Shown here: positions 1-64,000 of the stretch, piece after piece
Numbering within the stretch: position 1 is the stretch's first letter
How the letters are laid out: every line of letters begins with the position of its first letter
DNA from: Flammula alnicola
Taxonomy: Eukaryota; Basidiomycota; Agaricomycetes; Agaricales; Strophariaceae
Direction: 5' to 3'
DNA length: 64,000 bases
NCBI GenBank assembly: GCA_015499995.1
Contig: JADNRV010000049.1
Coordinates: 124,001 to 188,000, forward strand
Program-made: the position numbers and the translations under genes
The notes under the pieces: model-generated
What the model was told of the DNA's origin: nothing
Databases searched by the model: none
Seen by the model: only the letters and a program-made list of their open reading frames with translations

Positions 1-676
1 TCCTGGTGGATTGGATTGTGGTCGTCGAAGACAAAAGAGGGAGCGGCGCTGATGGGCGCCTAAGTACGGAGTATTTGGGAAGTTGTGTAGATAGCCAATG
101 TTGTGACTCACTCTGCTTGATGCTCTTGCTCAATGGCTCATGCTCCTCACAGTTGTTTTCCAAATCAAGGTGGGGGTAGATTGACTAAAGGCCACTAAGT
201 TTTACAAATGTGGGTATATAGAGATTTTTCCTAGCGCACGCGTACTCTTGCATCACCAGGCCCAAGAAATCAGGAGTTAAATCAAATATAGTGCTAGAGT
301 GTCCATTTGAAATTGATAAGGGGTCCTTGATCTTGTGAAATGATATTGTCAGCCGCACACAGGATAGGAGGCCAGAGGTTGCTTTAGTGTGGGTGCAAGT
401 GAACTGCGCTCGTCCTTGCTCAAGGGACGGTCAGTATTCCACGGTGGACCAGTCCATGTCCACTGCTCATCGCACATATAAGTGGGGTGTCCTCCTGCAT
501 ACAGCATATCATCTCGTTGCACTTGGTGTCAGCTATCAAAAGGAGTGAGAGGTGCGGATGTGATCGAGAATCGAGATAAAATAAAGAAAACAGAAAAAAA
601 ACGGAAAGAATTTTGAAAATAAGGGCTCCTACCGGCCATATGGTTCTTCCAGGCTTGGTATCCCATCCTTCCATCT

Positions 677-835
677 AGTGAATGTCCCGGGTAACCCCCG
701 GGTAAAATTTCCTGACCCATACCCATACCCGTCGAAACCCGTACCTGTACCCGTGAGGTACGGGTTTACACAGGTATATGGGTGGGGGGTATGCAAAAAC
801 CCGAAGGGTCGATGCTACCTGCTCTCAGGGTGGTC
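677..835. repeat. GGGTA-rich dispersed repeat, copy 1
   Basis: The sequence starts with TAGTGAATGTCCCGGGTAAC and continues with runs built from ACCCATACCC, ACCCGTACC and their complement GTACGGGTTT. The start resembles the start of the copy at 4652 (TAGTGATGGACACGGATAAC). It belongs to a family scattered through the first 10 kb, some of whose copies look like short inverted-repeat elements. The right boundary is not clear. Confidence 0.55.
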
Positions 836-1417
836 AGAAAATAGGTGAAATGTGGCCAAAAGACCTCGCCGATGCACTCAGAACGTCAATTGACGGGAGA
901 GTGATCATCTGCGAGGATCTAAGATCTGGCTAAGCAGCGACGACGGTTCGCACTACCTGAAGGGTGGCATTTTTTCGCAGCCACGAGCCATTTCGAGCTA
1001 TCAGCACTGAACGCCAATGTTTGTACTGGCCATGCAAGGCCACGGCGTTGGCATCGTTGGCGTCATGGTCGTGGTGGCCATAGCATCAAAAGAGGGCAAG
1101 TTCTGCACGTAAAACGAAGGGGTTAATAAGTAGCTGTGCCATGTATTGAGGGCTGTGACGTACCTTGCACCTGTTTCCTCATCATGTTCCCCTACTACAG
1201 CACTTGGCACCTCTTCTTGTTTGCCTTTCCCTACTCGTTAGCCCTATGAGGTTGGCATTGCTGTGCTGCAGATTGGAGGTTATAGCCGTCGTTGTTGGCT
1301 GAAGCGATGGATTTGAGGAGGTGGTGGTGGGAGGAAAGGAAGTAAGGCGGAAGTAGACATCGATTGCCCAATTCGTGACCTATGCAATCTTCAAACTCCG
1401 ATGCCGCGTTGCCGAAC

Positions 1418-1540
1418 GTACCCTCACACCCGCTTTACGGGTACGGGTTTGGTGGGGGTACAGATTCTCGTACCCGTACCCGTACCCCCACTTACCCGTA
1501 GCACTTACCCACGCAGGTTTCTGTACCCATGTCGATCACT
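1418..1540. repeat. GGGTA-rich dispersed repeat, copy 2
   Basis: Contains GGGTACGGGTTTGG followed by a perfect short tandem of CCCGTA units near 1471-1490 and then ACTTACCCGTAGCAC. The two halves are partly complementary (CGGGTACGGG against CCCGTACCCG), so the transcript or single strand could fold back. Same sequence character as the copies near 677, 4652, 6980 and 9043. Confidence 0.5.
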
Positions 1541-2149
1541 ACTTCCATCAGCGTGGATCATGCTTGGAGTTGTGCTTTCATCCTGGTAGGCAATGGTACA
1601 CCTTGAGCGCAAAGCAGAGCTTGCCGAGGTGCGTTCTCATGACAGTTGCATGTGAAATACAGTTCCTGGGGAGAGATGAAAAGAAGTGAGAGTACAGGGG
1701 TTTTCGGAGTAGGGAAAGGATGTGATAAAGAGTGTACGCGAAGTTATTAGAAGTGGGCAGAAAGGGTATGTTATGCGAGATATTTAAATTGACTGTCGAG
1801 CAGTTTGTGCACAGCTTGATCAGCATCATGTGGAAATTCAGACTTGCCTGCTCTTTCTACATGCATGCTATCCATCTCCTCCACAATATTTACAGAGGAT
1901 GGGAGGAGGGAGAATGGGACTTAGTAGTGGAAACCAACATTTGAATTTTGAATTTGAACATCATCTTTGTCACACGTGATTTAGTGGACGCCAAATGATC
2001 ATCCAGAGCTAGATAAAACATTGAACAAGTCTCATCTATGTAGCTACAAGTCTACAGCCCTATGTAAGTCCATGTAATTCCTGCATTATACACAACTCTA
2101 CATAAAAATCCCTGTTCTACATGGCTAAAACTTGTTTCCAGATGTGGTG

Positions 2150-3260
2150 TTCCATCGAGTTCTCATAGTTTATAATTCTATAATAACTGGAACATGTTTA
2201 CCCAACATTTACTACTGCAGAGCACTCTTCCCAATGGTCGACCAAAAATATCACTCCTCACTTTGCAGGCTGACCTCAAGATCAAGGAAGGCATCATCAT
2301 CTATGATTGCCACTCGGACTCCCCATACCACCTGAAGAGGCCACAGTTCCATGATGATTTGGAGGGTGGCACCTACACCATTAATGACATCATCTCTCTT
2401 CACTCTTTCCTTTGTAATAAAGTCAAGGAGACTATGGTGAGCATGCTCCTCAATGGGACTTACTGGGGCCATAAAATACCAGCACTATTGTCCTGACCAA
2501 ATGTTCATCTTCCTCAGCCTTTCACTGTTTTTGGAAAGAGCATGCCTCCTTTCCACTCACCGTCTTCTTGAGCAGCATTGGCTCTCTCATTTCTGACCCC
2601 TCCTTAAATTCTGCTGGTTGGGACTTTAGCCCGTCAGCAATGTATTTGGACCTCTTTGCAAAATTTTTCTTGATTCAATTGAGGAACTACATAAGTCCAA
2701 CATTCAATTACTTTGCACCTCAGGCTAATTTACTGATTTTTTGAACAAGGCTCAAGAGCTCTGGGAGGCATTCTTGATCACCATCCATCTGACTGCTACG
2801 AAAGTAGTTATCGTCTTTCTGACACACAAGAAAGTTATACCTGCTGCTGGTATCTGGAATTCAGCTGATGCCTATTCTGACTGCACGTGGTCTATTATCA
2901 AGTCAATCTACCCCCTCACCAGGGACAAAGACATTGCCCTTGTCCAACTCTATTTATCTCTATCAACTTGGCACACAGCCATCACTGTCATCAATGCCCT
3001 TGATGTCGAAGTCATCATGTTCTCAATGTGGCATGCCAAACAGGGCAAGTTTGATATCAGCAGAGACTGTATATGCCTTACAGTGATGCTGGTGAGTCAG
3101 TATGTCTTCATGGTTTCAAGATTCAAACTTATCTATTTATTGATTTTATAGATCGATGAGGAACTTTATAGCATTTATTACTCCTGAAATACTAACAGTG
3201 AAAGGTGGTCGGAAATGCAGCAGCTGAGTTCATTCTTCCAATGCAAGCTCTAGAAGTATA
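2150..3260 (+). pseudogene. Coding-like remnants, unrecognised
   Basis: Two stretches read like old coding sequence: 2194-2496 (about 100 codons, including KIKEGIIIYDCHSDSPYH and KVKETMVSMLLNGTYWGHK) and 2741-3151 (about 136 codons, including ATKVVIVFLTHKKVIPAAG and TLTRDK-like segments). Amino-acid composition is protein-like, but I recognise no family, and start codons and splice joins cannot be placed with confidence. A degraded transposon or host gene is possible. They sit in an AT-rich, repeat-bearing island, which favours decay. Confidence 0.25.
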
Positions 3261-4651
3261 AATTCCATCAGGATGCATGTGCTGGGTTTATGGACCCCAA
3301 ATCACCACACCACCATGCCTGTAACAATCTTCTTGTGAGCTTCCAATGCCAACTTGGCCTTGAGTGAGTGGCAAGGCACAAGATCCCCCCAACCCCCCTT
3401 GGTAGTGACTATGGCCAAACTGTTGGAATATCAATGAGCAGTAAAGAGACCGCGAGCAGCTAGCTCTGAACGGACTACTATTCTTCTTACCTGAGCTATT
3501 TTTAGCACTTAGTAAAGCTTACAATGTAGTCTAAATGTTACCAGTCCAGACATTACAATGACAAGACTACTAAGGACTAGAGGAAACTATGCAAGATAAC
3601 AAGGAATGCACAGTTTAATAAAGGCATTATTATTAGTAACTATTGAGATAATAGTCAATATATCTAATGAAGTGTACGGAAACAAGCACCTTTCAGTAAT
3701 ATCTTAACCATCCAGCCTATAGCAGGCGCAGATCTCTAGATTAAAGAACAGACATCTAGGCACACTACAGGATAGGTTGTGTGATATTGCTGAAGGCATT
3801 GAGGACAGTGAAGCAGCAGGGTAAAGCAGATGCCCATAGACATGCCTGTAGCAATGCCGATCATAAGCTCAGATCAAAGGGATACCTAATTAGGAACACA
3901 TATCATATCAGGTAATAATTGGTTACAGGAAGATTTCCGGGGTGCATGACTGGACATAGCGAGATCCCAGATGCATGCTGAGGGTACCAAGGTACTGGGT
4001 ACAAAGGATGAAGGGTTACAACCCTAATCACAAGTATTATCACAGACAGAATGGGTGTGGTTTGCCTGAGCATCTCTGATGAGACATAGGCATGTCTATG
4101 CTCTGGTCAGTCAATAACCAACGACAGGACAAGATACCAATGAAAATGGAAGGTCACGAGCCTGTATACCACACGGTCAAGAAGGAATAAGTCAAAACAA
4201 ACCTAGTGTATACACTAGCCAGTGCATCTCTGCACTTTCTGCTGCCAGCAATGACCTATGCAGTGTTTGTCACTCAGTCGCTTCAAAAGAGCTCACTAAT
4301 TCCATATTTATTACAAAGTGCATGGCTGGCTAAGTAGAGTGCTTGTAATGAGCACTTGTAATGTAGTGTCTCTTGCTGCTGACTTACAAGAGAAAATTGT
4401 GAACTCCTCAAATCTGGACAGCAAAGCTACTGATGCACTAAAGATCCTACTAGAAGATGGACCATGAAACCTGCAAAAAGAACTGGAAGATTGGAGTACC
4501 ACTGAAACAAATGGCAAATGACTACAGTTCTATAAAGGAAAAAACTATATTCCAAACAGTCAAGACTTATGACATAAAATAACCCTCTAGTGGATAAAAA
4601 GATTCTGAAACTTCTGATGATTCCAGATCCAACAAGAGAGATCATTAAAGA
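3261..4651. other. Intergenic, possible old retroelement debris
   Basis: There is no gene I can support. At 3420 the sequence TGTTGGAATATC looks like the start of a copia-type LTR, but I could not find a matching terminus, target duplication or second copy. The rest is AT-rich and featureless at the level I can read. Confidence 0.4.
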
Positions 4652-4935
4652 CTAGTGATGGACACGGATAACCCACAGGCCAATTTTTGTTGACCCATAC
4701 CTATACCCACCAAAACCTGCACCGGTGGCCAGGGACCTGTGGGTACAGAAATCTGGGCAGGTAGTAACTAAAGAATGACATTTCAGAGTTTTCTGAGTGC
4801 CAGCTGAAAACCCGTGACCCAGACGTACCTGCCATACCCATACCCATAAACTCGCACAGGTGTCACCACCTAAAGACCCAAAGAATGACCCACTCATAAT
4901 GTCCTTGATATTGAAGGGTAATAACAGGATACCCA
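4652..4935. repeat. GGGTA-rich dispersed repeat, copy 3
   Basis: Begins TAGTGATGGACACGGATAAC, closely like the left end of the MITE at 6980 (TAGTGATGGGCACTGG). It continues with ACCCATACCTATACCCACC and, further in, CATACCCATACCCATAAAC and CACAGGTGTCACC. The same phrase CAGAGTTTTCTGAGTGC..GCTGAAA, in inverted form, is found in the 6980 element (CAGCACTCAGAAAACTCTG), so the two are related. I could not define the right end. Confidence 0.55.
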
Positions 4936-5188
4936 GGTATGTGGTTCATCATACAGGGCAAAAAATCAAAATCTTATGTTGAAGAATAGGTAAATTCAAT
5001 TTTTATGATTATTCAATATATGCTAATGACTTATTAACTCAGATTTGAATGACCCTTCCATTGAAACAATCTCCCCTTGATATGCACATGGAATATATGC
5101 ATTACAATAAATTCTGAACATTGGTCATCGATCAAACTATGATCAAAGATTCCTTCAGGTCTTGGCTTTCAGTTCTGAAGTCATATGA

Positions 5189-5626
5189 TTGTGTGATAGA
5201 AGTTCTGGATCTTTCTATATCTTATATGTGATTTTTTTTTTTATTTGGGTGCAGAATCTGAATTGTAACAGGGGAAATGAATATGGAATAACTGAAGCCA
5301 ATCTAAATCAATTCAAAGCTAGGCTCAACCAAGTGATGATCTCAGTTACCATGTGGCCACCTCCACACTGGGTGGAGAGACCAGGCCAAAAAGACAGACT
5401 TATCCAACACCTCAAACTAATAGCAAATGAAATGGAGACCACACATCCAGAAACTGTGGTTCTTCAATATTCAGAACCCATACCATCAGGGTCAGTTCTC
5501 AAAAGAACCCACAGTGACTCACAGCACCATATAGTGCTCCCCAACAACAGTGGGCACTCATGGGAATTCTTTCCAGGACCATCAAACTTGGTTTGGCTTT
5601 CTCAGAATTACATTGAAGAATAGATG
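5189..5626 (+). pseudogene. Coding-like remnant, unrecognised
   Basis: About 144 codons are open, with a plausible protein composition in the second half (NLNQFKARLNQVMISVTMW and ERPGQKDRLIQHLKLIANEM). I do not recognise it, and there is no convincing start codon context. It may be an exon of an AT-rich orphan gene or a decayed element. Confidence 0.2.
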
Positions 5627-6668
5627 AATGAAGGATTGTCATTATGAATAGAACCATTCAATACATTGTACACATGGTTTCTGTCCAGCAAGAGATCTGT
5701 CAAGTGCTCAAATCAAAACTGGTAGAAGAATATTACAGCTTGGAGGAATAGAGGTGAGTCACTTTTTATGAAATATGACCAGTCAATTGAAACATCTTGA
5801 AGCTGAATAAAATGCAAGGACATCAAGCCAAACCAGTTTGATATCTGAAATGTATAAGTAAATACAAACTGAATGATACCATTATTATTGAGAAATGTGC
5901 AGAGGAAATGGTTCAGCTGTTTAGATGACATTCCGGGATAGCATGAGATTAGCACTTAAAATAGATTTCACCAACTCTAAATGATTTCTGCATCCTCCTG
6001 GTCTCCATTTATTTGTCCCCTCCCTGTTTTATAACTAGTTATAATCTACTTGTAATTATAAATCTAATGATATCAATTTTGTCCAGAAATGAGGGCAGGA
6101 AGGGTGTTAAAGGACATTCTAAAATTAGATGGAAAGTGTCAGTGTGATATTTTTAGACACTAGTGCTTGTACTGGTTTATTATCTATAGACTTGGAGGGA
6201 TGAGGGCCGATGCTTCGCACGGCAATACGAGGACCCGGTTGGGGTAGTATTGACATTGGCAATAGTAATAGTATTGACATTGTATGCAATAGATTAGATT
6301 AGATTAGTGTCACGTGTGACCAGAGGTGGATCAATGTAATTCGATTGATTCTCATCACTTTTCAATCACACCAGAACTGCCCCGACCATATGTTTCATTG
6401 TTTTCTCTTTTTTCCTCTGGTTTTATGTCATAAAAAGCGAAGCTGACACTCATTTGACTGTGTAGGTAGACTTAAAACTTAATCAATGAACAATCAGATG
6501 GGTAACTCAACTCCCATGATCACAGATTATATTACAGTTCTCCTCCTTTTGGCCATTGGTAAGTTCCTGGGTCGACTAATGTGTTTGAGAGTTGCTAAAC
6601 AAAACTACCAGCGATACTACTTGCATATAACGTGCTCCATGGAGACCAAAAAATGAACAATGGGTCCA

Positions 6669-6741
6669 ATGGGATGCAGGGGGGACAAGGAGGACAAGAT
6701 GGGGGACAGGGAGGACGAGGTGGGAGACAGGGAGGACGAGG
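6669..6741 (+). repeat. G-rich minisatellite GGACAGGGAGGACGAGGT
   Basis: A short purine-rich tandem repeat: GGACAAGGAGGACAAGATGG, then two near-identical copies of GACAGGGAGGACGAGGT. In one frame it encodes Gly/Gln/Arg repeats (GQGGRGGRQGGRG), flanked by a short open frame 6632-6823 without family features. Multiple GG and GGG tracts make it a candidate G-quadruplex former. Whether it is coding cannot be decided from sequence. Confidence 0.6.
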
Positions 6742-6979
6742 TCAGCCTGCGCGTCATTGTGAGTGTTCCATCTGCTCTACGAATCGACGAATTGAACGGA
6801 CTTCCTATTTCAGTATAGTTTGAGAGCCCCCCTCTGTATATGCCTTGAACATTGTTCATAGTATGTGGTAGTTTCACGTGAACATCACAATCTTCAATCC
6901 GCGATTTTGAAAATCGAACTGAGTCATCGTAGTGCACCTCTCTGAACAACTGTGCATATGGAAAGATTTAACCCAAGTA

Positions 6980-7404
6980 GTGATGGGCACTGGTATTGAC
7001 ACCTGTGTGGATTTGCGGGTATGGGTCTAGCAGGTACAGGTGCAGGTGGGCATCAAGATCGAGTCACCCTTAGGTGAACCTGTACCTGTGATCTAGGTCA
7101 TGGGATTTCAGCCAGCACTCAGAAAACTCTGAAATGCACATGAAGCATGTGCAATATTGTTCTGCCAGCACACAATTGTGAACTGCCTGTAGGTTCACAC
7201 ATCACAAGTTGTGAATTACTGCTTTAGGCTTTTACTGGGGTTCACAGTTCTCATGATACCCCCATCAAACCCGCATGGGTTTCTGTATCCATGGGTCCCC
7301 TGCAAACCTGCACCTGCAAGCACGGGATCTCATACCTGTGGCCACAGGTGCGGTACAGGTGAATGTCAACAAAAATTTGCCTACAGGTTACTCATGCCCA
7401 TCAC
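6980..7404. mobile_element. MITE with TA target site and 10-bp terminal inverted repeats
   Basis: The left end is GTGATGGGCA and the right end is its exact complement TGCCCATCAC. Both are flanked by the dinucleotide TA, at 6978-6979 and 7405-7406. A 425-bp non-coding interior with TA duplication and short inverted termini is typical of Tc1/mariner-type MITEs. The interior is rich in ACCTGT and ACAGGT phrases (GCAGGTACAGGTGCAGGTGG, TACCTGTGGCCACAGGTGCG), shared with the GGGTA-rich repeats at 677, 4652 and 9043, so this is probably the best preserved copy of that family. No transposase is encoded. Confidence 0.7.
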
Positions 7405-7406
7405 TA

Positions 7407-8197
7407 ACCCAGAGAGAACATCGAAACAAGAATGATTGTCATCAAAGCAGGAGTTCAAATGTTTTGTGTATAAAGTTCATGACTCATTATATTCAGCAAA
7501 GTGCAATTGAAATGGAGGTCCCTCAACATTGAATGTCTTCTGTCAGATGGCTATTTCTTTGTTCTTTGATAAAAATGGTAGAGCACACTACTTCATCAGC
7601 AAAGTTGAGAGGATGAATACAGCAAGCCTCTGGACAAATTTGCACAAGAAGAACACCACAATGATCAATGACTTTCAGCAGGTGCTTTATCATTGGATAG
7701 TAGATAGAAATATCAATATTACCATTCAAAATTATCCAAGTGTTCATCTGTGAGCATTCACACTGGACAAACATGACCAATTTTTGAATACTTACCCATC
7801 ACTTTTGAGATTCCACTGCAAACTTTAAAATTCTTTTGGGAAGCACAGCCACCAGGTAAAAATAAAGTGTCGGGATGCCGCCCAGCTGTCCAAAACAAGC
7901 TGAGGCATACCTTGTCATGTGACGGCCTTGCAAGTCATGTTTCTTTCTGTTTCTTTTGAATCTTTAATTATTGACATGTCTTCCTTCGCTGTGCATGCAA
8001 CTTTGAGCTCGCCTATATACCTGCTCTTGCTGGTTCACTGAGCACCCTATTTATTATTTATTCTATGAATATGAGGCATCTCCCCACTCAATTCACCAGT
8101 GGCCCTTTGTTTCTGTGGGAAACTTTCACCTGTAGGTCACCTCATCATGTTCTATCCTGCCTCGCCCTGTCTAAATAATTTTTTTTGCACTTTCCAG
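7407..8197. other. Intergenic
   Basis: No supported gene. TTACCCATCAC at about 7788 resembles the right end of the neighbouring MITE family but has no partner that I can place. Confidence 0.4.
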
Positions 8198-8593
8198 ATG
8201 CCTCTCAGAAGCTTTCAGGAAACTCAGGATGTCATGCCTGCAAACAAGGGGCAAAAGAAGTGTGCTGGCAATGCCTATAGAGCGGGCGAGCAGAGCGGAA
8301 AGAAGGCAAAGAAGGTTTCATTTATTACTGGTTTGATTAGTGCAGCTGGGTAAGTCTTTCATGTATCCAAATTTTATGATACTGTTCACTGACACAAAAC
8401 CTTTGCGCCTCAAAGTTCCATGCCTGTTCCCCCACGCTCAGCAAACGATGTCATAGTTCAGCCCCCAGCCCTGCGGGAATCTCCTGCACTCACAGGCCAT
8501 GCATCTCAGTTGCCTCCAATGACTGTGACACATCCTGACCCTAATTCACCACTGCGGCACTCCTACTACCATGAGAAAACATATTTGTACTAA
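8198..8593 (+). CDS. Small two-exon orphan protein, Lys-rich N-half and Pro-rich C-half
   Basis: I do not recognise this gene. Exon 1 (8198-8349) ends at GTAAGT in phase 2. Exon 2 (8416-8593) begins after a CAAAG acceptor and continues in frame to TAA, giving 109 residues. The first half is basic (GKKAKKVS, GQKKCAG), and a short hydrophobic end to exon 1 (FITGLISAAG) crosses the intron. The second half is proline-rich (PVPPRSA, QPPALRESP). The frame-consistent splice is the main support for a real gene. It lies inside a repeat-rich AT island, so a transposon-captured or recently born gene is possible. Function unknown. Confidence 0.4.
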
Positions 8594-10087
8594 TAATTTT
8601 TGTCATCATCTTGTTTTGTATGAAGAACAATTTGTATTCAATAAATATATATAACTATTTAGTTCATTATGAGCTCTGTGACTGACATTGCCTGTGTGCT
8701 ATCGACTTTTGACCTTTTGACGAACCTTCGAGCTTCAACCTTGTGAAAACCTTCTCGGACTTGCCATGCATACACGGGTGATGGGACAGGGTTTCTGGTT
8801 CACCATAAGGTTTATGTACATAACAAGATACAGAATACTTGCTACAGAGTTCATTAAAGCAGTCAGACCTGAAGACAAATGAAGACGGCGTCCAACAAGG
8901 GCCCAAACAGTGCAAAGGGTTGGCAACACGTCATCGATAAACATCAGCATCTATATTGGGCTGCAAAGCCAAATAATCGAGTTGAATCAACAAAGGTGCA
9001 TTTTAGTTGGGTGGCTGTGCTTTCCCAAAAGAATTAAAGTTTGCAGCGGAAAGTGGATAACTCTTACCCATACCTGTATCTGTTGATACTCTTACCCATG
9101 ACCCATACAGGTCATCCAAACCCATGCATTTTCCTTGAAATTGAGGGTTCAAGCTTGCAAGGCTACAAATATAGCCTAGTTTAGCATTGGTGTGTGGAAA
9201 ATGACTCACAATATTCTAATAATAAGAACTGAAAACATAAAAAAAAACACATATCTAAGCAAATGTGATGCATGCACTGCCAGTAGGCTCAAGATAGGTG
9301 TAACACCAATAAAGTGCAAGGGTTCCAGGACCCCAAGACTAGACATCAAATAGCAGATCAATACTGAAATGTAGACCATGTCCTTCTTGGCAATGATAGA
9401 TAGTCACAATTTCTTGTAGAACAGGAAAAAGCAAGAAAAAGTGAAAGAAAATAAGCAGCATGTATTAATAGAAGGGTATAAGGGTATGGGTGGCCAACCC
9501 AGTATCCATCCCAAAAAAGGAAAAAGAAGATGATCTTTAACCAAAACCAGGCATGGTTTCTTTTTAAGGTTGGGTACTGGGTAGGGCCAATTGAACAATG
9601 TTAATGGGCAGAGCTTATTTTTAGCATGTTTCCATCTTTAACCAATTGGTTTGGTCTCAATATCTGCTATTCCACCTATCTTTGCCACAGTCCAGATTGC
9701 AATATACTCATTATCAAGGCATTCATGTCAGAACCATACATCTATCCAATTTTTTCCAATTAAAGAGTGTAAGTGTACCACCATACAGGATGAGTAATGA
9801 TCAAAGAAAAGTTATCCATAAATTTCTAAAGTTTGTTATCAAGACAGACAATGTGAATAGATCAAGTCAAATAGACAGACATGAAAATGAAAATCCGGGG
9901 ATGGAATGTACAATTGACAAGCAACAAAAGACAAAAAGAGGCAATATAGACATATGTATGTATGTATACTGGAGGAGTAGTGGGCTGTCTCAAACTCACA
10001 CAAGGACAGAAAGATATAGATAATTATGGTTATGAAAAAATGAGAGTAGAAATAGTATATAGCAATGAAAAAAAGAAGCAGTGCCAA
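8594..10087. other. Intergenic with repeat fragments
   Basis: No supported gene. It holds GGGTA-type fragments at about 9043-9130 and 9470-9590, and the 3' flank of the serine-rich gene that ends at 10088. Confidence 0.5.
9043..9130. repeat. GGGTA-rich dispersed repeat, copy 4
   Basis: The fragment contains CTTACCCATACCTGTATCTG, then CTCTTACCCATGACCCATAC and AGGTCATCCAAACCCATGC, which is the same vocabulary as the elements at 677, 4652 and 6980. It has no clear termini and is probably a truncated copy. Confidence 0.45.
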
Positions 10088-13000
10088 TTAAAGAGCGATT
10101 GGTCTCGCAATTCCAGTTGCTCGCCCAATAGAACCACCACCTGCACCTGACGAAATAGAGTTACTACCAAGCACCGACGACGAGAGTGCCATCGGAGGAC
10201 GCATCTTCGAGCCCAACGAGGACGAGCTCGTGCGATAGACCATCCCTGTCCCGGTTCTCGGTTTCGGCCGTGCGATCCCCGTCGGCACACCAGGCGAAGG
10301 CAGCGGCGACAGCGGAGGAGAACGGTTTGCTGATGTCAGCGAAGGAGTGCGGAGCGACGATCGAGATGCCGAAGTGGAGAGGACGGATGGGACGGGCACA
10401 GCTGGTCGATCGCCGCCCACTCGTGCGGCTTGACGTGGCAGCTGTAGCGGGCGCACGGAGGGCGAAGGCAGAGAGCTTAGGACAGCAGATGGGGACAGAG
10501 GAGTAGATGCAGACGCGGACGAGGCGGACGAAAACGTCCGTGCACGCGGGAAGGCGTACTTGCCAGTAGCGGCAGCAGCAGCAGACCCGCTACCGACACC
10601 CTCAGTGCGCGAAGAGTTCGATGGCGTCTTCTTCAGCCCACCAGCCGGCAATGGAGGCAGTGACTTCTCCTTATCATACACCCTCTTCTTGCTTCCAGAA
10701 ACCAGCGTCGTCGTCGAAGCGATGGACTCGAAGTCGTCTTTCGGGGTGGTAGGCATCGGGATACTCAACGTCGAAGCATTGGAAGACGGCGTGTTGAGCT
10801 CGTCTCCAGACGGCCGCTTCGTCGGCAACGGTCGCGGATGCTGATCCAACGACGATCCAGTAGAATCCCGGCCACCACCGCTGCTCCTCGCACCCGGCTT
10901 CCTAATCCTGGAGCGCGTGCGCGTCCGATCGCCATCCGGAATAGTGACCTCCAACGAGAAGCTCGAGCCGACACTACTCGTGCTCGTCCGCGTGCCAACG
11001 CTGCTCCTGCTCTGCGTCGTCGTCGTGCTGGCGCGGCTGTGCCATGACGTTGGCGGCAACGACGATCTTCCGGGCTTGCCTGCAGACGGCCGGCGCTGTC
11101 GCTGGGCCCACTCGCCCGACTCCTTGAGCGCGTTGTCTTCCTCGTCGTCGTCGTACTCGTCGTAGGCATCGAACTCGCGTTCGCGCTCGGATTCAAGGAG
11201 TGCGCCGGAGCTGTAGGAGCGGGCGAGGGGGTGTGGGCGGCGAGAGGCCGCTGTGCCATTTGTCATGATGGAGGATGCTGACGATCGACGAGATAAGTTG
11301 AGCGTTGAGAGACGGCGGGTAAGCGGCGACGGCGCATCTTCGTCCTCGCTGATAAGAAGCAAAGAGTAAGTATCAATAGAGTTGAACCAGGATAATAAAG
11401 AGAAGATGGCGAAGAAAAAGAACCAAGTACGCAACCTCCATAGAAGTTCAACCCATAAACGAGAGTCTTGGCCGTAAGCCACCAAATCCAGTCAAGAATG
11501 CACTGCTAACTTGATCGAGGAGTGAAAGAAAAAAAAAGAGAGAATGGAAAGAGAAGATAAAAAAGAAAATCGAGACCCACCTATCACTCCACCCAAGCCC
11601 CGTCGTAAGCCCAATACCACCCCTCAACAACTTGCCATCTCTATGCCTCACCCTCCGGTTCGGCGTATCTCGCTCGTCCTTGATGACACCCGACTTTGTC
11701 ATAATCGACGCTATTCCAGCAAACATCAGCATCCATCCAACCAGTTGAATGATAATCGTTGACGAAATCAACATACCATTCGACACCACACTTAGCATAC
11801 TCCCCGGCCGCCCATCCATCGGCGTATTTGCGCGCGACTGAGCACCCGGCAGGAGCTTCGAGTTGGGCGAGAGCAAGCCGTGACGAACCATCAAATGTCT
11901 GCGGGAAAAAAAACCAAAATGTAAGCAACCTCAACGAAAAAACGACGACGAGAAAAAAGACATACGGTAACGGCGTATGGAGATCCAAACTCGAATCGGA
12001 ATCACCCTCCTCCTCCTCCTCCTTGTCCTCTCTCTTCTGCCTCTGCCTATGTCTTCCCCTCGAGGCAGCATCATACGCACTCTCCTCCGCCTGCTCCTCA
12101 TCATCACTGCCCCGTCCCTCCAACACCCGCTCCAGATCCTCATCATAATAATCGCCCTCCTCCTCGCCCTCCAGCCGCCCATGCCCATGCCCGGCCCATG
12201 CAGAGCCCTCGCTCTGCCTTCGCGGCCTCTCACGTACTCTTGACCGCGAGGAGGCGCCATTCCGCCCGCCCCCGGCAGAGATCGACTTGGACAGCGCCGG
12301 GCGGGGCGTGGACGACAGGATGGTGGCGATGTCTGGACTCGGGGCGCGTGGGTCGTCGGGGTTTATCTTTGTCTTTGCGGCGTCTTTGCCGAGTGTGGTG
12401 GTGGTGGTGGTAGTAATCAATCTCGTGGTGGCGGCGTTATTGCTGCTGGCGGTGGTTGTAGCAAGAGACAAAGACGGCGCAGGCGCAGGCGGTGGTAGCG
12501 CGGAAGATCCAGACTTGATAAAAGGCGGCTGCACACGCGACTTGTTCTCTCCACCCCCAGCACCAGCTGCACGACTAGCACTCGCACTCGCTGGCTCCTT
12601 CGAATCGGACACGTCGAGCTCCTCGAGCGTCATCTCCTCGTTACCCTTCCCTCGACCCCTATCTCCACGCGCAACCTCCTCAACCTCCACCACCGTCGTC
12701 TTCGTAACCACAATCACCCCAAGCGGTTTCGGCTGGCCGTCCTCATCCTCGACGGGCATGCCCAATCCCAACCCTAGTCCCTTCTCTCCACCTGCTAACA
12801 CCCCTCCTCCTCCTTCTCTAGGTACAACTACAGGCACAGGCGGCAGCTCCTCGCTCGGCGGCGCGTAAACCGGCTCCAGTTTGCCCTCCTCCTGCAATCG
12901 GCTCCGACTGCGACTGCGCACGCCAAACACCTTCTTCAGCCCCGCGCTCCGCGTCCTCTCCGCGCGTAGCTCGAGGCGGAGGTCCTTGATCGTCGGCGAC

Positions 13001-14421
13001 GTAGCGCGGGACAAGGACGACGAGGAGGCAGAGGCCTCGTCCATTGTCGTTGGCGAGGGAGACATGCCGAGGAGGGAAGGCGACGACAATGAGGTGATGG
13101 TGGGATCCGGAGTAGTTGTGGTGTCAGACGAGGCTGAGAATTGGGTCATGGTGGATAAAGAAGGTGCGAGCCCTGTCGATTTCGCAGGGAACGCGTAGTT
13201 TGCCGACATGGAAGAAGGCGGAGGGGGGACGCTGTTCGTCGACAGGGTGTATGCAGTTGGTGGTGGTGCATTCGGGACCCGCATGGGCCCCAGAGGCGGT
13301 GGTTTGGTACGTGTGGTTGCCGCGGTGGAAGGCACCGTAAACGTCGCGGCAAGCGCATGGACAGGGGAGAGCTTGCTTGACGACGGGTACGAAAACGAGC
13401 CAACGCTGCCGGACGAGTTGCGCATATGGGTCGCAGTCTCCGGGTTGGTGTGCAGTGGTGGTAAAGACGAAGGAGTGAAGTGGGGGATTTTCTCTGCGCG
13501 CGAATGTGCCAGAGATGGGTCGATGGGATCCGCGAGTGACAGCTGATGGGCGTGCATAGGTGATGATGATGATGATGATGATGGGAAGCGACGACTCGTG
13601 CTTGATGTTGATGCTGATAAAGAATTTCTGGAGAGTGAAAGGAAAGGAGGCAGGATGTCCTCGCCTCCTTCGTCTGGGACGTCGTCTGCACCGAGGATGT
13701 CCCTGACATCGATGGAGCTGATGCTCTCGTTGCCAGGGTTGTGATGAGGGCGGCTGTTTGTGGAACGGCGGAACGAGGTGGAGAGAGAGGCGCGTGGGAG
13801 GGTGGGAGAGGGCATGACAGGGGGTGGGAGATCACCGTCATCGTCTTCGATGTCGGAGAGAGGCATTGGGGAGATGGACATGCGGGTGAGCTGGTCGGCA
13901 CCCGGAGTGTGTCTGCTGGGAGATGTGCCTGAAACAGATATAGAGGGCCGAGCGAAACTCGTGGGACTACGAGGACTGGAGCGGGTCGACGCAAACGAGT
14001 CGCGGTTGGTGGTCAAAGGAGGCAGGGGGGATGTGGCGTGCGCAGGGCTCTTTCCAGAGGACGCGAGACTGGTACGGGAACTGCTGGACCCTCCTGCTGG
14101 GGTGCCATGGCCTGCACTGCTGATGCTAACGACGGACTCGCGCTGAGAAGTGACCGAGTATTTGCTGGATCTGCGGGATCTATTCGTGGCGGATGAAAGC
14201 AACAGAAACTGCTCGTGCTCTGAGATACGCGACGGGCCAGGGACGGGTGGGAGAGGGGCAGAGGGGGGGCCTGTCGGCGGTGGGTTGGGTGCATTGGGTG
14301 TAGTAGGTGTAGGAATATGTGAAGGAGGGGCTGGAAAAGACTCGAGGAGGAGCGGGACGGGGGCACGCCTTGGACGCGCAAAGGAATGGGAGGGCATGGG
14401 GGTAGCAGTTGTGGTAGTCAT
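10088..14421 (-). CDS. Large serine/proline-rich disordered protein with one possible membrane segment
   Basis: I do not recognise a named family. The ATG is at 14421. Exon 1 (14421-11966) gives about 818 residues, dominated by Ser, Pro and Thr with short acidic or basic blocks, and ends LHTPLP. After a GTATGT intron, exon 2 (11898-11581) carries a hydrophobic stretch (MLISSTIIIQLVGWMLMFAG), the only candidate membrane segment. The gene resumes before 11352 with SEDEDAPSPLTRRL and runs about 420 residues to the stop at 10088. The join between 11580 and 11352, perhaps through a small exon near 11500, is uncertain. Total is near 1,360 residues. An acidic coil-like part lies near residues 740-810. 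A scaffold or signalling role is only a guess. A degenerate inverted copy of part of this gene lies at 22990-23390. Confidence 0.65.
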
Positions 14422-16532
14422 TGGAATTAATTATTGTGTGGCAGGGCAAGGTCGGAGATGGTCGGCGGTCATGGAACGACTGCAGAGCAGACTAGTTGCG
14501 CGACCGTGAAAGGCGAGAAAAGAGAAATAGCAAGGGACGGGAAGAGGTGGAAAGTTTCAAAATGGGCCTCAACAAACAATTCAATATCCCCTTCCTATTT
14601 CGGTAAAGTCTCTTTTCTTTGATTGCACCCATCTCAGATCTACTCTCTACTCGTCACCCGCGTCGCCCATCCCTCTTTTTCTGGTCGAGTAAATACCCTC
14701 CGCCCGCTGTACCGTGTGCTGCTCTGCCATTCTTCTGCATCCGATCAAACCTCTCGCCCTCATCCGCCGCGTTCTCTCATCTCCGTCTCTACCTCCATGA
14801 TCCTATCCAATTTCGACCGTCTCATCCTCGCCCTCTTCCATCCTGCGAACCCCCCTGCTGCACCATCTGAACATCCCACCTCCCAGTCTTCAAGGTACAT
14901 CGACCGTCCACTTCCCCACTCCAATTCACACGTTCTCCGCTTCTCAGCTTTACGTGAAAGTTGAATAAATTTTCACCCAGTACACATCCTCGAAGTATCG
15001 AACCACTCTCCACCGACGTCTCATTCTGCTCTTCCCGCCTCTCATTCCCCACTTCCCGAGGACTCCATCTTTCGAGCACCAAATTCTTTCGTCTGTATAC
15101 TTACATACAGTTGTGCTGAACCTCCACCGCCGCCACCGCCACATTCACGGTACCGCCGATTCTGCGGCAGACAGATGGTGTCCCAACTATGATGTGCCTC
15201 TCCAGCGTCGAATCCCACCATCCCCACATCCATTCACCTCCGCCGTACCTGTCCGGCCCAGCTGCCCATAGAGGACCCCACATTCCCAGGATACTCCGCC
15301 CCTGCGTGTGTATTCTGTGTTCGGCGCAGCCAAAGCCGCGTCAAGACAACGGCCGTAAATTAATTATCTGCATCCTGCGCCGACGTGTTTACCACACCCG
15401 CCTACACCAAAAACGCGAATGTATGTATGCGTTACGCAAGTCGGTGTCGGCCATATGGACTAGACGTTCTGCCACTGTCCACCAAGCTTACAACTGTCAG
15501 TCGAGATAATCATGAATAAATGTCATGGATGTCAAGCATCTCGGGACGAAGCCGCCGGATTCCTATGTTTTTTTTTTCCTCTTTCTGTCTTGCGATGGAG
15601 GACGAAATATGGAGAGCACTCGAAGCAGGTCTTGTTGGGAACGACGCTGTGTCGCCTCGAGCACTCGCATTGCTCAATCGGTATCGTTATCTTCCCCATG
15701 ACCCATGCAGCACACACACCCACCCCCGCGCGCCCGGGTACGACTACGAAATTTGAATACAACTACGCCTGTACTCGCCGCCCGAGTATGTATGTATCCC
15801 AGCGCAATTTGCTGCACCCAACACGGGCCTTGCGATCATCCGCTATTCGCCAGCGCTCTCACATCCATGCTGTACGCATGTCAGGTTTTTCTCCTTTCTC
15901 GTGTAAGCTCTTTCTTCGATTTTCTCAGCCCGAATGTGATATTAATATTAATACCTATGTCTTCTCTCAGCAACGATGCATGTATGGAACTCGAGAACTT
16001 GGGAGAAGAACGTTATAACACGACGCATGGACGCGAAATGAAACGGCTGTAATGCCAGCATGCGTTCCATTCAAATTAACGCAGACCTTCATTCATTCGA
16101 GAGGCTGTCAAAGCCTTGATTTTCGCTACCCCTCCCAATACCCATCATCGCAGGAGGCTCGTGCGGTGGAGCGTCGAAACCCACCACCACGATCTTGCGC
16201 CCAATGATTCTCGTCGCCGATCCCTACGCTCCTCACGAGCCACATGCCCACAAACTCAACTCTACCGGTTCCGTCATATTTTTATCGTTTCCTTTGTTCC
16301 TTCCCAAAGCGGTCCACGAACAGACAGACATACGCACTGTCGCCGACACGATGGATGTGACTGTGGATCAACATATCCTCCGAAGAAGCACGGAAGCATT
16401 GCTGCTGCACGCGATGTCCTGCATATCCATTTGGTCCGTTCCCATTCCCACCCCACTGCAGCTGCAGATGCATGGGATTGTGGAGGATTATCAAATGCTC
16501 TCGGTCGGCCTCCTTTGATGACGCTATTGTTA
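14422..16532. other. Intergenic, upstream of the serine-rich gene
   Basis: CT-rich sequence follows the start of the serine-rich gene, typical of a fungal promoter and 5' leader. Several open frames exist (for example 14623-14964 and 15512-16018), but their composition follows base bias and no domain or splice series is visible. Confidence 0.45.
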
Positions 16533-17109
16533 CAGTCGAACCCCTCATAACGCATACCCCTCGGTGGACGGCCCAGGGTATGCGTTATCAGAGGTTATGC
16601 ATTAACAGAGGTAGGCTAAAAATAGATTCAAAATTCCATAGGCAAAATACCAAACAATAATTAAAGTATTGGTGTTGAAATATGCCATGGAGAGTAATAT
16701 AGGCCATTGTGAATAAATCTGTGAAGGAACGCTCAGATTTCCTTGGATACTCCCAGTGAGAGTGGTCCCATAGTCATTAGAGTCGTGTGAAAATCATGCC
16801 AAAGGGCGCGAAAATGGTAATTTTGCAGGTTAAGAGTATCAAAAAGGCTAGTTTTAAACTGTCCATGTGGTGCATCACAGTGGGGGCGACCAGCAAACCA
16901 ATTATTTGACCTCAAATTCAAGAATTTCTACCTAATATAGTGCCCAAAACCTATGCCTTTTGCCCGCTGAGGGGTATGCCTTATGCCTTATTGCGGACCT
17001 ATGCGTTATGCTATGCAATTCCCCGCCCACCAACTTGGTGGAGCGATGGAGCTATGCGTTATAAGGGGTTATGCCTTATCAGAGGTATGCGTTATGAGGG
17101 GTTCGACTG
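16533..17109. mobile_element. Pogo-like MITE, 577 bp, 26-bp perfect terminal inverted repeats
   Basis: The element starts CAGTCGAACCCCTCATAACG and ends with the exact complement; the match is 26 bp without mismatch. TA flanks both ends (16531-16532 and 17110-17111), the target duplication of the Tc1/mariner/pogo superfamily. CAGT..AACC termini are common in pogo/Tigger elements. Near both ends the decamer TATGCGTTAT and variants (TATGCCTTAT, TATGCATTA) occur many times, as expected for subterminal transposase-binding repeats. The interior is AT-rich and has no transposase frame, so it would need a helper. The perfect ends imply a fairly recent insertion. Confidence 0.85.
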
Positions 17110-17111
17110 TA

Positions 17112-20100
17112 TTGTTCAAGGCCGAGTCGTAGTCGGAACGGTGTGGTTGGTTGGGCGCAGGTCAATGCGCAGTTGACATGGCTCGCTGGTACTAGAAGCA
17201 AGCAAGTGATAAGATGCATACGTTGAAAAGATAATCGATAACGAGTGGTGCACTAGTGCGTTACAGGAAATTTCATGATAACTTGATATGATGGGTATGG
17301 AAGTTCGTATCCATTTGATAACCGGCAATAGTTTCGGCTTACACAGTACTCTTTTGTTTTCTATTCTCGATTTCAAGTTCTAGAATATAATAGCATGGCA
17401 TTAGGTACATTAAATTCATGACGCTTTTCAAGGAAGACCAATATCCAGCTGCAAATTTCCATGAACTGAATATAATCGCAAAGAAACACCGATATTGACT
17501 AGTACTGGCCATGGATTGGACGTTAAGATTTCTCGCTTGACCAGAACGAGCAAGCCTGCCCGCTCGAAAAAGAGACTCTTCCATCCCACGAGTCTACCAA
17601 TCTCTCCAATATCAATCAGCCTCTTCAATAATAGATGCACATCGCATCACCCAACGCGCTTGGTCGATTCCCATGTCAGTATGTCTGGGTATGGGGTGTG
17701 TCAGCCATGTTGACTCTTGACGTTGGTCGCCGTAACAGTCGACGCCGTTCCAGTGAGACCCCACGTTTGTCAAAAAAAAAATTGCAGAGGCTGATCTAAT
17801 TCCGGATTTTCTTTTATCTGTTATTCAGAGAGAAGACGAGCCAAAACGTGCTTCGAACTCCCATGTCGTCGTCGTGCGCCCACCGTCCGACTGATCAACG
17901 CTAAAATGCTAAACACGCCCTTCCTCTCGAAAAACCACCGATCATTCGGCATTTTTCGTCACTGGCTCACAGTGTGCTCTTGCATTCTATTTTCTCATGA
18001 TGCTGAAGACGAGGTCTGTTGACTTTGCGAAGATTGCTGCTGGATATGGAACCAGCTTTGTACCCACTTCCAAGCTGAGTATGCATTTGGATGGCCAACA
18101 CCCCGTTCAACGTGTACACTGCGCGATTCTCAGGACGATGCCCATATCGCAGCGCTCAGCGCTCAGCGCCGCACTCTGGGCCATTCATTCCCTCCCAGGA
18201 CGGCTCCAACTCCCTAGCTCACGTCAGTAAAATCACTTTTCATTTTCGCTCCTTCTCCTCTTTAACGACGCAAAAATTAACTTCTTTAGATTCTAATGGA
18301 CTTTCCAGCGCCGTCAGCCAAGTTACGTCCGATACCAGAACACATCGACTGGCACTGGCAGCACACGACACTGGGCGCTCCTACCGCCCGGGCATACATA
18401 GCATACATAAACCGTTCAAGATCCCGCTGTACTTGTTCTTGAAATTTTTCGTGGCACCCGATATACACGCGTGGAAAATCTCGAAGGGCAACGCTGACAC
18501 TTTCGTGCACACGTACGTCAACGTTTTCACAAGGATCCAACTCAATCTCACTCAATATTAATTCGAAAGTTGGACGCGTCCACGTCTCTGCGGCGAACGT
18601 AGTGGCTATCTGATGACCTTCGTTCACGGCGATCATGGGCTATGTAAATGTGTACGTTCAAGATGCTTCTAAGGAGGATCTACGGTGGTTGTTTGTGTTC
18701 AGTCTGGCGGCGGTGGCGGCGGATTCTCCCTCCGAGTTGGTCGTACTTGCACAGTCATCTAATGGCCGCACCGCAACTCGCTACAGTTTACTGAAAATCT
18801 CCAACTAGCTCTCAGACTTCAGCGCCTCTTACATTCGTCGTTCATCTCGTGAACCCTCGGCCCATGCTCTTCAGAAGTCTGCATCAAACTTTACCCGGTC
18901 AAGCAGCGAAAATTTCATCCTCCAGGTCAATTAATGTAAGTAGGTATGTTCGGCTTTTGCGTATGATCGCAACGCATCATGATCACATCCGCACAGACCA
19001 TGCAGTTCCTGGGACCTAGCTCCGCCAACGCTTTAATTAAGCATGATGACCTTCTGCGCCCTGGGACCTTGATCTTATTCCACGTTCCATATCGCGACTC
19101 TGATATCTCCTGATAGGCTCAGGTTGGCGTATATGCGCATGTGTGCGCCTTTCGCTCTCGGCGATGAAGAGACCGCTTCCGCGGAGATCAAGAGAGGATC
19201 CGGTCAGGTGTTCCTCTCTTCACCCAGATATTTCGCTGCAGCCCTTGCTCATGTAGCCTCAGGCATGTTCATAAAAGGTGCACATCGGTCGTCACAGTTA
19301 ATTGCCTTTCTTTTAAGGACTTCAACTGTAGACTTCCAGGCAACACCAGGAAGAGCCAACCTCGAAGCCAGTGTATGACAAATTCAACTTTGGTGATGGC
19401 AGAGCAGAACTTACGAGGTTCGCCTCAGTTCTAGAACGCCAACTCCATATTTGTTTAAATTTGATCGCTTATGTGCAGGTCGGCTATCCGATGTGGGCGA
19501 TTGGAAGAGCGCCTGGCCGCCGTAGTAATACATGTTCTTTCACCCTCACTATCAACATCACTACCGTGTGCTAATGGCTGCGGCCTGCGTCATCAAGTTT
19601 GTCGAAAACGGACGTGCATCGTTGACACTGCTTCAGTTTTTCTGCTGGTCTGCTTATAGCCAGGCTGAGGAGCCTCTTTATTTTGGTGCTGCGCATGGGC
19701 CATGCACGAGTCGCACACCGATTTTATCTGCCTGTCAGCTTTCACGGACTCTCGTGGCCTGAGGCTGAGGTCTCAAATTTATCTGTTGGATATTAGATGC
19801 ACCCCATTCAAAACACTTCCGAGTCGCCATACGGAATTCTGGGCTGACAGTGACGGTTGGCACAAGCCCCAGTCATTAAATTTCTTTTGTGTTTGGTCTC
19901 TCTTGGTACTTGTGTGTCTAACTGATGGAGGTACGATACTGGAAATGTTTCATAGCGTATGTTAGATGAATAACTACCCGTCTCTGGGGGTGCGATACTC
20001 CAAGGAGGCTCCGCCAGACATTGAGTTTGTCGTGATCAGCGGCGAATTTCCTCCACTTCAGAGACCCCTCAGGTTCGTGTGGACCCTGTGAGCCAATGGA

Positions 20101-20205
20101 CAGAATTTACGGCACGACTCGGACACGAACGTCAGGGACTAAAGCTTCTCTGAGTTTTTTCTTCCTCCTTACCTCTTACTCTCTTCTGCTCTTATTTCGA
20201 CTCTC
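17112..20205. other. Intergenic, 3 kb
   Basis: I see no gene I can defend. Open frames such as 18091-18561 and 19532-19762 lack domains and consistent splicing. A short poly-A tract lies at 17772. Together with the MITE this makes a 5.8 kb gene desert between two gene blocks. Confidence 0.45.
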
Positions 20206-21479
20206 ATGACGCACTCAGGAAGCCACGAGACACGCTCAAAGAGTAAAAAACCTCAAAATGTTCAGAGGGGAAGAAACCTTCAGAGGCAAGAGGTACCCCC
20301 AGCCGATTCAGATGGACGCCTTAACACGCGGGATCCTTCCCCCTCTCACCTCGACTCGTGAGCCGTGCATTTCCCTTTGCTTTCATTTCCTCGCCCTCAT
20401 CAGAAAATAGAACTCGTCGTTTAACCCGCGCAGGTCGCGCGATGATCCGTTATTGTGATAGCGACCAGTTCACAGATACAGAGCTGGCAAAAATATTCGA
20501 TACCCACTTAAAAGCAATTAAGTCAATAAAGGAAAACCAATACTATCACCGTCCCGACAACCTGGACGAGGACGTGCAACATATTACCAGGGGCTTCAAG
20601 GAGCGTATGAAACGTTGGGTGAGTTGATTGTTTGCTTTCGAAATTTCATGCATGATGTCTGCGAACGAGTTTCTTATGTGCAAGTCCTTCCATCGACTTT
20701 TTAGCTTGATGCGAACCGAAAGGCAAGGGGTCAAATAAAAAAACCTTTCGAAATGGAGAACGAGTCACTTGCCACAGAGAAGGTGTGTATTTTTCATTGC
20801 TAATTGTGCTATTGGTGCCAATCACGTCACTTCCAGAGGTCAAGGAAAAGGAAACGCGAAGATGAATCAGAAGATGAGGACCTTACGCCTGCTGATGTGC
20901 CGAATCCCCCTCATCCGGTACGTCTCGTAAACAAGTATTTTATTTGAAGGCGATGTAATTCTAAACCGTTGTATGATTCTTGTAGACGAGCAGGAAAAAA
21001 GATAAAAAGGCCAAAAATCAGGCCAACGTTGTCGCTGCTGCCAATCAGGTATTTCTACGAGGCACATATACTGCAACGACGACCTAATGCTAACACGGAG
21101 CAAGGAGCCTATCTCTGTCGACTCCCCAGAGCAACCCCAAACACGCGCAAAGAAGAGGGCAAGGAACGAGCACAACCAGAATAGCGCGAACGGCTCCTCG
21201 ACAAAGACGGTGACAGCCAGAGATGACGACGGCGACAAAGTTGAAAGGTTTCTCAACGACAGGAATTACGGTAACCCATCGGTCGTTGAGAACCTGAAGA
21301 GGGCCGGAGTTGGCGCTCACGAAATTCTCTCCATGAAGGGCCTGAAAAAGTATGTCATCGCGACCAGACTTCAGGCAATGATACCCCCGAATCTTCGAAC
21401 CACTGCTCAAATCGAATGCCTGGCATTTGCGGTTAGTTCTGCTACTTGGGCTGATTGGAAACGACTTAGCCAAGTCTAA
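20206..21479 (+). CDS. Orphan nuclear protein family, paralog A (putative N-terminal HTH)
   Basis: Six exons: 20206-20357, 20411-20618, 20705-20782, 20837-20917, 20986-21048 and 21105-21479, giving 318 residues. Intron phases are 2,0,0,0,0. Exon 2 holds a compact helical unit (RAMIRYCDSDQFTDTELAKI..) resembling a helix-turn-helix. Exons 3-5 form a charged linker with basic clusters (RSRKRKRE, SRKKDKKAK, AKKRARN) that look like nuclear localisation signals. Exon 6 ends in a second helical domain (VERFLNDRNYGNPSVVENLK..LAFAVSSATW). The gene at 35493 has the same exon number, phases, domain order and almost the same length. A DNA-binding or chromatin role is inferred only from the HTH-like region and the basic signals. 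No named family recognised. The TAG acceptor at 20408-20410 was chosen because it keeps the frame and matches the paralog. Confidence 0.75.
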
Positions 21480-21998
21480 TCGAGCCAAAATCGAGCAGCT
21501 GGAAATCGAGTACATGACTTTGTAGCTTATATTCATCTATAATTCATCGCCTAAATTATTTGGATTTCGCCTTTAGTAGTAAGTAGTCGAGTTCTGCGAT
21601 GACTTAGCTCATTTTTCGCACAGATGGCAGGACTCCAAGTTTAAACTTGCATCGCGATTCGATACATAGTTGACCCTTGAAGTATTATAATGAGTAAATA
21701 AGGAGCATACAATGTTAATAAAAGATGGGTAATCAGCTGTTCATCATCCAAGGAGTCTTTAAAGGAGAAAAAGACATAGTGACGGGTGAAGGAGAGAGCG
21801 ATGAGCGTTGGATTGTTGCACGATGATCGATTGATATTAAAAACAAAAAGATGAGCGTCTCAGCCAGATTCAGAACGACAGTGCCTTAGGGTTAGGGGTT
21901 GTAAACGCGTTGAGACCGTGACAACTTACAAGCAGTAAGTTTGCGCTGACTGTTTCTCGCTTCACCTTACACCCCTGAATGCACACTTTCCATCGACT
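21480..21998. promoter_or_regulatory. Upstream region of the Alba gene
   Basis: This 519-bp intergenic stretch separates paralog A from the Alba-domain gene. The last 113 bp contain a tandem TTAGGG box, listed separately, followed by a CT-rich run (TTTCTCGCTTCACC) before the ATG, a common fungal leader feature. Confidence 0.5.
21886..21898 (+). promoter_or_regulatory. Tandem TTAGGG box (telobox-like) 101 nt upstream of Alba gene
   Basis: The motif TTAGGGTTAGGGG occurs once here, with its last base 101 nt before the ATG at 21999. TTAGGG is the telomere repeat of most basidiomycetes. In yeasts, TTAGGG-binding Myb factors such as Tbf1 also act at promoters. A similar box stands at the same distance before the proteasome gene at 23539. 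Function is inferred. Confidence 0.5.
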
Positions 21999-22843
21999 AT
22001 GGAACAAGATATGGATGCCATACATGATTCACCCGCTCAAGACGGCAACGAGAAGCATATCCGCATCACGCAGCAGGGCAAAATGAAGTGGTGGATTTCT
22101 GTATCTCTAAACTTCTTCGAGGTAAGACTGCCGTGTTTCTGTCGCAGTCGACGAAATATGAACTTTGTCCAACTCATTAGAATCCAGAAGAAGATAAAAG
22201 TCTTATCCTTCATACGTTACCTCACTTCGTGGATGCGCAGGCGGAGCCTGGTAGTGTTGCAGGCGCACGGACACTCGCCCAACAATCGGCTTCAGCAGTG
22301 ACCAGCGTCGTACCTCGACCGATATCTGTCGTGGAAATCATCAAGCGAGAATACATGAAGAAATTGGAGACCACTCGCTCGACCGGGGTCTGCATCAGTA
22401 CAGCGAACTGGGGACATTGGAGGAATTGGGGATCGCCATCGACCGTGTCGAAGGAGGACAAGGGAGAAGCATTGAAGAGGCCAAAGAAGCTTCGAGATCG
22501 AGGGACATTATTGAAGCGTTCAGTGGCAAAAAACAGTCTGTTCTTCGTCGACCCGATTCATAATTCGTTTTTACCTGTTCCATTCCATTTAGCCCGCGAC
22601 AAATTCAGACCCCTTTCATGCGTATCACCCTCTCAACAGTCGAAATACCCGACCTGGTCGCTAAGGGAGCATCGTAAGCCTCGTCATTTGGATGCTTTGT
22701 CACATTCTAACGACCGCATTAGATATCAACCTCCTACTGTACGCAAGCAATCGAAGGCGGCAAAAGCACGCGCAAAGAAACGTGTAAGGGCACACCGACG
22801 GACAAGTGTAGCTGTGGTCAACCCGACTATGATGACTGGCTAA
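21999..22843 (+). CDS. Alba-like nucleic-acid-binding protein (Rpp20/Rpp25 type) with an apparent frameshift
   Basis: Exon 1 (21999-22121) encodes HIRITQQGKMKWWISVSLNF, the start of an Alba fold. Exon 2 (22181-22535) contains PISVVEIIKREYMKK, then GLHQYSELGTLEELG in another frame. Exon 3 (22593-22673) gives PFMRITLSTVEIPDLVAKGA. Exon 4 (22723-22843) gives YQPPTVRKQSKAAKARAKKR with a very basic tail. All other splice joins stay in phase. The frame breaks once, at the GGGG run 22385-22388, where one additional G would restore it. Alba-like proteins of this type bind RNA in RNase P/MRP or bind chromatin. That role is inferred from the family. The break could be a sequencing error or a recent inactivation. 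Confidence 0.7.
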
Positions 22844-22989
22844 GAAGCTCCGCATTTGCTGTCTTCTGTGTACTTTGTTCTGGCCCTTGTATGTATCAAA
22901 TACTTTTTGTGACCTCTTAAGTTGACCTCCTCTTTTAGCTCTTGACCTCACGGGCATTTTCTGTTCTTGGTGGTCTCTATCTAGTAGCC

Positions 22990-23390
22990 TCCGGAAGCCG
23001 CTTGGGTATTGTGGCTGCAACGTCGAAGGTGGTGGAGGTTGAGGAGGCTATAAATAAAGGAAACGAGGAGATAATGCCGGAGTACCTCGGCATGTCTGAC
23101 TCGAAGGAGGCAAGTGTGAGTGCCCCTTAGTCAATGTAGTAGTGGTGATAATTCTGCTGCTAAGCCCACCGTTTTCGCTGCCTCCAGACTCCAGCAGCAA
23201 TAACACCACCACCACAAGAAAGTACAGCACCAAGCCCAGCAAGAATACAAATAACATGACAGAGGACGGTCGTCCGCGCCCCGAGTCCATTTAATCGCCA
23301 CCACCCTCTCGTCTACGCCCCGTACGGCGTCGTCGAAGTCGGCATCTTCTAAGGGCCGAACTGGCGGCTCATAGCGGACCTGAGCTCATT
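22990..23390 (+). pseudogene. Inverted degenerate relic of the serine-rich gene at 10088-14421
   Basis: The plus strand here matches the minus-strand coding sequence of the serine-rich gene around 12250-12740. In translation, TSKVVEVEEAINKGNEE..MSDSKEASVSAP parallels TKTTVVEVEEVARGDRGRGK..DVSDSKEPASASAS. Further on, DNA such as AGCAGCAATAAC, GCGCCCCGAGTCCA and ACGCCCCG is conserved in order. Stops interrupt it (TAG near 23128, TAA near 23293). It is therefore an old partial duplication in opposite orientation, with no function visible. It ends right before the proteasome promoter. Confidence 0.75.
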
Positions 23391-23424
23391 CGCGGGCGAG
23401 GAGGCAGACGATGCAGACATACCC

Positions 23425-23438
23425 TAGGGTTAGGGTTA
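23425..23438 (+). promoter_or_regulatory. Tandem TTAGGG box (telobox-like) 101 nt upstream of proteasome gene
   Basis: The motif TAGGGTTAGGGTTA has its last base 101 nt before the ATG at 23539, the same distance as the box before the Alba gene. Just downstream is GCGGCAAAC, weakly like the yeast proteasome element GGTGGCAAA. That resemblance is too loose to annotate. Confidence 0.5.
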
Positions 23439-23538
23439 TGCGCGGCAAACTCCGGTTGACGAGACGCGTGTGTCAGCTTGGCTCGACGCGTAACCGTTCA
23501 TCATCTTTCTTTCCTCTGCACACTCATCCATTAACGCA

Positions 23539-24228
23539 ATGGAGACCTCGTTCGCACTTACGGGAAAAGGCTACTTGATTGTGGCCGCAGATACCACAGC
23601 GGCTCGCTCGATCGTCAAAATGAAAGTCGACGAGGATAAAATCAAGACTGTGAGCCCTCATCTTCTCATGGCGTACTCTGGTGAACCAGGTAGGTGGAAG
23701 TTTTCATCCTTCGACTCAGTTTTACCCAAAGATGCACAGGTGACACTGTCCAATTCGCTGAATATGTCGAGCGCAATATCCGCCTATACCAGATTCGCAA
23801 TCTTTATTCCCTGCGGCCATCTGCTGCTGCTTCATGGATTCGTAAAGCCCTCGCTGACTCTCTTCGGTCTCGCAAACCATACTCCGTCAACCTTCTCCTT
23901 GGTGGATACGACACCGCAACAAACGACCCCCACCTTTATTGGATTGACTATCTCGGGACCATGACGGAGGTGCCATTTGCAGCGCACGGTTACGGCTCAT
24001 ACTTTGCCCTGAGTTTATTGGATCGGTGTGTCTCAAGGTCCTCTCTTTCGTTCTCTGGACTGACTCCTCGTCTGTCAAAGTTACCACGATCCGAGCGCCA
24101 GCCTCGAGGAAGGACTGGCGACGCTGAAGCGCTGCCTCGATGAGGTTTCAAAGCGTCTCGTAGTCAGTCCTGGGACATACAAGGTTAAGATCGTAGACAA
24201 GGATGGCGTTCGGGAGATAGAATTGTGA
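23539..24228 (+). CDS. PRE1: 20S proteasome subunit beta type-2 (yeast beta-4)
   Basis: Three exons (23539-23689, 23740-24025, 24081-24228) join in phase to 194 residues, close to the usual 195-200. Diagnostic segments in order are [92 protein letters not shown] and LLDRYHDPS. There is no propeptide and no catalytic N-terminal threonine, as expected for this non-catalytic beta subunit of the 20S core, which acts in the nucleus and cytoplasm. The gene looks fully intact. Its promoter carries a tandem TTAGGG box. Identification is firm. Confidence 0.95.
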
Positions 24229-24719
24229 ATTACTTCATGATGTACATATATGATTGTAATAAATCTCTCTCTTCTTCCTTTCGGAGGCCCGAACTGTGTC
24301 GTTGGTTTGCATCAATAGCTGTGTCCCTTGGATCCATCGCAGGTTCAGAAAACGTCGCAAGTCGCCTAACACTTCGTTGGTTGCTTGTAATTGGCAACGT
24401 TACCGCCAACAACCGTCTACGTACTATTCTTTCAAATAATATTTACTTCATCCTTCCCGTCTCCACGGACTCTGGAATGATAGTTCCAATTGACTCGACC
24501 TATCACATAGAACACTAGATTGATGTGGTGGCCGGCTCCTCAGTGTTGCTAATTTGCATCCAGGCGAGCAGTCTCGCTTTCTCGGATACTAGAAGAAGTG
24601 CGGAAGATATTTCTGGGGCACTATCGGACCTCGCTCCGTGATGGGAAGGCCATAACACTCTCTGCGTCGTCGTCGGCGCAGACGACGAAGCCCGCGGTCT
24701 ACTAAGCTGGAAAGGCATT
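24229..24719. other. Intergenic between proteasome and membrane-protein pseudogene
   Basis: No gene is supported. The region lies between the 3' end of the plus-strand proteasome gene and the decayed 3' part of a minus-strand gene (convergent arrangement). Confidence 0.5.
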
Positions 24720-25630
24720 GCTTGCGTGATTGGCTGTCAGCGAGACTGGGACCAAACTGTTGAAATTAACATTAGAGGGGTAGATGCGAATAGAACGATA
24801 TTGCTGACAACTTGAAGTAGCACATTGCGACGGGTCAGAGGCAACCCTTGCTCGTCTTTTCCGCGAATAAAAAGTAGCAAAAACAAGAGAGCCAACATGA
24901 TGACGCCGTTGAGAATTGCGCCAACAGGAGAGCCGGCTTGACTTGACGACGAAGCGACAGCGGTCTCCGACGTTGTTGAACCACTTGATCTGGGAAGCCA
25001 CAGTGAGTCATTCGACAGAAAATTTGGTGGAAACATAGAATAACTTTGAACATTTCCCGGCTCCATTGTCACTGGGATTGTTGGTGTGTGTTGATACTGG
25101 CAAATGATGTACTGGCGGATGAAACACCAACAGATACAACAGATAAGCTTGCAGGACTTGACGAGCTTGATGAGCTAGAAGAGACAATGGCCCTTGTTGT
25201 GATTTCGAAGTAATCCAAATAGAAAAACGTAGAGACTCCGGTGACAGAGGTTCCGCTGAGGCATGTAACAACCAGTTCATGTTGTCCTGAGGATAGCTCG
25301 CATCTTAAACTGGACGTCGGTTGTTTGGACCCCAACATAAATTGACGGTGCGCCGCGGTCGATACTGTACGACGAGCTCGAAGGTCCTCCACGTTGGGTG
25401 TTCGGAATGGTCCCGAAGACCTTAATTTGAGTACCTGTTTTAACATGAACTAATCAGCAGAAGGTCAAACTTCGAGTAAGAATGTCGCACCTGAAAATTG
25501 TACCTCGCTGTCTGTACAGCGACATTGGTCCAGGTTGTCGGGACTTGTACTCATTAGGACCGCCAATGCTTGCCCATCCAGATGAATAGATAATTCTGGG
25601 GTCGTGGTTGTCGAAGATCCGAGTCGACAT
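24720..25630 (-). pseudogene. Broken single-pass membrane protein, paralog of the gene at 26577
   Basis: From the ATG at 25630, MSTRIFDNHDPRIIYSSGWA and SIGGPNEYKS match the start of an Agaricomycete family with a beta-sandwich ectodomain. The family pattern continues, but in changing frames: TTWTNVAVQTARYNF, then GTQIKVFGTIPN..SSSYSIDRG, then LSSGQHELVVT..FYLDYFEITT, a serine run, and SPVGAILNGVIMLALLFLLL as membrane segment near 24900. At least three frame breaks occur, at about 25549, at the intron near 25445-25490, and near 25300. It is divergent to an intact-looking paralog. Decay is the simplest reading; undetected sequence errors are the alternative. Confidence 0.6.
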
Positions 25631-26576
25631 CGTTCATGGAACCGGGGCGAATGAAAAAAAAAAGAGTGAAATGTTGGGCAGAGAGGGATACTCAAGAGAG
25701 CCCATGATATATGTCAGCGAAGACGAGAAACCCGCCGAGACCATTGTTGATCTTCCAAACAGGGCCTAGTGTCAACTGCAGAGACCAATCGCGATCCCCA
25801 GCGCTAAGGTACTATTAGTATCTCAGGTCGCTACCCCCCTTCAAGTTGCTCGAGCGCCCTCCACCCGACTCGGAAATGTAAAACGTCTGAAAGGTGGTCT
25901 TCAAGAACAAAAGAAGGACATTGAGCGTCGTTGAGATCCATTCGTGCGGCTATTTTTAAATCCTAATGACTGATGGTCTTCTGCCTTGAGCTTGAGGCCT
26001 GAAATAAATTGTGGAGGGCGTTGACGGTTGAGGAACTTGAGAAAGAAATGGTGGTTAATCCGGTATATCTCACCGGACGGAAACAACCCGGCGGCAATCA
26101 CCGACCTCGCGAGGTTACGCGAGGTACACCTCCGACTCGCCTCACCTGGTGTTGCCGCCAAATCGAGTTGAGCCCGGGCTCTCGCCTCGACTCGAAATCA
26201 GGGCAACTGGTGTCACCTCTCGACAACATTACGCGCGCTTCTCTGTTGCGTCTCTGTATAGCTCTGTCTGTTCTTCTGAAGCCGAATTCGGATATCCTTG
26301 TCATCTAGACGCGACAACATCATGCGAGGTACAACTCGACCCGACATTTCGAGTTGATTCGAGGTGACCACCCCGCCTCGCCTCGCCTCGACTTGGCGGC
26401 AATACTAGCCTCACCTCACTACGGGGGCAACACTACACCCTCTCCACGCAACGCGTGGCCATCAACAATGTTGAGCACTTCGATGAACGCCCATCCTCAT
26501 CTACTTCAACCAGACCAGCAGTCTGCTAGTTGTCTCGCTCATCTGCAGACATCTCTTCATTGCCACTTGGACGGAA
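25631..26576. promoter_or_regulatory. Shared upstream region of the divergent membrane-protein pair
   Basis: About 950 bp separate the two divergent start codons. The right half contains a GC-rich fold-back repeat, listed separately. No additional gene is visible. Confidence 0.5.
26090..26440. repeat. GC-rich fold-back repeat of CCTCG/CGAGG units
   Basis: Imperfect arms face each other: GTTGCCGCCAAATCGAG at 26151-26167 against TCGACTTGGCGGCAAT at 26388-26403. Inside them TCGACTCGAAAT..GTGTCACCTC pairs with the complement of GAGGTACAACTC..ATTTCGAGTTGA. Smaller palindromes (CCTCGCGAGG, GAGGTGACCACC) add to the folding potential, and CCTCG repeats in tandem near 26375-26390. This resembles a fold-back MITE, but termini and target duplication are unclear. 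Confidence 0.5.
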
Positions 26577-27629
26577 ATGGGTGATCTGCAGCCAATTGAC
26601 GACCGCGATCCGCTTATTTCATATTCTGGCACTTGGGAGGACGGTGGGGTCGATAACGAATACAATAAAACCACGACATGGACGAACTGGTCAGGTTCCA
26701 CTGCAAAGATAACGTTTTCTGGTAGGCAACTTGTTTGTCGTCCTGCGTGATCTCCGTCTAATCTTTGTCTCAAGGAACAAGCATCAGCGTCTGGGGTACA
26801 ATTGCCGTTGCTGACCTTGGAGTAGCCCCTCATTCGTCGTACAGTGTGGATGATGGACCCGCAATGCTCTATGAGGCAAACCAATCTTCTACTGCACAAT
26901 ATCGACAACAATTTTTTCAGTCTGGGAACTTATCGCCTACCAACCACACTCTACTTCTCACCACTTTGGTCGAGGGCGCTTATTTCTATCTAGATTATGC
27001 CTTGATCACTCCTGCCGACACCTCAGCGGCATTAAATGGTTCTTCGTCTTCGTCTTCGTTATTGCCATCTTCCTCACCCTCCATTACGACGACAACCCGC
27101 CCCGCGACATCAACCACGCCTCTGCAATCACAGCCAGTATCGAGTTCTTCCGAAGCTGGGATACCTGTGGGAGCAATTGTAGGAGGTTCTCTGGGAGGTC
27201 TCGCTTTAATCATGTTCACGATTATCGCCTTCCTTCTGCTTAAAAGAAAGAAGAATGGACTGGCGCAAAGCGCAAACTCGGGGGAGGAAAATACCACAAG
27301 TCGTAAGTTATGCCATTCTCAATTACAAAGCCAAATTTTCGCTAACAAACTGCTCCCGCACAGTACGGTCTCGACGTACTGCCTCTTTGACACCTTTCGT
27401 ATCCCGACCCTATCCTAGATATGAGCACCGAGATTACTTGTCACCTTCAGCATCTTTGCAGCAGATGGATGTTTTCGGCTCATATCCAGCCCCTTCACAA
27501 GACAGTCTTTCTGCATCTAAGGTCGCAGCTCTCCGAGTCTCCCATATTCGTCGCTCTCCTTCAGCTCCGAACGCGAGCAACTCTCATTACCACCCCCACG
27601 AGGCTCCTCCTCCCCGTTACTCAGGATGA
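26577..27629 (+). CDS. Single-pass membrane protein with beta-sandwich ectodomain
   Basis: Three exons (26577-26721, 26775-27302, 27364-27629) give 312 residues. The N-terminal 150 residues show the pattern of an Agaricomycete surface family: DRDPLISYSGTWEDGG, TTWTNWSGSTAKITFSGTS, VWGTIAVAD, then SSYSVDDG..LLLTTLVEGAYFYLDY. A Ser/Thr-rich stalk follows, then GIPVGAIVGGSLGGLALIMF continuing into a hydrophobic helix ending at LLKRKKN, then a cytosolic tail rich in Ser, Pro and Tyr. There is no cleavable signal; the single helix would act as anchor with the N-terminus outside. Carbohydrate binding is often suggested for such folds but is not shown here. The gene is intact, unlike its divergent paralog. 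Confidence 0.75.
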
Positions 27630-28320
27630 CCGAAAGACAGTGCTTGATTCTCGGATGTCATTTCAACTCGATTTTCTTCTCATGATGGAGCACAGTGCTA
27701 TTGATAAGACGGTCAACTTAATCTTCCCTTTCGTCGAATTTCTGTTATGGACCTTTCCCGCTCGACACTTATTCTTATGAAACTGGGGCGTGAGTCAACC
27801 ATTGGACACGTCGGGATTCTAGGACCTTAGTTCAATAACTAGTTACTATATGTCTAGGTAATATACCGCAAGCAAATACCACCCACCTTCTGCCCGAGCA
27901 CATATTTACTATTTACCCAGTATTAGTATTATCGCCATTCACCGACTTCGAGTGAACAACGTGCTCATTTTCTTTAAGGTCCGACCATACGATCGTGTGT
28001 AATTTCCTGGTTTTGAAGTAATTGTAAACTAGCCCTCTGAGAAAAAAATATGTGCGACAGTGGAGTCCGAACACGGCGGCAATCCAGTTCGTTTTCTTTC
28101 AATTAAATTCAGCATCCTGTGATCGTAGGTCAGAGAAAGATGGTGATGAAGATGACTCATAGTCTACGGGCGGTCTGCGGGCGTAGAATACAGTCGGAAG
28201 CGGCAAATGAACAGCGCTGAAAGAGGGACAGAAGAGGTGAAGCTTCATCACTGTTCATTTGACGCATAAGACCGATATCAAGTTATACTTCTATTCGTTT
28301 CTGTAGGCGAAATCGAACAA
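27630..28320. other. Convergent intergenic region
   Basis: Lies between the 3' ends of the plus-strand membrane-protein gene and the minus-strand ETF-QO gene. Nothing coding is visible. Confidence 0.5.
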
Positions 28321-30773
28321 CTATGTAACGGCTGAAAAGAAGTGACAATCAGAGCAGACACAAAAGACATCGCGAGTGAACACTCACTATACTTCGGTCC
28401 TCCACCACCCTCTGGCACTGTCCACGTAATATCCTGCGTCGGCACCTTGACATCGCACAGCTTGCAATGGATGCAATTCTACAATATCCATCAGCATTTC
28501 ATTCAGCCTCTCTAAGAGCCCAGGAAAGCATACCTGAGAGTTGATAACCAACTTGTGTCCACCCCAGCCTTCCGTCTCCGTACTACCCTCTTCCTCGGGC
28601 ACATACTCATAAACGCCCGCAGGACACGCCCGTCCAAGCAAGCCGGCGTACTCGCCGACATTGACCTGAACATGGCGTTTGCGTCGCTCCCTCTCCTCTT
28701 CTACCTGCTTCTCCCTTGCATCATCTGAGACATCTTCCTCAACCTCGACCTCGCTGCGCACAGCTCCAACACCCGCTCCAACGGCTGGGTTGCCCTTCTT
28801 CCCTTCCAGCTCATCCATATACTTCTTGGTCTTCACAACGCGCAAGTGCACGGGCTGATCCTCGGCGTGGTTCGTGCCCGTGAGGGCTACACTCGTCAAT
28901 AGATCCGTAGAGAGAGGAGCCTCGAAGGGAGGGTACTCGATTGGCTTGTGCTTGCTTGCTGGTTCCGTGTGAGCAGAGTCGAGCGAGGAGGTGTTGTCCT
29001 GCAGGCAATCATCAGCAAGACAGTTCAGTCGAGGATGTGAGGAGAACGGCTTCGATATAAAAGAATTCGATGAAATGGCATAACCACAACGACGAGAAAT
29101 ACCCCAAACTCAGAGAAAAGGGGAAATATACCCAGCCATGGGTAACGAAATATATTGGGAATAAAGAAGCACTTACCGCATTTTTTGCCTGGCCAACTGG
29201 CAAGTGGTGCTTAAAAGTCCATGGAACACGGCCTTTCAAGAAGAGGGAGTCGAGTCCAGAATAGATGATACCGCCCCAGATTCCAAGACGAGTCCCGAAC
29301 GAAGGGCGAAGATTGCGCACTTCATGTAGGTCCGCATGAACCCACGAATCGTGGAGAGCGCGGTCGTAAGCTGACATGTCGGCTGCGGTGGAGGTGGTAG
29401 AGGCAGTATCGGCTTCGGATGCAGTTTCTGCTTCACTGGGGTAGACCACGTTCCATGCAGCTTCCGCGGCGAGCATTCCGCTCTTCATGGCATTGTGGGT
29501 GCCCTTGATTTTGGCGACGTTGACGAAACCCGCTGAGCAGCCGATTAGGGCCCCTCCAGGGAAGTTGAGCTTGGGGACGGATTGGAGGCCTCCTTCGGTC
29601 AGAACGCGAGCACCGTAAGAGAGGCGCTCGGCGTTTGGAGAAGAGAGGAGAGCACGGAAGTAGGGATGATGTTTCATTTGCTGTTGAAAACTGCATAAAT
29701 TCCTCAAGTCCATTCGGCGAAGATATGATCAGCGCACCTGGAACTCGCGATAAGGACTCAGCCAGGGATTTTTGTAGTCCAGTCCAATAACAAGACCCAG
29801 ACTGACGAGACCGCCATCCATATGATACAACCATCCACCGCCATAAGTGTTGGTATTCAACGGCCAACCCATCGTGTGCACAACATCTCCAGGTCGATGC
29901 TTCTCCGGATCGACGCGCCAAACCTCCTTCACGCCAATTGCATAGGTCTGAGGTTGTGCCTCCTTCCTCAAGTCGTACAAGCTGATAGCCTGCTTGGACA
30001 ACGAACCGTGCGCGCCCTCAGCAAGCAAAGTAACCTTGGCCCGGAAGGCCATCCCAGGCTCAAACGACGACTTCATGCGATAGTTCTTCGTCAAGCCAAC
30101 CTCGTTCGTCACAACTCCCTGCACGCTGCGCACTTTGTTTCCCCACGGATCGAGCGCGTCTGGCTCGTCGCTCAGCAGCAGTTGGGCTCCGGCGAAGCCG
30201 GGGTAGATCTCAACACCAAACTCGTTCTCAGCGACGTTGGCCAGCCAGCGTGTGAATTGGGAGAGCGATACAACGTAGTTTCCCTTGTTGCTCATTTGTG
30301 GGGGGTGCGGGATGGGCAAGGCATGCTTGGATGTGAGGAAGAGCATGCGGGAGGATGTCGCGGGTTGGGTCAGGGGGTGGTCGGGCATGGACGACCAGTC
30401 AGGGAGAAGCTCGTTCAGTGCTCGTGGTTCCACCACAGCGCCAGAAACGATGTGCGAGCCTGTGGTGGTAATGTATCTGTTAAAGCTATTCCTCGGGTGC
30501 GCGACAGTAGAAAACCATACCGGCTTCAGAACCTTTCTCCAAGACCACGACTCGGATCTCATTTCCTTTCTCTCGTTCGAGCTGCTTGAGGCGGATAGCA
30601 GCGCTCAAGCCAGCAGGTCCACCACCTACAATGCATACATCCACCTCGTCTTCAGGACGTTCTATGGCAGCCGGGTTAAAGGCTTCATTCTTCCGCAAGG
30701 CTGTTGTTCTGAAGGAGCGAGCAACTGCGGAGGAGGATATTCGTAGTTGTAGTGGTTTCTTGCACCGAAGCAT
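28321..30773 (-). CDS. ETFDH: Electron transfer flavoprotein-ubiquinone oxidoreductase, mitochondrial
   Basis: Exons 30773-30521, 30459-29738, 29680-29177, 28998-28534 and from 28478 join in phase to about 680 residues (yeast homolog CIR2). It carries electrons from reduced ETF (fatty acid and amino acid oxidation) to ubiquinone in the inner membrane. Visible: a basic, Ser-rich mitochondrial presequence; the FAD-binding [76 protein letters not shown]; and the 4Fe-4S ligands in [11 protein letters not shown] and [11 protein letters not shown]. Low-complexity inserts ([16 protein letters not shown] and a Glu/Arg-rich block near residue 580) make it longer than usual. After GGGGPKY the end is either a short final exon behind a GTGAGT intron or read-through; the stop is taken near 28321. 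Confidence 0.95.
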
Positions 30774-32186
30774 CGTCGCTCTTGCGGAGAGAGATGCGGA
30801 GGAAAAGAAAGAAAGAAGGAAAACGGGATATGTCTTCAGTTATTTCCGTCCAATCCTTTGGAGGCGATTGGCTGGAAGCGGCACGTGATTACCTCTGGCT
30901 CTTGGATATTCCGCTTCCCCAGGTCCCTCTTCATCTTGAACCCCACTTTGCACCCGGTGATCCTCGTCTGTCATACTCCGTGCATAAGATTTATCGTGTG
31001 CAGTTGTTAGTGGTGGTTCGACCTGACACTTTATTCACTTTTTGGCGCTTTCTATGTATTTGATCTCAACAGTTTTTGCCACATTTGCTAAATTACACAC
31101 GGGCTAAGTAGAACAAGTTAATTAACCATGAAGCGACAAAAAAAAATGAAGGCGACAAGACGACTGTCACCACTGCTCTCCACCTCTTTCAAAGGGGATA
31201 GTTGTCAAAAAGCGGGGTACCGCACATTTCTTGGCGAGGTGTATCCAGAGAGAGCGGCATCTAGAATGGAGTGATGTGAACCTCAGTTATCGATGTCGCG
31301 ATAAAAAGAACGAAACTCAGCATCCAGACTGTATATAGCCCCAGTATACTCTGATCCAAGAATTATATATAGTGAGAATTCGAGGTCTTTCTTCGGGCAC
31401 GCCGTGAATATTTGAGATAGCAAGTCTTACGATGAGTCTTGATGAATTTCGATGGTAATAAAGCCTCAAAACGTTACCAAGATTTAGGATATCTCTCATG
31501 AGAAAATCGCTCCTTTGAAACGTATGAGTTTATAAGGACTAGAGGTTGCTGCTTCCCCATCGAAGGCCGACTTTGCATTTCTCAAGGCCCACACATGCGC
31601 CCTCAAGAAACGCCAGGTGAAAGAAAGACCAGGGCGGCCTGTGAAATAATCTTCATCGGCTCTGACAAGCAATTTAACGTCGCCTAAAAGATTCGAGACA
31701 TGACACGACACGAGTGACCGCAACAGTCTTAGAAGGCGGATAGAAAGCGAGGTCCAGAAACGCATAAGTTTCAGCAAGCAAAAAGGGGCTCGGTAGGGAC
31801 CAGTAGGCAGTAACAGCCCAATGTATAGTCAATTTCATGCAGGTGCACCAGATTTTGCCACGCAGCGAGTCAGTTATTGGCATCCAGCTGGAAGATGGAA
31901 TGTTTTCGAACACAGTGGTCTGGGAGAAGGTGCTGAAACTTCGGGGCCGAGTATTGCTTGTTATTTGGTGTTGATGCAGGGACAAATAATGCCCCTGAGA
32001 ACGAACCTCGAGCTCGTGAGGTGACGCCAAGTTTTTACCAGTAAAACATTTTCCCCCTTTTTCTTGCCCCTTCCCTCAGCTCAACACCACCGTTTTTCTC
32101 ATCTAGTACAAACGACGACGATAACGAAGAGATTACGACCGCCCCGACGACGACTAGTCTGACGAATCAAAAAAAAAATACAAACA
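30774..32186. promoter_or_regulatory. Divergent intergenic region, ETFDH / DGK1
   Basis: About 1.4 kb between two divergent start codons. No third gene is supported. The last 130 bp before the DGK1 start are CT-rich and then A-rich, typical of a fungal leader. Confidence 0.5.
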
Positions 32187-33646
32187 ATGACCTCTGTAGA
32201 GCGTGACACTGCCACCAACGCACACGACCCAGCTCATCAACCCCGCCGGCGCCGTTCAGCCCGTTCCCCTTCCCTGACGAGGTCGTCTCCTAGTACACGG
32301 GCGTCTCCCATTGCCCCAAGTAAGCGCTCTCCCTCACCTATCGTCTCCTTCCACCCTGCCCCGCTCTCGGCCGAAAATCCAAAGGGCGTGAAGAATATCA
32401 CGCGCAAAGTCATCAAGCGTTTGGAGGGTCTCGGGCACCTTGATATGGTCAATTTCGAGGTCTCCTTGCCCGAGGAGGACGAGCAGGTAGAGAGCCAGGG
32501 TGAGGAGGTGGAGGTAGAGAAGGTCCTGTACGCACTTGGGAAGGAGGCTCTGAAGACCGCACACGCGGCCAAGACAGAGTCGGAGACGACGAACGGCCAC
32601 GCAAACGGTCATATCCAGAAAGCAGCCAAGCCGAAAGCTGACTTAGAGATTCCTCGAAAGATGCTACATAGCTCGATAGGTATGTTGCTCTTTCTTTGTC
32701 TATCATTCCGCGTGTCGCTTATTTCCCTCTCCAGGCTTCCTCACATTATACCTCTACGTCTCCGAGGGCGACGTGCGAACTGTCATACTCGTACTCTGGA
32801 TGGCGCTTGCCGTCATCGTGCCTGCTGACCTCCTTCGTTTCAACTCGAGACGGTTCGCGCGGACGTACGAGAGCCTCCTCGGGTTTCTCATGCGCGAAAG
32901 CGAAAAGGTGCGTAAAGGTCCCTTCCCCGTGCTTGTCGTGCTTCTCGGTGGCATGTTACTGATTTGGCGGACAGGACTCTATCAACGGAGTAGTGTGGTA
33001 TATTCTCGGCGTCAACTTTGTCTTGTCATTATATCCCCAAGACGTGGCTACAGTGGCCATTCTAATGTATGTTCTCTGCATCATTCACCCTCTTTTCCTC
33101 ATTGCTAATCTTTTTATTTTTCTTAAGCCTGTCTTGGGCAGATACTGCAGCTTCCACCATCGGTCGACTGTACGGCTCGTCTACTGGGAAGCTGCCAGCT
33201 CGACTCCCTATTATCGGTCTCCCGCTCGCACCCCGCAAGTCTCTAGCCGGATTTGCAGCGGCAACAGTAACCGGAGTCGCTATCGCTTTTGGTTTCTGGG
33301 GCTACATTGCCGCTATTCGCGCAGGCGGAAGGGATATCACTTGGGCTTGGCAAGGCGGTGTGAGGAGCATAGCTCCCACAGGAGAAGCCACCAGCTTGGG
33401 CGGCGGAGGTGTATTGGGGCTCTTGGCTATATCAATTGTTGCGGGTATTGTTAGCGGCGTCGCTGAGGCGTTAGGTACGTTCTTGGTATTTTTGGTATTC
33501 TTTCTGCGCTAATTTTGGATTGTTTGCACCTTTTAGACCTAGGTAATTTGGATGATAACCTGACGTTGCCTATTATCTCGGGCGGGTGCATACTCGGGTT
33601 CCTTAGGCTTCTCGGGATGGCTGCGTCGTGGTTCAGTTCGTCATGA
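32187..33646 (+). CDS. DGK1: CTP-dependent diacylglycerol kinase (Dgk1 family)
   Basis: Five exons (32187-32679, 32735-32907, 32975-33066, 33128-33474, 33537-33646) give 404 residues. The first 160 residues are a disordered Arg/Ser/Pro-rich cytosolic region. PRKMLHSSIGF then opens a polytopic membrane domain of the CTP-transferase/dolichol-kinase type: TVILVLWMALAVIVPADLLR, VVWYILGVNFVLSLYPQDV, LSWADTAASTIGRLYG, a glycine-rich segment, and LDDNLTLPIISGG near the end. The combination of SWADTAAS and DDN..P points to Dgk1, which makes phosphatidate from diacylglycerol with CTP at the ER or nuclear envelope. Confusion with SEC59-type dolichol kinase is possible but less likely given the short C-terminal part. 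Confidence 0.85.
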
Positions 33647-35492
33647 TTGGCAATCCGCTTTGGTCCTCGCGTCCTTTCGAGCTTGCTGATCTTTCCCTGC
33701 ACTCGGCCTTTCGTCTGCCAACCAGTTTCCTTTTATCCTCACTATTTATTTGCACCAACATGCCATACTCTCGCCTTCCACTATCCTGGAAACCAGCACC
33801 GATAATGCCCCTCGCTCGCCATACTCTACATAAATCTGCGTCTCTGTCTCCTCTATCGGCGTCGCCGCCATCCTAAGGTCTCTCCCTCTATACGAGTCTA
33901 CAGCTCCTGGACACCATACGCCATCACTCATAATGATTACGCCTACGAATACATGCCCTTCCCACACCTTGCCATCATCATCCATCACCTTGTTAAACGA
34001 ACCCATCCTATTTCACGTCCCGCATCCGCCAGTTAGAGACTGTTCTTGTTGCTTTTTCTTCCATCCTTTCTGCGACGTGCCTTGCCAACATTATCTTACT
34101 TACTTATCCACGACGCTTTTTGTCCGAATACCCTCTCGTCTTGCTCCCTATTTTCCACGTGTCGGACGTCGTAGACGGATTTTACTTACACCCTCTTACA
34201 CTGTTCTCATTTTTCACATCTTCAGAAATTCGACTTTCGCAATCTCAATGGAATATTTTATTTTTCTTTCTGGGTGATTGTTCTTGCCGTGTGATGTATT
34301 ACGGGTGTTGCCTGTGTGATAATATGAATGCATGGTAGACATGCATTCCAGAGTGAATTCCGGGTGGAGGAGCGACACGTGCTCGGAGTCTTTCGGAATT
34401 CTATTGTGAGTAGTCTCGCCTCATGTCCATTTGACTATGGCTCACAACTTTGTCATTTCGACTTTTGGGCATTCAGAACTGCGTTTGCCTGGCTTTTGGA
34501 ACCATGATCGCTCGTTGAAATATATGGCGAGGAGCTAATTTGGTCGTCGCCGCAGCAAAAATGGATCCCTCCGGTCATACTGTTCACTCTCTCGGGCAGT
34601 CGTTGGGATTTTAGAAACCCTCACCCAGGCTTCCGAACTTCCATTGGTTCTGTATGGTTAGGCGGGATTGCGAAAAGCCTTCACATCGGTCGTCAGGGTC
34701 CTAACGAAAGTTAGGTTTTCTGTGGATCTGGGTCTCCGGATTTCCAAGTCTGCGTATTTACCATCTACGTGGAATTTGCGATGGCTGCAAAGCTGGTGGG
34801 TATTTTGCACATTTTTAAGAGAAAGAATTATTCAATTTCTGCCACAGCTTTCCTATAACCCCCCACACGTATTTCTAGAAGACACTCGGGCCCGTGCTCA
34901 CCTTGTGAGTGACGGGATTCCTTCCGCAACCTAGTAGTACGTATCGGCTTCCAATTCTTTTCACTCTAAATTTCGTAATATTAAGCTTTTTGGTCAGAGG
35001 TTGCGCCGGAATTCGCTGGAATTCGCTGGACTTCGTGGATCGTGCGCTATTCTCCTTTTCATTCCCAAGCGAGCGCGAGAAGTTATCTCTGTGCAGCATT
35101 GTTTCTTGAGGAGCCAAAGATTTTTGTAGAGAAAGTGCTTGTAGGAACATGATTACTGGACGGAACGCTTAGATGTGATTTTCTCAACTATGAATGGTTG
35201 CGCGGAGGTTTACTATTAGAGTTTTTCCGTGTTCTTGCAGCTTATCATTGTTGAGTTTCAGGATAAGTACCTGAGAATCTACTTCAGAAGTTCTCGTCAT
35301 CGCTTCCTACAGCGCCTCAATACCCAAAACGAGTTTCAACATCTCTAATATCAAAGTTCTTTTTCCGTTTTGTCCATTGCCATTGAATCTTAAAACCGTC
35401 AGGCCTGGATATTTCCCAACATCTGCTCCCTCCCTCTGGCTTTTGCTCTGAGTTCAGCCATAGAGCATCAGTCGCTCAGAGGCCTAACAAAC
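33647..35492. other. Intergenic, 1.85 kb
   Basis: The first part is the DGK1 3' region. I see no gene in the rest. A CT-rich run (TTGTCCATTGCC..CTCCCTCCCTCTGGC) precedes the start of paralog B. Confidence 0.5.
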
Positions 35493-36752
35493 ATGCCTAA
35501 GGCAAAACTCGCATACGACCATGTTACCCACCTCGCCGAGATCATCTCTCCACCAAAGAAGAAACAGCCTGTCCTGAAAACGTACGTTCACTCTTTGTGC
35601 TTTGTACTCCAAAGGACAACGATGACCTATCCCTCGTAGAGAAAACAATTTTCTCAATCGCGAGGCGCGCGCATTGATAAGATATGTTAAGGACAACCTG
35701 AAATCCCTCCCAAACCAAGAAATTGCTACGGCTTTCAACACCAATCCAGCCGCCGTGCAGAAGGTTATTTCTAACACCTACAACGGGATGGTGAAGAAAG
35801 ACAAACTCAGAGAAGACAAGCACTACCTCAAAAGTGATTTGTTCAATCGCATTAAGACTTGGGTTAGTTTTTCTTAGCATAAGATGAACGGGTGCTGATT
35901 CTCATGTTCAGGTGAACCAAGTACTGGACGTCCAAAAAGAAGCTCATAGGACATCTGTCAAGAGAGAGGTGAGTATAGGTTTAGTTTGACTGTCGATTTC
36001 TTGTACAAGAATTCTGATACACTCCTGTCAAGTTCAAGGCGGAAAAGGACTCAGACTCAGACTACGAAGACACGGAAAAGGACGACGAGGAAGATATTGG
36101 ATACAATACTCCCACCAAAGTACGGCTTGCGTACTATCATCTTCGTGCACGGTTCTGACCTGAATAATTTTTGTTTACGCCAGACGCCGAACTTGAAGAT
36201 TGTGTTCAAATCCACTCTGCCAGACACTCGAGGAAAGGTAAGGAAGTGCTTGAAAAGCCCTCGCCACTCCGTTAACCCATCCCAACCAACAAATAGACTC
36301 CTAAAGCAGCCCTCCATGACGTCAAAGAATCTCTTTTTTCTCCTATTGTCGCCGCCCCTGCAATCCAGTCGAAGAAACGCAAGGCAGGCACCCCGGCGAC
36401 AGCACCTGCAAAACGTCCAAGGGTGTCGTCCATTCGAGCGAAGACTCCAGCACCCACAAACATGGAATTAGCGCTTAAAGGCGAACGTGCCATCGTATCT
36501 GCCTTTTTCAAAGCACAACAATACAAGTCGAGCTACCTCAAGAGTCTACTGGAGCTGGGACTCGGTCCCAAGGAATTGCTCGCGCTCAGAAACATGGATC
36601 AAAATACAATCGTAGAGATACTCAGCCAGCTTCCTGTTGATCTGGTGGAGTATCCTGTCAAGTTGGGATTCTTGGCGCATGCTATAGCGTCTGCCAGCGA
36701 CGAAGTCTGGGATATGTTAGCGCAGGAAGACGATTCTGAAGAGGACAACTGA
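35493..36752 (+). CDS. Orphan nuclear protein family, paralog B (putative N-terminal HTH)
   Basis: Six exons (35493-35581, 35640-35862, 35912-35968, 36033-36119, 36184-36237, 36297-36752) give 321 residues, with intron phases 2,0,0,0,0 as in the gene at 20206. Exon 2 encodes RALIRYVKDNLKSLPNQEI followed by ATAFNTNPAAVQKVISN, read here as three helices of an HTH-like unit. Exons 3-5 are charged and acidic (DSDSDYEDTEKDDEEDI). Exon 6 begins with a bipartite-type nuclear signal (KKRKAG..AKRPR) and ends in a helical domain (GERAIVSAFFKAQQYKSSYL..LGFLAHAIASASDEVWDML). All joins are clean. Function is unknown; nuclear, perhaps DNA-binding, is an inference. Each paralog may serve to find others elsewhere in the genome. 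Confidence 0.8.
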
Positions 36753-37363
36753 TGTAGTACTGAAAGACCTCTTGTGCAGTTCAACGATCCGAGAAATAAT
36801 GGTTTTTGAGAAGTTGCAATTAGTCCATTTTGGATCAGTCACTCGGCGATACCAAGGCGACTCTTCGCAGCTTTCGATGATGTAGCACGTATAATCAATA
36901 GTCAGGTCTAGTCAGGTGTCAGATCTTCAGACTGAAGAATGAAGTAGTGATTCGACTGACTCCGAAAGCAATGTTAACGAGGCGAGCGCAAGTCAAGGTA
37001 TAGTAGTCCCGGTACCAAATGTTCTGGATATCCCGTGCCAGGGACGGAATTATTTAACATAACATCTGACCTACGAGGATGTCGCTATGGAGACTCGATT
37101 CGAGTCTAAAGCTGTAGTGCAGGTCGGACAATCGACAACGACGAGGCTGCCACAAGGATCTTTCCAGGTAATCTGAACACTACGGGCATATGTTCACAAG
37201 AGATAAATCTGCCAACATTCTTGGGAAGGACAATCTAAAACTTAACATTCTGATCTAGCATGAAGCACGTACCCATGATAACAGATATTAGGGTTTCCAT
37301 TCAAACGGTATTGGAATCATAGTGCATGATCATGGATAGGCATGAGCACAGGATGGAAGGGAT
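36753..37363. other. Convergent intergenic region
   Basis: 611 bp between the 3' ends of paralog B (plus) and the uS8 gene (minus). No coding signal. GATATTAGGGTTTCC at 37285-37300 is a single TTAGGG-like motif in a 3' flank and is not interpreted. Confidence 0.5.
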
Positions 37364-38138
37364 CTAATACACGTATCCAAGGAGCTTTCCACCGACGTTC
37401 TTGCGACGAGCCTCCTCGTGGTCGAGGATGCCAGAAGAGGTAGTCTGAGGGAAGAAGAAAGTCCAAGTTAGTTGGCCATATTCTCGGACAGGACTAGGAA
37501 GACACGCACGAGGATGATAATTCCAAAGCCACGCGAAGGGAGCAACAAGTTAACCCAGGACTCGATCTGGCTGTGCTGGATGTTGAAGCGGGGTGAAATG
37601 ACACCAGTTTTGTTAAGGCGGCCGTTGAGCTGGACAACAATTTTGCCAGAGCGGTGGTCATCAATGATCTCGAATTCACCGATATACCCTTAAAACGAAG
37701 TTCAGCATGACCGTTTTGCAGATATAGATGAAAACGAAAATAAATGAAGTTGTGGGCTCGTCTGTGAACACATGTCCGTGGGCAAATGGGACACACGCTG
37801 TATTGGTTGTTCAGAGACCTACGTCGCTTTTTCGAAGACTTAAAACGAAGGACGCGTAGAAAAAACCGCGGCAATCGTAGTTATACTTCGAGAGAGAGAT
37901 ATGCAAAAAGCAAGGCGCAAAAACAGCAGAAGCGCAATGACTCACCGTGACGTTGCATAACGCTCAAAAATTTGACAACGACCTTGGATGAAGGTCGGAT
38001 GAGCACCTGGCGCTTGCCACGGCGCTCGGCGTTGACGATGTTGTTCAGGCAGTCGTTCTATATGCAAGAATCAGAAAAAAATTCAAGCTACATACTACAG
38101 AAAAAATTCAGACTTACAAGGACAGATACGCGAACCAT
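37364..38138 (-). CDS. RPS22: 40S ribosomal protein uS8 (S22 / S15a)
   Basis: Four exons (38138-38118, 38057-37946, 37688-37510, 37444-37364) give exactly 130 residues, the standard length. Sequence in order: [101 protein letters not shown] and [20 protein letters not shown]. It binds 18S rRNA in the small subunit body. Exon 1 is only seven codons, a common pattern in fungal ribosomal genes. The start codon faces that of eS17 373 bp away. Identification is certain. Confidence 0.97.
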
Positions 38139-38511
38139 TTTGAATTTTTAGAGTCGGCGAGGGGTGACTAAAAGAGCGAAGAGAAATAAGCAGGATGCCA
38201 GAGCCCAGAGTGAGTGTCGCGCTACGGAAAGCACGATTCACACAGGCTTAAGAAGGCTGTTGCAGCAGAGGTATTTACCTTGAGGAGGGCTTGAGGACGG
38301 TGACAACGGAGGGACAAAAGAACGGAACTGCCCTGAAACTGGGCATTTACAGAACATGGCCGCATTTGGCAATTGTGGCTGAGTTTTGAGCTATACAGCA
38401 CCAGACCAGCCACATCGGCAATTCCCGATTCCTCTGCCCAATCCTCGTCCTTCGTGCTCGCCGTCAAGACCACTCTCCTCAACGACGAAGACAAAAGTCG
38501 CTTAATTCAAC
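38139..38511. promoter_or_regulatory. Bidirectional promoter of ribosomal genes uS8 and eS17
   Basis: The 373 bp between two divergent ribosomal-protein start codons must hold both promoters. I see no TATA box and could not assign a known ribosomal-protein element with confidence. TTTTGTCCCTCCGTTGTC and GCCGCATTTGGC are candidate sites only because they are GC-balanced islands in the middle. Confidence 0.6.
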
Positions 38512-39173
38512 ATGGTACCCTCGATGCTCATGTTACAGAGGTCGAAATGCTGATCGTCGTTTCTAGGGTCGCGTTCGTACCAAAACCACCAAAAGGGCTT
38601 CCCGTGTTCTGATCGAAAAATAGTGAGTACTTGGGAAGGCATTGGAAGGAAAGAGGCTGATTGATGTCCACTAGCTACCCCCGCCTGACCCTCGACTTCC
38701 ACACCAACAAGCGAATTATCGATGAAGTCGTGCGTATCTGCGTTTAAAGGTGTCCTTAGCTCAGATTGTTTATTTCGGTTAAATCTTCAGGCCGTCGTTC
38801 CCTCGAAGCGTCTGCGAAACAAAATCTCAGGATTCACCACCCATTTAATGAAGCGTATCCAACGTGGACCCGTTCGTGGTATCTCCTTCAAGCTGCAAGA
38901 GGAGGAGCGTGAACGCAAGGATAACTACGTTCCCGAAGTCTCTGCGCTTGACACATCTGCAACTGGATTGGAGGTTGATCCCGATACCAAGGTAAGTTGC
39001 ATATTACTTTGTATCACATTGCGTCTGCTTAGGACTTGCCAATTTTCTAGGCTCTCCTCGACTCTCTTAACTTTGACTCTATCGCTGTCAACATTATTAC
39101 TCCCGTGCTTGCTGTCCCCGAGCGTGGCCAACGCCGAGAGCGAAGGAATGTCCCCGGCGCTGGTCGGACATGA
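38512..39173 (+). CDS. RPS17: 40S ribosomal protein eS17
   Basis: Five exons: the ATG alone (38512-38514), then 38567-38622, 38675-38729, 38791-38991 and 39051-39173, giving 145 residues. Splicing after the ATG is required to produce the conserved start [20 protein letters not shown], because reading through the ATG runs into GTACCC and non-homologous codons. It continues [58 protein letters not shown] and YVPEVSALD. The C-terminal tail ([17 protein letters not shown]) is lineage-specific. A 40S subunit head protein. A first coding exon of just the start codon is unusual but well supported here. Confidence 0.95.
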
Positions 39174-39526
39174 GTTGCTTCCTCTTTGGTCACCTTTTCC
39201 TCTATTCTTCCTTGATGGGTGGGTCCATGTACATCGAGCTCCATGGCCTTGTCAGATGTGAGATGGGGAAGTAGAGGGAGTGGTCAGCTTATGTTTTGAT
39301 ATGCGACTCTATGCCATGTCATGTATTCATTCCCATCGCCTTTCCCATGCATTTTGAACCTAAAAGCGAATTGTTTATCTTTCTGTTCCGAACTAATGTA
39401 AGATCTCAACCACAACCCCTCGCAGTTGTTTTGTCCTAAAAGCGATTACAAGTGACGTCGCTAGCTGATCAGAAAAAACCAAGCCCATAATCAAGGCTAA
39501 ATCAAGCACATACCTTAACCGTCATC
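39174..39526. other. Intergenic
   Basis: 3' flank of eS17 and 5' flank of the next gene in the same direction; nothing else is seen. Confidence 0.5.
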
Positions 39527-39884
39527 ATGAGCGAATTGAAGGAAGATTCTTTCCAACTCTTGATCTCCGTGTTGAAGTTATCTGCCTCCTGGAGTAAGGA
39601 TCCTCTGCGGTGCAAACCAGGCGATCACTTCATACTGCAAGGCGAGATGCTTCATCTCCCGCCTGGGCAAGGGTTTTCCATATATTCGTTAGGTGCCTCT
39701 CATCTCGCCCTCATCTCTTTCCCGTCTGCTACCACGAGTCATTTCATTCTTAGCGGCCATCCTGCCTTTGCTCGCAGCAAAGCAAAGACCGACGCATCCC
39801 AACGACTGGATGTCCACCGACTCGGAGATTGCATGTCCCGACCCGCATTGTAAATCTAGGTTGAAGATCGAACGACGGGTCTGA
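39527..39884 (+). CDS. TIGR04076-like small protein, C-terminus frameshifted
   Basis: Exon 1 (39527-39692) and exon 2 (39754-39884) join in phase to 98 residues. The pattern CKPGDHFILQGEMLHLPPGQ GFSIYSL followed by AAILPLLAAKQRPTHPNDWM and IACPDPHCKSRLKIE fits the TIGR04076 family of small cysteine-containing proteins of unknown function, common in Agaricomycetes and bacteria. The frame stops early at RRV. Downstream, TGLRTFNHA and DVTAVPLDSS, which look like the family's usual C-terminus, are found in two other frames, at 39875-39900 and 39901-39930. Two single missing bases (near 39874 and 39900) would explain this. It is either a sequence artefact or a recently truncated gene. Confidence 0.65.
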
Positions 39885-40030
39885 GAACTTTCAACCATGC
39901 GATGTCACTGCTGTCCCTCTCGACAGCAGTGATAGAAAGTGATGTTGGGGGATAATTTCTTTCGGTAGGAACTCTTGCTTACCATTTCTCCGTTTTGGAT
40001 CATTAACCGCTGTTTTGCCTCCATGATTCT

Positions 40031-40490
40031 AGATTAAGATGCCAGGCTCAGTTCAACCTCAGTTCCGTTCTGCTCGAAATACAGACATTCCTTCGCTACA
40101 TTCCAACCTAAATATCGGTGCATATCTTAAGAATATCATCACTTGGAAATCATTCCAGTGAGCCAAACGACCTCATCCGCGTTGACCGGACCATGAACGA
40201 CTGTGAGTCCAATGGGTTGGATAAGCTTTCTCAAAGACGCGGATTTACTGGAAACGGATCATCCTCGCCCCCGAGATTTGCATCCCGAATCCATCTCCAG
40301 CCGTGATGTTTGCTATGCCCCCATTCTGAGCTCGGCGTATTCTGGCCGTCAAGTAGGGCAAATAATCTGCGCTGATATCGTGACACTCTTTAGCTGCAGG
40401 CAGGACTCTGCCAGTGCCCGGCTGGTAGTGAGTAACCCAGCTATCTATTGTCTTTTCCTGTTGGAAGGAATGTGGCAGAAGCCTCTGTAA
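40031..40490 (+). CDS. Possible coding exons, unrecognised
   Basis: An ATG at 40040 opens PGSVQPQFRSARNTDIP and may splice at GTGCAT. SEPNDLIRVDRTMND (from about 40157) and WISFLKDADLLETDHPRPRD with SSRDVCYAPILSSAYSGRQV (40215-40360) look protein-like but lie in different frames. I cannot build a consistent model and know no matching family. It could be a short orphan gene or a decayed one. Confidence 0.25.
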
Positions 40491-40612
40491 TACAGGCGTT
40501 CGAGCTTCTCAAGCTGAGCCAGGTCTGATCCAATGGCCTTCTAAAGAAGACACGCACAAAGTTAGTGCATGGGCTGAACAGTGGGCAAGGAATTGACACA
40601 CCACTATCGCCT

Positions 40613-41979
40613 CTAGACTAATGAAATCTCCCGAAATCCTAACTCTTCCAAGTTCGGTGCTCCCCTGACAATGGAGTGCATATATCTTCTAATATTGTCC
40701 GCGCTGCCTTGCGTAATGTCTGCGCCGTCCAGAACTCGCCATCCCGTGTCTCGTACCACATACAACCTTCCATCGTTAGAATTTCAGGTGTGACCAGTGC
40801 GTCTGATCGATTTCCAGGCTTCTGAGGCGAGGCAATCCTTCGGGAGCACAGATCGCAGAGATATGGGACCTGTGCGTTGAAGCTGTCGGTGATGGAAAGA
40901 CTAACGAGTTGTTGCAGAATGGGCGCCAAGGCGCGCACATCCGAGAATTTAGCCTGAGCCCAAAAAATTGTTAGTGGATTAGGTGTAAAACATACAGGAC
41001 ATTGTAATCACCGTAAGGTAAGTAAGGTTCGGCAAAAAACCATGTTCTATGTCATCAGTAAACCAACGACCATTACCAACATCAATAATTGAATAAGTTC
41101 TATTCGCTCGAGATTTGGATGGCGATTCCAGAACGCCATCGAGTGCTCTCCATCACGGGGAGAGAAAGACGTCAAAGAGAGGGATTTCAAGTTAGGAAAA
41201 TCCAGCATAAGAATGGGTTCGGAGGATTCGGAGATGTGATAATTGAAGCCCAGCACAAGGGTGTGCAAAGATGGAGCAAGCTGTGGAATATTGCTCAATA
41301 ACCTTTCGCGTCTATCTCCCCTAGGACATCCATTCCCAAACATGAGGCTAAGATTTGAAATGTCCTGGAGATATTTCAGTTCCTGGTACATGTCCTTCTT
41401 ATGCGAACTGACTCACTGTTAATTCCCTCAAATCATAGAGGCCAGAAGTCTCAAGCCAGGGATCACCCTCACTGTCTCCGATGTTTCGCAAAATAACCCC
41501 ACGCAGGCGGGGCAATTAATTCGTATGTTTGTCCAGAATTCAGCGGGGAAATGTCCATAACCCAGCACATCATCGCGATTCTCATCCTTATACCAATGTT
41601 GGAGCAAGTAAAAGCCGAAGGTATAAAGCCGGGGCAACAATCCGCCTTCGATAACTTTCCTAAATCCCGTAACAACGTCGAATGGGTTGTCACCTGCGCG
41701 CGTTGCTGGAGACAGATCGGACATAACGTAGAGCTCCCTGACATTGCGTCCAAGCTGTGGGTCGTCCAAGAGTCTTTCGATAACTGCCAAGGCGTCATTC
41801 TCGTTCTTGAGGACGAGACACGAGAATAAGAGGGGTTGCACAATGTCATAGAAGGCGTGATTCGCGAGCGCTAATGCAAGCAAGGTCGACGGTGTCGCGT
41901 GCAAGGGGAGATGAGATGCGATGAGTGGGAAAAGCTCTGGTAATAGCCTGAAGTTACTGAACAGCGGTCCTGTAGCCAT
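40613..41979 (-). CDS. F-box protein, interrupted by several apparent frameshifts
   Basis: From the ATG at 41979 (an in-frame ATG at 42045 also exists) FSNFRLLPELFPLIASHLPL is an F-box-like start, followed by LLALALANHAFYDIVQPLLF. Downstream come leucine-rich phrases typical of Agaricomycete F-box proteins: LRGVILRNIGDSEGDPWLE, SGLYDLRELT, SLHTLVLGFNYHISE, FPNLKSLSLTSF, RWFTDDIEHGFLPNLTYLT, EGCMWYETRDGEFWTAQTLR and IVRGAPNLEELGF. They are spread over all three frames; breaks lie near 41509, 41085, between 40880 and 40790, and near 40683. Where I could resolve them, each is repaired by one added base. F-box proteins recruit substrates to SCF ubiquitin ligases. Either the sequence has errors or this is a young pseudogene. 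Confidence 0.6.
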
Positions 41980-42354
41980 GGTTGTTAGTGTCATACATGA
42001 AGGACTCCAAATGTGTTCAAACCGTCGACCGGCATCTGTGCTCATCTGTGATTATCATTGATCGATGTACGAATCACTGCCGTCATCCGTACTCAGCAAT
42101 AGCGCATGTTCCAAGTATCATAAATAGCCGTCCCAAATCCCTTTTTGTCTTCTTTTCAGTCTTATAAACGAGGAGTCCGGATGAACTTATGGCAACGAAA
42201 TTTTCCGTCAACAATTAGAGATTGGTTCTCCGTTGTGGACTTTGCATAGAAATCTCTGTGTCGTATCATTGATATAATGTACAATGTTGAATGCGTGGCA
42301 GACGATAGTTCTTGATATAATTCGATGGCTCAAATTAGGGGAAGCATGAATGAA

Positions 42355-43235
42355 TCACAGTTTTGATGATCCAGGCTGCATCTTGCTGACAAACGCGGAG
42401 GCAATCATCCGTCCAGAGTGTTTATCGAGGATCTAAGAATAATTTAGAGCGTGAGGCAAGGAAAGTGGCAGTGACGAACCTCACAACGAGCAGACATGAC
42501 GCGGCCACCGAGGGCGATAGACATACTGACGATCTGAAGGCGTGTCCCTCTGCATATGGCCTCAGATCAGCGTTTGTCAGAAAGGTAACTCCCCAGCGAC
42601 TTACGGTGGTGCGGGGGAGTGGAAAAGCACGTTCATAGACTGCGTAACCCCGACACCGTTGACGCTCTGGATAAGTCCCAGTACGACAAGCGGTGTGCTA
42701 CAACAACTACAGACGCGTCATCACTGATAAGTCATACCGCGGATTTACAGCGAAGGTGAACTCACTTGTCTATCAAATACGCGACGCAACCTCCATGTAG
42801 CATACCAGCGCCATTCAACATGTCTGTTATTTCCGTTCAAGGCTGGACCCTGATTCATGATTCACGAAGCATCTACTCACGCTTTGTCACCTCGAGTTCT
42901 GCGATGGTCGTCGCCTCCAGTCGTCCTTGCCTCTCTAACTTCCTATTCACATTGACTTCTGTGAACCTGACCGCTTTCCCCACCTTGTATCCAAACGAAT
43001 CCTCCTCTCCGACACCGTAACACATGAAAGTGTTATAGTTCAGCTGCTTGACATATTCTGGGGTATTCCCTCCAATAAATGAAGGGTGGTGGTGGCTTGG
43101 TAGTGTCGCCGGATCGACCCATGCTTTTCCTCCCTCTGGTTGAGAACTGGAGGGAAGGGATTCATGCGAGCTGACGTCCGCCGATAACACGGCGAGGGAT
43201 GCGGAGGAACTGGCAACGGCTAACCTAGAAGACAT
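42355..43235 (-). CDS. Hotdog-fold acyl-CoA thioesterase (PaaI/ACOT13 type)
   Basis: Five exons (43235-42881, 42823-42766, 42706-42605, 42549-42480, 42432-42355) give 220 residues. The N-terminal third is Ser-rich. NTFMCYGVGEEDSFGYKVGK leads into the hotdog core: MLNGAGMLHGGCVAYLID with the HGG motif on the central helix, then VNGVGVTQSMNVLFHSPAPP and GTRLQIVSMSIALGGRVMSA RCE. These are typical of the PaaI thioesterase superfamily that hydrolyses acyl-CoA. The substrate cannot be told. All joins are in phase. The upstream open frame to 43745 adds residues without family likeness, so the ATG at 43235 was preferred. Confidence 0.8.
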
Positions 43236-45174
43236 TAGAGTGCTGTGAGAAGGGGAGGGAGTTGATATAGAATACGGATGTGGGGCTCTTGTACCTTTAG
43301 GATGAATGAAGCGTGCGTGAGGATGTCCTTTCGCTGATTTAACTCGGCAAGGATAACCGGTGAGAACGAGAAGTCTTGCTGGTTCCACGTGGGGATGCGC
43401 TTGGAGAATCGAAGAAGGCAACCCATTCATTCCGCACATTCTTTTAGAGAGATCGTGGCAAAGAGGTGGATTTTCTGCGGATCGTTGGTGAAAAGGGATG
43501 GATTCTGCGCTTGTTGCCATTCGACAGAATGGGATGGATCTCACAGAACGGGATGGATCTAAAAGACCAAGACAAAGTGACGGCCTTTCTCTCTCCGGTA
43601 TGTTACCGAAAAACGAGGCGAAGCCCAAATGGGTTGCATAAGAACAAAGCTGGAAGGCTTTACTCGACTCCAGAGATATTTTCGCGGCAGAGAAAGTGCA
43701 ATGCTGACGGATCTTTGAAGGCTGAATTTGAGATGATGCTCTCACTGTCGTTTCTGTAATTATAGTTTAACTTCTGGATGTGATCTATTCGTGTTTCGGG
43801 GTGCAAAAGCTCGAGTGAATATCCGGGTGTATTATCCGAGTGACGTTCTCAAATCTGATGATTGACAAGGGGAGAAATATCGGAGGATCATTCAGTGTGG
43901 GGACTCACGGCATGAGCGAAGGATCTCGTCGGAATGCATCAGCCTTGTTGAGGTGAATGGCAAATCTGAGGTCCACATAATGGTCACCATCGGGTGCGTA
44001 GTCGATTGGTATCTTCGTTGAAAGAATCAACTTCTCGAAGCCTGATAATGACCTCCTTAATAGACCTTCTAGTCTTCCGGGGGACCGTGGAACGGGAGGC
44101 CGCGTTCCCACTATGTGAATGTCGTGTCGCAATCATACGTTTATGGGCAGGTTTCTTAGAATTCAGTCTGTGCATCCGATCTATCACAGGTCGGCGGTCT
44201 AGAATACTTAGAATACTTATCAGTATTTAAACTAGTGAGCTAGTAGTAGATGACACCTTACTTGTGGACTATGTAAAGTCAGTGGAACCGTCTCATATGT
44301 CTCACAAGTCCAGAAAGAAAGAGCATCGAAATAGATGAATTCGCAGTTCCAACGTCTAGCTTTGCGCCGCGGTACTGGGATATTTGTACATGTTTGATTA
44401 CTTAACAGGCGTGGGAATGTCATCAGCGGCATGCCGTAAGGATACGTCAAACTTTACACTCGTTAAAACGGATGCAGTCGAACTGAGGGGCTCAGTGTGG
44501 TTCTGCGAAATAGAGGCATGGCTTCGCATGATAGTAAGTTTATGAGCCTCGTTACGACCTCTGAATCCTTTGTCTCCATGCGCACATCTCTAGGCCTTAT
44601 GTCACCATTGTCGTCCGCCTCAGTCGGTCTGACATTGTCATTCCGTCTGCATCGCATGCGCTGGAAAGTGCTTGCAAACCTCAACTCACCCTGGTCCAGA
44701 ACCCAATGTCCTCAAGGCTTAGAATAATCTTACCATGATTGCGGGTAGTAGCGGTCACTTGACACATTCTGCCCGATCGTCTGCAGTAATAGGAAGGCGG
44801 CGGAAGTGGATCATTTACAGCAGCAACACCAATATCCACGGCGACAAGAGGCACCGGCGATGAAGAACTCGCTAAAAGTCAACAAAAGCGCCATTACGTC
44901 TCCGTCTCTCAAAAAGGCCATGCCTTTTCAACGCCATCCATCTTATCTCATATCTCACGCTCCTTTGAAGTCCTTCGAGAAGCTTGTTACAATGTTCATC
45001 TAATCGAATACGAGATTATCAGATAATCTATCTCGATTGAAGAACAGATACTGCTGGCGCACATTTGTAGGATTTACGAAAATCGGCTTGGTCTACGTCT
45101 ACAACCAAAGGGCTAAAGCTAGTGCTCATACTCTTCATCTTGTGCGTGTGATAAAATAATCCTATTGACCTGCT
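43236..45174. other. Gap with unrecognised coding-like stretches
   Basis: On the minus strand, 44132-43905 reads SGFEKLILSTKIPIDYAP and DHYVDLRFAIHLNKADAFRR, and 44450-44232 reads RRWNCEFIYFDALSFWTCE. Both look protein-like, but I cannot join them with confidence and recognise no family. They may be exons of one small gene at about 43.9-44.7 kb. Otherwise nothing is supported. Confidence 0.3.
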
Positions 45175-47256
45175 TTAGTCTAATTGTGGACATTGGATAG
45201 AGAGAACAGGAAGGAGAATGTAATATGTCGGACCTGATCGTTCCAGTAGGAGAATATCAAAAGAATTCTGTAGATACCGGGGAAGATTCAATAAAAGGCT
45301 CAATAACGCCTCTCCAGACTGGTTCTTAAAGAATAATACATCGCCTTCGGATTCAACGAAAGTGCATTGTGTGAACGACCGCCAAAGAGCGGACAGAGCA
45401 GGCTACTTAATCATAATTAATTACCCGTGACCTAGTAGAGAATATGTGAAACTGACCGTAGAGTCGTAATTATAGTAGCCCCCGAGAACTGGTTTGATGG
45501 CTTCCGTGACTTTGGGTAAGTTATCTACATAGACTTTAATGTTAGCTTCGGTCTTCGTCACGAATTAACGAAATGATTACAGAATGGGATTGCTGGGAAG
45601 AAATGGTGGGCGACGTGGTCGCTACTAATCTATCCTCGTCATTAGTATCATTGGAATGAATTTATTTTGGACACAACCAACATTATGGAGGAAGAAACGG
45701 CCAACCCAGCCAAATAAAGGGCGATCGACGGTGGCTAGTGCCCCTCGAGCAAATGTCCACTGGTCCTAGGGAGCACCGTGAAATTAGTTATAGCACTGTG
45801 GAATTTATGATGGCCATATACCTTGCGATAATACGGGATGGTCGGGTCGCTGTGCTGTAAGTAAGTAAACAAGACAATCCTGAACATTAAGACATCGGCA
45901 GGTGAGTGTTCTGGGTCGTGCGGCCTTGACTCATCATAAATACCAATTATGTGCCCACTTTGCAGTCGTTGAGAATGTGGGCGAATTTTGATGATTTAGA
46001 AGTGACTCACAAGCCATGGAAGAAGGTAATGTGCGCATAGCATAGACCATCCTTTCCGATAACCATATGTACCCAATACTGCTAACATAAACAATATGCC
46101 GACGTTGGAAACGATTATTGATGTGCCTAGATAACAAAGTGACTAATGATATCTCAAATATCAATCAAATCCATACTTACGATGTTTCGGCTTAAATAAC
46201 GTAGATGAAGGCTTATAGTGCTACATAATAAGACTTTCAACAGTTAAGAAGTAAGAAACGGTCAATTTCACACGCACACTTGTCCCAGGCGGATATTTAG
46301 GATTGCCCTTCCGGTTGTGCCTAATCCGATAATTTGTCTTGAATGCGCGGTTCAGGTTCTAGAATTCCAAACGTACAAGAGATAAAGCTGGAATCCGCTA
46401 TACCAGGGACACCTCGATTAGCTCTGGCCACAAAAATGCGGGAAGGAAGAGTACTCACAAAAACTGACGAACAAATAATTTAAACAATGTAAAGCCCGGA
46501 GTTTCTTGCAAAATTTCCGTATAGTCCATCCGTACGGCGACCTTTCCATCCGGAAGTTTGAAGTCCTTTCTTGTTGGAGGAATATACGTCTCATCGCGCT
46601 CCAGATTATTCGTCGACTTCTATGAACAATAGATCCTATGGTCAACGGTTTGTGCTATTAAATGTAGAGACACGTACATGATGCGTATGGTGAGTGACAC
46701 GCCAGGAAAAGTAGGGAGTGAGGATGAAGGTATGTAGAACCATGCCAATGGCTGCATTTACCGGACCATATGTGGAGAGCGCGTTGTGTCCTGCCTGATA
46801 TTCTGGTCAATCATCGTTGAAATTGTAAGACTCGACTCATGACTACCAGACGTGCCTCATGACCTTGACAAGGAACGCGGTAAGTTTGGATTGCAAAATT
46901 GAGGCCTGAGGCGACATACCTAAACACCATAGCCCAGAAAAAGTCATTCCTTGCCACCCCCAGTAGAGTAACCAGAGGGCTGGTCGTATTATGTGATGCA
47001 GCAGACCGTCGAAAACATTGTTGAGACCTCCAATCGAAGTCAAGGGATTTATGAGGGTGGCAAGGCGATAGAAAATGTATGTCAAAGCAATGTGGCGAAT
47101 CAAATATCCCAAAGCTATGATGGTGGACCTCTCATGAAGCTGGTGAGGTACGGCGTCGTGCAAATGCTTGAGAGATAGGTTAGGGGGAGTAAACGTTCCT
47201 CGCTTTTTACGGGCCTCATATTCAGGCCCGTCCTGGAAAATCTGGAACCACAACAT
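45175..47256 (-). CDS. Fatty acid desaturase (delta-12 type, membrane-bound), 14 exons
   Basis: The ATG at 47256 opens a family-typical N-terminus (GPEYEARKKRGTFTPPNLSL). Fourteen small exons join in phase to about 447 residues. All three histidine boxes are present: HEAGH (assembled across exon 2), HHTHH after ILTPYFSWRVT, and HVAHH after ISSD. Other landmarks are LERDETYIPPTRKDFKLPDG, FTYLQHSDPTIPYYRK, WTFARGALATVDRPLFGW and YNYDST. Exon 1 ends at 46920. Exon 2 is only 8 nt (46863-46856), and exon 3 starts at 46794 after an intron that must begin GC rather than GT. The enzyme introduces a double bond into oleoyl chains in the ER. Delta-12 versus bifunctional delta-12/15 cannot be decided. 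The last 40 residues look atypical. Confidence 0.85.
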
Positions 47257-48536
47257 GTTGAGCTCTGAATTCGGCTGTGGGGATCACAGGTCGACTGGGT
47301 AAGGGAAAGAACAAGTTTGCGTCACTCTTGTGTCGTCGACTTTTATATCGCTACTCAAAGGATTTGCAACGCCTCATCCAGTAAGCATCAAGAGAAATTC
47401 CATCGCCACAGGTTGTCGCGACATGCCGACTAGGAAGACGGATCCATTCCATGATCCGCGATCTAGATTCAGTTTTTTTCGCATCAAGGAAAAATTAGGC
47501 ATTGCATTTGAACTTACAGACGCCAAAAAAGGACACCAAAACCGAGCTATCCTGGCAAGTAAACGTAGTAACCCTGCAATGCGCATTCAGGGTGCACGTT
47601 CGGATTTTCAGCCAAAATTAGGTATTTTGAATTCCTTCTTTGGGTCCTTGGCGTTGGGACTCCGCGTGGCAAATCATTGTGTCTTGCCAATCGCAGTCTC
47701 AGGATTTCAACAGTTGGAATACAACATAATGCGTCATTTAGCTATTGCTCCAGCTGTGGGTGCAAAGCGCCCTCAAAGACATGTCTGCGCTCAAAAATGG
47801 AGATGCAATGCACTACTATGGTGCACAACTCTTCGAAATCTTACCCTCCATGAATATTGCAAAAGCAACGGATTGACAAATGCAGTCTTCGTCCCAGACG
47901 TTCCAATCTTTCAGGAGTGAAACGTTGACTGGCGCTCAAACACCGCAATCTGTTGAACATGACATCTCCAAGGAAGTCGGATCACCGAACTTGCTGAGAA
48001 ATCTGAAATATACAGTACATGCACTGGGCCGAATGTCATACTATGCGATTATCCCGGAGATAAAGTCTCTGCGCAACCTTAGTGCAATGGTTATCTCTGG
48101 CCTGACTAAAGTTCAGAAGGGATGAGGAAAGAGAAGGAATACACCGAATGGACACAGTAATAATACATTTACCTACTTACTCATCAAATGCAAGTGCTAA
48201 CTTCATTTGCATTCTATCCGCGCTGTCAAGGTGACGAACTGTTTTTCAACACCATAATGCTCAGTGCTCGCGCGTCACGGTTAATTGAATACGGACCGGG
48301 AACCAAACATATGATGAAACAGATCAAGGAATGGTCTATGCTAAGAAAACAACCTGTCCAACTAAAGAATGATTTATCGAAATGGTCTGGTATTAGTATA
48401 TGATTTTCGAGTCCGCAGAAAATATACTCTACTAAAAGTAAAGAGTGTTTTATATGAACAACACAGTCGCGTATCCAGCTGTGGATATTCTCTGTATTTT
48501 GTTGGGCCTAAGTTGGTGAGCGAAATGAAATATTCC
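47257..48536. other. Intergenic between desaturase and S53 peptidase
   Basis: A plus-strand open frame (47330-47920) of 196 codons lies here but shows no family resemblance or splice support; I treat it as chance. The TAT-box-like TTTTATATCG at 47340 may belong to the desaturase promoter. Confidence 0.45.
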
Positions 48537-51205
48537 TCACGGAAGTAAGAGCCATCTCGCGAGCAGCTTCGGGAAATTAGGTGTTCCAAGACCAGTTACA
48601 GGATCCCATCCAGGAACAGCGGTGAAACCAGCCGTGCCACAGCCCTGGTTGCCCCCTTGTGTGATGTCGTTGAAAGCGCCAGTAAAGGGGTCAGAGTAAA
48701 TCTGGACAGAGAGACGCAAGTGTTCGGCAACATGGTTCGGGTGCAAAATGACATAAATACGTACTGCTGGGTTGATAAATCCGATAGGTTTCTTCCCGAT
48801 TGTAACGCGGGCGTCATTTACCATGGTAAGAATAGATGCAACGACCGGAGCTGATGCCGAAGTTCCAAATACACGAGAGAACCTGCCATCGACCTTGTGC
48901 CATTGCTATCAGAGGCAAGGTACAAGCGCGCTATTCAAGGAACAAGTACGCACCGCAACGACATAATTAGCACTAGAAATGCGAGACAATTAGTCAGTGA
49001 TCTTCTGATAATAATGACGGAAATGAAATGTTACCCATTCGCGGAAATGTCTGGGTAGGCGCGGCTCTGGAATGAAGTTGCATCAGTTATCGTTGACATT
49101 AGAACTGAAGCACTTACAGTTCCAGTTGAATTGTAGATACTAGACGCGTACGCTGGCTTGTGGTTCTTGAGATAATTACCAACGGCCTTCTTTTGGTATG
49201 CCGGTATGGGGAAGTAGTTGCTGAACCCCCCCCACTGAAGATCACTTGTTCGCAGGCACCTTCCGGGTCAGTCACGTTCGACCCGGGATTAACTTGAGTT
49301 GCTCCTATAGCTGTGATGTACGGGCAACTCGAGGGGAAACCTATCCGGGGCGGCGTTAGTGTCGCAAATTTAGCTATACTTGGAGTGAATTCTTTGCCTG
49401 GGTTGAAGATGACACCGTCTGCGGTCTGAGATCCTATGTAGCGTATTGTTCATCAATGTAGGAACGACCAACATTCTTATAAAACCATACCATCGGCATT
49501 AAGGCAAAGGCCACCATTTCCTGAAAGTCGTAGATGAGCACTCTGTATATCGCAGGCCCCGGAAAGGAAACCAAGAACCGAGCTAGAGACGTACCAGCCA
49601 CTCCATTGTCACCTGACGAATAGACCACCGTTACTCCCATCAATCCGAGTTTCGCATACCTAAACAAAGATAAGCGGCGTTGCATGACTAGCTGACAGCT
49701 AAAGTACAGACTCGGCACATTGTCGAGCAGTATAGAAAGGTGAGAGGTCCGCCTCGTTATATCCATATGAAGTTGAAATGACGTTGGCAGGTTTGGTGAT
49801 TCCACAATCATTAGTATCTAAGATTCAATATAGGGTTAATCATGAGCGAGGAGCTACATGATGTCATGCGCACTATTGTAGCCGTTCGGGAAACCGTCAG
49901 GATAGATGCCGTCTTGGTTGGGATCGTCCCCACCTTCGAAGGTGCAATATGTGCCATCCAGTGCGTCAAGCAAGTTGTTGAAGGATGCCCCTAAGAGAAA
50001 AGAGGTTAATTGACTTGCCCGCAACGAACAAGACACCAGGAACAAAAACCTTGAGGGATATCTCCAACTTGGTACAGGGCAACCTCTTGCTTCGAGCCCA
50101 CCATATTGACCAAGTTCATCGCGTATTGCAAGTCAAGATTTGACTCTCCGTTGAAATCAAAGCCGGTCTGTACAGTTTGCACGACACCTATCTGGGCGTT
50201 AGCATTTGAAATGGAAATGGAAATGGCTCCGACGAACCTCCATCAATCGAAACCAATTTTGGCGACTTTCCAACCAGAGCGGTGGAGAAATTTTTGTTAA
50301 ACATGTCAAGGTCTGACTGGAGGTAAGCCTGGGGCGTATATTCCACTTTAGGACGGAGCTTTAGTCTACCTCGTAAATGCAGAAATAACAAGAAAAAGAC
50401 GAACCGATACCGAAAGTGTTTTTGCTCGACGCCAGAGGTTGGTAAATGAGGCCGTAAAGAGCCCTCAAGCAAACAGGCGTGATAAGCTTATCACAATTTT
50501 CCAACTGACCGAACAAGGTGCTAATCGTCCCAGTGGTTTTCGGCGTGATACCGATACCAGGAAGACCGATCTTTTTGGCAGGTACAGACGTACCACCTCG
50601 CTTCCTGAGCACTGCATCGAAATGAATGGAGGGCGTTACGATCTCCACGTGAGGAGAGACGTGTTCAGGAAGATGATAGGAATCGCAAGCTTGAAGAGCG
50701 CACCAATTAAATTTCCACATCGTAAGAGCATGAGGAAAGACTTACCGACATGTTGATCACCGCCATTATGAGAATATACGTTGTATTCCGTCTGCAGGAG
50801 ACGCTCGGCTTCTTCTACAGTCATATTGACTTGTATCCAAGTTTTAGTGGGAGACACCTTCATTCTCGACTCATCAAATCCAGCATCGACAAGCCAGGTC
50901 CGAACGGTATCAACTGTTTCCTTGCTCGGCGCGAACGTCTTCGCCACCTGCGCCGGGCTCCAGTGGTTTCCGTAGTTTGGGGACTCCGGATGGGAGACAT
51001 CCATGAGCATCTCCTCCAGTCTGTCCATATTCGACTGGCGAAGGCCAAGGCGCAACGGCAGAACTTCCGATGCCTCGTATCTGCGAACGAAGGACCACCC
51101 GGCGGGTATTTGCGATCTCTTTTCGTGTAACACGTAGGAGGCCTGGACCGCGCCACCCAGAGATAGAAGCGCGAGGAGGTTGAGGAAGAGAGGTGAGAAG
51201 CGCAT
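48537..51205 (-). CDS. Secreted S53 serine-carboxyl peptidase (sedolisin / tripeptidyl-peptidase type)
   Basis: The ATG at 51205 is followed by a clear signal peptide (FLNLLALLSLGGAVQAS). A pro-kumamolisin activation domain comes next: LRLGLRQSNMDRLEEML, SPNYGNHWSPAQVAKTFAPS and the region ending EEAERLLQTEYNVYSHNGG. The catalytic domain includes YTPQAYLQSDLDMF, ESNLDLQYAMNLV, NVISTSYGYNEADL, GLMGVTVVYSSGDNGVAG, FPSSCPYITAIGATQV, and the serine motif GTSASAPVVASILTMVNDAR near GFINPA and FNDITQGGNQGC. About a dozen short exons stay in frame throughout, and the gene looks intact. It would be an acid-active protease acting outside the cell, for nutrition or substrate breakdown. Fungal genomes often carry several. 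Confidence 0.9.
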
Positions 51206-51283
51206 CGTTCAGTAAAGAAGGAAGGGCAGATGTGGGTCGAGTACTGAAGTCGAAACGGAACGCCATGAAGCACGATGAACGGA

Positions 51284-51292
51284 GCTTTATAA
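51284..51292 (-). promoter_or_regulatory. TATA box of the S53 peptidase gene
   Basis: On the minus strand CCTTATAAAGC stands about 80 nt before the ATG at 51205, a normal distance for a TATA-driven, probably regulated, secreted protease gene. Confidence 0.55.
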
Positions 51293-51299
51293 GGATTAG

Positions 51300-54200
51300 A
51301 GTACAAGGTACAAGCAGCACAAGGATGCCCTCGAAGTTGCGCATGGCTCTGGTAGCCCGCGCTGTGATTGCCAAGTACGTCAGAGAACCATAGGGTGTGA
51401 TGTAAAAAGAATCATGCGTATCGTGATGCATAGTTCTGCAACAGTGAGGACGCTCGTCTCGGGAAGCTGCGGTCTCTCGGAAAGCCCATTAGATGAAACA
51501 TTGTCATGGTATGCTTCGCAAGGAAGAACAATATCGATTGTTGACCAGAAAGCGAGATCTTGCAGTCCAGTTGGGCGCTTCATTGAGAGCAGCAGGCTGC
51601 AGCACATGTGCATCGAACCAAAGGTGGCGGTAAAGGGAAATGAAATTGAAGGAGAGAGTTTACCGACGGCAACCACATGGTGGGACGGAAGCTAAAAATA
51701 GAAAGAGCTTTCCACCAACCGTCCCCCCGCTGGACCATAAGTTCAACTGAGCGACCATCATTGCATATCAGAGATAAATCATGCGGTTATTCTTGATCGA
51801 AGTGAGGGAGATGGTGTCATGGAATCACGAGTTAGAAATAGTGGAATTTCCAAAGACATGACATCGGCAAAAGTTGGCGGGTATCTGGCCAGTAGATAGC
51901 AGCAATGATTGAAGGTGGAATTGAGTTGCGCATGTTGGGATGCTTGTGATGGAGTAGATAAGGCTTCAGTAGAGGTAACATCGTTGAATTTTAAGACGCA
52001 TGGAAAGAAAGAACGAATAAAGCATGCACTCACTTAATAATGATCAGCTTACAATCCAGCGAGGCAACTTTTACCGTTCCTCGTGGTTTACGAAGGTCGA
52101 TCCTGCCCAAAAGCTCCGAAATAAAAGTGAATATCGGAGGTGTTACGGCTGTAAGCGTTCAAGCTCGACTAAGAGGAGACTAGGAAGATCAGCGAGTGAA
52201 CGAACATTCCGAAAACCAAAGTTGGCCTGGTCAACATACATGGCGATCCGTAAGGCGGGTGGGTAATTGTTCCCTCTTGTCACTAGTACCCATGTGCCTA
52301 AAAACTATTTCATAAGTTAGCAATGACGCCGCAAAGAAAGAGAAAGCTTTATACGAGCATAGTGGCGTAGCCTTTTTCCGTGAAGAACTTTCGTTTCTCT
52401 AACCCTGACACAAAGCCGAGTAGTTATTGCCACCAGTAGGCAAATTGAATGAAGCAGCGCATCTTTAGTTCCGGATTCATAACCCAGAAAGCGTAGCCTG
52501 CAGGGAAGGGATAAGAAATGTAGCTGCAGTGCTGACCCGACGATTTAGGGATATTGCCTACTACAAAGGGCTTGTGTAAAAGGTCGGGTGAACAGAAATC
52601 AAGACTTTGGATTGTGAATTACGCACAATTGAAGGGGTTTTTCCCCTAAGAAACGAGGATAAGGAGCGACGAGCTCGATAACTGGCTAATGCCGCAGCCC
52701 GGGCCGGAATGAGGAATGAGAAGCATCAAGATTTGAGAATGTCAGACTGCAGTCTACGAGGGTCCGAAATGAAACATCCAGCTGCATAACAACAAATAAC
52801 ACAACTGGGACGGAGGGACGTTGGAGGGATGCATTGTCAGGCATAAGTAGCTTCAACGATAAAGATCTGGCTCTATCGGGAATATCAACCAACACGAAGA
52901 AGATTCCCGCTGGCAAACCACGCACCTTCTTAGAAAAGGAACCTTGTATCTCTGAACCTTAGAACTCTCGGAAAGTCTGGGAAACCAGTGGTGGAAATGG
53001 GAGACAGTTCCAAAGCATCGACAATACTGAGAGACTTTGAAGTAATGCATCATCAAGCAGGTATTTGCATGAGTTCGTTGATCTTGTCACCACTCTCTGC
53101 TACAGCATCTACAGGGAGAAGGTAAATATATGCAGGACATCATGGGAGAATTCTTCATACGCACCATTTACTGTACTTTGCGCTGCTGTCGGGATGAATC
53201 TTGATCACATAATATAGATATTGAGTGCTCGAGCCAATATATTGCGGTGGTTTATGTAAATTCGGAGGAGACAGTCGTCGTTATCATTGTCGTTGAGAGC
53301 AAAAAGTTGCAAGTTAGATTTCCTTATTTGGCTTCTGATTGGTCAGCCAACATATCACGTGTTGCTGTTACCAGCTCGGGGCTCGGAGGCTGGAACTTAG
53401 AATTAGAAAACCTCCTCCGACATTGACTAGTACACTGTCACATTTCTTCTTGTACGTCACATTCATGAACTATGTCTGTGAAATTTTGACAATTAAGTTA
53501 TTCTTACAGGAAAAAGTGGTTAGCCAAGTGCGAAGCCTCTGTGATTCGTGGATCGTCCCGGCATCAATATTGGCATACTATAATTCATTGTCCCTCAAAC
53601 CGTTCCGACTTCAGTCGCAGCTTATCTTCCTAATCAAAATGAATGCCATCGATCCCTATCTCTTCGTGTTCAGCATGTACAACGGGTTTCGATGGTGTAG
53701 AGAAGGCATTGTCACTGACAGCAAGTCCAGGTTGGCTGCCACTAGGATGTCGAAAACACATTGTTGCGACTTCAAAGCTTCGTGGACGGATTGATTCAAG
53801 ACGTCTCGGATGGGGAGTTTCCCCTCTTCTGATGGTGTGTCCACTGTATTTTTTTTATTCTGGATAGACTAACACCCCTCGTCTTGGCCCATTATCAGTC
53901 TCTCGACTTTCAGGGATCAACCGCACATCTCCTGGAACAGGGTCTGTGATCGCCATATTCGTCTCTTTGCCTCGATGTCGTCACTTTTCTCATTGGCTCT
54001 ATCTACGAGTATTCCTTCGCCTTGTGGTATCTCTATTCCATATTTTCTCTTCGTTATCTACTTCCTTGCTATGTACTTTTTCAGCCAAAGGTTCGTTTCA
54101 AAGATATCGATGGAAAGCTCATCAAGATGGTGGAAGCCAATTTGAATGAGGTGATGACATCCTGTCGATAGCACTACGATATCTCCTGAGGGTAAGTGGT

Positions 54201-56554
54201 GTTTGCCATTTGTGCTTTATCGTAAACGTGCGCTAACTCCGCTTGGTCCTTTCTCTACCCCTGTCCATCTCCTTCCTTCATCCAATTTGCATCTTCCATA
54301 TCTACGTCCTTTCACTCTACCTAACCCAATCTTGCACTCCTTGTTGCCGTAAACGTTAATCCCTGGTCTTATCTGCTCTCCTCTCCCTTATCAACCATCA
54401 ACTACCTCATTCCGATGTCCTTCCTCGTCTTCTCTCGATCTATCTCCTCCCTATACAGGGGCTGCGAAGGCTCAGTGGCATGGTCGACATGATACGTCAT
54501 TCCGGAAGAATACTAAACTCTCCTACCTGAGCCGGAGGATGGCGAGAAGGACCTGCTCGACATGACCTTCGGATACGCTGACACATCTTGGCTAGGGTCC
54601 AGGTCAAAAGACGAAGGAGCTAGCTGTTCCCTCCGCGACGAGGAATGCGTTTCTCCTGTCTGACGTAGTGCTCATCCATCCTACAGTATGTCGAAGACGC
54701 GGAAAAGTTGCATGTCCGAATTTTCTGTCTGTCTTTCCCAACATCCAAGGCCTGCGTAGATCGGAGAACCTCGAACTCTGTTCGAACCGCACGGAGATTG
54801 GGATATAAGGACGTGGATCGTCTCCCGTGCTCCGTAAGCACTCCGATCGTCTTTTTGTGATAAAAATCAGAACTTACGATTTCCATGCTGCAGATCTTAT
54901 TCTTATTTCGTTTCGCGATCGTACCCTCAGTCACCAAATCGCTTATCGGCTCTTCGGCATCTCGGACCCTCGAGGAAATGGAGCACATGGCACACTCCTT
55001 CAACAGCGTTTAGGTCGCCTCTAACGCATGAGGTCATGTGTATATGCTCGCCAACTCCCATGCTGCAATTTCCAACCCACGCACTTTAAACGTTCTGACA
55101 CCGAACCGTTCTAAGGACTCCGTTCCGAACCACATAATACTTTCTCGATCGACTGAAGGTTATTATCGTCCTCCGAGCCTCGTTAAAGCCACTCTGGCGC
55201 CTGTTATCAACATTACTCCATCCCTTCTTACCGGTGTATCCTTTAGAGCGCTCGTGCCATTCAGTGCAACTCACGCTTGGCAAAAAGTGTCTTACTCCCG
55301 TCCTGCGATGGCACATCCATATTTGATGTCATATCTCCAAAAATGCGGGATTGCCTTGACATGGCATGACATGGACGTCTATTTGTCTTTGCCTTCATTC
55401 AGGATGCAATGCAGACAGTATAAGCGCGTCCGGCTAGAAGGGGGATTATCGACGCAACATGCGATGCTTATCAACGTACGTATCCAAGGGCCTGTAGAGG
55501 AGTACCGGAAGTCAAAGGTGAACTAGAGGTAGACTAGAGGTCGGTTCTAGCGCGACTATCACGAGAGAAGAATCCAGCGTCAACGGTTAGAAGGTAGATG
55601 GACGGACTCTAGATTGACAAGTAAGTCGGCGCCCACTGAAGGGCAAAATTTCCAGACGTTTTCTTGACTGTCCGGACGTACATATCGGATGGAAGACACT
55701 GCTGGTGATACTTGACGTATTCGAGGCAACCCTCCTAGACTAGCATGGCAGAACATGACAAGAGCACTAATAGCCATGGAGTCTTTAATTATAGGCATCC
55801 GCTTTGTAGAAGTGACCGACGACCCGGAACAATGTTCGCTTGACGACGAGCCCTTAGGCCTAATGGCTTGAACGACAAGACATCAATAAGACGGATTTGA
55901 TGACGACTCTTCTAGATCTATGAGACCGGATATGTACCAGCTGAAAATTGAACTGTACAAGCTTGTACACAGGGTCTTACGCCTATGAAGGGGAATCCAA
56001 TATCAGATTTATGATGCCTTCATGCCTTCATGCGAGATCCCGCACAGAAATGGGGAAATCTATCGCAAAGATGTGCAAGAAGGCGGAGTAAGTAGCCACG
56101 TGTTCGGCAAGTAGGCCGAAGCATGTCCACTACTGTCTCCACGTCTCAGCACAATTTTAGCAGTTTCTGTGCATCCTGGCTTCTTCTGGCTATCCCGCAT
56201 TCATCAATACTCGCAGAGACTATCCTTGTGCACGATATTTAGGTGTTTTGGTAATAATCAGCTTGCTACAGTGATCGTTTGGCTCGGCGGTCACTTGCAG
56301 GCCCACTCAATTGCTCCGGAGTCATCTGCCGATATCTAGCTTCCTTGCCACACGGTTGATTTGATGAGGTTCCTGGTCCAAGGTTCAATAAAGTGTTGTA
56401 TTCCGTGACATGGCATAAGAATAGAACTCAACCACGACCCCGTCCGCGATCGCGTCGGTGTCAAATTGGCGGCAGAATAAAAGGCTCATTCAAGGCCTTC
56501 CTCTTCTTTCCTTCTCCAACGACTTATACCCTTCCTTATCCTCTATACCCCACA
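51300..56554. other. Gene-poor stretch of 5.3 kb
   Basis: I find no gene that I can support. Some frames look faintly protein-like, such as 53643-53867 (DGVEKALSLTASPGWLPLG), 54620-55003 on the minus strand, and 55038-55526 (VKATLAPVINITPSLLTG), but starts, splices and families are missing. They may be remnants of decayed genes. The last 100 bp before 56555 are CT-rich and serve as leader to the next gene. Confidence 0.4.
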
Positions 56555-58410
56555 ATGTCCTTCGTGGGTTCGTCTCAGCGAAGTACGATGGGCACGCGCT
56601 TGCAGGGGAAACTGGTACGCCTTTCTCTCCTATATCGTATGCCTCTTACTGACTGAGCCCATTTCCAGCATGTTGTACCAATAACAGACTGGACATCCAC
56701 GGCATATCAAGGTGTCGTGTACTCGCTACGTGGCATGCTGCAAACTAACGACTTGTTGTTAGCACCTTCACCCACAGACAGTGGCAGCGGCAGCAGTTTG
56801 CTCTTCTCCCATCCCAGCATGCAGCTCAGCGCGCCAAGACGGCGAGGAAACCCTTGCGCTCCTCCCCACTCGCTGGCCCCGCACTATCCAACGACCGCTC
56901 TGTCGTATCTCTCGCAGACAGCGATCCAGCGCCCAGGCCATCCTCCTCCGCCTCTATGAGGAATATCTCGGAGATGCTCCCAACCCAGCCCCTTTCTTGC
57001 CATTTGCGCTCTAAATCCTCTCAAAGCGTCACGCGTCCCAATTCTCGAAAATCCATCTACCCTCCATCCCCTTCCCCGTCTCCCCAACCTCATCTGTCGC
57101 CCCAGCATTCTTCATCAGGCTCTAATGTGACACCAGCACGTTCATCCAGGCGTCTTGTCAAAGTCCGGAAAATCGAAAGACCCCCATCCGTTGTGCATCC
57201 ACCAAGAGAAACGACGGTGCATATGGAGGGTGTTTCAGCTCCTAGTCTCCCTGATCTCCTTGATCGTATAGCGCGCCCACAGGCACAGCTCAGGGTGGAT
57301 CAAGCTAATGGGGATTCTTCCATTCAGCCTCGGCCGCCATCCGCCTCGAGTACTGCTTCTGCGGGACCATCTTTCTCCACGCATCTGAACGCAAATACGG
57401 CAGCCACGGACCCGGCGAGACACAATCTATTCTGAAACCGACCGCCCCTGTGGACAACTCATGGTATGTTCACAGCCCATACGACATCACGCCGAAATTC
57501 TCGCGGCTCAGCTTAGCTGCGCCCAACGTGGTTATGCCCGTTTCCGCCAAGCAGCATAGAAAGCAACTCTCGAGGGCTACTTCTGTACGAAGCACCAATA
57601 ACACGAGCAGTGGGAGCGCGACTCCCGAGTCGAGCAGGCGCAGCTCAGTCTCACCGACCGTGGGCTCTTTGGGGAGGAATAGAACCATCACCATCCCGGG
57701 AAGCATCAAGGTCACGCGCTCCCCCACGAACGATGGCATTGATAATGATTCCGAAAATACCACCACCACCACCACCATCGATAAGGACAGCACGGACGAC
57801 GCCAACTATAACCACCAACCGAACTGGCTCAGCGTTCCACCACAGTGCGAAATCAGCCCAAGCCGGAAGGGCAGCCTCACGTCTCTGCGCAAAGTTTCCA
57901 CCGCCTCGAGCACCAGCCCAACACGTTCCAGCAGCGCCGCATCCTCGGCAGCCAGCCTTCCTCTGAGCTCTCAATCGTCGAGCGTTAGGAGCAGCTACTA
58001 CTCTGCGTGCACCTCGTTTAGTGACAGCGAAGAGACGGCGAATGATATCCACACTCTCAGCGGACGCTGCTGCCGTTACCGATGTCAATGACGGGAACGC
58101 CCTTGATTCAGAGTTGTCTGGGGCGAGCGTTATCAAGTGCAAATCAGTGCTCGCGAGAGTGAAAACCTGGCGCCGAACTATGTCTCCTCCGCTACCATCC
58201 TCCCATAATTCGCAAGGAGATGGTGTGACGGCGACGGATGCGGGCACGGATCTTCAAGCAAAAGGTTCGACGTTGTCCCTCCGCGCCGCAAACACGCCGT
58301 GCTTGTGCGGTCGCGGAAGAAAGTCGACGGCGGCGAGGTTGAGGTCAAGCGTGTCAGTGTCGTGTCCCCACTTCCAAATCCTATTCGGAGCCAGCGATTC
58401 GGGCACGGAA
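56555..58410 (+). CDS. Second serine-rich disordered protein, reading frame broken
   Basis: ATG at 56555; short exons 56555-56614 and 56669-56711 precede a large exon beginning at 56763. Ser/Pro-rich coding character is strong over 56850-57420 (SKSSQSVTRPNSRKSIYPPS, PARSSRRLVKVRKIERPPSV) and 57430-58040 (LKPTAPVDNSWYVHSPYDIT, SRRSSVSPTVGSLGRNRTIT), but these lie in different frames that meet at the CCCGG near 57411. A further part (KHAVLVRSRKKVDGGEVEVK RVSVV) is in a third frame near 58290-58370. No intron can bridge the 57411 break. I recognise no family. It resembles the gene at 10-14 kb only in composition. Ends are approximate. Confidence 0.5.
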
Positions 58411-58959
58411 GAAAAGTGGGTCGGTGAGAAGGATGTGGGCCGCCTTGGTGCGCGGTAAAAGTCACAGTGGGGTGGCCACAATGTTTGAGCGGGAGAAAAC
58501 CCCAACTTAATGGACTTGGACTAAAACGCTTGCGCGGTATTCGCGTTCTCAACAGACAAAATTGTACTTATAGTGAAACTTGAGGACGGTAGTGTATGTA
58601 CATCCAGATTCTGACATCGGACAGCCCAGAGTGTTGTCCTTCCCCTCGTTTGGCTTATTGAGTGATACCCTTACCTTAAGTAGATACCTTGAACGACTTG
58701 TATATCATCCATATATATTTGCCACTGCATTCATCAGTAGTAGGCAGCCTGTTGGCTCTGCAGGCTCTCTCTGACTAAAAATAACGAAGGTAAAGCCATA
58801 TAACAATATATACAGAGTATGTATTTACATTGCGCAATGCTTTCTCAGACGTCCATGCCGAGGAAAACTTCATGTAAATTATCCTAAAGCAAAATACTAC
58901 AAGAATGTCTGTGCTTTACCTCCAGACAATCAATCTTCATTTATAGAACTCGAGTACAT
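58411..58959. other. Intergenic
   Basis: AT-rich 3' flanks of two convergent genes (58800-58900 is notably AT-rich: ATATAACAATATATACAGAG). No gene is supported. Confidence 0.5.
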
Positions 58960-60209
58960 TCAAGGGCAGTGCCCATCTTCAACCATCCACTCAGCCCAAC
59001 GACCACACCGTCCCTGGTAAAACACACAAGAGGAGCACTGTTAGAGAGGTCATGCGACGAACCTTCCAGGCGGATGACTCACCTGATTACATTCGGAGCA
59101 TGTGGTTGGATTACCCAGATGGAGATTGCCATAGTTTGCGGTCATCGTGGCACATATCTTTTCCCAGTTGTTCCAGTCTTGAATATTTGCCAATCTGCCG
59201 AGGTATCGCTTGGTTAAAAGAAGGGAAAATAAGTACGACAGCCAGCAATCCTGTGAATGAACACGAGCTTACATGAAGACCACGTTGAACACAGCCCTTA
59301 AGGGAATTATTGGTGAGTTCCTGCAGTTAGAAAAAGTATGACTGGGCATTTACTTTGTCGTCGAACTTGTCAAACCAAGGTGTGCAGGTAGGCTCGTTGA
59401 AGTCCACCTCCCAGTGAGCAGTAACCTTTCCGCATGTTCCCTAACATGAAAGGAGTTGTCAATCACCATTCCGATACACAATCATACACGAGTTTCGCAC
59501 CTGATCTTCGCAGCGAGAAGGAAATATACCTCGGCCATGGATTCGAATCGACTTATTCTGGCACTCTTCCACTGCGTTAAATCCCAGCGGGACATTTACG
59601 AGACTCGCGGTGTATTCCATCGTCGCGTAGCGCAGCATCCCGGAGGGTGCAGTCCGTCCCATCCAATGCCACGACGCTTCCTAGATTCCTCTTCCCTCTC
59701 ATAACTCTCCTGGTCCTCCTTGTTCTTTCGCTCTTGGTCCCATCGTATCCTATCATTGCGTATGCCACGGCCCTCCTCTTCCCATGCCTCCCTCACTATA
59801 TTGCGATTTTCTTCCTCGCGATCCCACTGGCGTCGGCGTTCCATGTCAAAGAGCATGTCCGTATAGTACCCAATAAAGAAAATTATCACTGCACCCAGGA
59901 TGAGAAAGCGCCATTTGGTTGTCTGGGGTATCATGACGATACGGATGCCCGACTCGCATGTTCCATAGCTTCCTCGAGGCACCGACAGAAACGGCTGTGT
60001 CTCTGTTGGATCCTGGAAATGTGTATGACGTGGAGGAGTTTCCCTATATCTGGGCTTGAGGGGTACTGCGACTGCTCATAAGGTGGTGGCCTATCGAAAG
60101 GTAAAGCACATTCATAACTGATCAACAGCATGTCGGGCATAGGCTCCGCGAGAGATGCTTACCTACTATTTGCCCCATCGGAAGCGTCTCCTGCAGTCCG
60201 TCTGGTCAT
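58960..60209 (-). CDS. Membrane-anchored coiled-coil protein with Cys-containing ectodomain, frameshifted
   Basis: Built from ATG 60209 (MTRRTAGDASDGANS, exon to 60163) and following exons from 60090. Order of parts: Pro-rich cytosolic region (RPPPYEQSQ, then PRYRETPPRHTHFQDPTETQ in a second frame); WRFLILGAVIIFFIGYYTDM as membrane helix; a charged Glu/Arg coiled coil (REEENRNIVREAWEEEGRGI); then an ectodomain with NVPLGFNAVEECQNKSIRIH, CEDQGTCGKVTAHWEVDFNE, NNWEKICATMT and GRCGRWAEWMVEDGHC. This matches an abundant Agaricomycete family of unknown role. Two breaks, at the GGGG run 60060-60063 and near 59635, are each repaired by one added base. Family recognition is from pattern memory. Confidence 0.65.
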
Positions 60210-60922
60210 CTTGGACGTGAATCTCGAATGGTGTCCTTATCGATGGCGATTCAAAAGAGACAGAACCAACAGTGTTGTGGGCGCTTATAAGCATGGCCTC
60301 GCGGTTTAAGTTCGGGCTGAGTTTGAATTCACGTGTTGTCACCAGGCAAGTACGACCGGCCTGAATGTTTGAACCTGGTTGAAGGTAGATAATATAAGTA
60401 GATAGAGAGCTCTCAGAAACAAATCGGGCCTGAATTATACCTTTGCCATTCCTGCAAGGACCGCCCATGCAGGTATCATAATGGTGGACCTACAACATAT
60501 TTGGACGTCAACTTATTCTTCTCATCTGCGGTGTGCCCAGTGGCAAGGCCAACAATTTAACAAACACTAGACGTAAAAAGTCTCCGCAAAAAAAAACTGT
60601 CCACTTGCTGTGAAACAGTTCCACACAGGAGTTCATTGGCCAGTCCTAGGACAAAGTCCCTTTTCTTGACCAAGCGGATAAGCACTATAATTCGTTTTTG
60701 TCTGGAGTGAAAATACACTATCACCACTTGTAGTTTAATTCAGGTAACGAGGGATTTATCCAGGAGAGAAGTCTGACACATTTACAATGAACTTAATATT
60801 GAGATGGCATTACAGTAGTCGACAGAAGAGGAATACGCAGTAAAATTGCACCTGAATGCGGTAGTTGAACCCACAAGAGAAACAAATCCTATGTGAAAAA
60901 CTGTAAGGAGCGTGACGACCGC
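60210..60922. other. Intergenic
   Basis: About 0.7 kb between two minus-strand genes: promoter of the membrane/coiled-coil gene and 3' flank of the SET gene. No coding signal that I trust. Confidence 0.5.
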
Positions 60923-62501
60923 CTAGCCGTGCAGATCGTTGTCTTTCAAGAGAGCCTCCAGCGCAGCGTATCGCATTGCATCCAGCGCAAGATCGGTCGA
61001 TTTATCGATTTTTCCAAGCTTCACGAAAAGTTTGAAAAGCACACGAAGCGCTTCTGCAATGCAGAACCCCGCATTGGTCAGCTCCTCGTATAACTCTTCC
61101 GCCCTGCGTAGTAGATCCTCTCCCTCTTGATATTGTGCCTCGCCAGCTTTGGAGGACATGGGTGATTCAAGCGGAGGCTTAGCTAGGAACGCATCGACGT
61201 CACGCTCCAAGCTAGCGACCTGCTTGCGCCGCAAGCCGGGCGCGAAGCTCGTGGGGTCGGTACACGCAGGGCAGGTGCATGTGAAGCCGTAGTGGGCGAG
61301 GGTCTTTTGCCGAAGGTCGACCGGATCAGACTTGTCGCAGTAGCAGTAGAAAAGTTCCTCGTCGACTTTGATGCGCTTTGTGGCGAAAAATTGGATAGTG
61401 AAGGAAACGACGTCGAAGATTTGGCAGACATTTGGAATACAACTGTTACATTACACATTATATCAGTAAGGGCGCAAAAATGAAGGCATATGTTTCCCCC
61501 CAAAAAAGTGTGTGAGAGTTTGCGTTAAAAGTGAGAGGAACATACCTATGATTAATCCTCGATCCGTCGTTCGCCACCGCGACGTAACCGGTTATATTGG
61601 TGACATCTGCACCATCAGGTCCGGCCAAATGCGAAACTCCATACCCATTAGTGCGCATCACGCCCAGCAACGGCCCACTTCCGTCCGCAGTGTGAGCGTT
61701 CCAGAGCGATTTGTACGCGTCTCTGCGTTCCTCGCTCATCCGACTGACGGCCATCTCCAGGCGTTTCTCTGCCTCATCCAACTGGATTTGCTTAAACTGT
61801 TCAAGAGTGTATCGTTTCGAGACTGGAGGGCAGAAGTGCGCCACAGAGCGCGGAAAGACGAGAAGAGGGCGTTCGGCGAACACAAATTGGCCATCTCTAG
61901 GCCGCGCGTGGCGAAAACGCCTTTACCCTTTCCTGGGGATTGGCGGACGACGTGGTTAGGCGTTGGGTATGGCGGCTTGGGCACGCGTTGGCAGAAACCA
62001 GGGTAATTGAACACTTTTCGCTTGGTTTCTCCGAGAACAATCCACTCGGTATGGCCATCAGGGTCGTCGGGGGCGTCGTAGTACTGGTATGGAATCGTGG
62101 CGATCCTAGCGGTGGCTCCCTCTAGGGCCTTGTGTGTCAAGGGGTCAATGGCAACGAAATTTATATCGACGGGTTTGTAGTCTTCTGGTATGCCTGCATG
62201 GTTAAACGAAAAGAAATAATACTTATTGAGTATATGCGCCACAATAGGCTTAACTTACCTGTTTCTTCGAGTTTTCCATAAGATAGTGGCGTCAAGACTG
62301 ATATTATATGATCATCCTTAGTAAAACACGGACCAAATTTCAAGAAGCGTACTCACTTGGCTGACTTGCAATGGGCGTTTGAGACGGTTCTATGATAAGA
62401 GGCGTCTCTGAAGAGGAGGCATCTCGATTGGAATTTGCAGCTGCAGCTGCCTTGGCCATAGCCTTCTTCTTCTGCTTTTTTTTCTTGTTATTTTGAGGCA
62501 T
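60923..62501 (-). CDS. SET-domain protein (putative lysine methyltransferase), one apparent frameshift
   Basis: The ATG at 62501 opens a very basic start (PQNNKKKKQKKKAMAKAAAA). After two short introns comes EDYKPVDINFVAIDPLTHKA, then the SET entry GKGKGVFATRGLEM, FVFAERPLLVFPRSVAHFC, a long insert (KQIQLDEAEKRLEMAVSRMS), VANDGSRINHSCIPNV with the NHS..PN cofactor pocket formed across an intron, then KRIKVDEELFYCYCD and the post-SET CTCPACTD. A helical C-terminus follows. A MYND finger is not seen in the insert. The frame breaks between GLEM and FVFAERP at the CC/GG near 61889-61892; one extra base restores it. It should transfer methyl groups from S-adenosylmethionine to protein lysines. The target is unknown. 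Confidence 0.75.
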
Positions 62502-63321
62502 AGTGAACGAGGTAGGAGGTGAGTGGCTTGGAGGGGAAAGAAAGCCAGTGAGTGCTCGTTCATCGGATCCCTTCTTCGATTTCTCCTATCACGTGTGGCT
62601 CATTCTTGCGCACCACGCTTTGACCACACCACCCATTCTTTTATCCTGCAAAAGCTTCACTTTCGGCCTTTGCGGTAGGCCTCTTTACTTGTGAGAACCA
62701 CACACTTTCGCCCTAGTCATGCCAGTACATCTAGGTATAGAATGCCATCAGGCGTCCTTCATTTCCCGAGCCTGAGTCGCTAGCTACATAGTATATCTGC
62801 GGTGAACCAGTGACAGTTCAGACTGGCTTCCCAAGCCTTACGTCACTCAGAGGCAGAGAAGAACAGGACCATTAAACAGACGACAAAAGACAAAGAAAGC
62901 CATTCGAAGAGTGTATATAGTCCAGTAGTCAACCAAGTGCATTCTGATTATCAAGCGATAAATCACATTTTTACAATTGGAGTTGCAATTGCGAATTTGT
63001 GCAGGGACCAAGAACAAGCAAGCAGGTTGTCGGCTGGTATCAAAGAAGTCTTCGCCCTGGAATCAGAACTTGAGAATCAAAGGCTGGGGCAAATATTTTG
63101 AAAGAATGAATAGCAAGTGTTACACAGGATGAGGAGATGGTGGAACAAGGTGGAGCAAGTGTGGAAAGGACGACGATGAGAAAAAAAAGGCGTGTGGGAA
63201 GATAAACTGAAATTGAATGTCCGAATCGCGATCGGCATTTGCGGCAGTCGGAAGAGGTTTGCAACTGGACATTTCGTGACCTCCATATCTTCAAAGCGTG
63301 TCTCGTAAGGACCCTCGAACC
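62502..63321. promoter_or_regulatory. Divergent intergenic region, SET gene / APM1
   Basis: 820 bp between two divergent start codons. There is no other gene. A short poly-A run (GAAAAAAAAGG) lies at 63180 in the APM1 upstream part. Confidence 0.5.
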
Positions 63322-64000
63322 ATGGCCAGCCTAATAGCCATCCTCGACTTGAAAGGGAAACCCCTTATTCAGCGGTCATATCGCGACGATGTGCCAGCGT
63401 CGTACGTTGAACGATTCCTACCCCTCATCCTGGATATCGAAGAGGAGGGCCAACAAGTTACGCCATGTTTCTCGAGCCAAGGCATCAATTACATGCATAT
63501 CCGACATTCAAATCTTTACCGTACGTCTCTTGCTCTTCAGCTTGCCAAAGCTGAACTAACTGAGGATGGGATTCCGACCCACAGTGCTAGCACTCTCAAA
63601 ACGCAACACCAACGCGGCAGAGATCATCATCTTCCTGCATCGGCTGACGCAGGTGCTCATCGAATACTTCAAGGAGCTGGAGGAGGAGAGTATACGCGAC
63701 AATTTCGTCATTATATACGAGCTCATGGATGAGATGATGGATTTTGGGTACCCGCAGACGACGGAGAGCAAGATCCTGCAGGAATACATCACCCAGGAGT
63801 CGCACAAGCTCGAGATCCAGGTGCGGCCCCCGATGGCCGTCACAAACGCCGTGTCGTGGCGGACAGAGGGTATTCGGTATCGGAAGAACGAGGTGTTCTT
63901 GGACGTTATCGAGAGTGTCAACATGCTCGTTCGTGTTTTCGTCCTTCTGTTCCGTTTGTGGGACCCGCGCTGACGGACTGCTATCTCACAGGTCAATGCC
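63322..64000 (+). CDS. APM1: AP-1 clathrin adaptor complex subunit mu, 5' part
   Basis: Exons 63322-63520, 63585-63928 and from 63992 join in phase; the gene continues past the window end. MASLIAILDLKGKPLIQRSY opens the longin-like N-domain, followed by INYMHIRHSNLYLLALSKRN, FLHRLTQVLIEYFKELEEES, DNFVIIYELMDEMMDFGYPQ and TTESKILQEYIT. The linker SWRTEGIRYRKNEVFLDVIE then begins the mu-homology domain that reads tyrosine-based sorting signals. AP-1 acts at the trans-Golgi and endosomes. The RYRKNE phrase and YELMDEMMDFG distinguish mu1 from mu2 and mu3. Only about 184 of some 430 residues are present. Confidence 0.95.

Follow-up and report, generated by a model that had tools for sequence, protein, structure and literature searches.

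The 64,000-nucleotide stretch analysed here, which we call the window (contig C434:124001-188000), belongs to the Flammula alnicola genome (74.4 Mb, 861 contigs). Two genes within it, A and B, lie on the same strand about 14 kb apart, in agreement with the original prediction of a cluster within 15 kb. The interval holds ordinary genes, among them those for a proteasome subunit and ETF-QO, both confirmed with Pfam, and RPS17 is located past gene B. Gene A is adjoined by what we take to be an Alba-like gene (rough limits 21999-22840), for which no Pfam match was obtained at E <= 0.01. Genes A and B comprise the following parts, in window coordinates:

20206..21479, + strand: gene A, six exons, 318 aa, open spliced frame
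20206-20357, 20411-20618, 20705-20782, 20837-20917, 20986-21048, 21105-21479, + strand: exons of gene A
20411..20618, + strand: gene A exon 2, HTH-type domain that aligns to exon 2 of B, its fold predicted by way of B
20705..21048, + strand: gene A exons 3-5, charged linker that is not alignable with B and carries KRSR, KRKR, KKDK and KKAK as basic clusters
21105..21479, + strand: gene A exon 6, alignable with its counterpart in B, bearing the basic cluster KRAR and the C-terminal domain
35493..36752, + strand: gene B, six exons, 321 aa, BDZ97DRAFT_1919739 of Flammula alnicola
35493-35581, 35640-35862, 35912-35968, 36033-36119, 36184-36237, 36297-36752, + strand: exons of gene B
35640..35862, + strand: gene B exon 2, predicted HTH-type domain (AlphaFold2 model, Foldseek and VIA matches)
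35912..36237, + strand: gene B exons 3-5, acidic linker
36297..36752, + strand: gene B exon 6, basic clusters KKRK and KRPR and helical C-terminal domain, identical on the haplotig

Both genes have intron phases 2,0,0,0,0, and all ten introns are GT-AG. The coordinates, protein lengths and phases proposed from the sequence were all recovered, and the protein of B is identical (321/321 residues, 100%) to the deposited "hypothetical protein" BDZ97DRAFT_1919739. The protein of A had no deposited match at E <= 10 among 1026 candidates, which were limited to 0.55-1.75x the length of A, a range in which much shorter or longer deposited models are invisible. Because A matched nothing deposited, its splice model rests on its frame, on homology with B and on the haplotig. 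The two genes had been described as identical in six-exon architecture; this holds for intron number and phase, and the exon lengths differ (152/208/78/81/63/375 in A, 89/223/57/87/54/456 in B).

C282, a contig of 48 kb, runs collinear to most of the window's first 41 kb, its pieces showing 92.8-100% identity except for one inverted piece (758 bases, 89% identity to the window). We read C282 as the other haplotype rather than as a second locus. Gene A is intact on this haplotig, where all five donor/acceptor pairs are kept and the coding exons carry no indel. In the copy of B on C282, exons 3-4 (35912-36119) lack a single base at three places (net loss 3), and with the same splice sites the frame runs into a stop just past the exon 3/4 junction. 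These deletions may reflect sequencing error, a broken allele or a shifted splice site.

Sequence comparison shows that A and B are paralogs of a single family. BLASTP aligns the two proteins at E 7e-11 and 25% identity, with an alignment that runs through the linker. This supports the single, strongly diverged family originally proposed. When exon-by-exon alignment scores were compared with 2000 shuffles each, no shuffle reached the score of exon 2 (z 12.7; 0/2000) or of exon 6 (z 8.9; 0/2000). Exons 1, 3, 4 and 5 were at chance, their scores being reached by 325, 184, 787 and 1296 of 2000 shuffles, respectively. Since exons 2 and 6 exceed all shuffles, the common order of the two domains, which had also been predicted, is real. 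The exon-2 alignment has 21 columns that are unchanged in A and B on either haplotype. In each gene, intron 1 lies where this domain begins and intron 2 after the same Trp codon, so that the two introns bracket the domain; introns 3-5 are comparable in number and phase only, because the sequence surrounding them is unalignable. Across the window, just two pairs of non-overlapping ORFs (>=50 aa) match at E <= 1e-4; the exon-2 pair is one of them, and the exon-6 pair falls short of this cut.

The sole other such pair consists of two Ser-rich stretches, 25280-25453 (- strand) and 26762-27415 (+ strand), which are similar to each other at E 6.7e-6. Judged by eye, both resemble proteins with a single membrane span.

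Structure prediction supports a helix-turn-helix fold in exon 2. The AlphaFold2 model of B exon 2 is a three-helix helix-turn-helix arrangement with a mean pLDDT of 74 and block means of 81-86 across its residues 11-40. It is the one good model among five (74.0, 63.8, 46.8, 44.3 and 43.2), and in a single-sequence model of the whole B protein the exon-2 part reaches block means of just 38-51. Nearly all of the Foldseek and VIA matches listed for B exon 2 are HTH proteins, and the structural neighbours listed are mostly DNA binders. None of the Foldseek matches listed stood at E <= 0.001, and the VIA Z scores were at most 6.0, a range that the tool's note calls a possibly common arrangement. 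Among the VIA matches listed, Lrp/AsnC-type HTH regulators show ~7-18% identity to B exon 2. Lrp/AsnC-type regulators are bacterial and archaeal proteins with an effector-binding domain; in contrast, the C-terminal domain of A and B is predicted to be helical and has no match.

In profile searches, DUF7900 (PF25464) aligned collinearly with 63 residues of B exon 2 (8-70 to 12-74 of 97; E 0.065), at 14.3 bits against a required 27. A search of the genome for DUF7900 at E <= 10 found no match, a weak test in view of the 0/14 control genomes matched. A family profile search with exon 2 of A returned no HTH family, and no known family scored above its cut-off against A or B, in line with the original reading, which recognised no described family. 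The predicted structure of B and the weak profile matches thus agree with the HTH-like exon 2 of the original prediction.

The linkers of A and B resemble each other in composition only. K[KR]x[KR] and bipartite patterns are two types of nuclear signal; A has five K[KR]x[KR] clusters and B has three, with one of B's three inside its HTH exon, and the bipartite pattern is absent from both proteins. Basic clusters of the nuclear-signal type that had been proposed are therefore present. From these clusters we infer that A and B may be nuclear proteins. The stretch after the linker forms a short domain of ~85-90 residues, and in the single-sequence model the last 70-80 residues of B are mostly helical with block-mean pLDDT of 51-79, so that the helical C-terminal domain suggested for exon 6 is predicted at low to middling confidence. 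Searches with this domain gave no coherent match. DUF2857 (PF11198), a bacterial family, matched the B domain (36456-36749) at E 0.0015 over 62 profile positions, yet its 18.6 bits are half of the curated cut-off of 36.8. It had no match to the C-terminal domain of A, and in a whole-genome search B scored E 0.33, close to another locus at 0.51.

We searched the genome at E <= 10 with full-length A and B, with B exon 2 and with the C-terminal domains of B and A; exon 2 of A entered only as part of the full-length protein. The search returned A, B, their copies on C282 and weak matches; two of the three single-domain queries brought up no such weak match. Seven of the weakly matching loci were read by eye as possible third members of the family, and they look unrelated or unnameable. 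The locus read among the equal-scoring ones on C854, C124 and C579 is Gypsy-like; of two loci on C192 and one on C227, one is F-box-like and two are not nameable; two loci on C667 are mobile-element-like and one on C223 is low-complexity. Further weak matches lie on C246 (E 1.4) and C37 (E 4.6). The undescribed "system" that had been envisaged thus comes down to a pair, with no third member found in its own genome.

Among 5.8 billion proteins, whole B (1447 candidates) and B masked outside its two domains (297 candidates) each matched only B itself. This search requires exact shared five-residue words, and by our estimate relatives at about half identity may be missed; the "orphan" status of the genes is therefore provisional. 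Exon 2 gave 93 pattern matches in viral and 86 in prokaryotic contigs, both poor sources for a mushroom family, and 0 were confirmed. The portions available to us of the literature on the Flammula alnicola genome and Agaricomycete HTH orphan genes, and of that on domesticated CENP-B-bearing transposases in basidiomycetes, do not describe the pair, and nothing was found on DUF7900; none of these surveys was exhaustive. As far as searched, the family of A and B is undescribed, and its proteins are of a known type.

We examined how A and B differ between the haplotypes. In A, 33 substitutions in 957 coding bases yield 20 replacement and 13 silent codons (NG86 dN 0.027, dS 0.065; YN00 0.031, 0.047). 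Random substitution of A gave a mean of 23.4 replacement codons, and 13% of trials stayed at or below the 20 seen (P 0.13), so that constraint on the whole of A is not clear; a stop-free A is expected by chance in 34%. By part, replacement to silent changes number 7N:1S in exon 1, 4N:4S in the HTH, 6N:2S in the linker and 3N:6S in the C-terminal domain, or 7N:10S in the two domains versus 13N:3S in exon 1 plus linker (Fisher p 0.032, which is optimistic because the parts were pooled after the counts were seen). The claim of constraint on structure thus keeps the lower share of replacements in the domains, does not clearly extend to the whole of A, and is weaker than first put. The introns of A differ at 6/317 bases, less than its exons, so the low difference of A is not attributable to protein selection alone. 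Along 19500-22000, bins of gene A, introns included, differ by 2-4%, and 250-base bins of the flanks by 8-11% (5') and 17-25% (3').

For other stretches of the window, NG86 dN and dS were 0.006 and 0.035 in a large ETF-QO exon, 0.011 and 0.058 in another ETF-QO stretch whose frame is uncertain, 0.006 and 0.053 in stretch 32187-32660, 0.011 and 0.007 in the Ser-rich stretch 26765-27280, 0.041 and 0.144 in B exon 2, and 0.069 and 0.115 in the Alba-like exon. In the latter (22181-22498), 16 of the codon differences between haplotypes are replacements and 6 are silent. All 456 bases of B exon 6 are identical between haplotypes, within a run of 0% difference; recombination or assembly collapse may cause such a run, so this identity is no evidence of constraint. 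Around gene B (35250-36750) the haplotype difference goes from 0% just before it (34500-35250) to 3-8% over exons 1-5 and back to 0% in the exon 6 bins, as if blocks had been exchanged.

We suspect, as the probable explanation, that A and B are an old local duplicate of a nuclear HTH DNA-binding protein, likely a regulator or chromatin protein. A and B would be the two surviving copies of a single old local gene duplication that diverged past recognition except in two domains. Exon 2 would provide a helix-turn-helix DNA-binding domain. The linker, made up of exons 3-5 and the start of exon 6, would be charged, putatively disordered and equipped with nuclear localisation signals, and the last part of exon 6 would form a small helical domain, most likely for dimerising or recruiting a partner. 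Such a protein would move into the nucleus, where its third exon-2 helix may contact DNA, and it would act as a site-specific regulator or a chromatin protein. A fuller version holds that these are mushroom-specific HTH regulators of the nucleus whose C-terminal domain has a new dimerisation fold, encoded by a linked pair, with linkers that outrun a word-based ortholog search and one linker frame-shifted between haplotypes; in this full form we regard it as possible but doubtful.

Other origins and functions were weighed against this explanation. Exon 2 might have been captured from a Tc1/mariner- or pogo-type transposase, making A and B domesticated DNA-binding domains without a catalytic domain, in the style of CENP-B, SETMAR and Pax. 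The N-terminal HTH of CENP-B is indeed like B exon 2, standing second in Foldseek (prob 0.98, TMq 0.57, 21% identity over 48 columns); Mos1 is among the Foldseek matches listed, and the VIA matches listed include the paired domain, Tc3 and SETMAR. However, the CENP-B match is weak (E 0.74) and is missing from the best 50 VIA matches listed, where the paired domain (5.6) and Tc3 (5.3) are level with Lrp-like and homeodomain rows and SETMAR (5.0) lies below. Unlike CENP-B and pogo-type transposases, A and B have no recognised DDE domain and no sequence-family match: no catalytic domain was recognised, and no Pfam family scored above cut-off in full A or B. Searching the genome brought up no copy of the domain within a transposase; the extra matches there are weak (E 0.46-1.4) and those read are Gypsy-like, F-box-like, otherwise mobile-element-like or not nameable. 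Thus, a transposase origin appears improbable.

HTH folds bind protein or RNA as well, and the domain may be an interaction module that does not read DNA sequence. A fold by itself shows no function, and neither protein has a strong homolog of known function; the net positive charge of the exon-2 domain, the basic clusters and the predominance of DNA binders among the structural neighbours listed argue the other way, and we consider such a module unlikely. Likewise, A could be a decaying, functionless copy, with B alone at work. That no deposited protein matched A, that its replacement changes are not clearly below neutral with a stop-free frame not improbable by chance, and that its exons differ at least as much as its introns would all fit decay. 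Yet A has an open frame, kept splice junctions and no coding indel on both haplotypes beside flanks that differ by 8-25%, its domains show fewer replacement changes in the post hoc pooling, and the gene with one-base deletions on the haplotig is B rather than A. We give decay of A little credence.

Together our data point to an undescribed candidate regulator family in a mushroom genome, one member of which, gene A, seems absent from the deposited proteins. What is new is the family, and no new kind of system is opened by it. As diverged paralogs with a matching exon-domain layout, A and B offer a clean case in which the fold is kept while the linker changes.
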